Notes under the pieces: model-generated
Database searches by the model: none
What the model was told of the DNA's origin: nothing
What the model saw: the letters and a program-made list of their open reading frames with translations, nothing else
Assembly (NCBI RefSeq): GCF_001427305.1
Contig: NZ_LMFZ01000001.1
Location: 373,261 to 437,260 of the forward strand
DNA: 64,000 bases
DNA from: Duganella sp. Root1480D1
GTDB taxonomy: Bacteria; Pseudomonadota; Gammaproteobacteria; Burkholderiales; Burkholderiaceae_D
Direction: 5' to 3'
Made by a program: the position numbers and the translations under genes
Shown here: piece by piece, positions 1-64,000 of the stretch
Layout: every line of letters starts with the position of its first letter
Position numbering within the stretch: position 1 is the stretch's first letter

Positions 1-6
1 GATTCA

Positions 7-348
7 TCAGTACCATTCGCCTTCATCACCCTGCACGCGGGCCGCGAGCGCCGACGCCACCGATTTCATCTTCTGGATTGCACTCTCGCTGGGATTATTG
101 ACCGTGACCTCTCCACACGAATAGTAAAAGAAGTGCTTTTCGCCTGACGCAGGGTCAGTCCAGGAAGCCATCAACGGATTGTTGATCTGGATCGATTCGC
201 CAGTTTTCGGGTTCACGGCGATCAGGGTCGTTTCCAGGCGCAGTTGGCCATCGTTTGCCACCGCGTCCTGCCACTCGTTCTCAGTAATCGGCAGCAGGGA
301 GCTTTGCGGCCAGTCGGTCGCTTTGGTGATATGCAGGTCGTAGCTCAT
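7..348 (-). CDS. Small uncharacterised protein (113 aa)
   Basis: A complete 113-residue frame beginning MSYDLHITKA and ending in a TGA at the very left edge of the window. There is no signal peptide or membrane segment, so the product is probably cytoplasmic. I recall similar MSYDLHIT openings in small proteins of unknown role, but I do not recognise a named domain. The composition is ordinary (Trp, Asn and Thr rich, one Cys). The next minus-strand gene starts about 370 bases upstream, so an operon is not evident. Function unknown. Confidence 0.6.
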   Translation of the reverse strand: MSYDLHITKATDWPQSSLLPITENEWQDAVANDGQLRLETTLIAVNPKTGESIQINNPLMASWTDPASGEKHFFYYSCGEVTVNNPSESAIQKMKSVASALAARVQGDEGEWY

Positions 349-461
349 TGAGCGGAGATGTGGCGAAACCCGATACGGCGCGTGCCCGCTCGGTTATGTA
401 ATTGGCAATCCCTGCAGTTTGCCGCAAACAACCCACTTCAGGCAAGCCTGGCGCCCTACTT

Positions 462-716
462 TCAGCGCAATGCCGCTGCGACCTGGTCGCCGAATTCCGT
501 GCCGTGCATTTGGGAGGCTAGCTGGGTCGTTCGCATCGAACAGGCCTTGATTGCGCTCGATCCATTCTGCTGCATGCAGAGATTGTGATGCACCGTTGCG
601 AAGTCCTTTGCCCGCTTGCCCGAGCCATGTAGCGAGGCCAGAAACGCGAGCAATGCAATAGCGATCGCGATCTGCGCCTTGAGCGGCAAAGTCCAGCTAT
701 AACGAATGAAGAACAC
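462..716 (-). CDS. Small membrane-anchored protein of unknown function (84 aa)
   Basis: The 84-residue product has one hydrophobic segment at about residues 12-30 (AQIAIAIALLAFLASL) followed by a basic, Cys-containing tail, so it is probably an inner-membrane or exported small protein. The start is a GTG at 716 preceded at ideal spacing by a perfect AGGAGG on the minus strand (about 722-727). This Shine-Dalgarno sequence is the main reason for calling it a gene rather than noise. It is divergent from the downstream OsmC gene. No family recognised. Confidence 0.5.
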   Translation of the reverse strand: MFFIRYSWTLPLKAQIAIAIALLAFLASLHGSGKRAKDFATVHHNLCMQQNGSSAIKACSMRTTQLASQMHGTEFGDQVAAALR

Positions 717-819
717 GGCGCCTCCTGAAAGCCAGTCCGTGCCCGATGCTACGCAGCGATTATTTCAGCTTGATGACGTCGGGCGTAGAATGAAGACCCC
801 TGTCGGCAGGAGCCGTCCC

Positions 820-1215
820 ATGAAAATTACCGCTACAGTCCGAAATTCGCCCAAGGCGCATGAGACTACCGTCACAACCAATGGCGTGTCGCAAGCCCTT
901 CCAGTACCGGCCAAAAGCTCCGGCAAGGGTTCGGGCGTCAACGGTGGCGAATTCCTGATGCTGGCCTTGGCCACATGCTATTGCAACGATATATACCGCG
1001 AGGCCGAGCGGCTTCAGGTTCCGGTCGATGCTGTTTTCGTTGAAGCCAGCGCCGACTTCCCTGGCCCAGGGCTGTCAGCCACCAACATCAGCTACAACGC
1101 TCGCATTACGTCATCCGCTTCCGACGATGTGATCACGGATTTGCTGCGTCATACCGATGCGGTGGCTGAAGTTCACAACACTATTCGGTCCGGTGCGGTG
1201 GTCAGGCTGGAATAA
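820..1215 (+). CDS. OsmC-family protein
   Basis: A 131-residue OsmC/Ohr-fold protein. The motif GGEFLMLALATCYCNDIYRE carries the Cys region typical of the family, whose members reduce organic hydroperoxides through a reactive Cys pair. Which peroxide or partner it uses cannot be read here. The frame extends upstream to 706, but the ATG at 820 has an AGGAG-like site (about 807-811) and gives the normal family length, so I use it. A second OsmC-type gene lies about 600 bases downstream on the other strand. Confidence 0.8.
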   Translation: MKITATVRNSPKAHETTVTTNGVSQALPVPAKSSGKGSGVNGGEFLMLALATCYCNDIYREAERLQVPVDAVFVEASADFPGPGLSATNISYNARITSSASDDVITDLLRHTDAVAEVHNTIRSGAVVRLE

Positions 1216-1238
1216 GGCCGGGGCAGGCTGCACACCGA

Positions 1239-1763
1239 CTAGTCGCGCTGATACAGGGCTTCAATGGTGCTTGAGTCGAGCGCGTGGGCTTTGACCATAT
1301 ACCCGGTCAACGCGCCCGATGCATTCTCCGGCAGTTCGAGTTTTTGCGACAGTGCATACACAGTGAACTGGTAGCGGTGCACTCCATGCTTCTGCGGCGG
1401 GCAGGCGCCACCGAAACCCTTGGCGCCGTAGTCGTTGTTCATCGCTTGGCTGCCGGTTGGCGCGGCAGCTCCCGCCGCCAAGGACGTCACCTCTTTCGGG
1501 ATGTTCACGAGCTGCCAGTGCCACCAGCCGCTGCCTGTCGGTGCATCAGGGTCATGAACCATGATGGCGAATGCCGCCGTGCCTTTCGGGGCGCCGCTCC
1601 ACGACAGTTGCGGGGACTGATTTCCGCCGCTGCAGCCGAAGCCCTGGAACTCCTGGGTCTTGGACATGGATTTGCCGTTGGCGATATCGGTGCTCGCCAG
1701 CGTGAGCGAGCCTGCCAGCGCAGAGTTGGAGGCCAGCAGTGCTGCCAGGATGAGGTATCGCAT
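1239..1763 (-). CDS. YbhB/YbcL family PEBP-like protein, exported
   Basis: A 174-residue phosphatidylethanolamine-binding-protein fold member. An N-terminal signal peptide (MRYLILAALLASNSALA) points to the periplasm. Family signatures are visible: SPQLSWSGAPKGTAAFAIMV, then HDPDAPTGSGWWHW, and a later GVHRYQFTVYAL. These form the conserved DPDxP and GxHRY elements of the ligand pocket. An AGGAG site precedes the ATG. Bacterial members have no firmly established physiological role; Raf-kinase-inhibitor-like is only a homology name. It appears to be a single-gene unit. Confidence 0.88.
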   Translation of the reverse strand: MRYLILAALLASNSALAGSLTLASTDIANGKSMSKTQEFQGFGCSGGNQSPQLSWSGAPKGTAAFAIMVHDPDAPTGSGWWHWQLVNIPKEVTSLAAGAAAPTGSQAMNNDYGAKGFGGACPPQKHGVHRYQFTVYALSQKLELPENASGALTGYMVKAHALDSSTIEALYQRD

Positions 1764-1843
1764 ATGTGCTCCTGTGATTGAGAGCGCATATGGTATTAAG
1801 CGGTGCCGAATCCGTTTAGGCCAAATCCAGCCAACCTTTCGCC

Positions 1844-2356
1844 TTAACCGCTCATTCGCGAAGTGCTGGCCGAAATGCTTGGGCCTTTTGCCAGCGTTTG
1901 GAATACAACACAGTAGCGCTCAGTTAGCCGCAGCAGTGTCGCCAGTTGCTCGTCGTCGGCATCGGTATCCAGCAAAAAATGCAGGCGAATTGCCTGGAAG
2001 CCCACTGGCACCTCCTTGGAGACGCCCAGGGTACCTCTGAAGTCCAGGTCCCCGTCCGCCCTCACGACTGCCTCGCGCAAGGCAATACCCAGCGCGGTAG
2101 CCACGGCATTGAGCGTAACGCCAGCGCAAGCCACCAGGGCCTCCAACAGCATATCGCCCGAACAAGCCTGAAGTCCGGTGCCGCCAGTGGCCGGATGAAG
2201 GCCCGCGACAACCAAACCCTTTCCGGTCTCGATCTTGCAACTGACGCCATCTCCCGCGCGGCCTTGCGCTTGAAGTGTGATCATTGCAGCTTCCGGGTCT
2301 GCTTTGTAGCGCTCCTTCAGCGGCACCTGCACTGCGCGCAAATCTTCTGCCTTCAT
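1844..2356 (-). CDS. OsmC-family protein (second copy)
   Basis: A 170-residue protein with the OsmC core GDMLLEALVACAGVTLNAVATAL containing the family Cys. It resembles the longer YhfA-like OsmC branch more than the 131-residue copy at 820-1215, so the two are not a recent duplication. The frame is open far upstream, but the ATG at 2356 has a GGGAGG Shine-Dalgarno sequence and starts the recognisable domain (MKAEDLRAVQVPLKERY). It lies just downstream of an AraC-type regulator gene on the same strand, with a gap of about 40 bases, so regulation by that protein is plausible but inferred. Confidence 0.8.
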   Translation of the reverse strand: MKAEDLRAVQVPLKERYKADPEAAMITLQAQGRAGDGVSCKIETGKGLVVAGLHPATGGTGLQACSGDMLLEALVACAGVTLNAVATALGIALREAVVRADGDLDFRGTLGVSKEVPVGFQAIRLHFLLDTDADDEQLATLLRLTERYCVVFQTLAKGPSISASTSRMSG

Positions 2357-2399
2357 GACGCCCTCCCCAGTGTGGATCAGCCAGGAGGCATTATGCGCC

Positions 2400-3209
2400 T
2401 CATTCCTCCTTGGTCCTCGTCTTGCGAAGTTCGCTTGGGGTGAGGCCGAAGAACTGCTTGAACTTGTCCGTGAAGCGTGATTGGGACTGGTAGCCGCACC
2501 TTTCAGCCACGCGCCCAATCGGATCGAAGGTCGTTTGCACCAGGTGCAGCCCAAAACCCAGCCGTGCCCTGTCCTTGATCGCCTGCAGCGTAGTTCCTTC
2601 TGCCGCAAGTTTTCGCCGCAGTGTCGATTCGCTGACCGCCAGTTGCGACGCAAGCATATCTGCATTCACGTCGTTGGCAATATCAGCGCTGATGATGGCA
2701 TACAGCTTATGGCTAAGGCTGGGCGGTTCGATAACCGCACTTACCTGCTCGTGGCCCAGGTGATAGAGAAGCTGCAGGATCTCTTGACGGCGAATAGCCC
2801 ACATGGACGGCGGCGCAAACGCAGACCATTCGACAAACTGCTGCAAGGTTTTCTCGAACGCAGCGCCTATCTCGCCCTGGACGAATGGCGCAGTCCGGGC
2901 CTGCTTTGGCGGCAGGCAGTTGAAGTCGTCGTAGTCGAATTCGACGATCAGGGCCAGGTATTCGGTATCGCCAGGAATATTCCGCATCGTGATGCTGGGA
3001 TGGTTCGACAGGATGACGAAGCTGCCAGTGGGGCAATCGATCTCGCCCAGGCTACCAAGCTTCTTGCGGCCATCGAGCACGCAGATCAACATCGGCTTGA
3101 TGATCGGCACGTTGACGATCTTCTGCTCCTTGACCGACGAATACACCGAGAATGGCAAGGTCTGCCCTGCCTCCAGCATTCGCTTTACGCAAGCGACCAG
3201 GGTGTCCAT
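2400..3209 (-). CDS. AraC-family transcriptional regulator
   Basis: A 269-residue regulator. The first 160 or so residues match the AraC-type N-terminal ligand-binding domain (FSVYSSVKEQ, ILSNHPSITMRN), and the last 100 form the double helix-turn-helix. Visible signatures are ASQLAVSESTLRRKLAAEGT and then RVAERCGYQSQSRFTDKFKQ followed by GLTPSELRKT, the usual AraC second helix and tail. It probably controls the OsmC gene immediately downstream; this is inferred from spacing and strand only. The effector is unknown. Confidence 0.88.
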   Translation of the reverse strand: MDTLVACVKRMLEAGQTLPFSVYSSVKEQKIVNVPIIKPMLICVLDGRKKLGSLGEIDCPTGSFVILSNHPSITMRNIPGDTEYLALIVEFDYDDFNCLPPKQARTAPFVQGEIGAAFEKTLQQFVEWSAFAPPSMWAIRRQEILQLLYHLGHEQVSAVIEPPSLSHKLYAIISADIANDVNADMLASQLAVSESTLRRKLAAEGTTLQAIKDRARLGFGLHLVQTTFDPIGRVAERCGYQSQSRFTDKFKQFFGLTPSELRKTRTKEE

Positions 3210-3222
3210 GGACCGTATGCCT

Positions 3223-3513
3223 TCAGGCGTTTTGTTCTGATTGCTTGCGATCTTCTGCTTCGCGCCACTTGGGTGCGCGCCAGATGCCGAGTGAAGCAGC
3301 CACTATCACCAGCGGCAACTGGTAACCGGCCAGATATGCGAGGTTGGGGTTGCCATTGACTGCGCCGGCCAGGATACCCAGAACATACAAGACGACGTAG
3401 GTTCCACCGAACCATGCCCAGGGATTGAACACCGGGCGCTTGAAAAGGAAATTGATTATCTTCCCAATGAGGAGGAAGCCTGCGAGCCAAAAGATTAGTC
3501 CTGCGAGTTGCAT
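3223..3513 (-). CDS. Small multi-pass membrane protein, unknown function
   Basis: A 96-residue hydrophobic protein with three likely membrane helices (residues about 4-22, 34-52 and 60-78) and a charged C-terminal tail rich in Lys, Glu and Arg. No catalytic motif or known family is recognised. It lies 13 bases upstream of the AraC gene on the same strand and could be co-transcribed with it. I see no clear Shine-Dalgarno sequence for the ATG at 3513. Confidence 0.5.
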   Translation of the reverse strand: MQLAGLIFWLAGFLLIGKIINFLFKRPVFNPWAWFGGTYVVLYVLGILAGAVNGNPNLAYLAGYQLPLVIVAASLGIWRAPKWREAEDRKQSEQNA

Positions 3514-3725
3514 AAGTTTGTTCAGTGGAGAGTTTGCAGCATCTTAACTTGCAAAAGCTATCGAAGACTCTCCAATACTCACCGCCGCCAATCTCCTCGC
3601 GGGACTTCCACCTATCCACCCGGGCTGCCCTGAGTATCGTCGGCCCATTCACCTTCGATGACATCGCCATTTCGCGTGCGCCTGAATACGTTTGTCCAGG
3701 AGCGGCCATCATCGCGATAAAAAAA

Positions 3726-3751
3726 CCGCCAGGGCCTTTCGGCACTGGCGG
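3726..3751 (-). terminator. Rho-independent terminator of pnp
   Basis: Inverted arms CCGCCAG (3726-3732) and CTGGCGG (3745-3751) with an inner GCC/GGC pairing, flanked by A's on the left and T's on the right. Read on the minus strand, the stem is followed by about seven U's, placed some 20 bases after the pnp stop. It could act in both directions. Confidence 0.85.
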
Positions 3752-3771
3752 TTTTCTTGAGTCTTGGCTGA

Positions 3772-5892
3772 TTACTGTGCGGCGGCAGCAGCTTCTTCAG
3801 CAGCAGCTTTCATCGACAGTTTCAGGCGGCCGCGCTCGTCGGTCTCCAGAACCTTCACACGCACTTGCTGGCCTTCTTTCAGGTAGTCGGCAACAGCGTT
3901 CACACGCTCGTTGGCGATCTGCGAGATGTGCAGCAGGCCGTCTTTGCCAGGCATGACCTGGACGATGGCGCCGAAGTCCAGCAGCTTCAGGACGGTACCG
4001 TCGTAAGTCTTGCCCACTTCCACGGAAGCGGTCAGTTCTTCGATACGGCGCTTGGCTTCCTGGCCAGCAGCTGCATCGACGGAAGCGATGGTGACGATGC
4101 CGTCATCGCTGATGTCGATCTGGGTGCCGGTTTCTTCGGTCAGCGCGCGGATCACGGCGCCGCCCTTGCCGATCACGTCACGGATCTTCTCCGGATTGAT
4201 CTTGATGGTGATCAGGCGTGGAGCGAAGTCGGACAGCTCGGTCTTCACAGTCGGCATGGCCTTCTGCATTTCACCCAGGATGTGCTGGCGGCCTTCTTTA
4301 GCCTGAGCCAGTGCAACCTGCATGATTTCCTTGGTGATGCCCTGGATCTTGATGTCCATCTGCAGCGCGGTAATGCCGTTGGCGGTACCTGCTACCTTGA
4401 AGTCCATGTCGCCCAGGTGGTCTTCGTCGCCCAGGATGTCTGACAGAACGGCGAAGCGGCCGCCTTCCTTGATCAGGCCCATGGCGATACCGGCAACGTG
4501 TGCTTTCATCGGCACGCCGGCGTCCATCAGTGCCAGGCAGCCGCCGCAGACGGAAGCCATCGACGAGGAGCCGTTGGATTCGGTGATTTCCGAAACCAGG
4601 CGCACGGAGTACGAGAAGTCTTCCGGTGCAGGCAGTGCGGCGATCAGTGCACGCTTGGCCAGGCGGCCGTGGCCGATTTCGCGGCGCTTAGGCGTACCAA
4701 CACGGCCGGTTTCGCCGGTGGCGAACGGTGGCATGTTGTAGTGCAGCATGAAGTCATCGGTGTACTCGCCCATCAGAGCGTCGATCTTCTGCGAATCACG
4801 AGCAGTGCCCAGGGTCGCTACAACCAGTGCCTGCGTTTCGCCGCGGGTGAACAGGGCGGAACCGTGGGTACGTGGCAGCACGGAAGAACGGATCGAGATC
4901 GGACGCACGGTCTTGGTGTCGCGGCCGTCGATACGTGGCTCGCCTTGCAGGATCTGGGAGCGCACAACTTTGGCTTCCATATCGAACAGGATATTGCCGA
5001 CTTCAACCGAGTCAGGAGCGTCAGCGCCGTGGGCGGCAGCTTCGGCAGCCAGGTCAGCCATCACTTCTGCGGACATGGCGCGCAGCTTGTCGGTGCGGGC
5101 TTGCTTGTCTTTGGTCTGGTAAGCAGCGTTGATCTTCGCCTCAGCGAAGTGGGCAACGCGGCCGATCAGGGCTTCGTTCTTGGCAGGTGCGGTCCACACT
5201 TGCTCAGGCTTGCCGCCGTCGCGTACCAGTTCGTGGATTGCGTCGATGACAGCCTTCATCTGCTCGTGGCCGTACACAACGGCGCCCAGCATGACTTCTT
5301 CGGACAGCTGCTGCGCTTCGGATTCCACCATCAGCACGGCCGATTCGGTACCGGCAACCACCAGATCCATCTGGGAGTCTTTGAGCTCGGAGGCGGTTGG
5401 GTTCAGGATGTACTGGCCGTTTTTGTAGCCGACGCGTGCAGCACCGATTGGGCCGTTGAAGGGCACGCCGGATACGCACAGGGCGGCAGATGCGCCGATC
5501 ATGGAAGCGATGTCCGGATCGATCTCAGGGTTCACGGACAGCACGTGCACGATCACCTGGACTTCGTTCATGTAGCCCTCTGGGAACAGAGGACGGATTG
5601 GACGGTCGATCAGGCGGGAAGTCAGGGTTTCTTTTTCAGAAGGACGGCCTTCACGCTTGAAGAAGCCACCAGGGATCTTGCCCGCTGCGTAGGTCTTTTC
5701 GAGGTAGTCGACGGTCAGTGGGAAGAAGTCCTGGCCTGGTTTTGCGTCTTTACGCGCCACCACGGTTGCCAGTACGACGGTGTCATCCATCGATACCATT
5801 ACCGCGCCGGATGCCTGGCGAGCGATTTCGCCGGTTTCCAGCGTTACGGTGTGTTGGCCGTACTGGAAGGTCTTCGTTACTTTGTTAAACAT
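3772..5892 (-). CDS. pnp: Polynucleotide phosphorylase
   Basis: 3'-to-5' exoribonuclease that degrades RNA phosphorolytically and is a core component of RNA turnover. The 706-residue length fits the family. The two RNase PH-like domains are visible ([22 protein letters not shown] in the first, [16 protein letters not shown] in the second), followed by a KH domain ([20 protein letters not shown]) and an S1 domain ([16 protein letters not shown]) ending in an Ala/Glu-rich tail. The frame opens at 5946, but the ATG at 5892 starts the canonical [12 protein letters not shown] and has a GAGGGAT-type ribosome site. It follows rpsO on the same strand, the classical arrangement. Confidence 0.98.
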
Positions 5893-6005
5893 GGGTTTAT
5901 CCCTCTTTCTCTTTAGCCGACAGATTTTCAGGAGCTGTCGTAGCACCTCACCACGGACGGCCAGTGGCCGCCTTACTGCAATAAAACTAACGGTTTAAAA
6001 AGTCA

Positions 6006-6039
6006 AAATGCCTGCGGCAGCGAGCTGGCGCAGGCATTT
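6006..6039 (-). terminator. Hairpin between rpsO and pnp
   Basis: Perfect 11-bp arms AAATGCCTGCG (6006-6016) and CGCAGGCATTT (6029-6039) around a 12-base loop. On the minus strand it lies between the rpsO stop and the pnp start and is followed by a short T-rich stretch. This is the position where enteric bacteria have the rpsO terminator and the RNase III-processed pnp leader. It probably attenuates read-through from rpsO into pnp. Confidence 0.75.
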
Positions 6040-6065
6040 CTCGTTTAAACCTGGTAACGCAAGAA

Positions 6066-6335
6066 TTACTTACGCAGGCCGAGTTTAGCGATCAGGTCGC
6101 GGTAACGGGTTGCGTCTTTATTCTTCAGGTAAGCCAGCAGGGACTTACGACGGTTAACCATCATGATCAGGCCACGGCGGGAGTGGTGATCCTTGGAGTG
6201 TGCCTTGAAGTGGCCGTTCAGTTCGTTGATACGTGCGGTCAGCAGAGCAACTTGCACTTCTGGGGAGCCGGTGTCGTTTTGGCCACGAGCGTTGTCGGCG
6301 ATGATGGCCGACTTGTTGATGTTTTCAACGGTCAT
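6066..6335 (-). CDS. rpsO: 30S ribosomal protein S15
   Basis: An 89-residue S15, the exact family length when started at MTVENINKS. It binds 16S rRNA in the platform of the small subunit. Signatures are [20 protein letters not shown], then [19 protein letters not shown] and [17 protein letters not shown]. An in-frame ATG five codons upstream exists, but AAGGTAAG lies properly spaced before the ATG at 6335. It is followed by pnp; autoregulation by S15 is known in E. coli but cannot be judged here. Confidence 0.98.
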
Positions 6336-6480
6336 TTTCTTACCTTTCACATGCGATGCACTGAGTCTTTGGAACCCGGAACATCGTGAATTACATTTAA
6401 TATAAAGATCCGGCCGGATGGCCAGACACGGGAGTATAACCGGAATAGGGGTCGAAAGCTACCGCCACACACGATCAGCC

Positions 6481-6804
6481 ATGAAAACCATTGTTCGAGT
6501 TGCTTTATTATCACTATTGCTGACTGCTTGCGCCGTCGCCCCGCCCTCTTGGCAGCGCGGCAACGACAGCTTCCGGCCGGTTCAGCTCGGGGTGACCACC
6601 CAGGCCGACCTGTTGCGCTTGTACGGCCCGCCAGACGACCGCACCTACCTGCCGTTACGCGACCTGACTGTCTGGAGCTACCGCTACAAGGAATCCGGCG
6701 TGTGGGACTCCATGATGCACATCATGGTGGACCGCCAGGGCGTTGTGCGCGAAACCATGAGCGGCCCCGACCTCGAAAAAGAAGAGCGGGGCTTTTTCCG
6801 CTAA
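6481..6804 (+). CDS. BamE/SmpA-like small lipoprotein
   Basis: A 107-residue lipoprotein with a signal sequence and lipobox (LLSLLLTAC, Cys about 17), so it is membrane-anchored in the periplasm. The mature part carries the SmpA/OmlA-type signature: VQLGVTTQADLLRLYGPPD, followed by a Trp/Tyr beta strand (LTVWSYRYKESGVW). That is the fold of BamE, but this protein is probably a paralogue and need not belong to the Bam complex. The ATG at 6481 begins the signal peptide. Its stop lies one base before the left palindrome of the RAYT unit, suggesting the element landed at the gene end. Confidence 0.75.
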   Translation: MKTIVRVALLSLLLTACAVAPPSWQRGNDSFRPVQLGVTTQADLLRLYGPPDDRTYLPLRDLTVWSYRYKESGVWDSMMHIMVDRQGVVRETMSGPDLEKEERGFFR

Positions 6805-6805
6805 A

Positions 6806-6826
6806 AAATGGGGACGTACCCCATTT
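6806..6826. repeat. REP-like palindrome, left end of RAYT unit
   Basis: Arms AAATGGGG and CCCCATTT around ACGTA. It is the inverted copy of the core at 7567-7587. It probably folds as the hairpin recognised by the adjacent Y1 transposase and may also act as a bidirectional terminator. Confidence 0.85.
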
Positions 6827-6884
6827 AACTAGCAACATTGGCTTATATCAAAGGCGGCTGGCACTTTTGAGCCAAAATTGGCGA

Positions 6885-7568
6885 ATGCCTCGCCATGCTC
6901 GACTCGTCGTTCCCGATGTTCCCGTCCATTTGATTCAGCGCGGGCACAACCGTAATGCCTGCTTCTTTTGCGACGACGATTTCCAGTACTACCTGCGCTG
7001 GATGATGCGCTTTGCAAAGGAATCGGCGTGCGATATCCATTCATATGTGCTGATGACGAACCACGTTCACCTGGCGCTGACGCCACATGACATTGGAAGT
7101 CTTGCCCTTCTGATGAAGACGCTTAATCAACGCTATGTGGCACATATCAACAGAAAGCGCAATTGGACCGGCACGCTTTGGGAAGGCCGGTTCAAGTCAT
7201 GCCTGATATTTGACCAGAGTTACTTCCTCACGTGCATGCGCTACATCGAACTTAATCCGGTGCGGGCAGGAATGGTAGGCCACCCTCGCGATTACCCCTG
7301 GTCCAGCTACAGCGCAAATGCGGAAGGAATATTCAATCCATGCATCACTCCCCATGAGATCTATCAGTCGCTGGGCAGCACCGAAGCCGATCAGCGCTCA
7401 GCCTATCGCAATTTCCTCGCCTCCAAAGATGATCAAATCACTACCGACAACATTCGCCGCGCAACAAATGGGAATTACGCACTTGGCGAAACGATCTCGA
7501 CAGAGGAACTGGCAAGCACCCTTGGCCGCCGGGTTACCCCAGGCAAACGGGGACGCCCCCATAAATAA
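6885..7568 (+). CDS. REP-associated tyrosine transposase (Y1, IS200-like)
   Basis: A 227-residue single-strand transposase-type protein. The HUH motif is visible as MTNHVHLAL (about residues 58-66), together with LMKTLNQRYVAHINRK, GTLWEGRFKS and YIELNPVRAGMV. The catalytic Tyr is expected in the downstream helix (LTCMRYIELNP region). These are hallmarks of the RAYT branch of Y1_Tnp proteins, which act on REP hairpins. I use the ATG at 6885 (MPRHARL), the normal family beginning, although the frame is open further upstream. The C-terminal part carries a Lys/Arg-rich tail, and the stop codon lies inside the right palindrome. Confidence 0.9.
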   Translation: MPRHARLVVPDVPVHLIQRGHNRNACFFCDDDFQYYLRWMMRFAKESACDIHSYVLMTNHVHLALTPHDIGSLALLMKTLNQRYVAHINRKRNWTGTLWEGRFKSCLIFDQSYFLTCMRYIELNPVRAGMVGHPRDYPWSSYSANAEGIFNPCITPHEIYQSLGSTEADQRSAYRNFLASKDDQITTDNIRRATNGNYALGETISTEELASTLGRRVTPGKRGRPHK

Positions 7569-7591
7569 ATGGGGTACGTCCCCATTTATTT
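7563..7591. repeat. REP-like palindrome, right end of RAYT unit
   Basis: Perfect 12-bp arms AAATAAATGGGG (7563-7574) and CCCCATTTATTT (7580-7591) around TACGT. It contains the transposase stop codon, and its right edge supplies part of the stop codon of the convergent MFS gene. Confidence 0.88.
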
Positions 7592-8906
7592 AGTCCTTGA
7601 TTTCAAGGGCGCGGTTCAGGCTGAGAGCGGCGAGCGAACCGGCGGCGCCAGACAGCAGGTACAGGCTGACGTAGGCCAGGCCGAAGTGGGCCGACAGACC
7701 TAAGGCGACCAACGGGGCGAAGGCGGCCCCCACCAGCCAGGCCAGGTCCGAGGTCAGCGCCGCGCCGCTATAGCGGAAACGGGACTCGAAATTGGCAGTC
7801 ACGGCGCCGGCAGCCTGGCCGTAGGACAGGCCCAGCAGCGCGAAGCCGAGCAGGATGAAGATGGTCTGCCCTGCGTCGCCACCCTGCATCAGCAACGGGA
7901 CGAAGCCGCTGAACACGCCGATCAGCACTGCCAGCGAGCCCAGCGTGCGACGGCGGCCGATTCGGTCGGCAATCCAGCCCGAGGCCACGATACAGGCCGC
8001 AGCAATCACAGCGCCGGCTATCTGGATCACCAGGAACTCGCTGACCGAGCGCTCCGAATACAGCGTAATCCAGGACAGCGGGAATACCGTCACCAGGTGG
8101 AACAGCGCATAGCTGGCCAACGCAGCCAGCGCGCCGATCACGACGTTGCGGCCTTGCGATTTGAATAATTCGCCAATATCGGTCGGCTGCAGCTCGCGTT
8201 CTTCCAGCAGGCGCGCATATTCATTGGTGGACACCAGGCGCAGGCGCGCAAACAGGGCCACCACATTGATCGCGAAGGCTACATAAAACGGATAACGCCA
8301 GCCCCAGTCGAGGAAATCTTCCGACGACAGGCTCGACAGCAAGAAGGAGAACAGGCCCGCCGCGATGATGAAGCCGGTCGGCGCGCCGAGCTGGCCCAGC
8401 ATGGCGTACCAGCCGCGCTTTTCTTGAGGCGCATTCAGTGCCAGCAGCGACGGCAAGCCATCCCACGAGCCGCCCAGCGCAATGCCCTGCCCGAAACGCA
8501 GCATGGCCAGCAAGGCCAGCGCGCCCAGGCCGCCCTGGCCATAAGTCGGCAGGAAGGCCATGCCGGCAGTCGAAGCGCCCAGCAGGAATAGCGCCGCCGT
8601 CAGCTTGGCTTCACGCCCGAACCGCAACTGGATGGCCATGAAGGTCGCCGTGCCCAGCGGCCTTGCCAAAAAGGCAAACGAGAAAATCACAAAGGAGTAC
8701 AGCATCCCATCCAGCCGCGAGGCAAACGGGAAAAACACCGCCGGGAACACCAGGACGGAGGCAATGGCATACACAAAAAAGTCGAAATATTCGGAAGCCC
8801 GGCCAATCACCACGCCCACGGCAATTTCGCCGGGAGCAATGTGCTGGTCGCTCGAATCGGATGGCCGCATCGGAATACCGTGGGCTGGTGCGGACATACT
8901 CTGCAT
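7590..8906 (-). CDS. MFS transporter, metabolite:H+ symporter (MHS) type
   Basis: A 438-residue integral membrane transporter with about twelve hydrophobic segments. The first-helix motif GRASEYFDFFVYAIASVL is the MHS-family form of the conserved G-x-E-(W/Y)-(Y/F)-D-F-F signature, and the cytoplasmic loop shows GWIADRIGRRRTLG. Members import organic acids, betaines or similar metabolites by proton symport; the substrate cannot be predicted here. The ATG at 8906 is preceded by AGGAGAC at good spacing. It is transcribed away from cyoA across a 146-base shared regulatory region. Confidence 0.88.
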   Translation of the reverse strand: MQSMSAPAHGIPMRPSDSSDQHIAPGEIAVGVVIGRASEYFDFFVYAIASVLVFPAVFFPFASRLDGMLYSFVIFSFAFLARPLGTATFMAIQLRFGREAKLTAALFLLGASTAGMAFLPTYGQGGLGALALLAMLRFGQGIALGGSWDGLPSLLALNAPQEKRGWYAMLGQLGAPTGFIIAAGLFSFLLSSLSSEDFLDWGWRYPFYVAFAINVVALFARLRLVSTNEYARLLEERELQPTDIGELFKSQGRNVVIGALAALASYALFHLVTVFPLSWITLYSERSVSEFLVIQIAGAVIAAACIVASGWIADRIGRRRTLGSLAVLIGVFSGFVPLLMQGGDAGQTIFILLGFALLGLSYGQAAGAVTANFESRFRYSGAALTSDLAWLVGAAFAPLVALGLSAHFGLAYVSLYLLSGAAGSLAALSLNRALEIKD

Positions 8907-8925
8907 GGTTCAGTCTCCTGTTTCT

Positions 8926-8950
8926 CACCGGTTGAGAGATATCACCGGTG
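8926..8950. promoter_or_regulatory. Dyad, FNR/ANR-like, between MFS gene and cyoA
   Basis: Perfect 7-bp arms CACCGGT (8926-8932) and ACCGGTG (8944-8950) with an 11-base spacer. The centre TTGAGAGATATCAC (8932-8945) resembles the FNR/ANR consensus TTGAT-N4-ATCAA with the outer bases imperfect. It lies about 105 bases upstream of cyoA and just upstream of the MFS ribosome site. An oxygen-responsive or local operator is possible; this is inferred from sequence only. Confidence 0.4.
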
Positions 8951-9052
8951 TTTATTACTGTTATCTAACCTGCTGGTAGGACAATATGTCCAATTTCGCG
9001 CCTTGTCCAGACCCCTCAAAATAGAAAGATTCTTGACTTAGGACATTGTTTC

Positions 9053-10063
9053 TTGCGCATGCCTATATTACTTCTCCTCCTCGCAGCCGTCTGCCTTACA
9101 GGCTGCAATACGATCGTTATGAACCCCGCCGGTGACGTTGCCTCGCAACAGGCGCACCTGGTGACCATCTCGACACTGCTGATGTTGCTGATCATCGTAC
9201 CGGTGATCGCACTGACTGTACTGTTCGCTTGGCGTTACCGAAAAGGCAACACCAACGCCAAATACACCCCGGATTGGGACCACTCGACCCAGCTCGAACT
9301 GGTGATCTGGGGCGCCCCGCTGATGATCATCATCGTGCTCGGCCTGCTGACCTGGATCAGCACCCACCTGCTGGACCCTTACCGTCCACTGAGCCGCATC
9401 GACGAAAAACGTCCGCTGGCAGCCGGCCACAAGCCGCTGGTGGTGCAAGTGGTGGCCATGGACTGGAAATGGCTGTTCATCTACCCGGAGCAGGGCATCG
9501 CCACCGTTAACGAACTGGTGACCCCGATCGACACCCCGATCCGCTTCAAGATCACCGCGTCGACCGTGATGAACTCGTTCTACATCCCAGCGTTGGCCGG
9601 CCAGATCTACGCCATGCCGGGCATGGACACCACCCTGAACGCGGTGCTGAACAAGCCAGGTACCTATGAAGGCTTCTCCGCCAACTATAGCGGCGCCGGC
9701 TTCTCGCACATGCGCTTCAAGTACCACGGCATGTCCACCGCCGACTTCGAGGCCTGGGTCGCCAAGACCAAAGCCGGCGGCGGCGCCCTGGACCGTGCCG
9801 ACTACCTGGCCCTTGAAAAGCCACGCGAGCGCGAACCTGTGCGCCGTTACGCCACGGTTGAAAACGAGCTGTACACGGCCATCATCAACCGCTGCGTCGA
9901 ACCTGGTTCGACCTGCGCCAGCCAGACCATGGCTGACGATGCAGCCCGCGTGCGCGCCGTGACCGCCAAGAAGGAAATGGAAGCGCGCATCTGCACGCCA
10001 AGCGATACCTACGCTGAAGCCAAGCAGGATGTCGCCCTCGTATCTACTCCTCGCAAGAACTGA
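9053..10063 (+). CDS. cyoA: Cytochrome bo3 ubiquinol oxidase subunit II
   Basis: A membrane-anchored periplasmic subunit of the proton-pumping quinol oxidase. It has a lipoprotein signal ([13 protein letters not shown]), two transmembrane helices (about residues 36-58 and 80-102) and a cupredoxin domain ([29 protein letters not shown]). The CuA Cys pair of cytochrome c oxidases is missing, as expected for a quinol oxidase. Start choice: a TTG at 9053 has AGGA nine bases upstream, while the ATG at 9059 is two codons later; either gives the same signal peptide. First gene of the cyo operon. Confidence 0.95.
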
Positions 10064-10065
10064 AT

Positions 10066-12069
10066 ATGGAAAACCAAACCACCCTCCACCCGCTGCTGGG
10101 CCGGCTGAGCTTGGAAGCGATCCCGTACCATGAGCCGATTCTGCTCGCCACCTTCACCATGGTGGTGCTGGGCGGCCTGGCCGTCATGGGCGCCATGACC
10201 AAATACCGCCTGTGGGGCCCGCTGTGGCGCGACTGGGTCACCAGCATCGACCACAAGAAAATCGGCATCATGTACATGGTGCTCGGCCTGGTCATGCTGC
10301 TGCGCGGCTTCGCCGACGCACTGATGATGCGCCTGCAGCAAGCGGTCGCTTTCGGCGACAGCATGGGCTACCTGCCTCCGCACCACTACGACCAGATCTT
10401 CACCGCCCACGGCGTGATCATGATCTTCTTCGTGGCGATGCCTTTCGTGACCGGCTTGATGAACTACGTGGTGCCGCTGCAGATCGGTGCGCGCGACGTG
10501 GCCTTCCCGTTCCTGAACAACTTCTCCTTCTGGATGACCGCATTCGGCGGCGGCCTGACCATGGTCTCGCTGTTCGTCGGCGAATACGCGAAAACCGGCT
10601 GGCTGGCTTACCCGCCGCTGTCCGGCATCCTGGCCAGCCCTGACGTTGGCGTGGATTACTACATCTGGTCCTTGCAGGTCGCGGGGGTCGGGACACTCCT
10701 GTCAGGCGTCAACCTGATCGCGACCATCGTCAAGATGCGCGCGCCGGGCATGAAGCTGATGAAGATGCCCGTCTTCACCTGGACCTCGCTGTGCACCAAC
10801 GTGCTGATCGTGGTGACCTTCCCTGTGCTGACCGCCGTGCTGGCCATGCTGTCGCTGGACCGTACCTTCGGCACCCACTTCTTCACCAGCGATTTCGGCG
10901 GCGATTCCATGCTGTACGTGAACCTGATCTGGATCTGGGGCCACCCTGAGGTGTACATCCTGGTGCTGCCGGTCTTCGGCGTGTTCTCGGAAATCGTGTC
11001 GACCTTCTCCGGCAAGCGCCTGTTCGGCTACACCTCGATGGTGTACGCAACCGTGGTGATTACCATCCTGTCCTACCTGGTATGGCTGCACCACTTCTTC
11101 ACCATGGGCTCCGGCGCCAGCGTGAACTCCTTCTTCGGCATCACGACGATGATCATTTCGATCCCGACCGGCGCCAAGATCTTCAACTGGCTGTTCACCA
11201 TGTACCGCGGCCGCATCCGCTTCGAACTGCCGATGATGTGGACCATCGCCTTCATGATCACCTTCGTGATCGGCGGCATGACCGGCGTGCTGCTGGCTGT
11301 TCCTCCTGCGGACTTCGTGCTGCACAACTCCCTGTTCCTGATCGCTCACTTCCACAACGTGATCATCGGCGGCGTGGTGTTCGGCGTGTTCGCTGCAATT
11401 AACTACTGGTTCCCGAAAGCCTTCGGCTACAAGCTGGATGTGTTCTGGGGCAAAGTCTCGTTCTGGTGCTGGGTGGTCGGCTTCTACCTCGCCTTCATGC
11501 CGCTGTACGTACTGGGCCTGATGGGCGTGACCCGCCGCATGAGCCACTTCGAAGATCCTTCGCTGCAGATCTGGTTCCAGGTGGCCGCTCTCGGCGCCGT
11601 GCTGATCGCCGGCGGCATCGGTTCGATGCTGGTGCAGTTCTATGTGTCCTACCGTCGCCGCGATGCACTGCGCGACGTGACCGGCGACCCATGGGATGGC
11701 CGTACCCTGGAGTGGTCGACTTCGTCCCCTCCTCCGGACTACAACTTTGCGTTCACCCCGCGCGTGTACGACAACGACACCTGGACCGACATGAAGCGCA
11801 AGAACTACCTGCGTCCAGTGACCGACTTCGTAGCCATCCACATGCCTAAGAACACCGCTGCCGGTTTCGTCATCGCCGGCCTGAGCGCCGCGACCGGCTT
11901 CGCCCTGGTCTGGCAGATGTGGATCTTCGCTGCGCTCGGCCTGGTGGCCACCGTGGGCGCCGCGATCATCCATACCTTTAACTACAAGCGCGATTACTAC
12001 ATCCCGGCCGAAGAAGTCGTTGTGACCGAAGCCGAGCGCACCCGTACCCTGGAGGCTGCCAATGTCTGA
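10066..12069 (+). CDS. cyoB: Cytochrome bo3 ubiquinol oxidase subunit I
   Basis: The 667-residue catalytic subunit of the heme-copper oxidase, with around fifteen membrane helices. The heme and CuB ligands are visible: [14 protein letters not shown] for low-spin heme, [13 protein letters not shown] with the His-Tyr crosslink pair, [11 protein letters not shown] for CuB, and [12 protein letters not shown] with the two last histidines. It oxidises ubiquinol and reduces oxygen to water while pumping protons. The gene begins two bases after the cyoA stop and overlaps cyoC by 8 bases. Confidence 0.98.
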
Positions 12070-12703
12070 ACTCGTTCTTGATCCTGCCAAGGCAGGCGCG
12101 CACGGCGCGCAGGACGACATGCCGTTCCACGTCCGCGAACACCATCCGGAGAACGGCACCCTGCTGGGCTTCTGGCTCTACCTGATGAGCGATTGCCTGA
12201 TCTTCGCCGTCCTGTTCATCGCTTACGCAGTCCTGGGCCGCAACTTCGCGGGCGGCCCATCCGGCGCCGAGCTGTTCGACCTGCCGCTGGTAGCATTGAA
12301 CACCAGCTTCCTGCTGCTGTCGTCGATCACCTATGGCTTCGCGATGCTGGCTTCGCAGCGCGCCAAGCTGGGCACCACCCTGGTGTGGCTGGCTGTCACC
12401 GGCTTGTTCGGCCTGGGCTTCCTCAGCCTGGAACTGTTCGAGTTCGTGCACCTGATCCACGAAGGCGCAGGCCCACAGCGCAGCGCGTTCCTGACCTCGT
12501 TCTTCGCGCTGGTCGGCACCCACGGCCTGCACGTCACCTTCGGCGTCATCTGGCTGGTCACCCTGATGGTCCAGCTGAACCGCCACGGCCTGACCGAAGC
12601 CAACACCCGCCGCCTGATGTGCCTGTCGATGTTCTGGCACTTCCTGGACGTGATCTGGATCGGCGTCTTTACCTTTGTCTACCTGATGGGAGTCCTGCCA
12701 TGA
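12062..12703 (+). CDS. cyoC: Cytochrome bo3 ubiquinol oxidase subunit III
   Basis: A 213-residue five-helix membrane subunit of the COX3 type without cofactors. The family sequence [21 protein letters not shown] and the later [19 protein letters not shown] are clear. It starts inside the cyoB 3' end (ATG at 12062, cyoB stop 12067-12069) and its stop overlaps the cyoD ATG, so the operon is translationally coupled. Confidence 0.96.
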
Positions 12704-13110
12704 GCGCACACCACGACCACGAACACGGCCATGGCCACGGCGCACATGGCGACAGCCATGACCACGGCAGCCTGAAAAGCTACGCCATCGGCTTCATCCT
12801 GTCGGTGATCCTGACCGCGATTCCGTTCTGGCTCGTCATGGGCCACGTGATCAAGGACTCGAGCACCACCGCCTTTGTCATCCTGGGCTTCGCAGCAGTG
12901 CAGATCGTGGTTCACATGATCTATTTCCTGCACATGAACTCCCGTGCGGAAGGCGGCTGGAGCTTGCTGGCACTGATCTTCACCATCGTCCTGGTCGGCA
13001 TCGTGCTCACCGGCTCGATCTGGGTCATGTACCACTTGAACCACAACATGATGCCGTCCATGGGTCCGGCCGGCAGCTCCTCCGTGCAGCAAATGCACGA
13101 CATGCCTTGA
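12700..13110 (+). CDS. cyoD: Cytochrome bo3 ubiquinol oxidase subunit IV
   Basis: A 136-residue subunit with three transmembrane helices and the family motif VQIVVHMIYFLHMN. The first 23 residues are extremely His-rich, with repeated His-Gly and His-Asp pairs, an extension longer than in E. coli CyoD. The ATG at 12700 overlaps the cyoC stop as ATGA, and its own stop overlaps the TTG of the next gene. No cyoE (heme O synthase) follows, so that function must be encoded elsewhere. Confidence 0.95.
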   Translation: MSAHHDHEHGHGHGAHGDSHDHGSLKSYAIGFILSVILTAIPFWLVMGHVIKDSSTTAFVILGFAAVQIVVHMIYFLHMNSRAEGGWSLLALIFTIVLVGIVLTGSIWVMYHLNHNMMPSMGPAGSSSVQQMHDMP

Positions 13111-13832
13111 ACGAAGCGCGCACCGCCTCCCCGCGGGCGCGCCTGTTTTGGGCCGCCGGGATTTCGCTCGCCTGTGCAGTATTTCTGGCGCTCGGAACCT
13201 GGCAGCTGTTTCGCATGCAGTGGAAGCATGAGCTGATCGAGCGCGTCAACCAGCGCGCCCACGCAGCCCCTGTTTCCGCCCCTGCCCCTTCCGATTGGCC
13301 CTCCCTGACCGCCGACAATGCCGAATACCGGCATGTGCAGGTTTCCGGCACCTTGCTGCTCGATCGCAGCACCCTGGTGCAAGCCTCGACCCAGCTTGGC
13401 CCTGGCTTCTGGGTCATGACGCCACTGCAAACCGCCTCAGGCGACATCGTCTTCATCAATCGCGGCTACATTTCCGACCGCAAGGCCAGCACTGGTTCCG
13501 GCACGGCTGCGGCCGAAGTGTCCGGCCTGCTGCGTATGAGCCAGGCAGACGGCGACCTGCTGCGCAAGAATGATCCCGCCAGCCAGCGCTGGTATTCGCG
13601 CGACGTGCCAGCCATCGCTGCCGCAAGCGGCCTGGCAAAAGTTGCCCCCTACTTCATCGATGCCGACGCCAGCCCTGCCCCGCAGGCCGGGCAGCCCGTC
13701 GGCGGCCTTACCGTGATCGCTTTCCGTGATAATCACCTGGTATACGCATTGACTTGGTATGCTCTAGCGTTGATGATCATCGGGCGAACATGGCAAATCA
13801 CTCGGAAAACACGGCGGAACCCGGCGCAATGA
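13107..13832 (+). CDS. SURF1-family oxidase assembly protein
   Basis: A 241-residue protein with the SURF1 topology: an N-terminal membrane helix (about 13-31, followed by LGTWQLFRMQWKHELI), a periplasmic domain (VSGTLLLDRSTLV, GFWVMTPLQTASGDIVFINRGYI), and a C-terminal helix (LTWYALALMIIGRTWQI). SURF1 proteins help insert heme into heme-copper oxidases. The only plausible start is the TTG at 13107, which overlaps the cyoD stop as TTGA, so translation is probably coupled. It occupies the place where enterics have cyoE. Confidence 0.9.
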   Translation: MNEARTASPRARLFWAAGISLACAVFLALGTWQLFRMQWKHELIERVNQRAHAAPVSAPAPSDWPSLTADNAEYRHVQVSGTLLLDRSTLVQASTQLGPGFWVMTPLQTASGDIVFINRGYISDRKASTGSGTAAAEVSGLLRMSQADGDLLRKNDPASQRWYSRDVPAIAAASGLAKVAPYFIDADASPAPQAGQPVGGLTVIAFRDNHLVYALTWYALALMIIGRTWQITRKTRRNPAQ

Positions 13833-15112
13833 TGTCCTTGTCCCTCGCGGCAGGCGTCGGCGACACTACCGGCCACAAAAACATGCTGTACCTGATCCGG
13901 CTGCGCTGGATTGCGGTACTGGGCCAGATCACGACCATCGCCGGCGTGACCCTCGGCCTTGGCCTGAACCTGCCGATGCCGCAGATGCTGACGGTGCTGG
14001 CCTGCCTGATCGCCTTCAACATCGGCAGCCATTTGCGCTGGCACGAAAACCCGATCGTTACCAATAACGAAATGCTCCTGGCGCTGCTGGTCGACGTGGC
14101 CAGCCTGACGGCGCAACTGCATTTCAGTGGCGGCACCACCAACCCCTTTGCTTTCCTCTACCTGCTGCAGGTGATCCTGTCGGCAGTGCTGCTCGACGCC
14201 TGGGCCGCCTGGACCATCGTCGGCATCACGGGCGCCTGCCTGGGCGGACTGGCGATGTTTTCCAAGCCCTTGCCACTGCTGCTGGAAAATGAAAGCGCCT
14301 TTGCCCACTTGTATGTGGAGGGCATGCTGATCTGCTTCCTGCTGAACGCCGGCTTGCTGGTGATCCTGATCAAGCGCATCACGGGCAACCTGCGCGAACG
14401 CGACGCGCGGCTGGCCGACCTGCGCCAGCGCGCTGCCGAGGAAGACCACATCGTGCGCATGGGCCTCCTGGCATCCGGCGCGGCCCATGAACTGGGCACG
14501 CCGATGGCGACCATGTCGGTTCTGCTGGGCGACTGGCGGCGCATGCCGGAATTCACGGGGAACGCAACGCTGCAGGAAGAAATCGAGGAGATGCAGACCC
14601 AGCTCCAGCGCTGCAAGACCATCGTCACCGGCATCCTGTTGTCGGCGGGCGAACTGCGCGGCGAATCCTCGGCCAAGACCACCCTGCGCTCCTTCCTTGA
14701 CGAAATGCTGGAAGAATGGCGCAGCAATCGCCCGGTCGTGGAGTTCGAATACGACGACCAGTTGCCGAGCGACCTGCCGGTGGTGTTCGAGTCCGCGCTC
14801 AAGCAGACAATTTTCAACCTGCTCGATAACGCGCTGGAAGCCTCGCCGCAGTGGGTCCGGCTGGAAGCGTCGGCCGATGGCGAAGTGCTGAAGCTGGCGG
14901 TCAGCGACCGCGGTCCCGGCTTCGCCCCGTCGATGCTGGCGCAATTCGGCAAGCCTTACCAGTCGAGCAAAGGACGTCCAGGCAGCGGACTGGGATTGTT
15001 CCTGGTGGTGAACGTGATTCGCACGCTCGGCGGCACGGTTGAAGCGCGCAACCTGGAACAAGGCGCACTGGTGGAGCTGCGCCTGCCGTTGTCGGCAATC
15101 GCTCTCGAATAG
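13790..15112 (+). CDS. RegB/PrrB/ActS-type redox sensor histidine kinase
   Basis: A membrane sensor kinase with about six helices in the first 190 residues, then DHp and ATPase domains. The quinone-binding heptapeptide GGTTNPF (residues about 114-120) is the RegB hallmark. The phosphorylated His is in AAHELGTPMATM (about 233), and a Cys at about 275 sits 42 residues later, close to the spacing of the redox-active Cys of RegB. ATPase boxes NLLDNALEAS and GSGLGLFLV are clear. It probably reports quinone-pool redox state and may regulate the upstream oxidase genes. The start is uncertain: the ATG at 13829 would overlap the SURF1 stop as ATGA, and 13790 gives a longer N terminus. Confidence 0.88.
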   Translation: MANHSENTAEPGAMMSLSLAAGVGDTTGHKNMLYLIRLRWIAVLGQITTIAGVTLGLGLNLPMPQMLTVLACLIAFNIGSHLRWHENPIVTNNEMLLALLVDVASLTAQLHFSGGTTNPFAFLYLLQVILSAVLLDAWAAWTIVGITGACLGGLAMFSKPLPLLLENESAFAHLYVEGMLICFLLNAGLLVILIKRITGNLRERDARLADLRQRAAEEDHIVRMGLLASGAAHELGTPMATMSVLLGDWRRMPEFTGNATLQEEIEEMQTQLQRCKTIVTGILLSAGELRGESSAKTTLRSFLDEMLEEWRSNRPVVEFEYDDQLPSDLPVVFESALKQTIFNLLDNALEASPQWVRLEASADGEVLKLAVSDRGPGFAPSMLAQFGKPYQSSKGRPGSGLGLFLVVNVIRTLGGTVEARNLEQGALVELRLPLSAIALE

Positions 15113-15120
15113 GAGAATCA

Positions 15121-15657
15121 ATGACTACAGAGCGTTTACTGTTGATCGTGGAGGATGATCCGGCGTTCGCCCGCACCCTTTCGCGCTCGTTCGAGCGGCG
15201 CGGCTATACAGTGCTGCGCGCGGGTAACCTGGAAGAAGTCGACGCCCTGCTGTTAAAGCACACGCCAACGCACGCCGTGGTTGACCTTAAGCTGGAAGGC
15301 AACACCTCCGGCCTGGCTTGTGTGCAGGCCTTGCACACTCACTCGCCGGGAATGCTGATCGTGGTGCTGACTGGCTTCGCCAGCATCGTTACCGCCGTTG
15401 AAGCAGTCAAGCTTGGTGCCTGCCAGTACCTGGCCAAGCCTTCCAATACCGACGATATCGAAGCGGCCTTCTCGCACGTTGCCGGCGTGGCCGAGGTCGA
15501 GCTGACCAACCGGTCGACTTCCATCAAGACGCTGGAATGGGAACATATCCACCAGGTGCTGGCGGAGACCGGCTTCAATATCTCCGAAGCCGCGCGCCGG
15601 CTTGGCATGCACCGCCGCACGCTGGCGCGCAAGCTAGAAAAGCAGCGCGTCAAATAA
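15121..15657 (+). CDS. RegA/PrrA/ActR-type response regulator
   Basis: A 178-residue partner of the preceding kinase. The receiver domain has acidic residues near IVEDDPAF, phosphoacceptor Asp about 55 in VVDLKLEG, Thr in VVLTGFAS and Lys in YLAKPSNTDD. The C terminus is a Fis-type helix-turn-helix ending LGMHRRTLARKLEKQ, the signature of the RegA family. AGGAGA precedes the ATG and the gap to the kinase is 8 bases. In related bacteria RegA controls terminal oxidases and other redox functions; control of the adjacent cyo genes is inferred. Confidence 0.92.
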   Translation: MTTERLLLIVEDDPAFARTLSRSFERRGYTVLRAGNLEEVDALLLKHTPTHAVVDLKLEGNTSGLACVQALHTHSPGMLIVVLTGFASIVTAVEAVKLGACQYLAKPSNTDDIEAAFSHVAGVAEVELTNRSTSIKTLEWEHIHQVLAETGFNISEAARRLGMHRRTLARKLEKQRVK

Positions 15658-15660
15658 GCC

Positions 15661-16665
15661 ATGGGGTTCCGCGACGCCTTGCGCTCCTTCTTCATCGGGG
15701 AAAACCTGAGCGATGGCCCAAGTGCTCCGGTTGCAAGGATCGACATGATGCGGCCCGAAGGTCCGCGCCATTACCTGAAAGCCGTGCCGAGCCGGAAAAC
15801 CGGCGCGAAACGTCCGCTGGTTGTGGTCCTGCATGGCAGCGGAGCCAGTGCCGAACAAGTCCTGGGACGGGCTTTTCCTTTCTCGCCGCTGTCGGTTTGG
15901 CTCGAAATCGCTGAACGCGAGCAAGTGGTCGTGGTCGCCCCCGACGGCATTAAAAGACGCGGACAACGTGCCTGGAATGACGGCTTCGCCGATGTGACAA
16001 GCAATCCCCAATGCGACGACGTAGCCTTCATCGGCGCGGTCATCGATCACGCCATCGCCGAGGACGACGCCGACCCGGAACGGGTCTACGTGATCGGCGT
16101 TTCCAAAGGCGGCATGATGGCCTATCGGATAGCGGTGGAACTGGCGCCGCGCCTGGCCGCATTCGCAACAGTGCTGGCGGCGATGCCACAGCGTGCGTCT
16201 TACGAAGAGCCTGCAACTCCCCTTCCCGCCCTGATCGTCGCTGGGGAGAAAGATCCTTTCATTCCGTATTCAGGCGGCAAGTCCTTCGTCACGTTGTGGT
16301 TCACGGCGCCCGCAATGGGCATCGAAGCCACCGCCGCCCTTTGGCGCAGGCTGGCCGGACTGTGCGGGGAGCCGGCGGTCGCGCGGCTGCCGACGGCAAA
16401 AGGCGATTCGACTCGCGCGATTCGCTACACCTGGGGCGACGATCCCGGTGCCTTGCAGCTTGTTTTGTTGAAAATTGTGGGCGGCGGCCACGCGGAGCCC
16501 AGTCGCAAGAAGCGCTACCCTGGGCTGTTCAGCCGCTTCCCCGGCCGGCAAAATGCCGCTCTCGAAATCGCGGAGGAAGCCTGGACCTTTTTCAAAGACA
16601 AGCGGCGCGCCAGGAACTCACAAGGCAGTTTCGAGGGCGATGCGCTCGCCAAGGCGCTGCAATAG
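15661..16665 (+). CDS. Alpha/beta hydrolase, PHB-depolymerase/LpqC-like esterase
   Basis: A 334-residue hydrolase fold protein of the polyhydroxybutyrate depolymerase/feruloyl-esterase type. It shows the oxyanion strand VVVLHGSGASAEQ, the nucleophile elbow GVSKGGMMAYRIA with catalytic Ser, and the acid region VAGEKDPFIPYSGG; the His is probably in VGGGHAEP. No signal peptide is seen, so it is probably cytoplasmic. It begins four bases after the response regulator stop, so it may be in the same transcript. Its 3' end overlaps the convergent acetyltransferase gene by about 48 bases. Confidence 0.82.
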   Translation: MGFRDALRSFFIGENLSDGPSAPVARIDMMRPEGPRHYLKAVPSRKTGAKRPLVVVLHGSGASAEQVLGRAFPFSPLSVWLEIAEREQVVVVAPDGIKRRGQRAWNDGFADVTSNPQCDDVAFIGAVIDHAIAEDDADPERVYVIGVSKGGMMAYRIAVELAPRLAAFATVLAAMPQRASYEEPATPLPALIVAGEKDPFIPYSGGKSFVTLWFTAPAMGIEATAALWRRLAGLCGEPAVARLPTAKGDSTRAIRYTWGDDPGALQLVLLKIVGGGHAEPSRKKRYPGLFSRFPGRQNAALEIAEEAWTFFKDKRRARNSQGSFEGDALAKALQ

Positions 16666-17259
16666 CAGGTGCACATGGTAGCCATCGACGAAACCGTGGT
16701 GGGCCTGGACACAAAACGGCACCGTCATCGTATCGCCATCCAGTTCGCTAAAACGTCCCCAGGCAATTAACGGGATATCTACGCTTTTGTATTCATAGAT
16801 CGGATGTTCGATAGCACGCATGTCGAGCCACGGCATGCAGGTGGTGTAAACATTGTTCTTCTGCTCGCGCGGCGTCTGGTCGCGCCCGGTGTTGATGAAC
16901 TCGCGCGTCGCCCGCGCCTCCACGCCTGCCGCAAGGCTGCGGGAAATGAACTCCGCACGCTCATTCGACATGTCGAACCTGGCGTAATTCAGGTTGTTGT
17001 CCAGGTTGATGACCGTATAGCCGCCGTAAAAATCGTCGATCTTGATCACTTCCCCTTCGAACTCTCGGTACAGGAAGTTGTCGACATCCTTCACGCTCAT
17101 GTACAAGCAGTACAGAAGGAAGTGGAAAGGCGGCAGTTGCCGCTCCTTGCAGTAGTGACGAAACTCCGGCAAGCGTGCGACAACGCTCAGGTTCAGCAGC
17201 GGATTCGCGTACTGGCGAAATGACTCATAGCGGTCGCGGCGAAATTCAAATTTATCCAT
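16618..17259 (-). CDS. Chloramphenicol acetyltransferase-like protein (CatA fold)
   Basis: A 213-residue trimeric-type CAT homologue. The catalytic signature is AHHGFVDGYHVHLLLQRL near the C terminus, matching the HHxxxDG(F/Y)H motif in which the second His is the general base. The N-terminal MDKFEFRRDRYESFRQYANP and the MPWLDM strand are also family-like. It transfers acetyl from acetyl-CoA, but whether the acceptor is chloramphenicol is unknown; many chromosomal homologues are untested. The ATG at 17259 has GAGGGAG at 8-base spacing, better than the TTG two codons upstream. It is a lone gene, with no transposon or resistance context. Confidence 0.82.
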   Translation of the reverse strand: MDKFEFRRDRYESFRQYANPLLNLSVVARLPEFRHYCKERQLPPFHFLLYCLYMSVKDVDNFLYREFEGEVIKIDDFYGGYTVINLDNNLNYARFDMSNERAEFISRSLAAGVEARATREFINTGRDQTPREQKNNVYTTCMPWLDMRAIEHPIYEYKSVDIPLIAWGRFSELDGDTMTVPFCVQAHHGFVDGYHVHLLLQRLGERIALETAL

Positions 17260-17352
17260 GCTCAATGCTCCCTCGGCGAGGCGACATCATATGAAGGATT
17301 CAGCGGCCAGTCCTTAATATTTGCCAAGCATATTCCATCGCGATCGATGCGG

Positions 17353-17988
17353 CTAAGGCTCGATGTAATCCGTATTTACCAGCCCGCCGAAATCTTCCGA
17401 ATACTCGATATTTCCTGCCCGGACGCTTGCCACGTACTCTGCCAGCCAGGCATGAAAGTTCACAGCAACAATGCGCCGCTCGCCCATGTCATGCCACATG
17501 GTGATGACCTGCCCCAGCGCCCCGTCTGTCGCCGGCTGCAGGTCCAGGCAATAATGGTCGCCACCACCGTTGTGTGTGAAGGGAATCCAGTTGCGATTCC
17601 ACCAGTCGGTGCGCACGCCACGCTCGGTCTCCGAAGCAATCCCTTCAAATTCGCCTGATTCAAGCAATTCGCGCCAGACGTTCCATTGCTCCGCAATCGC
17701 ATCCGTTGACAGGAATTCCGAATTGTCGAACATGCCGCCAGCATTCCCCTGCTGGCCATTGTGGATCTTGAGGCACTCGACGAATGGCGCCGGCAATGAG
17801 ACGCCAAGCGCCACTTCAAGAGCGCGCAGTTGTTCGGCGGTTGCCCCCTGGTTCAGGTCCGCCAGCCCCTCGGGCCAATGAACTGCCAGCCATTCTTCGA
17901 ACTCCTGCCATAGTGCTGGAATGGTCGGCAACACTGCCGCGGTCTTTTCAGCGGTGGTCTTCTGAAGCAGGCGAGAGAGGAAGCTCAT
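17353..17988 (-). CDS. SMI1/KNR4 (SUKH-1) family protein
   Basis: A 211-residue SUKH-superfamily protein. Recognisable pieces are ATAEQLRALEVALGVSLPAPFVECLKIHNGQQG, the conserved N-terminal element of the family, and WIPFTHNGGGDHYCLDLQPATDG, the core strands, split here only by reading. In bacteria many SUKH proteins are immunity proteins against polymorphic toxins, while others are regulators. No toxin gene lies next to it: the neighbours are leuA, five bases away on the same strand, and the CAT-like gene. It may be an orphan immunity gene or housekeeping. Confidence 0.8.
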   Translation of the reverse strand: MSFLSRLLQKTTAEKTAAVLPTIPALWQEFEEWLAVHWPEGLADLNQGATAEQLRALEVALGVSLPAPFVECLKIHNGQQGNAGGMFDNSEFLSTDAIAEQWNVWRELLESGEFEGIASETERGVRTDWWNRNWIPFTHNGGGDHYCLDLQPATDGALGQVITMWHDMGERRIVAVNFHAWLAEYVASVRAGNIEYSEDFGGLVNTDYIEP

Positions 17989-17992
17989 ATGA

Positions 17993-19534
17993 TCAGATAG
18001 CTTGAGGGTTCAGTCGTTCAATTTTGGAATGGAGTTTGTTCAACCCGGCGAGATAGGCTTTGGCGGAAGCGACGACGATGTCGGGATCGGCGCCGACGCC
18101 GTTGACGATGCGGCCGGCGTGCGCCAGGCGCATCGTTACCTCGCCCTGCGATTGGGTGCCGGGGCTGATGCCGCTGATGGCGAACAGCACCAGTTCCGCG
18201 CCGCTTTGGGCTTTGCTTTCAATGGCGTTGACCATGGCATCGACCGGGCCGTCGCCGGTACCTTCGGCGGAGTGTTCGATGCCGTCGATCGAGAACACCA
18301 CGCGTGCAAACGGCAGTTCGCCGGTTTCCGAGCGCTGCGCCAGCGAGACGAAGCGGTAATATTCGCCGCCAGCCGCCGCTTCCTCGTCGCTCACCAGGGC
18401 CATGATGTCTTCGTCGAAAATATCGGACTTGCGGTCGGCCAGTTCCTTGAAGCGAGTGAAAGCGGCATTCACCTCGGCTTCGGAATCCAGTTCAATGCCC
18501 AATTCTTGCAAGCGTTGCTTGAAGGCGTTACGGCCCGAGAGCTTGCCAAGCACGATCTTGTTGGCGGTCCAGCCCACGTCCTCGGCGCGCATGATTTCAT
18601 AGGTTTCGCGCGCCTTGAGGATGCCGTCCTGGTGGATGCCGGAGGCGTGAGCAAAGGCGTTGGCGCCAACCACCGCCTTATTCGGCTGCACTGCGAATCC
18701 GGTGATCTGCGACACCATCTTCGATGACGGCACGATCTGCGTCGTGTCGATAGCACAATCCAGATTGAAATACCCGGCGCGCGTGCGCAGCGCCATCACT
18801 ACCTCTTCCAGCGCCGTATTGCCGGCGCGCTCACCCAGGCCGTTGATGGTGCATTCCACCTGCCGCGCACCGCCGATCATCACGCCGGCCAGCGAGTTCG
18901 CCACCGCAAGACCAAGGTCGTTGTGGCAGTGCACCGACCATATAGCCTTGTCGGAATTCGGAATGCGTTCACGCAAACGTCGAATGGTCTCACCGTATAG
19001 CTCCGGCACGGCATAGCCCACGGTGTCGGGGAAGTTGATGGTGGTGGCGCCTTCGGCGATGACATTTTCCAGCACACGGCACAGGAAATCCTCTTCCGAA
19101 CGGCTGCCATCCTCGGGACTGAATTCAATATCGTCGGTGAACTTGCGGGCGAAGCGGATCGCCAGCTTGGCCTGCTCCAGCACCTGCTCCGGCTCCATCC
19201 GCAGCTTCATCTGCATGTGCAGCGACGAGGTGGCGATGAAGGTGTGAATCCGCTTGCGTTCGGCCGGCTCCAGCGCTTCGGCAGCACGCGCCAGGTCGCG
19301 GTCATTGGCGCGCGCCAGCGAGCACACGATGGGCTCGCGCACGGCGGTGGCAATGGCACGGATGGATTCGAAATCGCCCTGCGAGGCAGCGGCGAAACCC
19401 GCCTCGATCACATCGACCCGCAGCTTTTCGAGCTGGCGGGCGATGCGCACCTTTTCTTCGCGGGTCATGGAAGCGCCCGGCGATTGCTCGCCGTCGCGCA
19501 GTGTGGTGTCGAAGATGATGAGGCGGTTATTCAT
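17993..19534 (-). CDS. leuA: 2-isopropylmalate synthase
   Basis: Condenses acetyl-CoA with 2-oxoisovalerate, the first committed step of leucine synthesis. The 513-residue length fits the bacterial short form. Visible elements are the catalytic [15 protein letters not shown], the metal-binding [16 protein letters not shown], and the LeuA dimer/regulatory domain in the last 130 residues that carries leucine feedback. AAGGAG precedes the ATG at 19534. It lies downstream of pssA on the same strand, the usual Burkholderiales arrangement linked to ilvBHC. Confidence 0.97.
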
Positions 19535-19569
19535 GGATTCGCTCCTTCTGAATTGCCGCCCCAGCGGCC

Positions 19570-20415
19570 TTACGATTTATCTTCTGGCGAGGTTTTCTCG
19601 ATCAGTTTGACCGGGTTGCCCTTGACCAGGCGGGTCAGGTAGATCACATAGCCTGACAGGCCATATGCTACGAACAGCACAAACAGCACTTTTGGCGGGT
19701 CGATCGAGATCAGCGCGAAGAACATCGCAATCGCGAACACGGCCAGGAACGGCACCGATTTGCGGAAGTTGATGTCCTTGAAGCTGTAGAACGGCACGTT
19801 CGACACCATGCTCAGGCCAGCGAATACCGCCAGTACCCAGCCCTGCCACGGATACAGCACGCCATCGACATCCAGGTCGGTCAGCAGCATGACGAAACCG
19901 GCGATCAGCGAGGCGGCAGCCGGCGAAGGCAGGCCCTGGAAGTAGCGTTTGTCCACCACTTCGATATTGGTGTTGAAGCGGGCCAGGCGCAATGCAGCGC
20001 CAGCGCAGTAGACAAAGGCCGCGATCCAGCCCAGCTTACCGAGGCCGCGCAGGGCGAATTCGTAAATCACCAGCGCCGGGGCGGCGCCGAAAGACACCAT
20101 GTCCGACAGCGAGTCGTACTGGGCGCCGAATTCGCTCTGGGTATTGGTCAGGCGCGCGACGCGGCCATCCAGTCCGTCCAGCAACATGGCGACGAAAATC
20201 GCCCAGGCGGCATGTTCGAAGCGCTGGTTCATGGCCATGACGATGGCGAAGAAGCCGCAGAACAGCGCGCCGGTGGTGAAGGCGTTCGGCAGCAAGTAGA
20301 TGCCGCGCGAGCGAGGCTTGTCGACACCATCGGCCCCCTTGCGGCGGGCGAAGCGGCTGAACAGCGATTGCTTGCCGGCGGCGTTTTTAGGCCGGCGGCG
20401 GGGGAATTTGGCCAT
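19570..20415 (-). CDS. pssA: CDP-diacylglycerol-serine O-phosphatidyltransferase
   Basis: An integral membrane enzyme making phosphatidylserine, the precursor of phosphatidylethanolamine. The CDP-alcohol phosphotransferase motif is present as [11 protein letters not shown] followed by [10 protein letters not shown], that is D-G-x2-A-R-x8-G-x3-D-x3-D. About eight hydrophobic helices follow a basic 35-residue N terminus. The 281-residue length fits type II PssA. It is followed 35 bases later by leuA on the same strand. No psd (decarboxylase) gene is adjacent in this window. Confidence 0.95.
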
Positions 20416-20486
20416 ACTCTTCCATTTTTTATACCAGGGTGGCCCCTATTATAGAGGACACCCAGTATGGAAGTGGCAACTTTGGC

Positions 20487-21245
20487 TTACTTGAACTTGA
20501 CCTTGCCCACCACGCGCATTTCCAGCGTGGTTTCGCCAGGCTCGAAGCTTGGTTCAGCCACGGACTGGTCCATCTCGGCCTTGGCAGCCATGCGGGCCAT
20601 CATCGGGGCCGGAGCGCCAGCTGGACCGCCGCCGTAGTTGCCGGAGCCTTCGTAGTCGATGGTGTCCAGCACCGCGTCGGTTACCGGGCGCCCCATGGCG
20701 GAAGCGATGGAGGCGATGCGCTCATTCAGGTTCTTGTAGGTGGCGGCGATGCGGGCATCATCCAGCTTGCGGGTAGCTGCCGGGCTCAGGCCAAAGGACA
20801 GGCCGTTCAAAGTCAGCACCTTCTGCGCGGCGGCCACGGTTTTCGGCAGCACGCCGATATTAGTGGTGGTCATCTGCACGTACTGGCCAACGCGCCATGC
20901 GGTTGGCTGGCGCGGCTTGGCGGCAGCACCTGGAGGCAGCGGACGGTCTTCCGGATACACCGGATAAGTGTAATAGCCCTGGGTTTTCAGCTTGGCTTGC
21001 GGGTCTTCCTTCTTCAGGATGTCAAGGCCCTGTTTGATCTTCTGGTTAACGCGAGAAGCGGCAGCCGCCTTGTCCTTGTCCTGCTCTTCGATCGCCAGCA
21101 CGGCCACCGCCTGGTCGTTCGGCGCAGTGACTTCACCATTGGCAGGAACGATGACGGTGGCGCCCGCGGTCGGGACGGATTGGGCGGTGGCAGCCTGGGT
21201 GCCCAGTACCAGCGCGGCAGCAGCTACAGCTTTGAGGACGGTCAT
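20487..21245 (-). CDS. SIMPL (DUF541) domain protein, exported, copy 1
   Basis: A 252-residue periplasmic or outer-membrane protein with a signal peptide (MTVLKAVAAAALVLGTQAATA) and a SIMPL domain. Characteristic parts are VAVLAIEEQDKDKAAAASRVNQKI, GYYTYPVYPEDR, WRVGQYVQMTTTNI and the C-terminal FEPGETTLEMRVVGKVKFK. SIMPL proteins (E. coli YggE type) are linked to oxidative-stress tolerance; the activity is not known. AGGAG precedes the ATG. It is a tandem paralogue of the next gene, about 90 bases away. Confidence 0.88.
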   Translation of the reverse strand: MTVLKAVAAAALVLGTQAATAQSVPTAGATVIVPANGEVTAPNDQAVAVLAIEEQDKDKAAAASRVNQKIKQGLDILKKEDPQAKLKTQGYYTYPVYPEDRPLPPGAAAKPRQPTAWRVGQYVQMTTTNIGVLPKTVAAAQKVLTLNGLSFGLSPAATRKLDDARIAATYKNLNERIASIASAMGRPVTDAVLDTIDYEGSGNYGGGPAGAPAPMMARMAAKAEMDQSVAEPSFEPGETTLEMRVVGKVKFK

Positions 21246-21337
21246 TGTTATTCTCCTGGCTTGATTACGATGGACGCACTTTAACTGAAATCACCCTGCG
21301 AAATTGTCGCGATTCGTGAGCGTTTGTAACACTCTCC

Positions 21338-22057
21338 TTACTTGAAACGTACTTTCGCGGTTGCCCGCAGTTCCAGTTTGGTCTCACCAGGTTGCAGGCT
21401 TGGCTCCTCCACTTCGCCAATGTCTTCGCGACGAATACTGCTTCCGGTTACGACTACCCTGCCGATCGGCGCATCACCGAAGTCCAGCGATTCGAGTTTT
21501 GCATCGCCCACCGGGCGCCGCATCGCGCCCGCAATGAAGCCGACCTGCTCTTCCAGACTGCGATATGCCGCCTCTACCCGGCGCTGCTCCAGCTTCCTGG
21601 TGGTCTCTTCGCTCAAGCCGAAGTTGACGCTCCTGAGCGCCAGGATCTTCTGGGCCGCAGCCACGGTTGCCGGAAGTGCGGCAAAGTCCCCGGTTACCAG
21701 CCTGACCTGCTGGCTGACACGCCAGCCGATTTGCTGTGCATCGCGTTTCTGGATTCGCGCGGCCGCTTCGTCATAGACTGCATAGGTCCGATAGCTGTCC
21801 AGCGACACCCGCGCATCCGGGTGCGCCTTCTTCAAGGCCGCGATGCCCTGCTTCAGGCGCAGATTGACATTGGATGCCAGCGCCGCCTTGTCCTTGCCCT
21901 GCTCCTCGTAGCCAAACACCAGCTGCACTTCGTCGTTAGGCGCCCTGACCGATCCAACCGCCGTGACCGTAACGAGTGAATTTTCAGTGGGCAGCGCCTC
22001 GGCCATCGCTACCTGCGTGGAGCCGAGCATCGCCAACAGGGCCAGGTGCTTGATCAT
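21338..22057 (-). CDS. SIMPL (DUF541) domain protein, exported, copy 2
   Basis: A 239-residue paralogue of the neighbouring gene, with a signal peptide (MIKHLALLAMLGSTQVAMA) and the same landmarks: VFGYEEQGKDKAALASNVNLRLKQ in two pieces, WRVSQQVRLVTG, and LQPGETKLELRATAKVRFK. Another in-frame ATG lies eight codons upstream, but AAGGAAA sits correctly before 22057. The two copies have diverged considerably, so the duplication is not recent. Probably co-transcribed with copy 1. Confidence 0.87.
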   Translation of the reverse strand: MIKHLALLAMLGSTQVAMAEALPTENSLVTVTAVGSVRAPNDEVQLVFGYEEQGKDKAALASNVNLRLKQGIAALKKAHPDARVSLDSYRTYAVYDEAAARIQKRDAQQIGWRVSQQVRLVTGDFAALPATVAAAQKILALRSVNFGLSEETTRKLEQRRVEAAYRSLEEQVGFIAGAMRRPVGDAKLESLDFGDAPIGRVVVTGSSIRREDIGEVEEPSLQPGETKLELRATAKVRFK

Positions 22058-22182
22058 GCAATTTCCTTTTCGGATAGTCATCTAAGCTCGAATGTAACTG
22101 AAACCGATACAAAAGTGTCATGTGCCTGACACTCGGCTGTGGCATGATCCCTTGTCGTCCACTCCACTCATGAACTAGGAAA

Positions 22183-23805
22183 ATGGCAAAGTACCTGATT
22201 CCCGCACTGGCCCTGGCGGCCTCGTTCGGCGCTTATGCAGCGCCGGCTAAACAGCCAGCACAACCAAAACTCGTCCTGGTGATGGCCGTCGACGGCCTGC
22301 CCCAGGAACAGGTGACGCGCTACGCCCACCAGTTCGGCCAGGGGGGCTTCCGCCGCCTGCTGGAGCAAGGCGCTTGGTTCAGTAATGCCCACCAGGCGCA
22401 TGGCATCACCGTCACTGCCGTTGGCCATGCGGCGATTCTGAGCGGCGCCTATCCCTACCAGCACGGCATCATCGGCAATAACTGGGTGAATCCGGCCAAC
22501 GGCGGCAGCATGTACTGCACCGAAGACACCAATTACAAATACGTCGGCAACGAGAAAACGGACCCGCACGACGGCACCGCTCCCACCAACCTGCGCGTCG
22601 ACACCCTTGGCGACCAACTGCGCTACGCTACCGGCCAGCAGTCGAAAGTGGTGACCGTTTCCGGCAAGGACCGCGGCGCGATCCTCCTGGGCGGCAAGAC
22701 CGGCACGGCCTATATGTACATGGAAGAAAGCGGCAACTTCGCTTCGTCCACTTTCTATATGAAGGAGCATCCGCAATGGGTGCAGAAGTACCAGTCGGGA
22801 AAGCCGCAGGAGCGCTACTACGGCGTGAAGTGGAGGCCGCTTCTGGCTGATTCGGCTTACGCCGGCGATTATGGCGATGCGCCAAACCTGCAGCTTTCCA
22901 GCGAGTCAGGCCTGACCGATGCCGCTTACTACAAGCGCCTGAAGGCCTCGCCTTTCCTGGACGAGTTGACAGTGGAGTTCGCGCAGGCTGCCATCGAAGG
23001 CGAAAACCTGGGCAAGAACCCGGCCGGCGTGCCCGACCTGCTGGGCGTGAGCTTCTCCGCGCACGACCTGGCGAACCATGAATACGGCCCGGAGAGCAAA
23101 TTCTCGCACGACCACTTGCTGCGCCTGGACCGCATGCTGTCCAACTTCTTCTCGTACATCGACAAGCGCATCGGCATGGACAATGTACTGGTTGTGCTGA
23201 CCGCCGACCATGGCTTCCCGAATACGCCTGAATTTGCCAACGAAGTCCAGAAGGCTGGCGTCGGCCGCATCGACGGCAAAAAGCTGGTGGAGGACTTGAA
23301 TGCACACCTGTCGGCCAGGTTTGGTCTGAGCAAAGGCGTGGCGGCTTACTCGATCCCGAACCTGCACCTCGATTACGCCCAGATCGAAACCAAAGGCTTG
23401 AAGCGCGAGGATGTTGAAAATGCCGCGGCACGCTTCCTGATGTCGCAGCCAGGCCTGGCCGATGTGTTCACGCGCACCCAGATGGAAAGCGGTGCCGTCG
23501 GCGGCACCCGCATCGCAACCCTGATGCGCCGAGCCTGGAACCGCCAGCTCTCGGGCGACCTGATGGTGGTAGCCAAGCCGCACTGGATCTTTGCCTTTGC
23601 GACCGGCAAAGGCACGACCCACGGCGCGCCTTACGCCTACGACACCAATGTGCCGCTGATCGTGATGGGCAAGCAGTGGGTAAAATCCGGCCACTACGGC
23701 CAGTATGCTGAAGTAGTCGACATCGCCCCGACCCTCGCCTACCTGCTGAACGTGCGCCCGCCTGCCGGCGCCGAAGGCCGCGTCCTGACCGAAGCGCTGA
23801 AGTAA
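22183..23805 (+). CDS. PafA-type alkaline phosphatase, exported
   Basis: A 540-residue member of the alkaline phosphatase superfamily with a signal peptide (cleavage near AYA-APA). The metal ligand Asp is in VMAVDGLP (about 35), the nucleophile Thr region is HGITVTAVGHAAILSG (about 76-78), Asn about 100 is in IGNNWVN, and Lys162-Asp-Arg164 is in VSGKDRGAI. The Asn100, Lys162 and Arg164 positions coincide with those that define PafA among these enzymes. Later metal ligands are in FSAHDLANHEYGP and LTADHGFPNTPEF. It probably hydrolyses phosphate monoesters in the periplasm independently of Pho control; the regulation part is family knowledge. Confidence 0.9.
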   Translation: MAKYLIPALALAASFGAYAAPAKQPAQPKLVLVMAVDGLPQEQVTRYAHQFGQGGFRRLLEQGAWFSNAHQAHGITVTAVGHAAILSGAYPYQHGIIGNNWVNPANGGSMYCTEDTNYKYVGNEKTDPHDGTAPTNLRVDTLGDQLRYATGQQSKVVTVSGKDRGAILLGGKTGTAYMYMEESGNFASSTFYMKEHPQWVQKYQSGKPQERYYGVKWRPLLADSAYAGDYGDAPNLQLSSESGLTDAAYYKRLKASPFLDELTVEFAQAAIEGENLGKNPAGVPDLLGVSFSAHDLANHEYGPESKFSHDHLLRLDRMLSNFFSYIDKRIGMDNVLVVLTADHGFPNTPEFANEVQKAGVGRIDGKKLVEDLNAHLSARFGLSKGVAAYSIPNLHLDYAQIETKGLKREDVENAAARFLMSQPGLADVFTRTQMESGAVGGTRIATLMRRAWNRQLSGDLMVVAKPHWIFAFATGKGTTHGAPYAYDTNVPLIVMGKQWVKSGHYGQYAEVVDIAPTLAYLLNVRPPAGAEGRVLTEALK

Positions 23806-23810
23806 AAGAG

Positions 23811-23845
23811 ATGTCCGCTTTGGGGCCTGGGCCCAAAGTGGACAT
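23811..23845. repeat. Intergenic hairpin (REP-like or terminator)
   Basis: A 14-bp stem with one G-T pair: ATGTCC-G-CTTTGGG (23811-23824) against CCCAAAG-T-GGACAT (23832-23845) around a 7-base loop. It sits six bases after the phosphatase stop and has no U-tract, so it resembles a repetitive extragenic palindrome more than a standard terminator. No second copy is in this window. Confidence 0.65.
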
Positions 23846-23888
23846 TGTCACCCGTATAATAAAGCTCCCATCCCACCCGGAGCGCTAT

Positions 23889-24488
23889 ATGTCGATTTAC
23901 CGCATCGCGATCGTTTCTGCTGTACTGGCCCTGAACACGGCTTGTTCGATCAACCGTCCCGTCGCTGACGATTACGACACCTACCTGGGAAATAACGTCA
24001 AGACCGGCAACCTGCCCAGCGCGAAGATTGCAGACAAATACTATCTCCCGCCAGCCACGCAAGCCCACCACTATGAGTTCAAGAGCGTCATGGGTGGCTA
24101 TGCAAATACCTGGGTGGTGGAATTCGGCAAGGTGCTGGACGCCACGATGCGCTCTTCCGATGTCGTCGCGGCTTTAGGAAACGTAAGCAAGGCCGGCAAC
24201 GATAAATCGGGCTCTGGCAACACCTTGGTGTTCGAGCTGCAGCGATATTCGTTTGAAGAACACGGCGCCCACATCGAACTGGCAATCAGCATCCGCAATC
24301 AAAAAGGAGAGGTATTCCGGAAGGTCTACAGCGCCGATGGACGCACCCAGGGCGGCAAGATGTTCTGGGGCGGCGCCTTCGCCATGAAGAACGCGGTGCA
24401 ACAGTCCACCAAACTGGCGATGGACGACATCCTGACCCGCTTCATCCGCGATGCCGGCAGCTCCAGCCTGGCATCGGCAGACAAGTAA
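23889..24488 (+). CDS. Lipoprotein of unknown function
   Basis: A 199-residue lipoprotein. The signal MSIYRIAIVSAVLALNTAC has a lipobox with Cys about 19, then a polar mature domain with LVFELQRYSFEEHGAHIELAIS and a C-terminal helix. The shape (alternating strands, a central AMKNAVQQSTKLAMDDILTRFI helix) recalls the small outer-membrane lipoproteins of the YajG type, but I cannot confirm this. The frame is open from 23811, but the CGGAG site and the signal peptide favour 23889. A hairpin separates it from the phosphatase gene. Confidence 0.72.
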   Translation: MSIYRIAIVSAVLALNTACSINRPVADDYDTYLGNNVKTGNLPSAKIADKYYLPPATQAHHYEFKSVMGGYANTWVVEFGKVLDATMRSSDVVAALGNVSKAGNDKSGSGNTLVFELQRYSFEEHGAHIELAISIRNQKGEVFRKVYSADGRTQGGKMFWGGAFAMKNAVQQSTKLAMDDILTRFIRDAGSSSLASADK

Positions 24489-24494
24489 AAAAAA

Positions 24495-24512
24495 ACGGCC
24501 CCGAGGGGCCGT
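24495..24512 (-). terminator. Rho-independent terminator of ilvC
   Basis: A perfect stem ACGGCCCC/GGGGCCGT with a GA loop, directly followed on the minus strand by nine U's. It lies 22 bases after the ilvC stop. On the plus strand it has no U-tract, so it is oriented for ilvBHC. Confidence 0.9.
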
Positions 24513-24534
24513 TGAAGTCTGCTTCTAGGGACAA

Positions 24535-25581
<1,047 letters not shown>

Positions 25582-25585
25582 TTAA

Positions 25586-26077
25586 TTAAACTTTGAGGAT
25601 GCGTTCGCCGCGGCCAATGCCGGAGCCGCCAGTACGGACGGTTTCCAGGATCGAGGTGCGGTCAATTGCGTCGATGAAGGCGTCCAGTTTGCTCTTGGCG
25701 CCCGTCAGCTCAATGGTGTAGGTCTTTTCGGTCACGTCGATGATGCGGCCGCGGAAAATGTCGGCGGTGCGCTTCATCTCCTCGCGCTCCTTGCCGACGG
25801 CGCGTACCTTGATCAGCATCAGCTCGCGCTCGATGTGCTGGCCTTCGGTCAGGTCCACCACCTTCACCACCTCGATCAGGCGGTTCAGGTGCTTGGTGAT
25901 CTGTTCGATGATGTCATCGGAACCGGTGGTCACGATGGTCATGCGAGACAGGGTCGCATCTTCGGTCGGCGCAACGGTCAGCGTTTCGATGTTGTAGCCG
26001 CGGGCGGAGAACAGGCCGACCACGCGGGACAGCGCACCCGCTTCGTTTTCGAGCAGTACAGAAATAATATGGCGCAT
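25586..26077 (-). CDS. ilvH: Acetolactate synthase small (regulatory) subunit
   Basis: A 163-residue ACT-domain subunit that activates the large subunit and gives valine feedback. The N terminus MRHIISVLLENEAGALSRVVGLFSARGYN (read in parts) is canonical, and the C-terminal half ends RTGGSGIGRGERILKV. The frame extends to 26143, but the ATG at 26077 has GGAGGA upstream and the exact family start. The large subunit stop lies two bases before it, so the two are coupled. Confidence 0.97.
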   Translation of the reverse strand: MRHIISVLLENEAGALSRVVGLFSARGYNIETLTVAPTEDATLSRMTIVTTGSDDIIEQITKHLNRLIEVVKVVDLTEGQHIERELMLIKVRAVGKEREEMKRTADIFRGRIIDVTEKTYTIELTGAKSKLDAFIDAIDRTSILETVRTGGSGIGRGERILKV

Positions 26078-26079
26078 GA

Positions 26080-27801
26080 TTACAGGTCCTCCGAGCCAAG
26101 CAGCATTTCGGAGAGGCCTTTGCCGGCTTTCACCATCGGCCACACGTTTTCACTCTGGTCGGTAATGAAGTTCATGAAGACCAGGCGGTCTTTCATGCCA
26201 AACGCTTCTTTCAGCGCACCTTCGACATCGCCCGGTTTCTCGATGCGCATGCCGACGTGGCCGTAGGCCTCGGCCAGCTTTTCGAAGTCCGGCAGCGAAT
26301 CCATATAGGACTCGGAATAGCGCGAACCGTAGTCGATCTGCTGCCACTGGCGAACCATGCCCAGGAAGCGGTTGTTCAACAGGATGATCTTCGGCGTCAG
26401 GCGGTACTGTTTGCAGGTCGCCAGTTCCTGGATGTTCATCTGGATCGAGCCTTCGCCGGTGATGCAGGCGACGGTCGCATCCGGATTGGCCATCTGCACG
26501 CCCATGGCGTATGGCAGGCCGACACCCATGGTGCCCAGGCCGCCGGAGTTGATCCAGCGGCGCGGCTTGTCGAACTTGTAGTACTGCGCAGCCCACATCT
26601 GGTGCTGGCCCACGTCGGAAGTGATGAAAGCGTCGCCCTTGGTGATGTCGAACAGCGATTCCACCACTTGCTGCGGCTTGATCACCAGGTCGGACGTGGC
26701 GTACTTCAGGCAATCGCGGCCGCGCCACTCGTTGATCTGCTTCCACCAGTCTTTCAGCGCGGAGGCGTTCGGGCGCTGCTCGGTCGCTTCAAGCTGCGAC
26801 AGCAGTTCCACCAGCACGTCTTTCACGTTGCCGACGATAGGAATGTCCACTTTCACGCGCTTCGAGATCGACGATGGGTCGATGTCGATGTGGATGATCT
26901 TGCGCGGGTTCTGGCTGAAGTGCTTCGGATTGCCGATCACGCGGTCGTCAAAGCGGGCGCCGATGGCAATCAGCACGTCGCAATTCTGCATCGCGAGGTT
27001 GGCTTCGTAGGTGCCGTGCATGCCGGGCATGCCGACGAAGCATGGATCGGAAGCGCGCGAACCGCCAAGGCCCATCAGGGTATTGGTGACCGGGAAGCCG
27101 AGTTTCTCAACCAGTTTGTTCAGTTCATTCGATGCATGCGCCAGGATCACGCCGCCGCCGGTGTAGATCATTGGACGCTCGGCCGACAGCAGCAGCTGCA
27201 GTGCCTTGCGGATCTGGCCGGCGTGGCCTTTGTCTACCGGGCGGTAGGAACGCATCTCGATATCCTTCGGATACGAGTACACGTGTTTGTGCATCGAAAT
27301 GTCTTTTGGAATATCGACCAGCACCGGACCTGGGCGGCCGGTCTTGGCGATATAAAAGGCTTTCTTGATGGTCTCCGCCAGGTCCTTCACGTCCTTCACC
27401 AGGAAGTTGTGCTTGACCACCGGGCGGGTGATGCCGACGGTGTCGCATTCCTGGAAGGCGTCCTGGCCAATGGCGTGGCTCGGCACCTGGCCGGAAATCA
27501 CCACCATCGGAACGGAATCCATGTATGCGGTGGACAGGCCGGTCACCGCATTGGTGACGCCAGGTCCGGAAGTGACCAGCGCCACACCCACTTTGTTCGA
27601 GCTGCGCGAATACGCATCGGCGGCATGAACAGCAGCCTGCTCATGGCGAACGAGGATGTGCTGGAATTTGTCCTGCTTGAAGATGGCGTCGTAGATATAG
27701 AGGACGGCGCCGCCAGGATATCCGAAAACATGTTCTACGCCTTCCTCAGCGAGGCAGCGAACAAGGATTTCGGCGCCCGTGATGGGAGCTTCGGTATTCA
27801 T
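26080..27801 (-). CDS. ilvB: Acetolactate synthase large (catalytic) subunit
   Basis: A 573-residue thiamine-diphosphate enzyme joining pyruvate with pyruvate or 2-oxobutyrate. The catalytic Glu is in VFGYPGGAVLYIYDAIF, followed by RHEQAAVHAADAYSR; the FAD-type central domain and the ThDP motif ITGEGSIQMNIQELATCKQ (GDG-type, here GEG) with LLNNRFLGMVRQWQQ complete it. AAAGGAAT precedes the ATG. First gene of ilvBHC, divergent from the ECF sigma operon across about 416 bases. Confidence 0.97.
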   Translation of the reverse strand: MNTEAPITGAEILVRCLAEEGVEHVFGYPGGAVLYIYDAIFKQDKFQHILVRHEQAAVHAADAYSRSSNKVGVALVTSGPGVTNAVTGLSTAYMDSVPMVVISGQVPSHAIGQDAFQECDTVGITRPVVKHNFLVKDVKDLAETIKKAFYIAKTGRPGPVLVDIPKDISMHKHVYSYPKDIEMRSYRPVDKGHAGQIRKALQLLLSAERPMIYTGGGVILAHASNELNKLVEKLGFPVTNTLMGLGGSRASDPCFVGMPGMHGTYEANLAMQNCDVLIAIGARFDDRVIGNPKHFSQNPRKIIHIDIDPSSISKRVKVDIPIVGNVKDVLVELLSQLEATEQRPNASALKDWWKQINEWRGRDCLKYATSDLVIKPQQVVESLFDITKGDAFITSDVGQHQMWAAQYYKFDKPRRWINSGGLGTMGVGLPYAMGVQMANPDATVACITGEGSIQMNIQELATCKQYRLTPKIILLNNRFLGMVRQWQQIDYGSRYSESYMDSLPDFEKLAEAYGHVGMRIEKPGDVEGALKEAFGMKDRLVFMNFITDQSENVWPMVKAGKGLSEMLLGSEDL

Positions 27802-28217
27802 GAAACATTCCTTTCAAGGTCCATAGGAGATTGATCGGATGCTCTTGCCTAGCGAAGTGGGCGTCACCGTGCACGACTCTCAGCTTCCCTTCTTTCTGCG
27901 GTCACACTGACCCTTCCCCCATGCGTAGCTGGAGTACAAGCCTGTGCTAAACGCAACTCGTTTGGCCGGAGTTTTGCAGCGGTTTCTGGCCTACCTCTCG
28001 CGCTTGTGGCACGGGTTAGAGCAAACTGCTGACAATAGAAAGCTGGCTTTTCGAAACGGCTTTGTGTGCCTGTTCCGAAGAACCGGGGAGCCTTGTGGTG
28101 TACAAAGCGTCCTTAACGTTACCGCGCTGCACCATATTGGTCAAGCTTATTCTGCATTTTTTGTTAAAATGCCGGATTGTTCAGACTAGCGATATAGCGC
28201 AGCTCACTTTCCGACGC
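27802..28217. other. Divergent intergenic region, ilvB / ECF sigma operon
   Basis: About 416 bases with no convincing gene. Both operons must have their promoters here. I searched the ilvB side for a leader peptide with clustered Leu, Val or Ile codons followed by an attenuator and did not find one in the proximal 150 bases. AT-rich sequence near 28150-28170 (TTTTTTGTTAAAAT) is the most promoter-like stretch for the sigma gene, but no well-spaced -35/-10 pair stands out. Confidence 0.5.
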
Positions 28218-28787
28218 ATGGCCACAGACAAAGAATTATCGGATTTCCTCGAAAGCGTCGAGCGCCGCGCCTTCAAACAAGCGGTGTATGCCGTCCGAAA
28301 GGACGAGTCCGCCCTGGACATTGTGCAAGATGCAATGATCAAACTCGCCGAGAAATACGGCGACAAGCCGGCGGCCGAACTGCCGGCGCTGTTCCAGCGC
28401 ATCCTGCAAACCACCATACTTGATTATTTCCGTCGAGAAAAAGTCCGCAACACCTGGGTCAGTCTTTTCTCGGGCCTTGGCCCTGCCCAGGAAGAGCATG
28501 AGGACTTTGATATACTGGAATCCTACGAGGCTGAACAGGGTTCCCAGGCGGCCGAGTCGAGTGCGGATCAGGTAGAACGGGCACAAATCTTGCAGATAAT
28601 TGAAGAAGAAGTGCAAAAACTGCCCGCGCGTCAACGAGAAGCGTTCCTCATGCGTTACTGGCAGGACATGGACGTAGCAGAAACCGCCGAAGCGATGGGA
28701 TGTTCCGAAGGGAGCGTAAAGACGCATTGCTCACGAGCAACACACACTCTCGCTGAATCGCTCAAAGCCAAGGGAATTAAGTTATGA
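28218..28787 (+). CDS. ECF-type RNA polymerase sigma factor
   Basis: A 189-residue sigma-70 family factor of the extracytoplasmic-function group. Region 2 is visible as KQAVYAVRKDESALDIVQDAMIKLAEKY (read in parts) with ILDYFRREKVRNTW, and region 4 as LPARQREAFLMRYWQDMDVAETAEAMGCSEGSVKTH with its helix-turn-helix. The long frame upstream lacks homology, so I start at the ATG at 28218 (MATDKELSDFL). Its stop overlaps the next gene as ATGA-like coupling. The signal and target genes are unknown; the block with DUF3619, DUF3106 and RDD genes is common in Burkholderiales. Confidence 0.9.
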   Translation: MATDKELSDFLESVERRAFKQAVYAVRKDESALDIVQDAMIKLAEKYGDKPAAELPALFQRILQTTILDYFRREKVRNTWVSLFSGLGPAQEEHEDFDILESYEAEQGSQAAESSADQVERAQILQIIEEEVQKLPARQREAFLMRYWQDMDVAETAEAMGCSEGSVKTHCSRATHTLAESLKAKGIKL

Positions 28788-29194
28788 ACACCGAAGACAC
28801 CAACTTTGCATACGGCGTGCGGCGCGCGCTCAATGAAAAGCTAGACGATCTCCCAGCCTCGACCGCGGATCGCCTGGCCGCAGCCCGCATGGCTGCACTG
28901 AAGCGCAAGAAGGCCGATGCTCCGGCCCGCTTGCGCGTAAGCCGTACCGCCCCGGCTGTGGCTGGTGGTGCGAGCGGCTTCTTCGCCAACCCGTTTGCCT
29001 GGTTCAACCGCGTCAGCGTGGCCTTGCCCTTGCTGCTGCTGATGGGCGGCATGGTCGGCGTGTACCAGTACGAACAACAGCAATCGATCGTGGAACTGGC
29101 AGAAATGGACGCCGCCGTGCTGTCCGATGAACTGCCGCTGTCTGCTTACCTTGACCAGGGCTTTGGCGCCTATCTCGAGACTCGCGAGCAATAA
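28784..29194 (+). CDS. DUF3619 membrane protein, possible anti-sigma factor
   Basis: A 136-residue DUF3619 protein. An N-terminal cytoplasmic part of about 80 residues (FAYGVRRALNEKLDDLPAST, ADRLAAARMAALKRKK) is followed by a single membrane helix (VALPLLLLMGGMVGVYQY) and a periplasmic tail with LSDELPLSAYLDQGFGAYL. The topology and the 4-base overlap with the ECF sigma gene fit an anti-sigma-like partner, but no ZAS zinc motif is present, so this is inference. Confidence 0.85.
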   Translation: MNTEDTNFAYGVRRALNEKLDDLPASTADRLAAARMAALKRKKADAPARLRVSRTAPAVAGGASGFFANPFAWFNRVSVALPLLLLMGGMVGVYQYEQQQSIVELAEMDAAVLSDELPLSAYLDQGFGAYLETREQ

Positions 29195-29197
29195 AGT

Positions 29198-30061
29198 ATG
29201 GCGCGTGTAAGTGGCAGGACAAAATGGGTTGCTGGAGCAATCACGCTGGTGGGTGTGGGGATCGCTGCCGTCGTCTGGCTGGCGAGCCGCCCTGCATCGC
29301 GCCCTGCGCCGGCGCCTTCGGCTGCCGCTACTGCCGCAGCTCCTGCCAAGCCGGTTGGTGAAAAACCCCACTGGTCCGACCTGAAACCAGCCCAGCAACA
29401 AGCCCTGGCGCCGCTCGAAGCAACCTGGGAAGAACTGGGTCCGGTACGCAAGCAAAAATGGATCTCCATCGGCAATCGGCTGGCCAAGATGAAGCCGGAC
29501 GAAAAAGCGCGGGTGCAGGAACGCATGCGCGAATGGGTGTCGCTGACGCCCGCCGAACGCAAGGCCGTGCGCGAGAACTTTGCGCGCGCGCAGAAGAAGG
29601 CCACTCCGCCGGGCCAGCGTGCCGCCGAGTGGGAGCAGTACCAGCAACTGCCGGACGAAGCCAAGAAAGCCCTGGCTGACGCGGCCGCTGCCAAGAACAA
29701 CCAGGTTGTGAAGACCCCTAGCCTGGCGCAGTCCACCGTGAAGACCCCGGCCCCAGTCAAGGCCCAAGGCCACGGCCTGGTGCCGGCGCCGGGTACCGTG
29801 CGGCCGGGCACCGTCCCGCCGGCGCCGATCGGCTTGCCGCAAGGCTCTCCTGCCATCGTGCCGCCGGGCAGCGCCCTCGGTGCCAGTGGCGCCGCCCCAT
29901 CGACTGCCGCTGGGGCCACGCCAGGTGGCGCAGCAGGGACCGCCCCAGCCGCGACAACGGGCGCCACCCCGACGGCGCCAGCAGCGGATGCGTCCACGCC
30001 TGCTTCCGTTACCCCAGCTGCGCCGAGCGCGCCACCAGCCGTTCCCAATGCAAGCAAATAA
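29198..30061 (+). CDS. DUF3106 domain protein, membrane-anchored
   Basis: A 287-residue protein with an N-terminal membrane helix (about residues 10-29), a helical DUF3106 domain at about 55-150 (WSDLKPAQQQALAPLEATWEEL, VRKQKWISIGNRLAKMKPDE read in parts, SLTPAERKAVRENF) and a roughly 130-residue tail almost wholly of Pro, Ala, Gly and Thr. The tail is probably disordered and periplasmic. It starts four bases after the DUF3619 stop. The molecular role is unknown; the repeated W-x-x-L-x-P-x-x-(Q/R) helices recall periplasmic stress sensors of the CpxP/Spy kind, but this is a loose resemblance. Confidence 0.82.
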   Translation: MARVSGRTKWVAGAITLVGVGIAAVVWLASRPASRPAPAPSAAATAAAPAKPVGEKPHWSDLKPAQQQALAPLEATWEELGPVRKQKWISIGNRLAKMKPDEKARVQERMREWVSLTPAERKAVRENFARAQKKATPPGQRAAEWEQYQQLPDEAKKALADAAAAKNNQVVKTPSLAQSTVKTPAPVKAQGHGLVPAPGTVRPGTVPPAPIGLPQGSPAIVPPGSALGASGAAPSTAAGATPGGAAGTAPAATTGATPTAPAADASTPASVTPAAPSAPPAVPNASK

Positions 30062-30563
30062 CGCTGTTCCGACCGTCAAGCGTCGCCTGATCGCGATGGT
30101 CTACGAAATCCTGCTGGCGCTCGCTGCCCTGTTCCTGCCTTTCCTGGTGTTCGAAATCGCCACCAAGGCCAGCCACACCCCGCTGGTTGAGCATATGCGC
30201 CAGTTCCTGGCCTTCCTGATCCTCGGTGCCTATTTCATCCATCAATGGACGCGCAAGGGCCAGACCCTGGCCATGCAAACCTGGCGCATCAAATTGGTGC
30301 AACCAGGCCAGGTGCATTTGCCAATCCGCACCGCCGCCTTGCGTTACCTGCTGTGCTGGCTGTGGATCCTGCCCGGCATCGTGGTCGCCTACCTGGGCGA
30401 CCTCAGCAATAAGCACAAGCTGTACGCCCTGCTGGCCAGTGTCTTCCTGTGGTCGCTGACCGCCTTCCTCGACAAGGACCGCCAGTTCCTGCACGACCGC
30501 ATTGCCGGCACCCGTCTGGTGCAATTGCCAAAACCCGAGAAAAAAGCCGCCAAAGCCGCCTAA
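30048..30563 (+). CDS. RDD-family membrane protein
   Basis: A 171-residue protein with the RDD arrangement: the first helix (VYEILLALAALFLPFLVFEI), a second helix followed by WTRKGQTLAMQTWRIKLV, the family signature, and C-terminal helices followed by DRQFLHDRIAGTRLVQL. The expected Arg-Asp-Asp of helix 1 is replaced (KRRLIAMVYE). The ATG at 30048 overlaps the DUF3106 gene by 14 bases. Last gene of the sigma operon. The family is thought to contain transporters or membrane-quality proteins; no substrate is predicted. Confidence 0.85.
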   Translation: MQANNAVPTVKRRLIAMVYEILLALAALFLPFLVFEIATKASHTPLVEHMRQFLAFLILGAYFIHQWTRKGQTLAMQTWRIKLVQPGQVHLPIRTAALRYLLCWLWILPGIVVAYLGDLSNKHKLYALLASVFLWSLTAFLDKDRQFLHDRIAGTRLVQLPKPEKKAAKAA

Positions 30564-30599
30564 GCACTCGCTATACTGACTTGGACAAGGGAGGCAACC

Positions 30600-31406
30600 A
30601 TGGACAAGGACAGCAGCTTCACTGGCTCGATTCCGGAAACCTACGAGCGCGCCATGGTGCCGCTCCTGTTCACCCCCTACGCAATCGACATGGCGCGCCG
30701 CCTGGCGCCGCGGCGTCCCTCGCGGATACTGGAAGTCGCCGCCGGCACCGGCGCGGTCACCCGGCTCCTGTTGCAGGAAATTCCTGCCGCGCAAATCGTC
30801 GCCAGCGACCTCAATCCGGCCATGCTGGAGCAGGCCCGCAAGGCCGTCGTTTCGCCGCGCATAGAATGGAAAGAAGCCGACGGACAGGCACTGCCCTTCC
30901 CCGACGCCAGCTTCGACGCTGTGGCATGCCAGTTTGGCGTGATGTTCTTTCCCGATAAGGCGCGCGGTTTCAGCGAAGCGCGCCGCGTCCTCAAGCCGGG
31001 CGGCCTGTATTGCTTCAATGTGTGGGATGGCATCGCCAATAACGATTTTTCCGCCACCATCAACCATGCCTTGGCCAAAGTCTTCCCCGACGACCCGCCG
31101 CGCTTCCTGGCGCGCGTGCCGTATGGCTGGCACGACGTCGACGCGATCCTCGAAGAATTGAAGCGCGGCGGCTGGACGGGCCGCATCACACATGAACTGG
31201 TCACAGCAACCAGCCGCGCCAATTCGGCAGCTTCCACTGCGACCGCCCTGTGCCAGGGTTCCCCGCTAAGGGCGGATATTGAAGCGCGCGACCCGGCACG
31301 CCTGCAGGAAGCGACCGACGCGGCAATTGCCGCGCTGACCGAGAAATTCGGCAGCGGCGCCATCGAAGGGAAAATGCAGGCGATTGTATTTACTTGCGAG
31401 GCGTGA
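30600..31406 (+). CDS. Class I SAM-dependent methyltransferase
   Basis: A 268-residue Rossmann-fold methyltransferase of the UbiE/Methyltransf_11 type. Motif I is ILEVAAGTGAVTRLL, the acidic strand-2 residue is in IVASDLNPAMLEQA, and post-I motifs are ADGQALPFPDASFDAVACQFG and ARRVLKPGGLYCFNVW. GGGAGG precedes the ATG. The substrate is unknown. It lies about 37 bases after the RDD gene but is not obviously linked to the sigma operon; its 3' end overlaps the convergent DUF2007 gene by 17 bases. Confidence 0.85.
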   Translation: MDKDSSFTGSIPETYERAMVPLLFTPYAIDMARRLAPRRPSRILEVAAGTGAVTRLLLQEIPAAQIVASDLNPAMLEQARKAVVSPRIEWKEADGQALPFPDASFDAVACQFGVMFFPDKARGFSEARRVLKPGGLYCFNVWDGIANNDFSATINHALAKVFPDDPPRFLARVPYGWHDVDAILEELKRGGWTGRITHELVTATSRANSAASTATALCQGSPLRADIEARDPARLQEATDAAIAALTEKFGSGAIEGKMQAIVFTCEA

Positions 31407-31683
31407 ACTCGTAGACGCGGGCGCCCTCTCCCACATCGTCGTCGTCGCCCAGGGCCAGTTCGCCGCGCTCGAAGGCGGCGATGACTTCCAGCGCCTGCCC
31501 TAGTTCATCTTGCGGCACCATGACACGGGCGCCGCCAATGGCAGGTGCGAGCAGGAATGCCGCTTGCACGTGCTGGTCGTCCATCACTGTGGCGTTCAGT
31601 CCCGCCGCGCGCAGGCAGCCGCACAGGATGAAGGCATCCGCCGGAATCAGGCAGCGGCGAACGAGGCAGAAATCGTTGTCCAT
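31390..31683 (-). CDS. DUF2007 family protein
   Basis: A 97-residue protein of the DUF2007 type, small alpha-beta proteins proposed to sense signals. Recognisable parts are LVRRCLIPADAFILCGCLRAAGLNATVMDD and VMVPQDELGQALEVI (family form: putative transducing PII-like core). A GTG start at 31722 is also open, but ATG 31683 (MDNDFCLVRR) matches the usual length. It lies just downstream of the HTH/DUF2975 pair on the same strand, with overlapping or nearly overlapping ends. Confidence 0.7.
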   Translation of the reverse strand: MDNDFCLVRRCLIPADAFILCGCLRAAGLNATVMDDQHVQAAFLLAPAIGGARVMVPQDELGQALEVIAAFERGELALGDDDDVGEGARVYEFTPRK

Positions 31684-31690
31684 ATCCCCA

Positions 31691-31933
31691 TCATAGCAAG
31701 CCTTCGTCCTCAATGGCTGCACCGCCAGGTTCAGGCGTCCATTCGATGATGTCGCCCGGCTGGCAATTCAGCTTTTCGCAAATCTTCTCCAGCGTGCCGA
31801 AACGGATGCCTTTCACCTTGCCGGACTTGAGAAGACTGAGGTTTTGTTCCGTGATCCCGACATGCGCCGCCAGTTCGCGCGACTTGACCTTGCGCCTGGC
31901 CAGCATCACGTCCAGGTGAATAACGATGGCCAT
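31691..31933 (-). CDS. XRE-type HTH regulator (YozG-like)
   Basis: An 80-residue single-domain helix-turn-helix protein. The sequence MLARRKVKSRELAAHVGITE, then LSLLKSGKVKGIRFGTLEKI and CQPGDIIEW is typical of the compact HTH_26/YozG group. It starts with ATG overlapping the stop of the upstream DUF2975 gene (ATGA). Pairs of DUF2975 membrane protein and this HTH are widespread, and the regulator probably controls its own operon. Confidence 0.88.
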   Translation of the reverse strand: MAIVIHLDVMLARRKVKSRELAAHVGITEQNLSLLKSGKVKGIRFGTLEKICEKLNCQPGDIIEWTPEPGGAAIEDEGLL

Positions 31934-32460
31934 CAGACGAAGCCTTCGTTTTCTTCGGCCAAGCGGCGACCTTCATGCATCACGCCTGCGATCAGGAAGA
32001 ACAGCAGGCAGACCAGCATCGCCAGCAACTCCTCCGAGGAGACGCCGATATTGACGGGGGTCTTGGCGTCAAAGAGGAAGCGCCAGGACAGGCCGCGCAG
32101 CAGCGTATCGAGCACCGACCACGCCAACGCCGCCAGGGCGGCGCCCGCGAAGGCCCGCAGATGGCCAATCGAAGCGACCGCGAAATACGCGCCGCGCTGC
32201 AGGGCGCGCAGCAAGGCATCGAGGCGCCAGGCTGCGTACACGGTCAACAGCAAGACCGGCAGGCTCGCCAGCATACCGACAAGCAGGGGACCGGCCGCCA
32301 ATGCGGCCACCTCTTCCGGCGCCAGCCACTTCGGCGTCACAACCATATGAATGCCGGCCAACACCACGCCTTGCGGCACCAGCCACGCCATCACGAAGTA
32401 CAGGGCCTGGAGCAGGACGAAGCCAATTACCGCCAGCCGAAGCACAGGAATCCATTTCAT
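31933..32460 (-). CDS. DUF2975 membrane protein
   Basis: A 175-residue protein with four hydrophobic helices (residues about 7-27, 45-70, 100-125 and 140-162), as expected for DUF2975. No catalytic residues are known for the family. It is the first gene of the pair with the XRE-like regulator; its start at 32460 has no clear Shine-Dalgarno sequence and lies next to an AT-rich divergent promoter region. Role unknown, perhaps a membrane sensor that modulates the HTH partner. Confidence 0.82.
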   Translation of the reverse strand: MKWIPVLRLAVIGFVLLQALYFVMAWLVPQGVVLAGIHMVVTPKWLAPEEVAALAAGPLLVGMLASLPVLLLTVYAAWRLDALLRALQRGAYFAVASIGHLRAFAGAALAALAWSVLDTLLRGLSWRFLFDAKTPVNIGVSSEELLAMLVCLLFFLIAGVMHEGRRLAEENEGFV

Positions 32461-32522
32461 TATTGTTTTACGATAAGTTTTTAATGTAATATAGTTATCA
32501 TATCATTAAAAAGGAGATTCTT
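32461..32522. promoter_or_regulatory. AT-rich divergent promoter region
   Basis: A strikingly AT-rich 62-base gap in a GC-rich genome between the DUF2975 gene and the hydrolase gene. It contains inverted TTAATG (32481-32486) and CATTAA (32504-32509) and direct GATAA/TTATC elements, which could be the operator of the adjacent HTH protein, and AAAGGAG for the hydrolase. The binding protein is not shown. Confidence 0.45.
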
Positions 32523-33332
32523 ATGCGTAGTGTGGCGATGCTGTTGCTGGTCTTCCTGGCTGGCTGCAAGACGATTGAAGTGAAGGAATCGATGTTCATC
32601 CGGCCCGATACGCTGACCAAGGCGGCCCCGCTGGCCGAGCAAAGCTTCGACAACGGTACGGCACTGGAAATCGCGCGCCCCGATGGCGCCACGCTGCGCG
32701 GCGTTCTGGTCACCCGCCCGGGCGTCGACCGCACCCTGCTCTACTTCGGCGGGAATATGTTCCACCTGGATCAAAGCGGCAACAAGGTGGTGAACGCACT
32801 CGCCGGCTGCAAAGTCAACGTTGCCTTCTTCGACTATCGCGGCTACGGCCGCAGCAGCGGCATTCCGACGGTTACCAACATGAGGAGCGATGCGCTGGCC
32901 ATTTACGACATGCTCGATACGCGCTTCCCTGGCAAAGTCGTGGTGCATGGCCAGTCGCTGGGCAGTTTCGTCGCCGCCAGCGTGGCGCAGGAGCGTGCAG
33001 TGCAAGCAGTCGTGCTTGAAACTACCGCAACGACCGCACTGGAAACGGTCAATCTAACGCTGCCGTGGTACTACAAGCCCTTCGTCACCATCACGGTCGA
33101 CGATGCGCTTGGCACGATCGACAACGTCAAGGTTGCGCAGCGCATCCAGTCGCCTTTGCTGGTGCTTGCCGGTGCGCTGGACAAATCAACACCGGCGAGC
33201 ATGTCGCAACGCGTATTCGAAGCCGCCCCCACGACGCGCAAGAAGATGGTGGTGCTGCCGGACTCGCATCACAACAATGTGCTGGCCAATCCATCGACAG
33301 CAGCCACGCTCTGTCCATTCATCGAAGCTTGA
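32523..33332 (+). CDS. Alpha/beta hydrolase lipoprotein
   Basis: A 269-residue hydrolase with a lipobox (MLLLVFLAGC, Cys about 15), so it is anchored in a membrane. Fold markers are LLYFGGNMFHLD for the oxyanion strand, FFDYRGYGRSSGIPTV, the nucleophile elbow VVHGQSLGSFVA, the Asp strand LLVLAGALDKSTP and the His in LPDSHHNNVLAN. It resembles the BAAT/FSH-like serine aminopeptidase S33 group. AAAGGAG precedes the ATG. Substrate unknown. Confidence 0.82.
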   Translation: MRSVAMLLLVFLAGCKTIEVKESMFIRPDTLTKAAPLAEQSFDNGTALEIARPDGATLRGVLVTRPGVDRTLLYFGGNMFHLDQSGNKVVNALAGCKVNVAFFDYRGYGRSSGIPTVTNMRSDALAIYDMLDTRFPGKVVVHGQSLGSFVAASVAQERAVQAVVLETTATTALETVNLTLPWYYKPFVTITVDDALGTIDNVKVAQRIQSPLLVLAGALDKSTPASMSQRVFEAAPTTRKKMVVLPDSHHNNVLANPSTAATLCPFIEA

Positions 33333-33966
33333 ACGGACCGTTCGGGTCGTCCTTGCACTTCAGGTAGCGGTAGTGTCCTTCCTCGACCAGCTTCTCGATG
33401 CCATGCGGGCATGCCTGGTCGAGGCCCAGCACTGCAAACCTGCGTAGCAGGCGGCCCTCGGCGTCAAAGGCGAATCCCTGTCCGCCCACCATGCGGGCGT
33501 TCTGGCACTCGATTTCGGTGCAGTAGTTTTCACAGTCTTTGCATGCAAACGCAGTCTCGCCGTCATGGAATGAATGGCAGTGGTCATATTCGGCAGGAAC
33601 CAGCACTTTGAATGTGCGCGACTGGAAGAAGCCGCACTTGCCGTTTGACTCGAAGCGGGCAACCCCGCGCGGCGCAGACGGATAGTCGAAGTCGCCGGCA
33701 TGGTAAATGCCCGGCACAACTACGCGGCCGCGCCGGTCCACAGCCACCACCTCACGCGGATCTTCGATGAGGAGCACCGCTTTACCGGATTTTCCGAACT
33801 TCAGCTTGCGCAGGTACTCCGGCTTCAGCACGCGCGCATTATCCTCGACCGTAAAACAGCCGGCCGACCAGCCCTCTCCACCATCCCTGGCTGGGCAAGC
33901 AGGATTGAGGGCGAAGGCAGGAACCGGCGCCAGTACGAACAGGAGCAGCAACAGGCAGGTGCGCAT
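33319..33966 (-). CDS. Exported WG-repeat-like protein
   Basis: A 215-residue protein with a signal peptide (MRTCLLLLLFVLAPVPAFA) and a mature part with repeated beta elements of the WG type: GVARFESNGKCGFFQS, FKVLVPAEYDHCHSF, and GRVVVPGIYHAGDF. It is rich in Cys (about ten in the mature part, CKDCENYC), consistent with disulfides in the periplasm. A TTG at 33969 is in frame, but the ATG at 33966 fits GGAG spacing. Its 3' end overlaps the hydrolase by 14 bases. Function unknown. Confidence 0.65.
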   Translation of the reverse strand: MRTCLLLLLFVLAPVPAFALNPACPARDGGEGWSAGCFTVEDNARVLKPEYLRKLKFGKSGKAVLLIEDPREVVAVDRRGRVVVPGIYHAGDFDYPSAPRGVARFESNGKCGFFQSRTFKVLVPAEYDHCHSFHDGETAFACKDCENYCTEIECQNARMVGGQGFAFDAEGRLLRRFAVLGLDQACPHGIEKLVEEGHYRYLKCKDDPNGPFKLR

Positions 33967-34075
33967 CAAGTATCTCCGATCAGCAAAGGATGTTGGGCGG
34001 TGAAAGCCGCCAGGTGTTCAAGCAACGATGATGCAACGCCTGACCCTGCGCTTCGCCGCCACCCTACACTAGAGG

Positions 34076-34115
34076 CCGTGTCACACTTGGGGTGTGACCC
34101 CATGGTGTGACACGG
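34076..34115. repeat. Double-stem palindrome (REP-like)
   Basis: Perfect 11-bp outer arms CCGTGTCACAC (34076-34086) and GTGTGACACGG (34105-34115) enclose an inner hairpin TGGGGT-GTG-ACCCCA (34088-34102). It lies between the WG-like gene and the end of the pseudouridine synthase gene. The nested GGGG...CCCC core recalls the RAYT-associated palindromes at 6806-7591, though the sequence differs. It could also function as a terminator. Confidence 0.75.
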
Positions 34116-34133
34116 GCGCGGCTGTAGGTTCCT

Positions 34134-34817
34134 TTAGAAACGCTCGTAGCCCTGCAGGTACCGCCATTCACCGGGCTGCAGGCCGGACATGGAGATGCGG
34201 CCAATCCGCTGGCGTTTTACCGCAGTGGCTTTCAGGCCGACGTCGGCACACAGTTTGGCTACCAGCGCTGGTTTTGGGGGCTTTACGGCGAAGCGCAGTC
34301 GGTGTTCGTTTTGCCAGCTTACTTTGCCGGCGCCTTGATTCAGGAGCGTGAGGCCGTTGTCGGCGATCTCGCCTTCCACATCAACAATCAGCTCCTGTTC
34401 GACGGTGGCGCCTTCGTCTACCAGCTTGCGCGCTACCCGGAAGTCTTGCGTGAAGACGAACAGGCCGCTGGCTTGCTTGTCCAGCGCGAGGCAGGCGGTC
34501 AGGTTGCGCAGGTGGCGTTTGACGAAGCGGATGCGCTGGGCGTCCTTGCTGCGCGCTTCGGGCAGCAGGCAGGCTAGCGCATCGGCACCGGCCGGCTTGT
34601 TCAGCAGGATCGTGACGGGGGCGATGTCGAGCAGGGTTGCGTCGGGCAAGAGCGCGACTTGCTGGCCTGGGGCGACACGGGCGCCTGGTTCTTCGACGAT
34701 TTCACCGTCGACTGTGACGTAGGCGCCTTCGATGTAGTTTTCCGCTTCGCGGCGCGAGCATGGAACCATGTCCGCCACGCGCTTGGCGAGGCGGATGGTG
34801 TTGTCTTCGTTGTTCAT
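34134..34817 (-). CDS. RNA pseudouridine synthase, RluB/E/F (RsuA) family
   Basis: A 227-residue S4-domain pseudouridine synthase. The N-terminal S4 fold (LAKRVADMVPCSRREAENYI, GAYVTVDGEIVEEPG) binds RNA; the catalytic domain shows LLNKPAG and the Asp-bearing ALDKQASGLFVFTQD, with the RluF-like end RISMSGLQPGEWRYL. It is probably the 23S rRNA U2604 enzyme or a close relative. The ATG at 34817 overlaps the ltaE stop by one base, so it is the last gene of the run behind isc. Confidence 0.85.
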   Translation of the reverse strand: MNNEDNTIRLAKRVADMVPCSRREAENYIEGAYVTVDGEIVEEPGARVAPGQQVALLPDATLLDIAPVTILLNKPAGADALACLLPEARSKDAQRIRFVKRHLRNLTACLALDKQASGLFVFTQDFRVARKLVDEGATVEQELIVDVEGEIADNGLTLLNQGAGKVSWQNEHRLRFAVKPPKPALVAKLCADVGLKATAVKRQRIGRISMSGLQPGEWRYLQGYERF

Positions 34818-35881
34818 TATTGCTTGAAGTAGTGGGCGAATACGGCGGCGACATGTTCCAGGTCGCTGCGCGTTACGTCCAGGTGGGTCACGAGGCGCAG
34901 TGTCGGCGCCATCGAGACGCGGATGCGTTCTGCTGCCAGCGCGGCGTTCAAGCCTTCGCAGGCTTCGCGCGGCATGGTGACGAACAGGATGTTCGTTTGC
35001 GGCACGCTGACTTGCAGTACGCCGATCTTCGCGAGTTCTGCTGCCAGCCAGCTTGCGTTGGCGTGGTCTTCGGCCAGGCGCGGCACATTGTTCTGCAGGG
35101 CGTACAGGCCTGCAGCGGCGATTACGCCAGCCTGGCGCATGCCGCCACCCAGCATTTTGCGCCAGCGCTTCCCCTGCTCGATCAGCTCTTTGCTGCCGCA
35201 GAAGACGGAACCAACCGGGGCGCCAAGGCCTTTGCTCAGGCAGACGGAAACGCTGTCGAAGCCTTTCACCACGTCCTTCAGCGCAATGCCTTGCTTGACA
35301 GCGGCGTTGCAAATACGGGCGCCATCGAGGTGGGTAGCCAGGCCGCGCGCGTGCGCGAGGCTGGTGGCTTGGGCGACGTATTGTTGCGGCAGGACTTTGC
35401 CGCCGATGGTGTTTTCCAGCGCCAGCAGCCTGGTGCGCGCGAAGTGGAAGTCGTGCGGCTTGATGGCGGCTTCGATGTCTTGCAGGGCGATGCTGCCATC
35501 GGGCTGGTTGATGATCGGCTGCGGCTGAATGCTGCCGAGGACCGCAGCGCCGCCGCCTTCGTATTTGTAGGTGTGGGCGTCCTGGCCGACCAGGTATTCG
35601 TCTCCCCTGCCGCAATGGGCCAGCAGGGCGATCAGGTTGGTTTGCGTGCCGGATGGAGCGAACAACGCGGCTTGGTAGCCGAACAGTTCTGCTGCGTGGG
35701 CTTGCAGGGCGTTGACCGTGGGGTCGTCGCCGTAGACGTCGTCGCCAACCTGCGCGGCGAACATGGCTTCGCGCATGGCGGCGCTGGGATGCGTGACAGT
35801 ATCGCTGCGCAGGTCGATCCAGCGTTCACCATCGGCGGCGAGCGGGCTCGCGCTGGCGCCGGCCGGATAAGCGGTGCTCAC
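34817..35881 (-). CDS. ltaE: Low-specificity L-threonine aldolase
   Basis: A 354-residue PLP enzyme splitting threonine or allo-threonine to glycine and acetaldehyde. The family opening WIDLRSDTVTHPSAAMREAM, the substrate strand LALENTIGGKVL, THLDGARICNAAV and the PLP-Lys motif SVCLSKGLGAPVGSV are clear. The start is a GTG at 35881 overlapping the previous stop as GTGA, giving translational coupling. Confidence 0.92.
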   Translation of the reverse strand: MSTAYPAGASASPLAADGERWIDLRSDTVTHPSAAMREAMFAAQVGDDVYGDDPTVNALQAHAAELFGYQAALFAPSGTQTNLIALLAHCGRGDEYLVGQDAHTYKYEGGGAAVLGSIQPQPIINQPDGSIALQDIEAAIKPHDFHFARTRLLALENTIGGKVLPQQYVAQATSLAHARGLATHLDGARICNAAVKQGIALKDVVKGFDSVSVCLSKGLGAPVGSVFCGSKELIEQGKRWRKMLGGGMRQAGVIAAAGLYALQNNVPRLAEDHANASWLAAELAKIGVLQVSVPQTNILFVTMPREACEGLNAALAAERIRVSMAPTLRLVTHLDVTRSDLEHVAAVFAHYFKQ

Positions 35882-36792
35882 GGCGCGACCTCGGCGTCAG
35901 CCGGCGTCGCGGCTGGCGCGCCAGTGTAGAAGCGTTCGCCCATCTCATCTAGGCCGATGGTGGACAGCACTTCCTTCAGGCGTTCGGCCGGCTTGCGGCG
36001 CGGAAGATTCTTGTACGTGGCGACGATCAGCTCATTCTTCATCGAATGCTCCCAACCTACGAGTTCCGTCACAGTGACCTGGTAGCCGTGCGACTCAAGC
36101 TGCAGGCAGCGCAGCACGTTGGTGATCTGGCTGCCGAATTCGCGGGTGTGAATCGGGTGGCGCCATAATTCCGTCAACACGTTCTTGCCCAGCGAGGAGC
36201 CTTTGTTCTTGCGCAGCACGGAGGCGACTTCGGCCTGGCAGCATGGCACCAGCACGATATGCTTGGCCTTTTTCTTCAGCGCGAAGTCGATGGCGTCGTC
36301 GGTGGCGGTATTGCAGGCGTGCAGCGCGGTGACGATGTCGATCTGTTCCGGCAACTGGTCGGAGGTGGTCGATTCGGCCACCGACAGCGGCAGGAAGCTC
36401 ATGCCGGGGAAGTCGAACTTGCGCGCCAGTTCTTCGGAGCGTGCCACCAGCTCTTCACGGGTCTCGATGCCGTAGATGTGCGAGTCGCCGCCCAGCGCCT
36501 TGAAGAACAGGTCGTAGATGATGAAACCGAGGTAGGACTTCCCTGCCCCGTGGTCGACCAGAGAGACCGAGCCCTTGGCCGAACGCACGTCGTTCAGCAG
36601 CGGTTCAATGAACTGGTAGAGGTGGTAGACCTGTTTCAGCTTGCGGCGGCTGTCCTGATTCAGCTTGCCGTCGCGGGTGAGGATGTGCAGCTCCTGCAAC
36701 AGCGCGACCGACTGGCCGGGCTTGACTTCAGGGATGTCGGTGACGGTAGCCGGCAGCGGCGCGCCGGCGCCTGCGGCCTTATTGCGCTTCAT
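35878..36792 (-). CDS. Methyltransferase (Methyltransf_32-type)
   Basis: A 304-residue methyltransferase-domain protein. Its SAM-binding motif is VSLVDHGAGKSYLGFIIYDLF, and downstream ALHACNTATDDAIDFAL and LVPCCQAEVASVLR carry the Cys pair typical of Methyltransf_32 members. The frame opens at 36963, but the first 57 residues are a shadow of iscX; the ATG at 36792 (MKRNKAAG) overlaps iscX by 14 bases. A nucleic-acid substrate is likely for this group but not shown. Confidence 0.78.
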   Translation of the reverse strand: MKRNKAAGAGAPLPATVTDIPEVKPGQSVALLQELHILTRDGKLNQDSRRKLKQVYHLYQFIEPLLNDVRSAKGSVSLVDHGAGKSYLGFIIYDLFFKALGGDSHIYGIETREELVARSEELARKFDFPGMSFLPLSVAESTTSDQLPEQIDIVTALHACNTATDDAIDFALKKKAKHIVLVPCCQAEVASVLRKNKGSSLGKNVLTELWRHPIHTREFGSQITNVLRCLQLESHGYQVTVTELVGWEHSMKNELIVATYKNLPRRKPAERLKEVLSTIGLDEMGERFYTGAPAATPADAEVAP

Positions 36793-36976
36793 CGATCCAC
36801 GCCTGCTGGATCGCTTCCAGCACTTTTTCGCCGCCGCGCTTATGGTCGTCGTCGAAGCCGTCCAGGTCGACGATCCAGTTGTGCAGGTCGACAAAGCGCA
36901 CGGTGGTCGGGTCGACCTCCGGGAACTTGTCGTACAGGGCTTCGGCAATCGCCGTGACATCACTCCATTTCAGCAT
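36779..36976 (-). CDS. iscX: IscX, Fe-S cluster assembly accessory protein
   Basis: A 65-residue acidic protein matching IscX (YfhJ): MLKWSDVTAIAEALYDKFP, VRFVDLHNWIVDLDGFDDD and a C-terminal VLEAIQQAWIDE. IscX binds IscS and iron and modulates cluster assembly. It lies 13 bases after fdx in the isc operon. The real start is the ATG at 36976; a longer frame runs through fdx in another phase. Confidence 0.93.
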   Translation of the reverse strand: MLKWSDVTAIAEALYDKFPEVDPTTVRFVDLHNWIVDLDGFDDDHKRGGEKVLEAIQQAWIDEAQ

Positions 36977-36989
36977 GGTGCACCCCGGC

Positions 36990-37331
36990 TCAGTGGCCGC
37001 CTTCGCTGGCGTGGTTGATCGTGTACTTCGGAATTTCGATGACCAGGTCTTCTTCCGCGACGATGGACTGGCAGGACAGGCGCGAGCACGCTTCCAGGCC
37101 CCAGGCTTTGTCCAGCAGGTCTTCTTCGGTGTCGGTCGCTTCGTTGAGCGAGTTGAAGCCTTCACGCACCAGCACGTGGCAAGTGGTGCAGGCGCAGGAT
37201 TTCTCACAGGCGTGTTCGATATGGATGTCGTTTTCCAGCAGGACGTCGCACACGGACTTCCCTGCTTCGGTTTCGATCACGGCGCCTTCGGGGCACAGCT
37301 TGGCATGCGGCAGGATGACGATTTGTGGCAC
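36990..37331 (-). CDS. fdx: ISC-type [2Fe-2S] ferredoxin
   Basis: A 113-residue adrenodoxin-type ferredoxin that supplies electrons to Fe-S assembly. The ligands Cys42, Cys48, Cys51 (HACEKSCACTTCHVLV) and Cys87 (SCQSIV) match the E. coli Fdx positions. The start codon is GTG (37331) with GAGGAAT upstream. It lies between hscA and iscX. Confidence 0.96.
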   Translation of the reverse strand: MPQIVILPHAKLCPEGAVIETEAGKSVCDVLLENDIHIEHACEKSCACTTCHVLVREGFNSLNEATDTEEDLLDKAWGLEACSRLSCQSIVAEEDLVIEIPKYTINHASEGGH

Positions 37332-37348
37332 TTCTATTCCTCAGTCGA

Positions 37349-39229
37349 TTAAACAACCTGGTCCAGCGTCTTGCCGGCCAGTGCGCTGCGCACGCTGCGG
37401 TCCATGCGGCGCGATGCGAATTCTTCGGTGCCCTGGGCCAGGGCTTCATAGGCGGCTTTCACCGCGTAGTGGTCGGCTTCACCGCTGCCGGATTTCACCA
37501 GCATGTCCATGGTGGTAGCCATCAGGGCGTTGATCGCCGCGCGCTCTTCGTCGTTCAGCAGCGCGCCGTCTTCGTCCAGTGCGGACTGGGTGGCCAGCAT
37601 GATGCGCTCCGCCTCCACCTGCTCTTCGCGCAGGGCACGGGCTTTCATGTCGGCTTCCGCTTCGGTGTGCGATTCGGACAGCATGCGCGCCACGTCGTCG
37701 TCGCCCAGGCCATAGGATGGCTTGACGGTGATCGAGGCTTCCACGTTGGAGCGCAGCTCGCGTGCGGACACGGACAACAGGCCGTCGGCATCCACCTGGT
37801 AGGTGATGCGGATGCGTGCAGCGCCGGCCGCCATCGGCGGAATGCCGCGCAGTTCGAAGCGCGCCAGCGAACGGCAGTCGCTCACCAGTTCACGCTCGCC
37901 TTGCAGCACGTGCACTGCCAGCGCGGTCTGGCCATCCTTGAAGGTGGTGAACTCCTGCGCACGGGCGCATGGGATGGTGGAGTTGCGCGGAATGATCTTC
38001 TCGACCAGGCCGCCCATGGTTTCAATGCCCAGCGACAGCGGGATCACGTCCAGCAGCAGCCAGTCGTCGCCCGCGGCACGATTACCGGCCAGCAGGTTGG
38101 CCTGGATCGCTGCGCCCAGCGCCACGACCTTGTCCGGGTCGATGTTGGCGTGCGGGATGGTGTGGAAATATTCGCCCACCGCGCGCTGCACGTGCGGCAT
38201 ACGGGTCGCTCCGCCCACCATGACCACGCCGTCGATATCGTCGGCGTCGAGGTTGGCGTCGCGCAAGGCCTTCTTCACGGCGTTCATGGTCTTGGCGACC
38301 AGGTGCTTGGTGATGTCGGCGAAAATCTCAGGGGTGACACGCTGGTGCACTTCTTCGCCCGAACGCAGCATGGCGTCGATGGTCACCTCAGGCTTGGTCG
38401 ACAGCAGTTCTTTTGCTTCGCGCGCTTTCACCATCAGGGTGGCAGTGTCTTCGTCGGACAGCGGTGCCAGTTTTTCCTGCTCGTGCACCCAGCAGAACAG
38501 ACGGTGGTCGAAGTCGTCGCCGCCCAGTGCGGAATCGCCGCCAGTGGCCAGCACTTCAAACACGCCCTTGGACAGCTTGAGGATCGAAATGTCGAAGGTG
38601 CCGCCGCCCAGGTCGTACACGGCGAAGATCCCTTCCGAGCCGTTATCCAGGCCGTAGGCGATTGCCGCGGCAGTCGGTTCGGACAGCAAGCGCAGCACGT
38701 TGATGCCGGCCAGTTGCGCGGCATCCTTGGTGGCCTGGCGCTGCGCTTCGTCGAAGTAGGCAGGCACGGTGATCACGGCGCCAACCAGGTCGTCGCCCAG
38801 CGAATCTTCCGCGCGCTGGCGCAAGGTGGCCAGGATCTGCGCCGACACTTCCACCGGCGACTTCACGCCGGCCACGGTTTTCAGCTGCACCATGCCGGGA
38901 GCATCGACGAAATCGTATGGCAGGTTTTCGGCGTAGGCGATGTCTTTCAGGCCGCGGCCCATGAAACGCTTGACCGACACGATGGTGTTCTTCGGGTCGG
39001 TGGTCTGATGCGCCTGGGCTTTGTAACCGATGTTGGCATGGCCGTTTGGCAGGTAACGCACCACGGAAGGCAGCAGGGGATGGCCGTCTTCGTCGTTCAG
39101 CACTTCTGGAATGCTGCTGCGGACGGTCGCTACCAGCGAATTGGTGGTGCCGAGGTCGATACCCACTGCCAGGCGGTGCTGGTGCGGGGCGGTCGACATG
39201 CCCGGTTCGGAAATCTGCAAAAGAGCCAT
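37349..39229 (-). CDS. hscA: Fe-S protein chaperone HscA (Hsp70)
   Basis: A 626-residue specialised Hsp70 that releases clusters from IscU. The nucleotide-binding motifs are [31 protein letters not shown] and [17 protein letters not shown]; the substrate-binding part includes [15 protein letters not shown]. It acts with HscB on the LPPVK motif of IscU, encoded upstream in the same operon. AGG-type ribosome site before ATG 39229. Confidence 0.97.
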
Positions 39230-39250
39230 GGTGAAACCTGTCTTGTTCTT

Positions 39251-39805
39251 TTACGCCTCGATGGCGTCGTAAGCGAAGCGCACTTCTTCGCCGAATTTTT
39301 CGATGAACATCAGCGCGCGCACACCTTGCGCGACGGCGTGATAGTCACCGGCGTTGCAATGTTGTTCGATCTCCGCCAACTGGGCCTTGCGGGCCGCGCG
39401 CAACTGGCCGTCCAGCTTGTCCAGCAAATCGGCATCCTTGTCGGCACGCGCTTCGGACAGCTCTTCGCGCCACTCCATCTGCTGCATCAGGAATTCCATC
39501 GGCATGGCCGTGTTGGATTCCATCTTCAAATCGACGCCATTCAGCTCGCACAGGTATTGCGCGCGCTTTTGCGGATTCTTCAGGGTCTGGTAAGCCTCGT
39601 TGGAGCGGGTCGACCATTGCATGGCGACGCGCTTTTCGGCATCGGTGGCATTGACGAACTTGTCCGGGTGGACGCGGCTCTGGACTTCGCGGTAGGCGGC
39701 GTCCAGGGCGTTCGTATCGACGGCGAACTGCTGGGGAAGCTGGAAGAGTTCGAAGTGGTTCTGCACGATATTAAATGCGGAAGCTTTCGCCGCAGCCGCA
39801 TGCAT
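39251..39805 (-). CDS. hscB: Fe-S co-chaperone HscB (J-domain)
   Basis: A 184-residue J-protein with the HPD motif in [16 protein letters not shown], and the C-terminal helical domain ([18 protein letters not shown]) that binds IscU. It stimulates the HscA ATPase. It overlaps iscA by 35 bases; the ATG at 39805 has GAGAAGG almost adjacent, so the exact start is slightly uncertain. Confidence 0.96.
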
Positions 39806-40094
39806 CCTTCTCGTTCGGGTTGTTGAACTTGAAGCCTTCGTTCAGTCCTTCGCGGGCGAAGTCCAGCTCAGTGCCGTCGATGTACGGCAGGCTTTTCGGA
39901 TCAACGAAGACCTTCACGCCATGCGACTCGAAGACGGAATCTTCCGGAGTCACTTCGTCCACGTATTCCAGCTTGTAGGCCAGACCGGAGCAGCCGGTCG
40001 TGCGCACACCAAAGCGCAGGCCAATGCCCTTGCCGCGACGCTCGATGTAGCGATTGATATGCTTGGCTGCTTTTTCGGTCAGGGTGATTGCCAT
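39771..40094 (-). CDS. iscA: IscA, A-type Fe-S carrier
   Basis: A 107-residue A-type scaffold/carrier with the three conserved cysteines Cys35 (TTGCSGLAY), Cys99 and Cys101 (ACGCGESF). It passes clusters or iron to apo-proteins. GGAGGAAG precedes the ATG. Third structural gene of the isc operon. Confidence 0.97.
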
Positions 40095-40112
40095 ACTTCC
40101 TCCGCGCGCTGA

Positions 40113-40496
40113 TTAGGCGCCGTGTTTTGCCTTGTAGTCGTTCACGGCTGCCTTGATGGCGTCTTCCGCCAGGATGGAGCAGTGGATCTTCACTGGCGGC
40201 AATGCCAGTTCTTCCGCGATCTGGGTGTTCTTGATGGCCAGCGCTTCATCCAGCGACTTGCCCTTCACCCATTCGGTCACCAGCGAGCTGGAGGCAATTG
40301 CCGAACCGCAGCCGTAGGTCTTGAATTTCGCGTCTTCGATCTTGCCGTCAGCGCCAACCTTGATCTGCAGTTTCATCACGTCGCCGCAAGCAGGTGCGCC
40401 GACCATGCCGGTACCGACGGTCTCGTCGCCCTTTTCAAAGGAACCGACGTTGCGCGGGTTTTCGTAGTGGTCGAGGACTTTTTCCGAGTATGCCAT
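40113..40496 (-). CDS. iscU: IscU, Fe-S scaffold
   Basis: The 127-residue scaffold on which clusters are built. Ligand cysteines are in APACGDVMKLQ, TYGCGSAIASSS and VKIHCSILAEDA, with Asp in the first motif, and the HscA-binding LPPVK lies just before the third Cys. AGGGAG precedes the ATG. It follows iscS by 38 bases. Confidence 0.98.
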   Translation of the reverse strand: MAYSEKVLDHYENPRNVGSFEKGDETVGTGMVGAPACGDVMKLQIKVGADGKIEDAKFKTYGCGSAIASSSLVTEWVKGKSLDEALAIKNTQIAEELALPPVKIHCSILAEDAIKAAVNDYKAKHGA

Positions 40497-40534
40497 TTTG
40501 ATGCTCCCTAAAATCTAAGAATTCTGCTGTGCGC

Positions 40535-41800
40535 TTAGTGCGCTGCCCACTGGATGGTGGAGAGATCCACGCCATCCTTGTACATTTCCCACAGCGGGGA
40601 CAGTTCGCGCAGCTTGCCCACTTTGCCTTTCAGCAGTTCGACGGCGAAGTCGACGTCTTTCTCAGTGGTGAAGCGGCCGATGGTGAAACGGATCGAGCTG
40701 TGCGCCAGTTCGTCGCTGCGGCCCAGTGCGCGCAGCACGTAGGATGGCTCCAGCGATGCCGAGGTGCAGGCGGAACCGGACGATACGGCCAGGTCTTTCA
40801 CGGCCATGATCAGGGACTCGCCTTCCACGAAGTTGAAGCTCACGTTCAGGTTGTGCGGCACGCGATGGTCCATGTCGCCGTTGACGTAGGTTTCTTCGAT
40901 TTCCTGCAGGCCTTTCGCCAGGCGGTCGCGCAAGGCGCGGATGCGGGCAATTTCGGCATCCATTTCTTCCTTGGCCAGGCGGAAGGCTTCGCCCATCGCC
41001 ACAATCTGGTGGGTTGGCAAGGTGCCGGAGCGCAGGCCGCGCTCATGGCCGCCACCGTGCATCTGTGCTTCGATGCGCACGCGCGGCTTGCGGCAGACGT
41101 ACAGGGCGCCCACGCCTTTCGGGCCGTAGGTCTTGTGCGCGGTGAAGGTCATCAGGTCGACCTTCAGGTCTTGCAGGTCGATCGCCACTTTGCCGGTCGC
41201 CTGCGCGGCGTCGCAGTGGAAGATGATGCCCTTCTTGCGGCAGAAGGCGGCGATTTCCTTGATCGGCTGGATCACGCCGATTTCGTTGTTGACCATCATG
41301 ACCGAGATCAGGATGGTGTCCGGACGCACGGCCGCTTCCAGTTGCTCGATGGTGATCAGGCCGTTGTCCTGGGTGTCCAGGTAGGTGGCCTCGAAGCCCT
41401 GGCGCTCCAGTTCACGCACGGTGTCCAGCACGGATTTGTGCTCGGTTTTCACGGTGATGATGTGCTTGCCCTTGGACTTGTAGAAGTTGGCCGCGCCTTT
41501 CAGGGCGAGGTTGTTCGATTCGGTGGCGCCGGAGGTCCAGATGATTTCGCGCGGGTCGGCGTTGACCAGGGCGGCCACGTGGCCGCGCGCTTCTTCCACC
41601 GCTGCTTCCGCGGTCCAGCCGTACATGTGGCTGCGGGAGGCCGGGTTGCCGAACTGTTCGCGCAGGTAAGGGATCATCTTGTCCGCAACGCGTGGATCGA
41701 TCGGCGTGGTGGCCGAGTAGTCCATGTAGATCGGGAAGTGCGGCGCGGTCTTGAATTCTACCGGCGCTACCTGGGCGACGTTCTTTTCGGGGGCGTTCAT
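40535..41800 (-). CDS. iscS: Cysteine desulfurase IscS
   Basis: A PLP enzyme that removes sulfur from cysteine for Fe-S clusters and thio-modified RNA. The 421-residue form has a 20-residue N-terminal extension before [20 protein letters not shown]. Other signatures are the PLP-Lys in [16 protein letters not shown] and the sulfur-carrying Cys in [22 protein letters not shown] lies before ATG 41800. Confidence 0.98.
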
Positions 41801-41819
41801 CTAAATTACTCCAATTCGG

Positions 41820-42302
41820 TTAACCGAGGGCTGCTTGGTTGCTGTTGCGGTGCACATGGACTGGCTGCTCTGCCGCGGCCTTGGCTTTTTGCTGGTCCAC
41901 CAGGTCCTGCAGCGACACGGAATCCAGGTAGTCGACCATCTTTTCGTTCAGGGTGGCCCACAGTTCGTGGGTCATGCAGCGGGCGCCGTTGGCGTGGTCG
42001 GCGCCGTGGCAATTCTCCTTGCCGCCGCACTGGGTTGCATCGAGCGGTTCATCGACAGCGATAATGATGTCGGCGACGGTCACCTTGTCTGCCTTGCGGG
42101 CCAGGCTGTAGCCGCCGCCAGGGCCGCGGATCGATTCCACGATTTCGTGGCGGCGCAGCTTGCCGAACAATTGTTCGAGATAAGACAGGGAAATCGACTG
42201 GCGCTGGCTGATTCCGGAAAGCGTTACCGGACCCTTGCCCTGGCGCATAGCCAGGTCAATCATCGCAGTCACTGCAAAACGGCCTTTGGTAGTCAGACGC
42301 AT
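41820..42302 (-). CDS. iscR: IscR, Fe-S-sensing repressor of the isc operon
   Basis: A 160-residue Rrf2-family regulator: MRLTTKGRFAVTAMIDLA, the winged helix ISLSYLEQLFGKLRR, and a [2Fe-2S] site with Cys92, Cys98 (QCGGKENC), Cys109 and His112 (CMTHELW). Compared with E. coli, five residues are inserted between the second and third Cys. Holo-IscR represses isc transcription in the model. A GTG one codon upstream is open, but GAGG spacing favours ATG 42302. First gene of the operon. Confidence 0.96.
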   Translation of the reverse strand: MRLTTKGRFAVTAMIDLAMRQGKGPVTLSGISQRQSISLSYLEQLFGKLRRHEIVESIRGPGGGYSLARKADKVTVADIIIAVDEPLDATQCGGKENCHGADHANGARCMTHELWATLNEKMVDYLDSVSLQDLVDQQKAKAAAEQPVHVHRNSNQAALG

Positions 42303-42360
42303 CACAACCTCGGTTCAACTCAGTTAAAATATCGTTCTGTTCTCGCAAATCAAAACCTGA

Positions 42361-42385
42361 TTACTTGAACGATTTAGTCAAGTAT
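42361..42385 (-). promoter_or_regulatory. IscR type 1-like operator and -35 of the isc promoter
   Basis: On the minus strand the site reads ATACTTGACTAAATCGTTCA and continues AGTAA, matching the E. coli type 1 IscR consensus at nearly every position. The half-sites ACTTGA and TCAAGT (42363-42368 and 42378-42383) form a perfect 6-bp dyad with 9-base spacing. A TTGACT -35 element is embedded in it, about 70 bases before iscR, so binding would block the promoter. Confidence 0.8.
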
Positions 42386-42461
42386 AACAGACTTGCGCAG
42401 ACCTTGCCGGACGCGCCTTTAGCTGTCCGAGGGGCAATGCACGCCGACGCAAGCACGCCAA

Positions 42462-43223
42462 TCAGCGCTTCAGCAATCCCATCGGGCCAAACAGCGCCTG
42501 CATTTCCTTATTAGCAATAAAACTCAGGTTGTACGGGTGTTCGGCCACGATCTGCGGCAGCGCCTGCACGCTTGGCAGCTTGTTCAGTTGCTCGGCGATC
42601 TTTCCCCAAAGAATCAGTTTCGGCTGCCGGGCAGCCAGCGCCTGCATCACGGTTTCGAAAAATGGCAGCCAGGCCTTGGCATCTTTCACCGGAGCAACAT
42701 GGGGGCGAAATACCAGCGAGGCGTTCAGCAGCAGGAAGCCGTGGCTGTGCAAGCGTTCCTGCATCTCGGCCAGGGTCTGGATGGCGGCGCCGGCCTTGGC
42801 AAGGGTCGAGCAGGCTGCCAGCGCTTCGCCCGCGGTATTCGACTCTTCGAGCTGGCCGTCGGCGACCAGCAGCATCTTCATGAAGTTGCGCAGCGAGGTG
42901 GCCTTGTTGACGGGCTTGGACAGGCCACCGCCCTCCTCTTCCGACCACAGGCCTTTCACGGCACCGTCCATGAAGCAGACGCCGGTGGCGCTTTCGGCAC
43001 GCGGATAGGGGCCCTCGCCCACCAGCACGTAGCGCACCTGCTCCAGCGGCTGCTGGAAGGCGGCGAACAGGCGCAACTCGGTCGGCAGGTAGCTGTCGGC
43101 CGCCAGTTCCGGCAGGTAGGCCGGGTTGGCCGCCGCTATCGCCTGCAGGCCGCGCTCCAGGATCGGGCGCCACGAAGGGTGGGCGCGGTCGAGCGCTTGC
43201 AGGATGGGGCTAGGAATCGTCAT
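42462..43223 (-). CDS. Uracil-DNA glycosylase-like protein with degenerate active site
   Basis: A 253-residue Ung-superfamily protein. The order of elements matches Ung: VRYVLVGEGPYPRAESATGVCF at residues about 63-84, then LLLNASLVFRPH (uracil-pocket region), KLILWGKIAEQL, and AEHPYNLSFI near the end. However, motif GQDPYH is GEGPYP (about 69-74): the water-activating Asp is Gly and the terminal His is Pro. The HPSPLS motif is HPYNLS, keeping the catalytic His. It is therefore probably not an ordinary uracil glycosylase. It could bind DNA without cutting, or act on another base. Lone gene; weak ribosome site. Confidence 0.82.
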   Translation of the reverse strand: MTIPSPILQALDRAHPSWRPILERGLQAIAAANPAYLPELAADSYLPTELRLFAAFQQPLEQVRYVLVGEGPYPRAESATGVCFMDGAVKGLWSEEEGGGLSKPVNKATSLRNFMKMLLVADGQLEESNTAGEALAACSTLAKAGAAIQTLAEMQERLHSHGFLLLNASLVFRPHVAPVKDAKAWLPFFETVMQALAARQPKLILWGKIAEQLNKLPSVQALPQIVAEHPYNLSFIANKEMQALFGPMGLLKR

Positions 43224-43278
43224 GGCGGCTATCGGCGATGGGCAAAGGCGAGATTGTATCGCCGCCAGCCGGCGCGGT

Positions 43279-43590
43279 CTACGGCTTGGGCTTCTCGGCG
43301 CCGTAGACTTTGGCCAGGTAATCCACCATGGCGGGGATGTCCTCGTCCGAGAATTGCGCGCCGAACGGCTTCTTCATTTTCTTTACCGTGGCTTCCCAGT
43401 AGTTGCGCGGAGAGCCGGGCGGCTGCATCTGGGCGTATTGCGCCGAGTGGCAAAGCAGGCAGTTGGCCAGCACGAGCTGGTAGCCGGGCAGCGTGCTTGG
43501 TTTATACGCCGCCGTTTCGTCGGGCAGCTTGATTTCGGCGGCGCTGGCCGCGCCGGCGCACAGCAGGAGCATGATGGCGAGAGTCTTCAT
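43279..43590 (-). CDS. SorB-like monoheme cytochrome c (sulfite dehydrogenase subunit)
   Basis: A 103-residue exported cytochrome c with a signal peptide (MKTLAIMLLLCAGAASA) and one heme site in VLANCLLCHSAQY (CxxCH), with a distal Met probably in QMQPPGSP or KMKKP. It lies 10 bases after the molybdoenzyme gene, the sorAB arrangement in which the cytochrome accepts electrons from sulfite oxidation. GAGGGG precedes ATG. Confidence 0.86.
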   Translation of the reverse strand: MKTLAIMLLLCAGAASAAEIKLPDETAAYKPSTLPGYQLVLANCLLCHSAQYAQMQPPGSPRNYWEATVKKMKKPFGAQFSDEDIPAMVDYLAKVYGAEKPKP

Positions 43591-43600
43591 CTGTTTCCCC

Positions 43601-44833
43601 TCAAGCCGCCGTTACGCGGGTAGTTTCGACGACATTGCGCATATAGCCGGCCGCGTTCCACAGCGCCGTTGAGGGCTGGCTTTGGCCGATGCGGTTCACG
43701 GCGCGCACCATCAGCGCGTGCTCGCCCTTGCCCGGCTTGAACGATGCGCTCCATTCGCGGAAGGAATACTTGCCCAGGTCCTTGCCCAACGTGGCCGCTT
43801 GCCAGCTCTTGCCGCCATCGGCCGAGAAGGCGACTTCGGTGATGCCATAGCCGCCATCGAAGGCGATGCCTTTCACCACCACAGGCTTGCCGGCCTTGAG
43901 CCGCGCCCCGTCCTGGTGGCTGGTGATAAATGAACGCACGTTGAAGCGGCCAATCGGCACTGTTTTTGCGGGCGTGGTCCCCGGCGCCACGCAGGCGCAG
44001 ACGTTGTCGGCGATGCGGTAGGCGCTGGCGACCCAGAAGCCGTCGAAGGGCTTGTCCAGCACCGTGATGTCGGACAGGTGCTTGATCCAGTACGTGCCGT
44101 AATAGCCCGGCACCACCAGGCGCAGCGGATAGCCGTTCAGCATCGGCAAGTCGGCGCCGTTCATCTGCCAGGCCAGCATCACTTCCCCGTCGAGCGCGTG
44201 GTCGATATCGAGCGACTTGACGAAATCGGGGCCATCGCCGGCCGGCGGGGTATCGAGGCCGTTGAAGGCAACCTGCACCGCACCGGCTTTCACGCCCGCC
44301 CGCTCCAGTACTTTTTTCAGCGGCACGCCGGTCCAGCGCGCGTTGCCCATGGCGCCGTTGGAGAGCTGGCCGCCATTGGCGCGCGGCGCAAAGTGGCCGC
44401 GGCTATTGCCCGAGCATTGGTTGACCGCCACGAGCTCGAGCGGCTCGGCCAGCTGCTTGAGTTCTGACAGCGACAGTTCCAGCGGCGCGTTGACGTGGCC
44501 GCCGATCTTCAACCGGTAGCTTTGCGGGTCGATCCCGGTGGGGATGGCGCTCCAGTGGTAGCGCACGAAGAAGGCATCGTTCGGCGTCAGCACGCCTTCG
44601 CCGAAAACGCTGAACGGGGTTTCCAGCTGCGGCGGACGGCTGGTCAGCACGATCATCGGCCGCTTCTGGGGGAAGGCCAGCAGTTCGCGCTCGCCATTCT
44701 CGAATGGCAGCGCCACCTTGCGCGCATCAGCCGGTGCGGCCAGCGCCGACAGCGCCGGGCCGCCCAGCGCAGTTGCCACGCCCGCCATGCCGGCCTGCTT
44801 CAGGAATTCACGTCTTGGAATGCTGCTTTTCAT
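43601..44833 (-). CDS. SorA-like sulfite dehydrogenase, molybdopterin subunit
   Basis: A 410-residue periplasmic molybdoenzyme of the sulfite oxidase family. A Tat signal is visible (SSIPRREFLKQAGMAGVATA), the Mo-ligand Cys is about residue 140 in LVAVNQCSGNSRG, and the Moco dimerisation domain (ITSHQDGARLKAGKPVVVKG) follows. It oxidises sulfite and passes electrons to the cytochrome encoded downstream. A related family (SoxCD, YedY) is possible, but length and partner favour SorA. Confidence 0.86.
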   Translation of the reverse strand: MKSSIPRREFLKQAGMAGVATALGGPALSALAAPADARKVALPFENGERELLAFPQKRPMIVLTSRPPQLETPFSVFGEGVLTPNDAFFVRYHWSAIPTGIDPQSYRLKIGGHVNAPLELSLSELKQLAEPLELVAVNQCSGNSRGHFAPRANGGQLSNGAMGNARWTGVPLKKVLERAGVKAGAVQVAFNGLDTPPAGDGPDFVKSLDIDHALDGEVMLAWQMNGADLPMLNGYPLRLVVPGYYGTYWIKHLSDITVLDKPFDGFWVASAYRIADNVCACVAPGTTPAKTVPIGRFNVRSFITSHQDGARLKAGKPVVVKGIAFDGGYGITEVAFSADGGKSWQAATLGKDLGKYSFREWSASFKPGKGEHALMVRAVNRIGQSQPSTALWNAAGYMRNVVETTRVTAA

Positions 44834-44880
44834 GCCTGCCTCCCGGTGGGTGATCCATTCCGAGATGCAAATTTAACATG

Positions 44881-46221
44881 CTATTCCGCTGGGGAATCGG
44901 AATTCTTCAGCCTGACGTTGGCAGCGCGCAGCTTGCGGTACAGGAAAGCCACCGCGAGCAGGGCCGCTGCAGCCAGCGCGGCTGCCACCGACCAGGCCAG
45001 CCGCAGCTTCGACTGGTTGCGCAACTCCCTGGTGTTTTCATCGTTCCGGCGCAGCAGTTCTTCATCTTCGCGCTCTTTTTTCTGGAGCTGGGACTGGGCG
45101 GTGCTGGCTTCCTGCGTCTTGCGCCGGGCCCGCGCATACACTTGCAGGGAAAGCTCCTTCAAGCCCACATAGTCCAGCGCCCGTGCATATTCGGACAGCG
45201 CGTCGGCATCCATCATCTCGATATTGACCGCCTCGATCGCTTCCCGTCCCGCGTCGAGCTGGCCCAGATAGATCAGGGCAATGCCTTCGTTGAACTGCGA
45301 AATCTCCGCCATTTCGGTATTGCCGGTAGCCAGCGCAGCCTTCTTCGATTCGCGGCTGAGCGACAAGGCTTCCCGGTAATCCTGGCTTTTCAAGCTCATG
45401 TCGGCCAGGGTGACTTGCAGCTCCGGCACATCTTCGTCCATATGATGCTTCTGCAGCCATGCCACCACGTCGTTCAGCGCTTCACGCGCGCGCGCCACCT
45501 GGCCCGCGCTTTCGGCGATTTCCCACTCTGCATAACGGGCCCGGATCACGGGGCCGTCGAGCGGGATCAGCGCGGCCTTGGCCTTCAGTACGTCGATCGA
45601 CTTGAGCGCCTCCTGGCTGCCGCCGGCCAGGCCGTTCAGCGCATAGGCCCTGGCGCGCAGCGCCATGAACTGGGCGATGGGCTGGCCCGACTTGTCGGCC
45701 AGCGCCACGGCGCGGTCAATGAATTCGAGCCCTTTGCGGCCGTTGCCCTGCCGGATCTCATTCTGGCCGACGGTGAGGATCACCTTGGCCTGCAGCGCGA
45801 AGTCGCTGGTCTGGTCTGCAAGCTGGCGCGCCATCTCCAGGTTCTTGCTGGCGGCTTCCCTGTCGTCCAGTGCGCTAAAAAGGTAGGAGCGGTCGAGCAG
45901 GCTGTTGGCGATGATGGTCTCATCGTCGAGCTGGTGGCCGATGCGCTCCTCCTCCGCCACCGCCTGCAGCGACAGCCCGCGGTCCGAGCCGCGGGTCACC
46001 TTGCTGAGCACGGAGTAATAAGTGGCTTGGTCGCGCTGCGGCCACTGCCCGACTTGCGGTTTCAATTTCTGCAATTCGGCCAGGGTGCCATTGGTGGCCA
46101 GATAAGAAAATTCCCGCAACTGCCCGAGGCGGGCCGACACGTCCTGTCCCCAGGCCGACGACTGGAACAGCGCAGTGGCCAGGAGAGACATGCCAAGCAT
46201 GCGCGGAATAGTGCAAAACAT
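44881..46221 (-). CDS. TPR-containing exported/membrane protein, receptor-like without output domain
   Basis: A protein of about 446 residues: signal peptide (MLGMSLLATALFQSSAWG), around eight degenerate TPR-like helical repeats in the periplasm (TYYSVLSKVTRG, LLDRSYLFSALDDREAASKN, ALADKSGQPIAQFMALRARA), a coiled Glu/Arg/Lys segment, one membrane helix (WSVAAALAAAALLAVAFLY) and only about 18 cytoplasmic residues. In Oxalobacteraceae this architecture normally continues into a GGDEF or kinase domain; here it ends instead. It may be a sensor that signals through a partner, or a truncated gene. The start is uncertain (46221 or 46194-46200). Confidence 0.72.
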   Translation of the reverse strand: MFCTIPRMLGMSLLATALFQSSAWGQDVSARLGQLREFSYLATNGTLAELQKLKPQVGQWPQRDQATYYSVLSKVTRGSDRGLSLQAVAEEERIGHQLDDETIIANSLLDRSYLFSALDDREAASKNLEMARQLADQTSDFALQAKVILTVGQNEIRQGNGRKGLEFIDRAVALADKSGQPIAQFMALRARAYALNGLAGGSQEALKSIDVLKAKAALIPLDGPVIRARYAEWEIAESAGQVARAREALNDVVAWLQKHHMDEDVPELQVTLADMSLKSQDYREALSLSRESKKAALATGNTEMAEISQFNEGIALIYLGQLDAGREAIEAVNIEMMDADALSEYARALDYVGLKELSLQVYARARRKTQEASTAQSQLQKKEREDEELLRRNDENTRELRNQSKLRLAWSVAAALAAAALLAVAFLYRKLRAANVRLKNSDSPAE

Positions 46222-46255
46222 TACAGCTTTCGATTTGATAGGAAGTAAAGATATT

Positions 46256-46660
46256 TTACTGCCCAGCAAACAAATCGTGGGCATTCAGGATGGCAAAAGC
46301 GATTTCGGGGTGGCGATCCAGGCATTTCCGTATCGCCGCGGGTACAGCTTGCCGCGTCTTGCGGCACAGGCCGGGACGCTCGCCCAGCTCGATCTGGAAG
46401 CCGCGCACCGTGCGCACTTCGTTGACGCCGGGCGCGATGCGCACCGAGACGCCGAGCTGCTCTTCCAGCCGCTGGCCAATGCGCATCAGCTCGGCATAGC
46501 TGGCAATCGCTTCGATGCGCTCGAGCAGGCGCTTCTCTTCCTCCTTCGTCAGGCGCAGGATGCGCAAGTCGGCTTGCGGGTCCTGCAGCAGCAACTCGCG
46601 CTTGCAATCGCAGGCGCCGGGCGGGCACTCCTTGCGGATGGGGAAAGGCGGCATCGTCAT
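46256..46660 (-). CDS. Small unknown protein with N-terminal Cys motif
   Basis: A 134-residue protein with an N-terminal Cys cluster (ECPPGACDCKREL, C-x4-C-x-C), then a helical stretch (LRLTKEEEKRLLERIEAIASYAEL), and a C-terminal domain ending HPEIAFAILNAHDLF. No domain recognised. The Cys cluster could bind metal. It is divergent from the double hybrid kinase, about 130 bases apart, and about 35 bases upstream of the TPR gene on the same strand. Confidence 0.55.
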   Translation of the reverse strand: MTMPPFPIRKECPPGACDCKRELLLQDPQADLRILRLTKEEEKRLLERIEAIASYAELMRIGQRLEEQLGVSVRIAPGVNEVRTVRGFQIELGERPGLCRKTRQAVPAAIRKCLDRHPEIAFAILNAHDLFAGQ

Positions 46661-46790
46661 CGTCCCAGTATCCGTTGCTTGCAACGTGCTGTCAAACACG
46701 GCCGGGGCGCCACTTTGCATAGGACACTTGTGTGCGCCGTTCAAGTTTCGTACAGTGCAGAATTGACAAAAATGACAGTAAGAGAAACGT

Positions 46791-49700
46791 GTGACTATTA
46801 AACCGGAAGGCTTGCAGTTCCTGGCGTCCCCAGGTGCGCTGGGCCAGCAGATTGCGGCCTTCGACTGGTCGTCCACGCCGCTCGGCCCGCTCGACGCCTG
46901 GCCGCAGAGCCTGCGCACCACCGTCAACCTGATGCTCAATTCGAGCCACCCGATCTGGATCGGCTGGGGCCCGCACGCCACGTTCCTCTACAACGACGCC
47001 TATATCGATGTGCTGGGCGCGGCCAAGCATCCGTGGGCGCTGGGCCGTCCGGCGCAGGAAGTGTGGGCTGAGATCTGGCACTTTTGCGGACCGCTGGCGG
47101 ACAAGGTATTCCAGCGCGCCGAGCCGAGTTATGTCGACGCGGTGCAGCTCTTCATGAGCCGCGGCGACTGGGTGGAGGAAGTCTGGTTCTCCTTCTCCTA
47201 TAGCCCGATCTTCAACGAAGCGGGCGCGGTGGGCGGCCTGTTCTGCCCTTCCACCGACACCACCGACACGCGCCTGAACGCGCGCCGCCTGGCCGCGCTG
47301 TCGGCACTGTCGGCCAGCGCCCTGCGCGAACAGGACGTGGCCAGCGCCTGCGCCACCGCCATGCACACCATTGCCGGGAATCCGGCCGACATTCCTTTTG
47401 CGCTGCTGTTCAAGCGCGTTGGCGACACAGTGCGCCTGCAGCAGACGGCGCACGTGGCCGATGAAGCCTGCGAGCTGGCATTGTGGCCGGTGGCCCAGGT
47501 GCTGGCCAGCGGCGAGCCGGTGACGATTGCGACGGCGGGCATGCCGGGCTTGCCGCTCGGCCTTGCGGGGCAAGCGGTGCGGACAGCACTGGCCTTGCCG
47601 ATTACCGACGGCGTACTGGTGCTGGGCACCAGCCCGGCGCGCCCGCTCGATGCCGAATACCGTACCTTCTGCGAGCTGGTGGCCGGCCAGTTGTCGGCTG
47701 CCGTGCAAAATGCCAGCGCGGCGGCCGAGCAGCGCCAGCGCGCCGAAGCCCTGGCGGAGCTGGACCGCGCCAAGACCGCCTTCTTCAGCAATGTGAGCCA
47801 CGAGTTCCGCACCCCGCTGACGCTGATGCTGGGCCCAGTCGAAGAAGCGCTGAACGACAGCGCCAGCCGGCTGCCGGCCGTTCATCACGCGCGCTTGCGC
47901 CTGGCGCAGCGCAATGCCTTGCGCCTGCAAAAGCTGGTCAACACCCTGCTCGATTTCTCGCGCGTACAGGCCGGCCGCATGCAGGCCAGCTACGCCCAGG
48001 TCGACCTGGCCGCCCTCACCCGCGACCTGGCCAGCGGCTTCCGCTCGGTGCTCGAAAGCGCAGGCCTGACGCTGACCGTCGACTGCGAGGAAATCGATGC
48101 CGGCGCCTGGGTCGATATCGCGCTGTTCGAAAAGATCGTGCTGAACCTGCTGTCCAACGCCTTCAAGTTCACCTTTGACGGCGGCATCACGGTCGTGCTG
48201 CGCCGGCAGGGGCAATCGGCCGTGCTGGCGGTCAGCGACACCGGCGTCGGCATTTCGGACGACCAGCAGCAGCGCATTTTCGAGCGCTTCCGCCGCGTGG
48301 AAGGCTCGCGTTCACGCACCCACGAGGGCTCAGGCATCGGCCTGGCACTGGTGCGCGACCTGGTGGAGCTGCTGCACGGCCGCATCGAACTGGAAAGCAC
48401 GCTGGGCGCCGGCAGCACCTTCACCATCACGCTGCCGCTGGGCCGCAGCCACCTGCGCGAAGACCAGTTGAGCGGCGAGGCGCAGGCCGACACCAGCGAA
48501 GTGCGCGAAGCGTTCTGCCTGGAAGCGCAGCGCTGGCTGCCGGAGCAAGACAGCGAGGAACCCTTCCTCGACCTGGCCGACGACGACAGCGTGCTGACGC
48601 TGGGCGCGCGGGTGCTGGTGGTGGACGACAATGCCGACATGCGCGACTACCTGGCGCGCCTGCTGCGCCAGCGCTGGCAGGTGGGCACCGCCGCCAACGG
48701 GCGCGAAGCACTGGAGGCCATGGCGGGCGAACTGCCGGAGCTGGTGGTGTCCGACGTGATGATGCCGGAACTCGATGGTTTCGGCCTGATCGCTGCCATG
48801 CGCGCCGAGCAGGCGCTGCACGACGTGCCGGTGCTGCTGCTGTCGGCGCGCGCCGGCGAGGAGGCGCGCATCGAAGGCGTCAATGCCGGCGCAGACGACT
48901 ACCTGGTCAAGCCCTTCTCGGCGCGCGAACTGCTGACGCGCGTCGACTCGCAACTGATGCGCGCCCGTATCCGCCAGGCCGAACGTGCGCACATGACGCG
49001 CATGGCCAACACCTTCCAGCAGGCGCCGGCCGCCATCGCCATTGTGCGCGGCCCCGACCTGGGCTTCGAACTGGCCAACGACCGCTTTATGGAACTGAGC
49101 TGGCAGCGCGAACTGATTGGCCTGCCGATGCGGCGCGCCTTCCCCGAGCTGGAAGGCCAGGGCATGTTGGAAGAAATGGAGCTGGCGCTGGCCAGCGGCC
49201 AGCCAGTGACCGGCAAGGCACGCCGCGTCATGCTAAAGCGCGGCGGCGGCCTGCAGGAATGCTATTTCGATTATGTGCACCAGCCGGTGCGCAATGCGCG
49301 CGGTGAAGTGGACCGCGTCGCCATTGTGGCCTTCGAAGTGACGGAACTGGTGCGGGCACGGCGCGATGCCGAACTGGCCGACCGCACCAAGGACGATTTC
49401 CTGGCCATGGTCGGCCACGAGCTGCGCAATCCGTTGTCGCCGATCCTGATCGCGCTGGAGCTGATGCGCCTGAAGGGCCTGGGCGGGCTGGCGCGCGAGC
49501 ATGCGGCCATCGAACGGCAGGCCCACCATCTGGTGCGGCTGGTGGACGACCTGCTCGATGTGGCGCGCATTGCGCAGGGCAAGATCGCGCTGCGCCTGGA
49601 ACGCGTCGAATTGTCCAAGCTGCTGGCGCAGGCGCTGGAAACGGTCAGCGGCCTGCTCGAAGAACGCCAGCAGGCGCTGGAGCTGGACGTGCCGGCGCAG

Positions 49701-50468
49701 GGCCTGGCGATCGACGCCGACCCGATGCGCTTCGTGCAGGTGCTGGTCAACCTGCTGACCAATGCTGCCAAGTATTCCAACCCGGGCGGCCAGATCCTGG
49801 TGCGCGCCGTCGCCGCCAAGGGCCGCGTGGCGATCACGGTGCGCGATACCGGCATCGGCATCGGCGCCGAAATGCTGCCCCACCTGTTCGACAAATTCGT
49901 GCAGGCCCCGCAATCGATCGACCGCTCGCGCGGCGGCCTGGGACTGGGCCTGGCGATTGCCCGCAGCCTGGTGCAGCTGCATGGCGGCGAGATCGAGGCG
50001 CACAGTGCCGGCGTTGGCGCCGGCAGCGAATTCACCATCCGCGTGCCGCTGGCGGCAGAAACGGCAAGCGCCCCCTCTTTGGGCGCGGCGCCGGGCCACC
50101 TGGCGGCCGTGCCGCCGCGCCGCGTGCTGCTGGTGGACGACAACCAGGATGTGCTGCAAGGCTTGCGTGCCCTGCTGGAAGTTGGCGGCCATGAGGTGCA
50201 GGCAGTGGGCGACCCGGCCAGCGCGCTGCGCGCCAGCGCCAGCTTCGTGCCCGACCTGGCCATCCTGGACATCGGCCTGCCTGGCATGGACGGCTATGAA
50301 CTGGCCAGCGAGCTGCGGCGCCGGCCCGGTTTCGGCAACACGCGGCTGGTGGCATTGTCCGGCTACGGCCAGCCAGCCGACCAGGCCCGAGCGCGCGCGG
50401 CCGGCTTTGCCGCCCATCTTGTCAAGCCGATTACGCCGGCCCAGCTCTACTCGCTGCTGGTCGATTAA
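46791..50468 (+). CDS. Double hybrid sensor histidine kinase/response regulator
   Basis: A 1225-residue protein with the order: N-terminal PAS-like sensor (about 10-140, with STPLGPLDAWPQSLR), GAF-like region (about 155-300), kinase module 1 (His337 in NVSHEFRTPLTLML, ATPase NLLSNAFKFTF and GSGIGLALVRDL), receiver 1 (Asp655 in VVSDVMMPELDGFG), PAS (about 735-850), kinase module 2 (His876 in VGHELRNPLSPIL, ATPase NLLTNAAKYSN and GLGLGLAIA) and receiver 2 (Asp1160 in AILDIGLPGMDGYE). No membrane helix, so it is cytoplasmic. It starts with GTG. No HPt or dedicated regulator gene is next to it. Such two-kinase hybrids are unusual in size. Confidence 0.9.
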   Translation: MTIKPEGLQFLASPGALGQQIAAFDWSSTPLGPLDAWPQSLRTTVNLMLNSSHPIWIGWGPHATFLYNDAYIDVLGAAKHPWALGRPAQEVWAEIWHFCGPLADKVFQRAEPSYVDAVQLFMSRGDWVEEVWFSFSYSPIFNEAGAVGGLFCPSTDTTDTRLNARRLAALSALSASALREQDVASACATAMHTIAGNPADIPFALLFKRVGDTVRLQQTAHVADEACELALWPVAQVLASGEPVTIATAGMPGLPLGLAGQAVRTALALPITDGVLVLGTSPARPLDAEYRTFCELVAGQLSAAVQNASAAAEQRQRAEALAELDRAKTAFFSNVSHEFRTPLTLMLGPVEEALNDSASRLPAVHHARLRLAQRNALRLQKLVNTLLDFSRVQAGRMQASYAQVDLAALTRDLASGFRSVLESAGLTLTVDCEEIDAGAWVDIALFEKIVLNLLSNAFKFTFDGGITVVLRRQGQSAVLAVSDTGVGISDDQQQRIFERFRRVEGSRSRTHEGSGIGLALVRDLVELLHGRIELESTLGAGSTFTITLPLGRSHLREDQLSGEAQADTSEVREAFCLEAQRWLPEQDSEEPFLDLADDDSVLTLGARVLVVDDNADMRDYLARLLRQRWQVGTAANGREALEAMAGELPELVVSDVMMPELDGFGLIAAMRAEQALHDVPVLLLSARAGEEARIEGVNAGADDYLVKPFSARELLTRVDSQLMRARIRQAERAHMTRMANTFQQAPAAIAIVRGPDLGFELANDRFMELSWQRELIGLPMRRAFPELEGQGMLEEMELALASGQPVTGKARRVMLKRGGGLQECYFDYVHQPVRNARGEVDRVAIVAFEVTELVRARRDAELADRTKDDFLAMVGHELRNPLSPILIALELMRLKGLGGLAREHAAIERQAHHLVRLVDDLLDVARIAQGKIALRLERVELSKLLAQALETVSGLLEERQQALELDVPAQGLAIDADPMRFVQVLVNLLTNAAKYSNPGGQILVRAVAAKGRVAITVRDTGIGIGAEMLPHLFDKFVQAPQSIDRSRGGLGLGLAIARSLVQLHGGEIEAHSAGVGAGSEFTIRVPLAAETASAPSLGAAPGHLAAVPPRRVLLVDDNQDVLQGLRALLEVGGHEVQAVGDPASALRASASFVPDLAILDIGLPGMDGYELASELRRRPGFGNTRLVALSGYGQPADQARARAAGFAAHLVKPITPAQLYSLLVD

Positions 50469-50553
50469 ATGCCCTCGATCGTTGCAAAACTGCCACGATA
50501 GTTGCCTTTAGGGAAATTAAGTTGCACGTGACCGTGCTACACTCGTTTCCCCT

Positions 50554-52227
50554 ATGTGCCCCCATTCTTACCGCCGTGCATTCCTGCGCCTGGCAGCCGC
50601 CTTCTGGCTTGCCAGCGCCTGCGCTCATGCGCTGGCAGACGAGCGGCGGGTACTGGTGCTGTATTCGCTTGGCGCCGACTCTTCCTCGGCCTGGCAAAGG
50701 CTGGTGCACAAGGGCATGTACGAGGAACTGGAACGCAGCAGCCAGGGCGCCACGCCGGCCATTTTCGAAGAGCGCTTTGACGCCAACCGCGTCGGCGAAG
50801 ACAAATCGCAGGAGGGCATGGCGCCCTACCTCGCCACCAAGTACGCCGACGTCAAATTCGACGCCATCGTGACGGAGAACTTCGTTGCGGCGCGTTTCCT
50901 GTCCAGCCATCCGGAACTGTTTGCCGGCGTGCCGCGCCACTACGTCAATCATGGGCGCGAGCAATGGCAGCCGCGCGATGGCCTGGCTTACGAGGTGACG
51001 TCCGATTTCGAGCGGGCGATCGGGGTGATCCCGCTGGTGGCGCCGAATGTGCGGCATATCGCCATCGTCGGCGACAAGACCTCGCGCGGCCAGCTCTGGC
51101 TTGACCGCATCCGCAGCGTAACGCCGCATTTCCCGCATATCCGCTTCGAGATCTGGGACGATGGCGACGTGGATGAATTGCGGCAGCGCGCCGCGCGGCT
51201 GGACCGCAGCAGCGCGATCTTCATGCTGGCGTCGCTGCGTGGCGAAGGCAAGTCGCGCATCCAGCCGCGCGAGCTGGCGCTGTTGATCGCGGCTGCGACC
51301 AAGGCGCCCCTGTTCACGCATTCCGAATCGCTGGTGATGCCTGGCGTGGCGGGCGGCTATGTGGTCAGCGGCGAGGCGGTGGGCCGCATGATGGCGCGCC
51401 TGCTGCTTGGACAGCCGGCCATGACCAGCCAGGTGCAGGGCTATTACTTCGATTACCCGACCGCGCGCCAGGCCGGCTTGCGCAACCTGCCGCCGGAAGC
51501 GGTGATACTGAATCGGCCGCACAATGTGTGGGAGCTGTACCGCTGGCAGATCATCACGGCGGGCGCGCTGATCGTCTTCGAGGGCTTGCTGATCACGGCG
51601 CTGGTGCTGTCGCTACGCTCGCGGCGGCGGGCGATGGCCGAGCTGGCGGCCGAGCGCAGCAGCCTGGAAGACCGCATCCTGCAGCGCACGCTGGAACTGT
51701 TGCAGGCCAATCGCAAGCTGGAAGAACTGGCCACCACCGACCCGCTGACCGGCATCGCCAACCGGCGCAAGATGACGGAGCAGATTGCGCAGGAACTGGA
51801 ACGAGCGCGGCGCTTCCATCATCCCTTGTCGCTGCTGATGGTCGACATCGACCACTTCAAGCGCATCAACGATACCTACGGCCACGAGGTGGGCGACCAG
51901 GCGATTATCCAGATCGCGACCTTGCTGACGGCCAGCCTGCGCGCGGTGGATATGGTGGCGCGTTTCGGCGGAGAGGAATTTGTGCTGCTGATGCCGGAAA
52001 CGCATATCGCGGTGGCGATGCATGCGGCGGAACGCTTGCGCGAACTGGCGGCCGGTTTGCGGGTGCGGACCGAGTTTGGGGCCGAGGTGGAGCTGACCAT
52101 CAGCATCGGCGTGGCGGCGGCTGACCCGCATGGCACGCCGGATACGCCGTCCTCCTTGCTGGTGCGCTCCGATAAGGCGCTGTACCGGGCCAAGAAGGAA
52201 GGACGCAACCGGGTGGTGCAGTTCTGA
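50554..52227 (+). CDS. Diguanylate cyclase with periplasmic ABC-type binding-protein sensor
   Basis: A 557-residue membrane protein: signal peptide (FLRLAAAFWLASACAHALA), a periplasmic domain of the ABC substrate-binding-like type (RVLVLYSLGADSSSAW, FDAIVTENFVAARFL, HIAIVGDKTSRG), one transmembrane helix (about 330-355), a coiled linker and a GGDEF domain (TTDPLTGIANRRKM, MVDIDHFKRINDTYGHEVGD, GGEEF at 472-476). An intact GGEEF implies c-di-GMP synthesis. The binding domain probably recognises a small ligand. It sits just downstream of the hybrid kinase and convergent with maiA. Confidence 0.9.
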   Translation: MCPHSYRRAFLRLAAAFWLASACAHALADERRVLVLYSLGADSSSAWQRLVHKGMYEELERSSQGATPAIFEERFDANRVGEDKSQEGMAPYLATKYADVKFDAIVTENFVAARFLSSHPELFAGVPRHYVNHGREQWQPRDGLAYEVTSDFERAIGVIPLVAPNVRHIAIVGDKTSRGQLWLDRIRSVTPHFPHIRFEIWDDGDVDELRQRAARLDRSSAIFMLASLRGEGKSRIQPRELALLIAAATKAPLFTHSESLVMPGVAGGYVVSGEAVGRMMARLLLGQPAMTSQVQGYYFDYPTARQAGLRNLPPEAVILNRPHNVWELYRWQIITAGALIVFEGLLITALVLSLRSRRRAMAELAAERSSLEDRILQRTLELLQANRKLEELATTDPLTGIANRRKMTEQIAQELERARRFHHPLSLLMVDIDHFKRINDTYGHEVGDQAIIQIATLLTASLRAVDMVARFGGEEFVLLMPETHIAVAMHAAERLRELAAGLRVRTEFGAEVELTISIGVAAADPHGTPDTPSSLLVRSDKALYRAKKEGRNRVVQF

Positions 52228-52872
52228 TTACTCCGCGTCCGGCTGGGCGGAGGGATGCGCGGCCTTGAATGCCGGCAGGCCGGCGCAGTTTTCTGCGATG
52301 CGCGCCACGTTAGGGTATGGCGTGAGGTCGATATTGAAGCGCTGGGCGTTGTATACCTGCGGCACCAGGCAGCAATCGGCAATGGTCGGCGTGTCGCCAT
52401 AGCAGAAGCGGCCCATGTCGCCGTCGCGCTCCAGGTGGGCTTCGAGCGCCTGCATGCCTTCGCCCATCCAATGGTAGTACCAGTCCATCTTCTGTTCTTC
52501 GCTCAGGCCCATCGGGCCCTTGAGGTGCTTGAGCACGCGCAGGTTCATCAGCGGATGGGTGTCGCATGCCACCGTCTGCGCCAGGGCACGCACGCGGGCG
52601 CGGCCCACGGCGTCTTGCGGCAGCAGCGGCACCATCGGGTGCACTTCTTCCAGGTATTCCATGATGGCCAGCGATTGCGTGACGACGATGCCGTTGTCCT
52701 CCAGCGCCGGCACCAGTCCTGCCGGGTTCACCTCGCGATAGGCAGGCGCCATCTGCTCGCCGCCGTCGCGCAGCAGGTGCACCGGCACCGCTTCATACGA
52801 CAGGCCTTTCAGGTTCAGCGCGATGCGGACACGGTAGGCAGCCGAGCTGCGGAAGTAGGTATAGAGCTTCAT
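52228..52872 (-). CDS. maiA: Maleylacetoacetate isomerase (zeta GST)
   Basis: A 214-residue zeta-class glutathione transferase isomerising maleylacetoacetate to fumarylacetoacetate with glutathione. The catalytic SSAAYRVRIALNLKG and the zeta-like NPAGLVPALEDNG and TQSLAIMEYLEE are visible. Its start overlaps the upstream hydrolase stop as ATGA. It pairs with the fumarylacetoacetase-family gene, the last two steps of homogentisate or gentisate-type breakdown. Confidence 0.93.
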   Translation of the reverse strand: MKLYTYFRSSAAYRVRIALNLKGLSYEAVPVHLLRDGGEQMAPAYREVNPAGLVPALEDNGIVVTQSLAIMEYLEEVHPMVPLLPQDAVGRARVRALAQTVACDTHPLMNLRVLKHLKGPMGLSEEQKMDWYYHWMGEGMQALEAHLERDGDMGRFCYGDTPTIADCCLVPQVYNAQRFNIDLTPYPNVARIAENCAGLPAFKAAHPSAQPDAE

Positions 52873-53891
52873 TCACGTTCCCCGTAATTGCGCACGGTCT
52901 GGTCGATGGCGCCGAAGATGGTCTTGCCCTGTGCGTCATGCATTTCGATGCGCACCGTATCGCCGAACTGCAGGAAGCCGGTTTGCGGCTTGCCGCTTTC
53001 GATGGTCTCGTACATGCGCACTTCGGCCAGGCAGCAATAACCCACGCCGCCATTGGCGATGCTGGAGCCGTGCAGGCCGCCCTGCTTGTTCGACACGGTA
53101 CCGGAGCCGATGATGGTGCCGGCGCACAGTTCGCGCGTTTTGGCGGCGTGCGCCACGAGCTGGGCGAAGTTGAAGGTCATGTCATCGCCGGCATTCGGCT
53201 TGCCGAAAGGCTGGCGGTTGATCTGCACCAGCAGCGGCAGGTGCAACTTGTTGTCCTGCCAGGCTTTGCCCAGTTCTTCCGGCGTGACTGCCACCGGCGA
53301 GAAGGCACTGGCCGGCTTGGAATTGAAGAAACCGAAGCCCTTTGCCAGTTCGTTGGGAATCAGGTTGCGCAGCGAGACGTCGTTGACCAGCATCACCAGG
53401 CGGATTGCCTTGGCCGCATCTTCATCGCTGGCGCCCATCTTCACGTCGCCGGTGATCACGGCCACTTCCGCTTCCAGGTCGATGCCCCAGGCTTCGTCCA
53501 GCGCGAACACCGCGTCGCGCGGGCCGACGAAACTGTCGGAGCCGCCCTGGTACATCAGCGGGTCGGTGTAGAACGATGCCGGCACCTCCGCATTGCGTGC
53601 CTTGCGCACCAGCTCCACATGGTTGATGTAGGCGGAGCCGTCGGCCCACTGGTAGGCGCGCGGCAGCGGCGAGTGGCACAGGCTTTCGTCAAAAGGCTTG
53701 GCGCCGGATGCACTGCCCTGGTTCAGCAAGGCATAGATCTGTTTGAGCTGCGGTGCGGCGACGTCCCAGTTGTCCAGCGCATCCTGCATGGTGGCGGCAA
53801 TGTTGGGTACCGGCTGGCAGGATTTCAGGTCGCGGCTTACGACGACCAGGCGGCCGTCACGGCTGCCGTCTTTCAGGGAGGCGAGTTTCAT
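52869..53891 (-). CDS. Fumarylacetoacetate hydrolase family protein
   Basis: A 340-residue FAH-family enzyme. The metal site is visible as WGIDLEAEVAVITGDV (E-x-E pair) with nearby Asp in VMLVNDVSLRNLIP, and the usual GTIIGSGTVSNKQGG and GFLQFGDTVRIEM sequences. It cleaves a carbon-carbon bond in fumarylacetoacetate or a related fumarylpyruvate. It is co-directional with maiA (overlap) and the VOC gene (8-base gap). The exact substrate is not settled by sequence; homogentisate dioxygenase is not in this window. Confidence 0.9.
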   Translation of the reverse strand: MKLASLKDGSRDGRLVVVSRDLKSCQPVPNIAATMQDALDNWDVAAPQLKQIYALLNQGSASGAKPFDESLCHSPLPRAYQWADGSAYINHVELVRKARNAEVPASFYTDPLMYQGGSDSFVGPRDAVFALDEAWGIDLEAEVAVITGDVKMGASDEDAAKAIRLVMLVNDVSLRNLIPNELAKGFGFFNSKPASAFSPVAVTPEELGKAWQDNKLHLPLLVQINRQPFGKPNAGDDMTFNFAQLVAHAAKTRELCAGTIIGSGTVSNKQGGLHGSSIANGGVGYCCLAEVRMYETIESGKPQTGFLQFGDTVRIEMHDAQGKTIFGAIDQTVRNYGERE

Positions 53892-53899
53892 GTATTTCC

Positions 53900-54430
53900 T
53901 TAATTCTGGGGTGCGTGCATCCAGGCCGCGTGCTTGGGCGCCTTTTTCGTTTTAGACCATTCTTCCAGCATTTCCCACTTCACATCGTCCAGCTTCTGCA
54001 TCATTTCCGGGGTGCCGATGTTGGCGGCCAGTTCCAGGCGGTGGCCGTTCGGGTCGAAGAAGTAGATCGACTTGAAGATGGTGTGGTTGACGGGGCCCAG
54101 CACGTCGATGCCGGCGGCGACCAGGCGCTCCTTGGCGGCCAGCAGTTCGTCCATCGAGGCCACTTCCAGCGCCAGGTGCTGGACCCAGGCCGGGGTGTTT
54201 TCGTCGCGCCCCATTTCCTTTTGGGTCGGCAGCTCGAAGAAGGCCAGGATGTTGCCCTGGCCGGCGTCCAGGAACACGTGCATATAGGGGTCCGGCGCTT
54301 TGGTCGAAGGCACTTCATCCTCCGCGATGGCCAGCACGAAGTTCATGTTCAGGTGCTTGACGTACCACTCGACGGTTTCCTTGGCGTCCTTGCAGCGGTA
54401 GGCAACGTGGTGGATTTGCTTGATTTTCAT
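53900..54430 (-). CDS. VOC-family protein (glyoxalase/dioxygenase fold)
   Basis: A 176-residue vicinal-oxygen-chelate protein. The first metal His is in IKQIHHVAYRCKDAKE, the second in AWVQHLALEVASMDE, and a Glu in FFDPNGHRLELAAN, giving the His/His/Glu-type metal triad of glyoxalases and extradiol dioxygenases. As first gene of the cluster with FAH and maiA it may be the ring-cleaving or isomerising step, but it is smaller than known homogentisate-type enzymes. Substrate unknown. Confidence 0.8.
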   Translation of the reverse strand: MKIKQIHHVAYRCKDAKETVEWYVKHLNMNFVLAIAEDEVPSTKAPDPYMHVFLDAGQGNILAFFELPTQKEMGRDENTPAWVQHLALEVASMDELLAAKERLVAAGIDVLGPVNHTIFKSIYFFDPNGHRLELAANIGTPEMMQKLDDVKWEMLEEWSKTKKAPKHAAWMHAPQN

Positions 54431-54473
54431 GGCAGGGCTCCTTTGTATCCCGCCATTAAACTCTTGTTTCAGC

Positions 54474-54489
54474 TATCATACAAACGATA
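54474..54489. promoter_or_regulatory. Short dyad in the LysR/VOC intergenic region
   Basis: TATC (54474-54477) and GATA (54486-54489) form an imperfect dyad between the divergent LysR and VOC genes, about 29 bases from the LysR start. It is a candidate LysR-type operator by position only; the spacing does not exactly fit T-N11-A. Confidence 0.3.
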
Positions 54490-54517
54490 TTTTCACGTCA
54501 ATTTATTAGTTTTTCTG

Positions 54518-55387
54518 ATGAGTCCAACCGTTCGCCAGATGCGCGCCCTGGTCGCCGTCGCCCGCACCGGCAGCTTCACCGCGGCCGCCGACCTGCTGCA
54601 TGTCACCCAGTCCGCCCTGTCCGGGCAAATCAAGGAACTGGAACAGCTTCTGGGGGTGAAAGTGGTCGAGCGCAATACGCGGCGCGTGCAGCTTTCCGAG
54701 GTGGGGCGCGAGCTTTATCCGCTGTTCGACAAGATGCTGCAGGACCTGGATGGGGCGATGGCCGATATTGCCAGCCGCAAGGCGCTGAAGAAGGGTATCG
54801 TGCGTGTCGCCGCGCCGCAGATGATGGCTTGCACCTTGCTGCCGCAGGTGATTGGCGCTTTCCGCGCTTCCTTTCCGGACGTGCAGGTGCAGTTGGTCGA
54901 TTGCCCGGTCGACAACGTCGCGGCGCGCGTGGTCAGCGGAGAAGTGGATGTCGGCATCGGTCCGGAGCGCGATGTAACGGCCGAAGTGGATGCTTCCTTG
55001 CTGTTCGAGATGCCGTTTGTCGTGGTGTTCCCGCCCGCGCACCCGCTGACAGCACGGCGCACGGTCGCCTGGGCGGAGGTCAATCAGCATCCCTTCATTG
55101 CCTTGCAGGGCCAGTTCACCGAACGGCTGCTGCGCGACATGACCACGCTGGCGCCATATAACGAGGTGACCTTCATGACGACGGCGCTGGCCATGGTGGC
55201 GGCGGGACTCGGCATCACCGCCTGCCTGCCGTATGCGGAGCCGATGGTGCGGCTGTACGGGCTGGAGATGCGGCCGCTGGTCGAACCGGAACTCAAGCGC
55301 AAATTCTTCATCTACACCAAGACTTCACGCACGCCCTCCCCCGCTGCGGAACGTTTCATCAGCGTGTTGGGCGAGTATTCCCTATAA
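54518..55387 (+). CDS. LysR-family transcriptional regulator
   Basis: A 289-residue LTTR. The N-terminal winged helix reads MRALVAVARTGSFTAAADLL and QSALSGQIKELEQLLGVKVVER, and the effector domain shows PLTARRTVAWAEVNQHPFIAL and MVAAGLGITACLPYAE. It is transcribed divergently from the VOC-FAH-maiA cluster, the standard layout for a regulator of a catabolic operon, so control of that operon is likely. Effector unknown. The ATG at 54518 is the start of MSPTVRQMRA. Confidence 0.9.
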   Translation: MSPTVRQMRALVAVARTGSFTAAADLLHVTQSALSGQIKELEQLLGVKVVERNTRRVQLSEVGRELYPLFDKMLQDLDGAMADIASRKALKKGIVRVAAPQMMACTLLPQVIGAFRASFPDVQVQLVDCPVDNVAARVVSGEVDVGIGPERDVTAEVDASLLFEMPFVVVFPPAHPLTARRTVAWAEVNQHPFIALQGQFTERLLRDMTTLAPYNEVTFMTTALAMVAAGLGITACLPYAEPMVRLYGLEMRPLVEPELKRKFFIYTKTSRTPSPAAERFISVLGEYSL

Positions 55388-55395
55388 TTTGCCGC

Positions 55396-55956
55396 ATGTC
55401 GCACAATACGATCGAAGCCAACAAGGCTATGGACAAGTTCGACGGCCACCACCAGGTGTGGCTGTTCGGCTATGGCTCGCTGATTTACAAGGCGGACTTT
55501 CCCTTCATCGAGCGCAGGCCCGCGCACATCTTCGGCTGGTCGCGCCGCTTCTGGCAAGGCTCGCACGATCATCGTGGAACGCCTGACGCGCCGGGCCGCG
55601 TGGCCACGCTGATTCCAGCCGAGGGGGCGGTCTGCCACGGCATGGCCTACCTCGTAACGCCGGAAGAATTCGCGCACCTCGACCATCGCGAGAAGAACGG
55701 CTACCTGCGCGTGGCGATCGACATCCATTTCGAAGCCGGCGGCGTGGAGGAAGGCCTGATCTACATTGCCGCCGCCGACAACGCCGCCTGGCTGGGCGAT
55801 GCGTCTGTCGAGGACATCGCCCGCCATATTGCGTCCGCTTCCGGCCCCAGCGGCCCCAATATCGAATACCTGCTGCGCCTGGCCGCTGCCTTGCGCGAGA
55901 TGGGGCACCATGATGAGCACGTTCACGCGATTGAGGCTTTTCTCGAGCGCCTGTGA
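55396..55956 (+). CDS. ChaC-type gamma-glutamylcyclotransferase
   Basis: A 186-residue GGCT/ChaC enzyme. The substrate loop WLFGYGSLIYKADF and the catalytic Glu in HLDHREKNGYLRVAI are clear, as is RRFWQGSHDHRGTP, which is typical of ChaC. It cleaves glutathione to 5-oxoproline and Cys-Gly. It lies eight bases after LysR on the same strand and could be co-transcribed. Confidence 0.9.
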   Translation: MSHNTIEANKAMDKFDGHHQVWLFGYGSLIYKADFPFIERRPAHIFGWSRRFWQGSHDHRGTPDAPGRVATLIPAEGAVCHGMAYLVTPEEFAHLDHREKNGYLRVAIDIHFEAGGVEEGLIYIAAADNAAWLGDASVEDIARHIASASGPSGPNIEYLLRLAAALREMGHHDEHVHAIEAFLERL

Positions 55957-55960
55957 TCGG

Positions 55961-56329
55961 CTATCGTGAACGTTGCGCGTTCAGGAAGAATCCTTCCCAA
56001 TAAAACACCAGCCGGTTCTTGTCTCGAACATAAATGAAGTTGATGCCGACCGGCTGCAGACATTTCACTTCGATTTCGAGCACACTATCCGGCAAGTGCA
56101 GGCTTTGAGGATCGAAATTAAATTGGCGCACGAAGTAAGTGTAAGTCCGTCGCCTCGTAGTCCTGAAAACCGGCGCCGCACAATTGGCTTTGCCAAAGCG
56201 AATCGTATCCGGCCCGATCTGCAGTGGGAGCCCCACCGTTGCTGCGGCTTCTTCATCCGAAATTGATGTCGAGTCCTGGCCGTCCGCTACCTGGGTAATT
56301 TTCCACGTCCCAAATATTGCCCGCTCCAA
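55961..56329 (-). CDS. Unknown protein, possibly 5'-truncated
   Basis: A 122-residue beta-rich protein (GTWKITQVADGQDS, then repeated strands, ending FIYVRDKNRLVFYWEGFF) with the feel of a lipocalin-like exported domain, but without a signal peptide. The only start is a TTG at 56329, without a good ribosome site. The reading frame stays open for about 25 codons further upstream with no ATG and then hits a stop right at the edge of a repeat element (56400-56507). That makes loss of the original 5' end plausible. Real gene status is uncertain. Confidence 0.45.
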   Translation of the reverse strand: MERAIFGTWKITQVADGQDSTSISDEEAAATVGLPLQIGPDTIRFGKANCAAPVFRTTRRRTYTYFVRQFNFDPQSLHLPDSVLEIEVKCLQPVGINFIYVRDKNRLVFYWEGFFLNAQRSR

Positions 56330-56627
56330 GCCTTGGGATGTGAACGTTTTTTGCGATCGAAGCGCATATTGGGCTGCTGTCCTCCCGGGTCCCTCTGTGC
56401 CTACTACTGAAGACTACTGAGATTTTTTCGCTTATAGCGCTATCTTGGCTAAAAAGCTCAAATTTCAGTAGTTTTCAGTAGTTCTTTCAGTAGCTTTCAG
56501 TAGTAGGTCCAGACAAGTTTGCGCAAAGGTCCCAATGCGGGGCTGAGAGGCGGACACGGCCGGCTTAGGCACGCAGGCCTGCGCGGCCGGGCTGGAACTC
56601 GGTCGTTTTCCAGAAAGCGGGAATCTC
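56330..56627. other. Non-coding region with the CAGTAG repeat element
   Basis: About 300 bases between the unknown gene and the radical SAM gene. The left third is open in the frame of the unknown gene, the middle is the repeat element (see the repeat entry), and the right 120 bases (GC-rich, with GGCCGG-type runs) show no gene or terminator. A promoter for the minus-strand unknown gene would have to lie in or beside the repeat. Confidence 0.5.
56400..56507. repeat. CAGTAG repeat element with inverted arms
   Basis: The right part has four direct copies of TTTCAGTAG starting at 56463, 56473, 56485 and 56495 (spacings 10, 12, 10). The left part has two inverted copies, CTACTGAAG at 56404 and CTACTGAGA at 56414, also 10 apart. 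The outermost bases CCTACTAC (56400-56407) and GTAGTAGG (56500-56507) are inverse. The 40-base centre is AT-rich (ATTTTTTCGCTTATAGCG). Copies on one helical face suggest protein binding; a MITE-like or iteron-like origin is also possible. Confidence 0.7.
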
Positions 56628-57794
56628 TTAGAACAAATCCATCTGCCCTGCCTTGGCTGCGGCCCGGGCGCGGGCACCGGAGGGCGGGATGTAGTCCGGC
56701 CGCTTGAACTGGGTGCGGTCAAGCGAGCGGAACTTGCTGTGGCGGCCGTGGAAGCCGAAGCGGGTGATGCCTTTTTCGATGCGCTGCTGGATCAAGTCCG
56801 CCCACACGCCCTCACCGCGCATGCGCGAGCCAAATTCTGCTTCGTAGTCTTTGCCGCCGCGCATGTCGCGCACGCGGTTCATCACACGCGCGGCGCGGTC
56901 CGGGAAATGCGCTTCCAGCCATTCCTTGAACAAGGGGCTGACCTCCCACGGCAGTCGCAGCACAACGTAAGTCGCCATCACCGCGCCGGCATCGCGCGCG
57001 GCGGCCATGATCTTTTCAATATCCGGCTCGGTGACGAAAGGAATGATCGGCGCGATGCTGACGCCAACCGGAATGCCGGCCTTCGCCAGCGTTTCAATGG
57101 TGCGCAGGCGGCGCGCGGGTGCGGCAGCGCGCGGTTCCAGCGTGCGCGCGATGTTGCTATCGAGCGTGGTGATGGTGATCGAGGCGGCAGCCAGGTTGCG
57201 CGCGGCCATCGGCCCCAGGATGTCGATATCGCGCTCGATCAGCGAAGACTTGGTGATCAGGCCGACCGGATGATTGCACTCGGCCAGCACTTCCAGCACG
57301 CGCCGCGTGAGCTGGTATTCGCGTTCGCAAGGCTGGTAAGCGTCGGTATTCACGCCCAGCGCGAGCGACTCCACCTCATAACCGGGCTTTGACAATTCAG
57401 CGCGCAGCAATTCCGCCGCATTCACCTTGGCAAACAGCCTGGTCTCGAAATCGAGCCCCGGCGACAAGCCCAGGTAACTGTGCGATGGCCGGGCAAAACA
57501 ATAGATGCAGCCATGCTCGCAACCGCGATAGGGATTCAGCGAGACATTGAACGGAATATCGGGCGACTGGTTGCGCGTGAGGATGGTCTTGGCCGTTTCC
57601 GGCGTAACGATGGTGCGCGGCGGACGCAGCTCGGCCTCGGCATCGTCCGGATCGGGCGCCCAGCCGTCATCGAACGCTTCGCGCGCCTGCAACTCATACC
57701 TTCCTTGCATGTTTGATACCGCGCCGCGCCCTTTTTTGGCCTTCAGCGATTGCGGCGGCAGCATCACCTGCCCTTCGAATTCATGGTCCGGCAT
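56628..57794 (-). CDS. PA0069-family radical SAM protein
   Basis: A 388-residue radical SAM enzyme. The cluster motif is CEHGCIYCFARPSH (C-x3-C-x2-C), followed by family strands LALGVNTDAYQPCEREYQLTR, GLITKSSLIERDI and RLPWEVSPLFKEWL. It resembles spore photoproduct lyase-like and PA0069 proteins. The first 50 residues are a charged extension. No partner gene identifies the substrate; DNA or RNA repair has been suggested for relatives. ATG 57794. Confidence 0.88.
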   Translation of the reverse strand: MPDHEFEGQVMLPPQSLKAKKGRGAVSNMQGRYELQAREAFDDGWAPDPDDAEAELRPPRTIVTPETAKTILTRNQSPDIPFNVSLNPYRGCEHGCIYCFARPSHSYLGLSPGLDFETRLFAKVNAAELLRAELSKPGYEVESLALGVNTDAYQPCEREYQLTRRVLEVLAECNHPVGLITKSSLIERDIDILGPMAARNLAAASITITTLDSNIARTLEPRAAAPARRLRTIETLAKAGIPVGVSIAPIIPFVTEPDIEKIMAAARDAGAVMATYVVLRLPWEVSPLFKEWLEAHFPDRAARVMNRVRDMRGGKDYEAEFGSRMRGEGVWADLIQQRIEKGITRFGFHGRHSKFRSLDRTQFKRPDYIPPSGARARAAAKAGQMDLF

Positions 57795-57918
57795 GCGGTG
57801 CCTCTATGCATTACTGTATGGATATACAGTATTCTAAACCGCCCGCCCCGCGCCCGCAAGCCAAGCTGGTATCATGCGCACTTCTCCGGGATACCCCCGA
57901 CATTCAAAGAGCAATAAC

Positions 57919-58509
57919 ATGAGCACATCGAACAATCTGCCCTCCTTTGGGAGCAGGATTTCCCTCGCCTTTGGCGCCTTCTTCAAAACCCTGGGCGATG
58001 CCGAATTCGCCGCCCGCGTGCGCGACGACAGCGTCGGCCCGACGGTGGCTCCGGCTCCGGCTCCGGCTGCTGCTCCGGCACCCGTTCAAGCTCCTGCCCC
58101 CGCCCCAGCCGCCGCGCCCCTGCGCGAAGCCACGCCAGACGCAGCGCTGCAACTCCTGTCCCTGTTCCAGCGCGAAGCACGCCTGATCGACTTCACGCAG
58201 GAAAACCTGTCCGCTTATTCGGATGCCGATATCGGCGCCGCTGCCCGCCTGGTGCATGAGGGCTGCGCCAAGGTGCTGCGCGAGCACTTCACCATCGACG
58301 CCGTCCGCAGCGAAGCGGAAGGCAGCCGCGTGACCCTGCCGGAAGGCTTCGACGCCTCTGCTGTGCGCCTGACCGGCAATGTGGTCGGCAAGGCGCCGTT
58401 CACCGGCACCCTGAGCCACCGTGGCTGGCGCGCCTCAGGCGTGCGCCTGCCGAAACTGGCGGAAGCGCATGACGCCAAAGTCCTGGCTCCGGCCGAGGTG
58501 GAACTGTGA
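57919..58509 (+). CDS. DUF2760 protein, first gene of the Hsp70 operon
   Basis: A 196-residue protein in three parts: a short N-terminal region (FGSRISLAFGAFFKTLGDAEFAARV), an Ala/Pro linker of about 30 residues (residues about 43-75), and a DUF2760 domain (ALQLLSLFQREARLIDFTQEN, ARLVHEGCAKVLREHF, then SRVTLPEGFDASAVRLTGNV and LSHRGWRASGVRLPKL). No signal peptide. The frame is open from 57874, but ATG 57919 begins the family start. Its stop overlaps the GTG of the first Hsp70 gene as GTGA. It may recruit or regulate the chaperones; this is inferred from coupling only. Confidence 0.85.
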   Translation: MSTSNNLPSFGSRISLAFGAFFKTLGDAEFAARVRDDSVGPTVAPAPAPAAAPAPVQAPAPAPAAAPLREATPDAALQLLSLFQREARLIDFTQENLSAYSDADIGAAARLVHEGCAKVLREHFTIDAVRSEAEGSRVTLPEGFDASAVRLTGNVVGKAPFTGTLSHRGWRASGVRLPKLAEAHDAKVLAPAEVEL

Positions 58510-60350
58510 GCGATCCGCGTTTTGCCATCGGCATCGACCTTGGCACTACCCACAGCGCGCTGTCGTATGTGGAACTGGCCGGCAGCGACGGCGAGAAAAC
58601 CAGGCATGGCGTGCTGGGCGTGCCCCAGCTCACCGCGCCCGGCACCGTTGAAGAACTGCCGCTGCTGCCAAGCTTCCTCTACCTGCCGCATCCGGACGAA
58701 CTGGCGGCCGGCGAACTGGCCCTTCCCTGGGCGGGCGACGGACAGCCCGCAGTGACGGGCGAAATGGCCCGCAGCCGCGGCGCCACCACGCCGATCCGCC
58801 TGGTATCGAGCGCCAAAAGCTGGCTGTGCCACCCTGGCGTGGATCGCCGCGCCGCCATCCTGCCGCATGACGCCCCGGAAGAAGTGTCGCGCGTGTCGCC
58901 GCTGGAAGCTTCGACCCGCTACCTGAAGCACCTGCGCGCAGCATGGGACAACGCCCACCCGGACGCACCGTTCACGCAGCAGGCAGTCACGGTGACGATC
59001 CCCGCATCGTTCGACCCGGCCGCACGTGAACTCACGGCCGAAGCGGCACGCGCTGCCGGCTACGAGAACGTCACGCTGCTGGAAGAGCCGCAGTCGGCCC
59101 TGTATAGCTGGATCCAGAACAGCGACGGCCGCTGGCGCAAGGAAGTCAAGCCGGGCGACATCATCCTGGTGGTGGACGTGGGCGGCGGCACCAGCGACTT
59201 TTCGCTGATCGCCATCCTCGAGCGCGACGGCAAGCTGGAGCCGCACCGGGTGGCTGTGGGCGACCATATCCTGCTGGGCGGCGACAATATGGACCTGGCG
59301 CTGGCCCACCTGGTGGCGCGCAAGCTGGCGGCCAACGGCACCCAGCTCGACGCCTGGCAGATGCGGGCCCTGACCTACGGCTGCCGCGCCGCCAAGGAAA
59401 ACCTGCTGGCCAATGCGCAGGCGGAGACCTGGCCGATCGTGGTGCCAAGTCGCGGCTCGAAGCTGATCGGCGGCTCGATCCGCACAGAATTGACGCGCGC
59501 CGAAGTCACCATCTTCATCACCGACGGCTTCTTCCCGCAAGTGCAAGCCTCCGCGCGCCCTGCCGTGCGGGCCCGCGCCGGCCTGACCCAGCTTGGCCTG
59601 CCTTATGCGCAGGACGCTGCAATCACCAGGCACCTGGCGGCCTTCCTAGCGCGCCAGGCTGGCGCCACGGCGGAACTGGAAGGCTTTGCCGTCGATCCGG
59701 CACATACCTTCCTTCATCCAAGCGCCGTGCTGTTCAACGGCGGCGTGTTCAAGTCCGAACTGCTGGCTAATCGCGTGCTGGAAACCATCAACGGCTGGCT
59801 CTCCACCGAAGGCGCAGAACCGGCCCGCATGCTGGGCGGCGCGGACCTGGACCTGGCAGTTGCGCGCGGCGCGGCTTATTACAGCTACGTGCGGCGCGGC
59901 GCCGGCGTGCGCATTCGCGGCGGTACGGCGCGCTCCTATTACGTTGCGGTGGAATCGTCGATGCCGGCCATTCCGGGCATGGAGCCGCCAATCCAGGCGC
60001 TGTGCGTGGCGCCGTTCGGCATGGAAGAAGGCAGCGAACTGGAATTGCCGGGCCAGGAGTTCGGCCTGGTGGTGGGCGAACCGGTGCACTTCCGCTTCTT
60101 CGGCTCATCCGTGCGCCGCCAGGACCAGATTGGCGCCGTGCTCGATTTCTGGGGCCCGGACGAATTGGTTGAGTTGAACGAGATCCAGGCGACGCTGTCG
60201 CCGGAAGGACGTTCCATCGGCGAGGTGGCGCAAGTGCGCCTGCATGCTTACGCCAGCGAGTCGGGCACGCTGGAACTGCTGGCCGTGGCGCAGGACGGCC
60301 AGCGCTGGAAGGTCGAATTCGACGTGCGCGGCAGCGGCGAAGGCCAATGA
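58506..60350 (+). CDS. Hsp70-family protein, first of tandem pair
   Basis: A 614-residue divergent Hsp70. ATP-site motifs are IGIDLGTTHSALSYVEL (phosphate 1), ILVVDVGGGTSDFSLIA (phosphate 2, Asp224) and AVLFNGGVFKSELLANRVL (adenosine, Asn411), so the actin-like fold appears intact. The remaining C-terminal part is only about 130 residues, with beta strands (GTLELLAVAQDGQRWKVEF) and no helical lid, unlike DnaK. It begins with GTG overlapping the DUF2760 stop. Client and J-protein unknown; no dnaJ or grpE gene nearby. Confidence 0.9.
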   Translation: MSDPRFAIGIDLGTTHSALSYVELAGSDGEKTRHGVLGVPQLTAPGTVEELPLLPSFLYLPHPDELAAGELALPWAGDGQPAVTGEMARSRGATTPIRLVSSAKSWLCHPGVDRRAAILPHDAPEEVSRVSPLEASTRYLKHLRAAWDNAHPDAPFTQQAVTVTIPASFDPAARELTAEAARAAGYENVTLLEEPQSALYSWIQNSDGRWRKEVKPGDIILVVDVGGGTSDFSLIAILERDGKLEPHRVAVGDHILLGGDNMDLALAHLVARKLAANGTQLDAWQMRALTYGCRAAKENLLANAQAETWPIVVPSRGSKLIGGSIRTELTRAEVTIFITDGFFPQVQASARPAVRARAGLTQLGLPYAQDAAITRHLAAFLARQAGATAELEGFAVDPAHTFLHPSAVLFNGGVFKSELLANRVLETINGWLSTEGAEPARMLGGADLDLAVARGAAYYSYVRRGAGVRIRGGTARSYYVAVESSMPAIPGMEPPIQALCVAPFGMEEGSELELPGQEFGLVVGEPVHFRFFGSSVRRQDQIGAVLDFWGPDELVELNEIQATLSPEGRSIGEVAQVRLHAYASESGTLELLAVAQDGQRWKVEFDVRGSGEGQ

Positions 60351-63199
60351 CGCAGTACCTGGTCAGCATTGACCTGGGCACCACCAATTCGGTGCTTGCT
60401 TATGCGGCGCCGGGCGGCGATGTGCAGTTGTTCGAAGTCGAGCAGCTTGGCGCGCCCGGCGAAGTTGGCGGCGCTGTGTTGCTGCCCTCTTCCCGTTATC
60501 ACCCCGCTGCCGGTGAATTTGCCGAAGGCGAGTTGCAGTTGCCGTGGCAGGAGCCGGTCGTGCCGGATGCGCCGCCTGGCGCGGTCATCGGCCGCCTGGC
60601 CCGCAAGCTGGGCGGCCAGGTGCCGGGGCGGCTGGTCGCCAGCGCCAAAAGCTGGCTGTCCCACACTGGCGTCGACCGCATGGCGCCGATCCTGCCCTGG
60701 GGCGCTGCGGACGACGTGGCGCGGGTGTCGCCGGTTGCCGCCAGCGCAAGCTACCTCGCGCATTTGCGGGCGGCCTGGAACACGCGCTTTCCCAGCGCGC
60801 CGCTGGAGCGGCAGCAAGTCGTACTGACCATTCCTGCATCCTTCGATGAGGGCGCGCGTGCACTCACGCTGGAGGCGGCGCGCATGGCCGGCTTGCCTTC
60901 ATTGCGCCTGCTGGAAGAACCGCAGGCAGCTTTGTATGACTGGCTGTACCGCCATCGTGCGTCATTGGCGCAGGAGCTGGCCGAGGCACGCCTGGTGCTG
61001 GTGGCCGACGTCGGCGGCGGGACCACCGACTTCACGCTCGTCAAGGTCGAGATGGCCGGCGGCCAGCCACAACTGACGCGCATCGGCGTCGGCAACCACC
61101 TGATTCTTGGCGGCGACAATATGGACCTGGCGCTGGCGCACCTGGCCGAACAACGCCTGTCTACCGGTTCCGGCAGCGCCGGCGCGGCGAACATGTCTGC
61201 GTCCGCGCCGCAACGCTTGTCCGCCGCGCGCCTCGCTCAGCTCACGGAACGCTGCCGCGCAGCGAAGGAAGCCTTGCTGGCAGCCGACGCACCGGCCCAA
61301 GTCTCCGTCACCTTGCTTGGCGCCGGCTCCAAACTGGTCGGCGGCAGCCGCTCCGTCGCGCTGCAGCGCGACGACGCCGAACGCATTGTGCTGGACGGCT
61401 TCTTTCCCCTCAACGAAACGCAGCTGCCGGCACAGGCCAAGCGTGGCGGCATCGTCGAATTCGGCCTGCCCTACGCCAGCGATCCTGCCATTACACGCCA
61501 TCTGGCCAGCTTCCTGCGCCAGCACGCCACTGCCGCGCGCGCGGCACTGGGGCTGCCGGATGACGGCACGCTTCCCGTCCCCGATACCTTGCTGCTGAAT
61601 GGCGGTGTATTCCGCGCCGCCAAACTGGCCGAGCGGCTGACCGCTACGCTGTCGGCATGGCGCGGCAAGCCTGTGCGCGTGCTGCATAACGACGATCCCG
61701 ATGTCGCAGTCGCTCGCGGCGGCGTGGCCTATGCGCTTGGCCGGCAAGGCCTGGCGCCGACCATCGCCGGCGGCTCCCCGCGCAGCTATTGGCTGCTGCT
61801 CGATAATGCCCGTGCTCCTGGCGTGACGCGACGCGCTGTCTGCCTGCTGCCTCGCGGTACGGCAAGCGGCCACGAAGTGCGCCTGGATGAACGCAGCTTT
61901 GCGTTGCGCCTTGGGCGCCCGGTGCGCTTCCACATCGCCACCACACTGGCCGATGCCGCGCCGCCGCAGGCCGGCGACGTGGCCGACCTGGCGCCGGACG
62001 ACCTGGCCGCACTGCCTGCCATCGCTACCGTCCTGCGCGACAGCAAGGACGCCAGCGCGCGCAAGGAGATCGCCGTGCAACTGGCAGCCTCGTTGACTGA
62101 AGTCGGCACGCTGGAAGTCCATTGCGAAGGCAACGGCCAACGCTGGCAGCTCGAATTCCAGCTGCGCGAGCATGGGGCAGGCGACGCGGCTGCACCGGAC
62201 GCCGAAGATGCCGGCACCGATGCCGACACCGGGCCCGCCCTGCCGGCGCGCCTGCCCGACGCGCTGGAGAGAATCGACCGCATCTTCGGCAGCCGCGCGC
62301 TGCAGGTGGACGTCAAGGAAGTGCGCCAGTTGCGCAGCCAGCTCGAACACCTGCTCGGCAGCCGCGAACGCTGGGCGACGCCCGTGCTGCGCCGCCTGTT
62401 CGACGCCTTGATGGAGCGCGCCAAAGGCCGCCGCCGTTCGGCGGAGCACGAGCGCACTTGGCTGAATCTCGCCGGCTACTGCCTGCGCCCGGGCTTCGGC
62501 CATACGCTGGACGAATGGCGCGTCGAGCAGCTCTGGGCAATTTTCGAGACCGGGGTACAGAACCACAAGGACAACCAGGTTTGCGCCGAGTGGTGGACGC
62601 TGTGGCGCCGCGTATCCGGCGGCTTGCCGCCGGCAGCGCAATTGCGCCTGCTGGACGATTTCGCCTTCAACCTGCAGGCCGACGCCAACGAACGCGGACG
62701 CCGTCCCGCGACGCTGGCCAACGGCAGCGAGGAGGACATGCTGCGCCTGGGCGCGTCGCTGGAACGCATTCCGTCCGCCTACAAGGCCGAAATCGGCAAC
62801 TGGATGGTGGGCGAACTGCCGAAAGCGAAGAGCCTCGCCACACAAACCCGCTACTTGTGGGCGTTGGGCCGGGTCGGCGCGCGCCGGCCATTCCACGGCA
62901 GCGCACATGACGTGGCGCCGGTCGAAACGGTGGAACAATGGCTGCAGGCAGTGATGCTGCTGGACTGGCGCAAGGTCGAACCGGCGGGCTTCGCTGCCGC
63001 GCACCTGGCGCGCATGACCGGCGACCGCTCGCGCGATATCAACGATGCCCTGCGTGCCGAGGTGGTACGCCGCTTGCAGACTGCGGAGGCGCCGCCAGGC
63101 TGGCCGGCCATGGTGCGCGAGATGGTCCAGCTCGACCAGGCCAGCGAACAGCGCTTGCTGGGCGAGGCCCTGCCGCCCGGCTTGAAACTTCTCAGCTAG
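60347..63199 (+). CDS. Hsp70-family protein with C-terminal DUF3731, second of tandem pair
   Basis: A 950-residue protein. The N-terminal 620 residues repeat the plan of the previous gene: [31 protein letters not shown] (Asp221), LLLNGGVFRAAKLAERL (Asn418), and a short beta domain (GTLEVHCEGNGQRWQLEF). From about residue 636 an additional helical DUF3731 domain follows (LPDALERIDRIFGSRALQVD, RRSAEHERTWLNLAGYCLRPG, EDMLRLGASLERIPSAYKAE). The extension gives it a partner-binding or scaffold potential that the shorter paralogue lacks. ATGA overlap with the first gene; a common tandem in proteobacteria but without an assigned function. Confidence 0.9.
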   Translation: MTQYLVSIDLGTTNSVLAYAAPGGDVQLFEVEQLGAPGEVGGAVLLPSSRYHPAAGEFAEGELQLPWQEPVVPDAPPGAVIGRLARKLGGQVPGRLVASAKSWLSHTGVDRMAPILPWGAADDVARVSPVAASASYLAHLRAAWNTRFPSAPLERQQVVLTIPASFDEGARALTLEAARMAGLPSLRLLEEPQAALYDWLYRHRASLAQELAEARLVLVADVGGGTTDFTLVKVEMAGGQPQLTRIGVGNHLILGGDNMDLALAHLAEQRLSTGSGSAGAANMSASAPQRLSAARLAQLTERCRAAKEALLAADAPAQVSVTLLGAGSKLVGGSRSVALQRDDAERIVLDGFFPLNETQLPAQAKRGGIVEFGLPYASDPAITRHLASFLRQHATAARAALGLPDDGTLPVPDTLLLNGGVFRAAKLAERLTATLSAWRGKPVRVLHNDDPDVAVARGGVAYALGRQGLAPTIAGGSPRSYWLLLDNARAPGVTRRAVCLLPRGTASGHEVRLDERSFALRLGRPVRFHIATTLADAAPPQAGDVADLAPDDLAALPAIATVLRDSKDASARKEIAVQLAASLTEVGTLEVHCEGNGQRWQLEFQLREHGAGDAAAPDAEDAGTDADTGPALPARLPDALERIDRIFGSRALQVDVKEVRQLRSQLEHLLGSRERWATPVLRRLFDALMERAKGRRRSAEHERTWLNLAGYCLRPGFGHTLDEWRVEQLWAIFETGVQNHKDNQVCAEWWTLWRRVSGGLPPAAQLRLLDDFAFNLQADANERGRRPATLANGSEEDMLRLGASLERIPSAYKAEIGNWMVGELPKAKSLATQTRYLWALGRVGARRPFHGSAHDVAPVETVEQWLQAVMLLDWRKVEPAGFAAAHLARMTGDRSRDINDALRAEVVRRLQTAEAPPGWPAMVREMVQLDQASEQRLLGEALPPGLKLLS

Positions 63200-63830
63200 C
63201 AGTGCTGCCGCGCGCAGCCTGCCCTTGCTGCTGCGCGATAAAGCCGTCGAAGGCTGCAATCACGCGGTCGTAGCGGTGCTCATCGCCTTCCAACTGTGCC
63301 AGGGCATAGCAGGTCGCTTCAAGCGTCGAAAGCTGGTCGGGTGCATGCGCCTTGCGGATCAGGTAATGCGATGGCGGCGTGTCGCGCAACGGCAGGCGCG
63401 GCAAAGCTTGCAGGGCCGGGTTCAGGTACAGCATCTTGCGGCTCTTGCGCCAGGTGGCGTCCAGCACGAGCAGTTGAATTTGCGCCGGGGCCAGCACGGC
63501 ATTGAATGGCGGCGGCGGGGCAATGCCAAGCGACCGATCGCCGGGCGTGTCGGGGTATAGCAGCACCGGCTGGCGGCCGCCGGCGCCCAGCATGGCGCGC
63601 AGTGCCGCCTCATCAAACTGCTCGCCGATTTCGATGCGGCTGCCGGGCAGGCAAAGGTGCAGCAAACGCGCGCTGCCTTTGGCGTTTTCCACTTCCATCG
63701 GGTGCTGCAGGAGCAGGACATCGACCGTGCTGGCCACGGGCGCCGCCCAATGGCAGATGCAGGTGGCGGCAGGGCGCAGGCAGGTGGCGCACTTCGGGCG
63801 CCGCGGCAGGGTGTTCATGCCGCGGATCAT
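63192..63830 (-). CDS. DTW-domain protein, tRNA aminocarboxypropyltransferase-like
   Basis: A 212-residue DTW-domain protein. An N-terminal zinc-type cluster (CATCLRPAATCICH) precedes the core (VDVLLLQHPMEVENAKGSAR, LVLDATWRKSRKMLYLNP with the DxTW motif). Homologues place acp3U on tRNA (TapT/YfiP group). The start is either 63830 or the ATG at 63818 (MNTLPRRPKC); neither has a clear ribosome site. It converges on the Hsp70 operon (8-base overlap) and is just downstream of a TssA-like gene. Confidence 0.85.
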   Translation of the reverse strand: MIRGMNTLPRRPKCATCLRPAATCICHWAAPVASTVDVLLLQHPMEVENAKGSARLLHLCLPGSRIEIGEQFDEAALRAMLGAGGRQPVLLYPDTPGDRSLGIAPPPPFNAVLAPAQIQLLVLDATWRKSRKMLYLNPALQALPRLPLRDTPPSHYLIRKAHAPDQLSTLEATCYALAQLEGDEHRYDRVIAAFDGFIAQQQGQAARGSTAS

Positions 63831-63833
63831 ACA

Positions 63834-64000
63834 CTAGGCTTGCGGCGCGGCGCCAAGCAACTCGTCCAGTTGCGCAATCTGCGCCGGGTCCTTGACCACG
63901 GCACGCAGCCATTCATGCAGCGGCAGTTCGCCCCAACCGGCGGCCTTTTCCGCCAGGTAGGCAACGGGGCTATGCGGCTCGGTGCGACGGAAAAATTCAG
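63834..64000 (-). CDS. TssA/ImpA-like type VI secretion protein (C-terminal fragment)
   Basis: The frame ends in TAG at 63834-63836 and is cut by the window edge. The visible 54 or so residues include RRTEPHSPVAYLAEKAAGWG and ELPLHEWLRAVVKD, which match the conserved EPHSPVxYL and WGxxPL elements at the C terminus of TssA/ImpA proteins, the T6SS cap or assembly component. The 5' part and any other T6SS genes would lie to the right of the window. It precedes the DTW gene on the same strand by a few bases. Confidence 0.8.
   Translation of the reverse strand, partial: EFFRRTEPHSPVAYLAEKAAGWGELPLHEWLRAVVKDPAQIAQLDELLGAAPQA

Follow-up and report, generated by a model that had tools for sequence, protein, structure and literature searches.

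DUF2760 and two divergent Hsp70 paralogues: a probable dedicated three-part Hsp70 system shared by distant bacterial phyla

Three genes of Duganella sp. Root1480D1, coding for a DUF2760 protein (A), an Hsp70 (B) and a second Hsp70 that continues into a DUF3731 domain (C), very probably constitute a dedicated, obligate three-part Hsp70 system. The new finding is the joint occurrence of A, B and C, which persists where their genes are unlinked and makes a stronger argument than gene overlap. By the usual view, an Hsp70 machine relies on J-proteins and exchange factors. A pair of Hsp70s that travels with a possible membrane adaptor through distant phyla could represent an alternative way to run an Hsp70. 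The literature searched, outside which most subscription papers fall, contained no paper naming DUF2760 or DUF3731 and none on the A-B-C system; within it, the statement of the initial annotation that the gene set has no assigned function holds.

In the window, by which we mean the whole stretch of 64,000 nucleotides analysed, the genes follow one another on the + strand as A (57919..58509, 196 aa), B (58506..60350, 614 aa, GTG start) and C (60347..63199, 950 aa), joined by the stop/start overlaps GTGA (58506..58509) and ATGA (60347..60350). A could also be read from an upstream ATG at 57874, which would lengthen it. On the opposite strand, a PA0069-type radical-SAM gene and a DTW gene flank the set, one on each side. 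Pfam assigns DUF2760 to A (PF10816, 186 bits, E 2.7e-55), Hsp70 to B and C (PF00012, 57.2 and 52.6 bits) and DUF3731 to C (PF12531, 314.1 bits), each above its cut-off; that of PF00012, curated at 20.6, places both B and C in the Hsp70 superfamily. Coordinates, gene order and overlaps are as the initial annotation gave them. It had also argued from the overlaps that the products are probably made in a fixed ratio. Relatives do not conserve the 4-base overlaps, and linkage itself is often absent, so this argument is weak.

Do the three families belong together beyond this locus? Among 299 Pseudomonadota genomes, Duganella's own included, DUF3731 was found in 21 and DUF2760 in 22, and all 21 genomes with DUF3731 also have DUF2760; 14 control genomes yielded neither. 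Neighbourhoods were compared for 20 of the 22 DUF2760 genomes, the window's own and G053 (split over two contigs) being left out. All three genes stand in the order A-B-C in 19 of these; in the other, L071, the contig ends close to A and B. Spacing in these neighbourhoods runs from overlap to ~500 bases, and in wider relatives up to several kb. At L062, B and C are separated by two genes, one for a porin and one of Na/Ca-exchanger type, and at L102 by ~7.6 kb. Recurrence in proteobacteria, stated in the initial annotation, is borne out, and it extends far outside that group. Among the best 80 matches in a collection of 84,980 species, at least 33 loci (L072-L104), counted as family members by coverage and score, come from Pseudomonadota, Acidobacteriota, Verrucomicrobiota, Planctomycetota, Myxococcota, Desulfobacteraceae, Riflebacteria and Cloacimonadota. 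The genomes of sixteen of these 33 loci were chosen, twelve for an odd or incomplete layout and four for distance. A was present in 16/16, B in 15/16 and C in all (14 full-length copies, 2 partial ones); the one genome with no detectable B is a MAG (G307). In 10/16, A, B and C are not all on one contig, and another gene is called at the place of the missing neighbour.

The phylum of the Spartobacteria MAG that carries L101 (G309) provided a further sample of 115 genomes. DUF3731, DUF2760 and the B profile (at E 1e-60 or better) were each found in 18 of them, and these are the identical 18 genomes; at the thresholds used, the remaining 97 have none of the three. Judged from positions and flanks, the genes are linked in 10 of the 18 (one, G364, interrupted by a contig end) and split in 8, of which four keep A and B linked with C apart and four have all three apart. 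In G397, A, B and C are dispersed along a single contig of 5.73 Mb. Hypergeometric p values, which ignore relatedness, are 2e-21 for the 115 genomes, whose completeness is unstated, and 2e-31 for the 299. Distance matrices from 51 genomes correlate at 0.94 for B-C, 0.85 for A-B and 0.84 for A-C, uncorrected for relatedness, and common descent accounts for part of this. In the 12 genomes in which A, B and C do not lie in one run the correlations are 0.77 (B-C), 0.44 (A-B) and 0.45 (A-C), values matched or exceeded in 0, 2 and 7 of 2000 shuffles, respectively. The initial annotation had named random, unlinked occurrence of the three families as the observation that would speak against a coupled system; the genes are sometimes unlinked, yet are found together in the samples searched. 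A dedicated pair of Hsp70 paralogues with a small partner is supported.

Both Hsp70s appear equipped for ATP hydrolysis. The positions of the catalytic residues D8, T11, K70 and E171 are intact in 58/58 B rows and in all C rows that span them, and the motif DxGGGTxD is invariant in alignments A1, A2 and A4, in keeping with the earlier claim that both proteins retain their ATP-site motifs. Two other positions have changed. That of N170 is occupied by E in 58/58 B rows and 55/55 C rows, and that of T173 is altered in 58/58 and 53/55, respectively. The DnaK-type hydrophobic linker pattern, present in the genome's own DnaK and HscA, was found in 0/58 rows of B and 0/58 rows of C. It is missing too from L003, another Hsp70 of the same genome. 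We take N170 and T173 to be J-protein contact positions of DnaK, and these two and the hydrophobic linker to mark a J-protein-driven Hsp70. By alignment, B and C differ from DnaK at the J-protein contact positions and in the linker.

In the model, C consists of a nucleotide-binding domain (residues 1-467, 60347..61747, + strand), an SBD-beta (residues 476-606, 61772..62164, +), to which DnaK/BiP alignments reach up to residue 604-608, and a mostly helical extension of ~315 residues (636-950, 62252..63196, +), which includes DUF3731 (698-948) and sits where the lid would be. C thus carries a beta substrate-binding-type domain as modelled, and by homology with C a similar part would lie at about residues 467-608 of B (59904..60329, +). 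By alignment, B itself stops at the end of SBD-beta, with no DnaK/HscA-type helical lid after it; the helical region of C is beyond the reach of the Hsp70 alignments listed. With SBD-beta kept in C and, by homology, in B, the lid would be the sole part missing. The absence of a DnaK-type lid from both proteins and the restriction of the DUF3731 extension to the second Hsp70 had been noted before and are confirmed here. In a quick-method tree the C rows cluster in a single supported group, together with a single B row (L165) in which 12% of columns are filled; the B rows are not resolved as a clade, five of them branching at the base, in a tree that carries a long-branch warning. Among the matches listed, a Foldseek search with the C model ranked RAC entries 45th and 48th and Sse1 50th, the last below ordinary Hsp70s.

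What might the small partner contribute? The AF2 model of A, built from 26 alignment rows, has a mean pLDDT of 79.1 and shows, in order, N-terminal helices within residues 10-36 (57946..58026, +; helices 10-25 and 28-36), a linker, helices spanning 73-123 and four strands, beyond which the chain is loose. The helices-then-strands part is the DUF2760 domain (residues 73-195, 58135..58503, +), and a PDB fold search with the model gave no match. The C-terminal tail (residues 180-196, 58456..58506, +) ends in APAEVEL. Among 61 DUF2760 homologues, 49 have [AP]-[AVIC]-E-[VIL]-[EQ] within their last nine residues and six more have AQVEL. Because this tail is conserved across homologues (alignments A3 and A5), yet of low confidence in the monomer model (pLDDT ~50-60), it suggests a binding motif. 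The order of helices and strands, together with the tail, had led us to consider a GrpE-like factor; hhalign of 61 DUF2760 against 27 GrpE sequences returned probabilities of 0.2 / 0.3%, and we rejected the idea. Nor did Pfam report a PF01025 or J-domain match for DUF2760.

A transmembrane-like N-terminus was predicted for 31/61 DUF2760 proteins against 80/290 control genes (p 7e-4, equal 75-residue windows; controls called by script; start codons uncurated), and for 25/52 of a thinned set (p 5e-3). The 30 remaining DUF2760 proteins show a modest excess of amphipathic N-termini that varies with the threshold: 16/30 against 45/210 controls in equal windows at a moment of 0.35, and 8/30 against 26/210 (p 0.05; thinned 6/27, p 0.23) at 0.40. 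A stronger excess, 17/26 against 34/206, came from unequal windows; it shrinks when the windows are equal and was discarded. The DUF2760 protein of the window belongs to this weaker, amphipathic class, with a hydrophobic moment of 0.44 for its N-terminal helices, which we propose to bind the membrane. On these sequence features, a role as membrane anchor or adaptor is possible for DUF2760.

Neither a J-protein nor GrpE was found by Pfam among three flanking genes scanned, in line with the initial annotation; the nearest J-protein found is HscB, which lies with HscA ~18 kb upstream of A-B-C. Searched with PF00012, the genome yields DnaK, HscA, two more Hsp70-type genes and one MreB-type gene (labels assigned from sequence and context), and searched with PF01025 a single GrpE near dnaK. 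Across 89 loci no GrpE was seen. A loose J-domain pattern gave 15 matches at these loci, of which only one, situated next to an HscA-like gene at L103, resembled a J-domain, and a stricter pattern retained this HscB-type gene alone; both patterns missed the window's HscB, which makes this a weak negative. Comparison of neighbourhoods, with Pfam scans of selected neighbours, revealed no partner gene recurring near A-B-C in distant genomes. Clustering of flanking ORFs from 54 loci by blastp gave, apart from lineage-bound neighbours, a mixed cluster from 9 loci and an ABC-type cluster from 5, the latter at varied positions; we took neither cluster as a partner. Leads confined to single lineages are a HEAT-repeat gene immediately 3' of B (L085, L172), a Uup-type ABC gene lying 5' of A (G142, G158; Pfam scan on the L064 gene), and protein kinase genes adjoining B in L162 and C in L175. 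A LexA-like box upstream of A is unique to the window among 125 A/B ORFs scanned; for this reason it was assigned to the divergent radical-SAM gene, and SOS control of A-B-C was rejected. Our scans detected no sigma-70-like site, terminator-like site or Rfam match at this locus.

How could such a system work? We tentatively favour, at slightly less than an even chance, a membrane-tethered two-Hsp70 machine in which B and C form a hetero-pair. A, B and C would act as one obligate three-component machine on the cytoplasmic side of the inner membrane. A would anchor it by way of a flexible linker and an N-terminal helix, transmembrane or amphipathic; the small domain of A, with its conserved tail, would bind one of the Hsp70s. 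B would be a lid-less Hsp70 ATPase and C its paralogue, in which the helical DUF3731 domain replaces the lid. The two would hydrolyse ATP, probably as a hetero-pair by analogy with Hsp70/Hsp110 or RAC; C and A would stand in for the J-protein, exchange factor and lid of DnaK, and a client near the membrane would be acted on or assembled. Membrane location, B-C pairing, tail contact and client class are what we infer in this scheme. A bolder and, in our estimate, unlikely version would make the system a bacterial counterpart of Hsp70-Hsp110 at the inner membrane, operating without J-protein or GrpE, in which B and C control each other's nucleotide cycle and the DUF2760 tail is a built-in ligand docking in the open substrate groove of lid-less B.

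Other readings have to be weighed against the tethered machine. B and C might together be a client-dedicated chaperone like HscA, served in trans by DnaJ/GrpE or HscB, with DUF2760 as client or client carrier. HscA is the best NCBIfam profile for both (80.9 and 73.3 bits), the genome holds DnaK, HscA, HscB and GrpE, and one plasmid copy of the set adjoins groESL; the scores are nevertheless far under the 708.55-bit cut-off, B and C depart from DnaK at N170, T173 and the linker, and the neighbourhoods compared hold no recurrent client-like gene near the operon, so that we consider this somewhat unlikely. Could the Hsp70 fold instead serve as an actin-like switch in a non-chaperone, ATP-switched membrane scaffold or signalling unit? 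The missing lid of B, the two kinase neighbours and MreB-family matches of 24.4 and 14.5 bits would agree with this. These matches are weak, below the cut-off of 27 and expected from a common ATPase fold; the kinase genes were seen at two loci only, among the neighbours chosen for Pfam scanning, and SBD-beta is retained in the model of C and, by homology, in B. We regard such a switch as quite improbable.

Plasmids bear on a further possibility, that the set is an accessory stress or mobile-element module for plasmid maintenance or anti-phage defence. The C sequence matched 50 plasmid records, 10 of them with at least 80% coverage, and of the four examined, two Bradyrhizobium plasmids typed as conjugative carry the A-B-C set, one of them being the copy next to groESL. 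On the Thiodictyon plasmid pTs485 an A-B pair lies amid anti-phage genes. Against this, PADLOC gave partial ATPase-domain matches only (24.8 and 14.6 bits), none over a full protein and none for DUF2760; DUF2760 was unmatched in 50,697 phage records, and neighbours elsewhere look ordinary. An accessory module of this kind is very unlikely in our view.

How does the tethered machine compare with systems already described? The Shewanella AtcJABC cold-adaptation operon is likewise small, with atcA and atcB overlapping, and is linked to DnaK; in the accessible part of that report it differs in having its own J-protein and in the sizes and domains of its proteins, AtcA, AtcB and AtcC being proteins of 20, 29 and 34 kDa for which no known domain is reported (PMC6715715). 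Myxococcus StkA, as far as the available portion of its description goes, is also an Hsp70 in a special, non-heat-shock role, but is 540 aa long and has SCP2-like and PhaE-like neighbours (PMC4319316). Neither locus fits as the identity of A-B-C. A treatment of DnaK paralogues does not contain 'DUF' in its main text (PMC11019930). Compared with DnaK and HscA, B and C have no helical lid and no DnaK-type linker, are changed at the J-contact positions and occur as a pair together with DUF2760, and their profile scores are far under the respective cut-offs; for the DnaK equivalog profile TIGR02350 they reach 52.8 and 47.8 bits against 822.55. In the ribosome-associated complex Ssz1-Zuo1, an atypical Hsp70 is a fixed subunit of a dedicated machine. 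In contrast to that complex, we found no J-protein partner for A-B-C, and DUF2760 has no J-domain match. The Hsp70-Hsp110 (Sse1) system joins an Hsp70 to a paralogue whose C-terminal part is enlarged. A-B-C is alike in having two Hsp70 paralogues, of which C has the larger C-terminal part, a likeness of layout; it is unlike Hsp70-Hsp110 in being bacterial and in that B and C both retain the catalytic residues.

Among the J-protein genes found, the one closest to the operon, which comprises the DUF2760 gene (A), the lid-less Hsp70 gene (B) and the gene for the DUF3731-bearing Hsp70 (C), is hscB, lying with hscA on the reverse strand (window positions 37349-39805) about 18 kb upstream. Four genomes of family f36 that carry the set (G018, G026, G030 and G053) encode, besides a normal GrpE, an extra divergent GrpE match scoring 52.9-64.2 bits; in G026, though it is counted among the set carriers, DUF3731 was not detected. 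A divergent GrpE match also occurs without the set, in G002, G022, G037, G049 and G057.

At loci L085 (4783-5661) and L172 (8030-8908), a HEAT-repeat gene of 292 aa immediately 3' of B occupies the usual position of C, which itself lies on a separate contig. In Cupriavidus sp. UYMMa02A (L090, 5516-10898), A, B and C are each split into several frames, breaks that are perhaps sequencing errors. Bradyrhizobium plasmid pCB82_1 (L213, 6387-14898), typed as conjugative, carries A-B-C followed by groES-groEL, possibly a mobile protein-folding cassette. Thiodictyon plasmid pTs485 (L215, 206-14726) holds an A-B pair amid anti-phage, VapC and TIR-domain genes, and no C is annotated adjoining this pair.

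Between the operon and the divergent PA0069-type radical-SAM gene lies a LexA-like box, TACTGTATGGATATACAGTA (window positions 57812-57831), the only site to score at least 14 against the SOS consensus in a scan of the whole 64-kb window. The box matches the E. coli consensus at 18 of 20 positions. The radical-SAM gene is probably the one that it places under SOS control.
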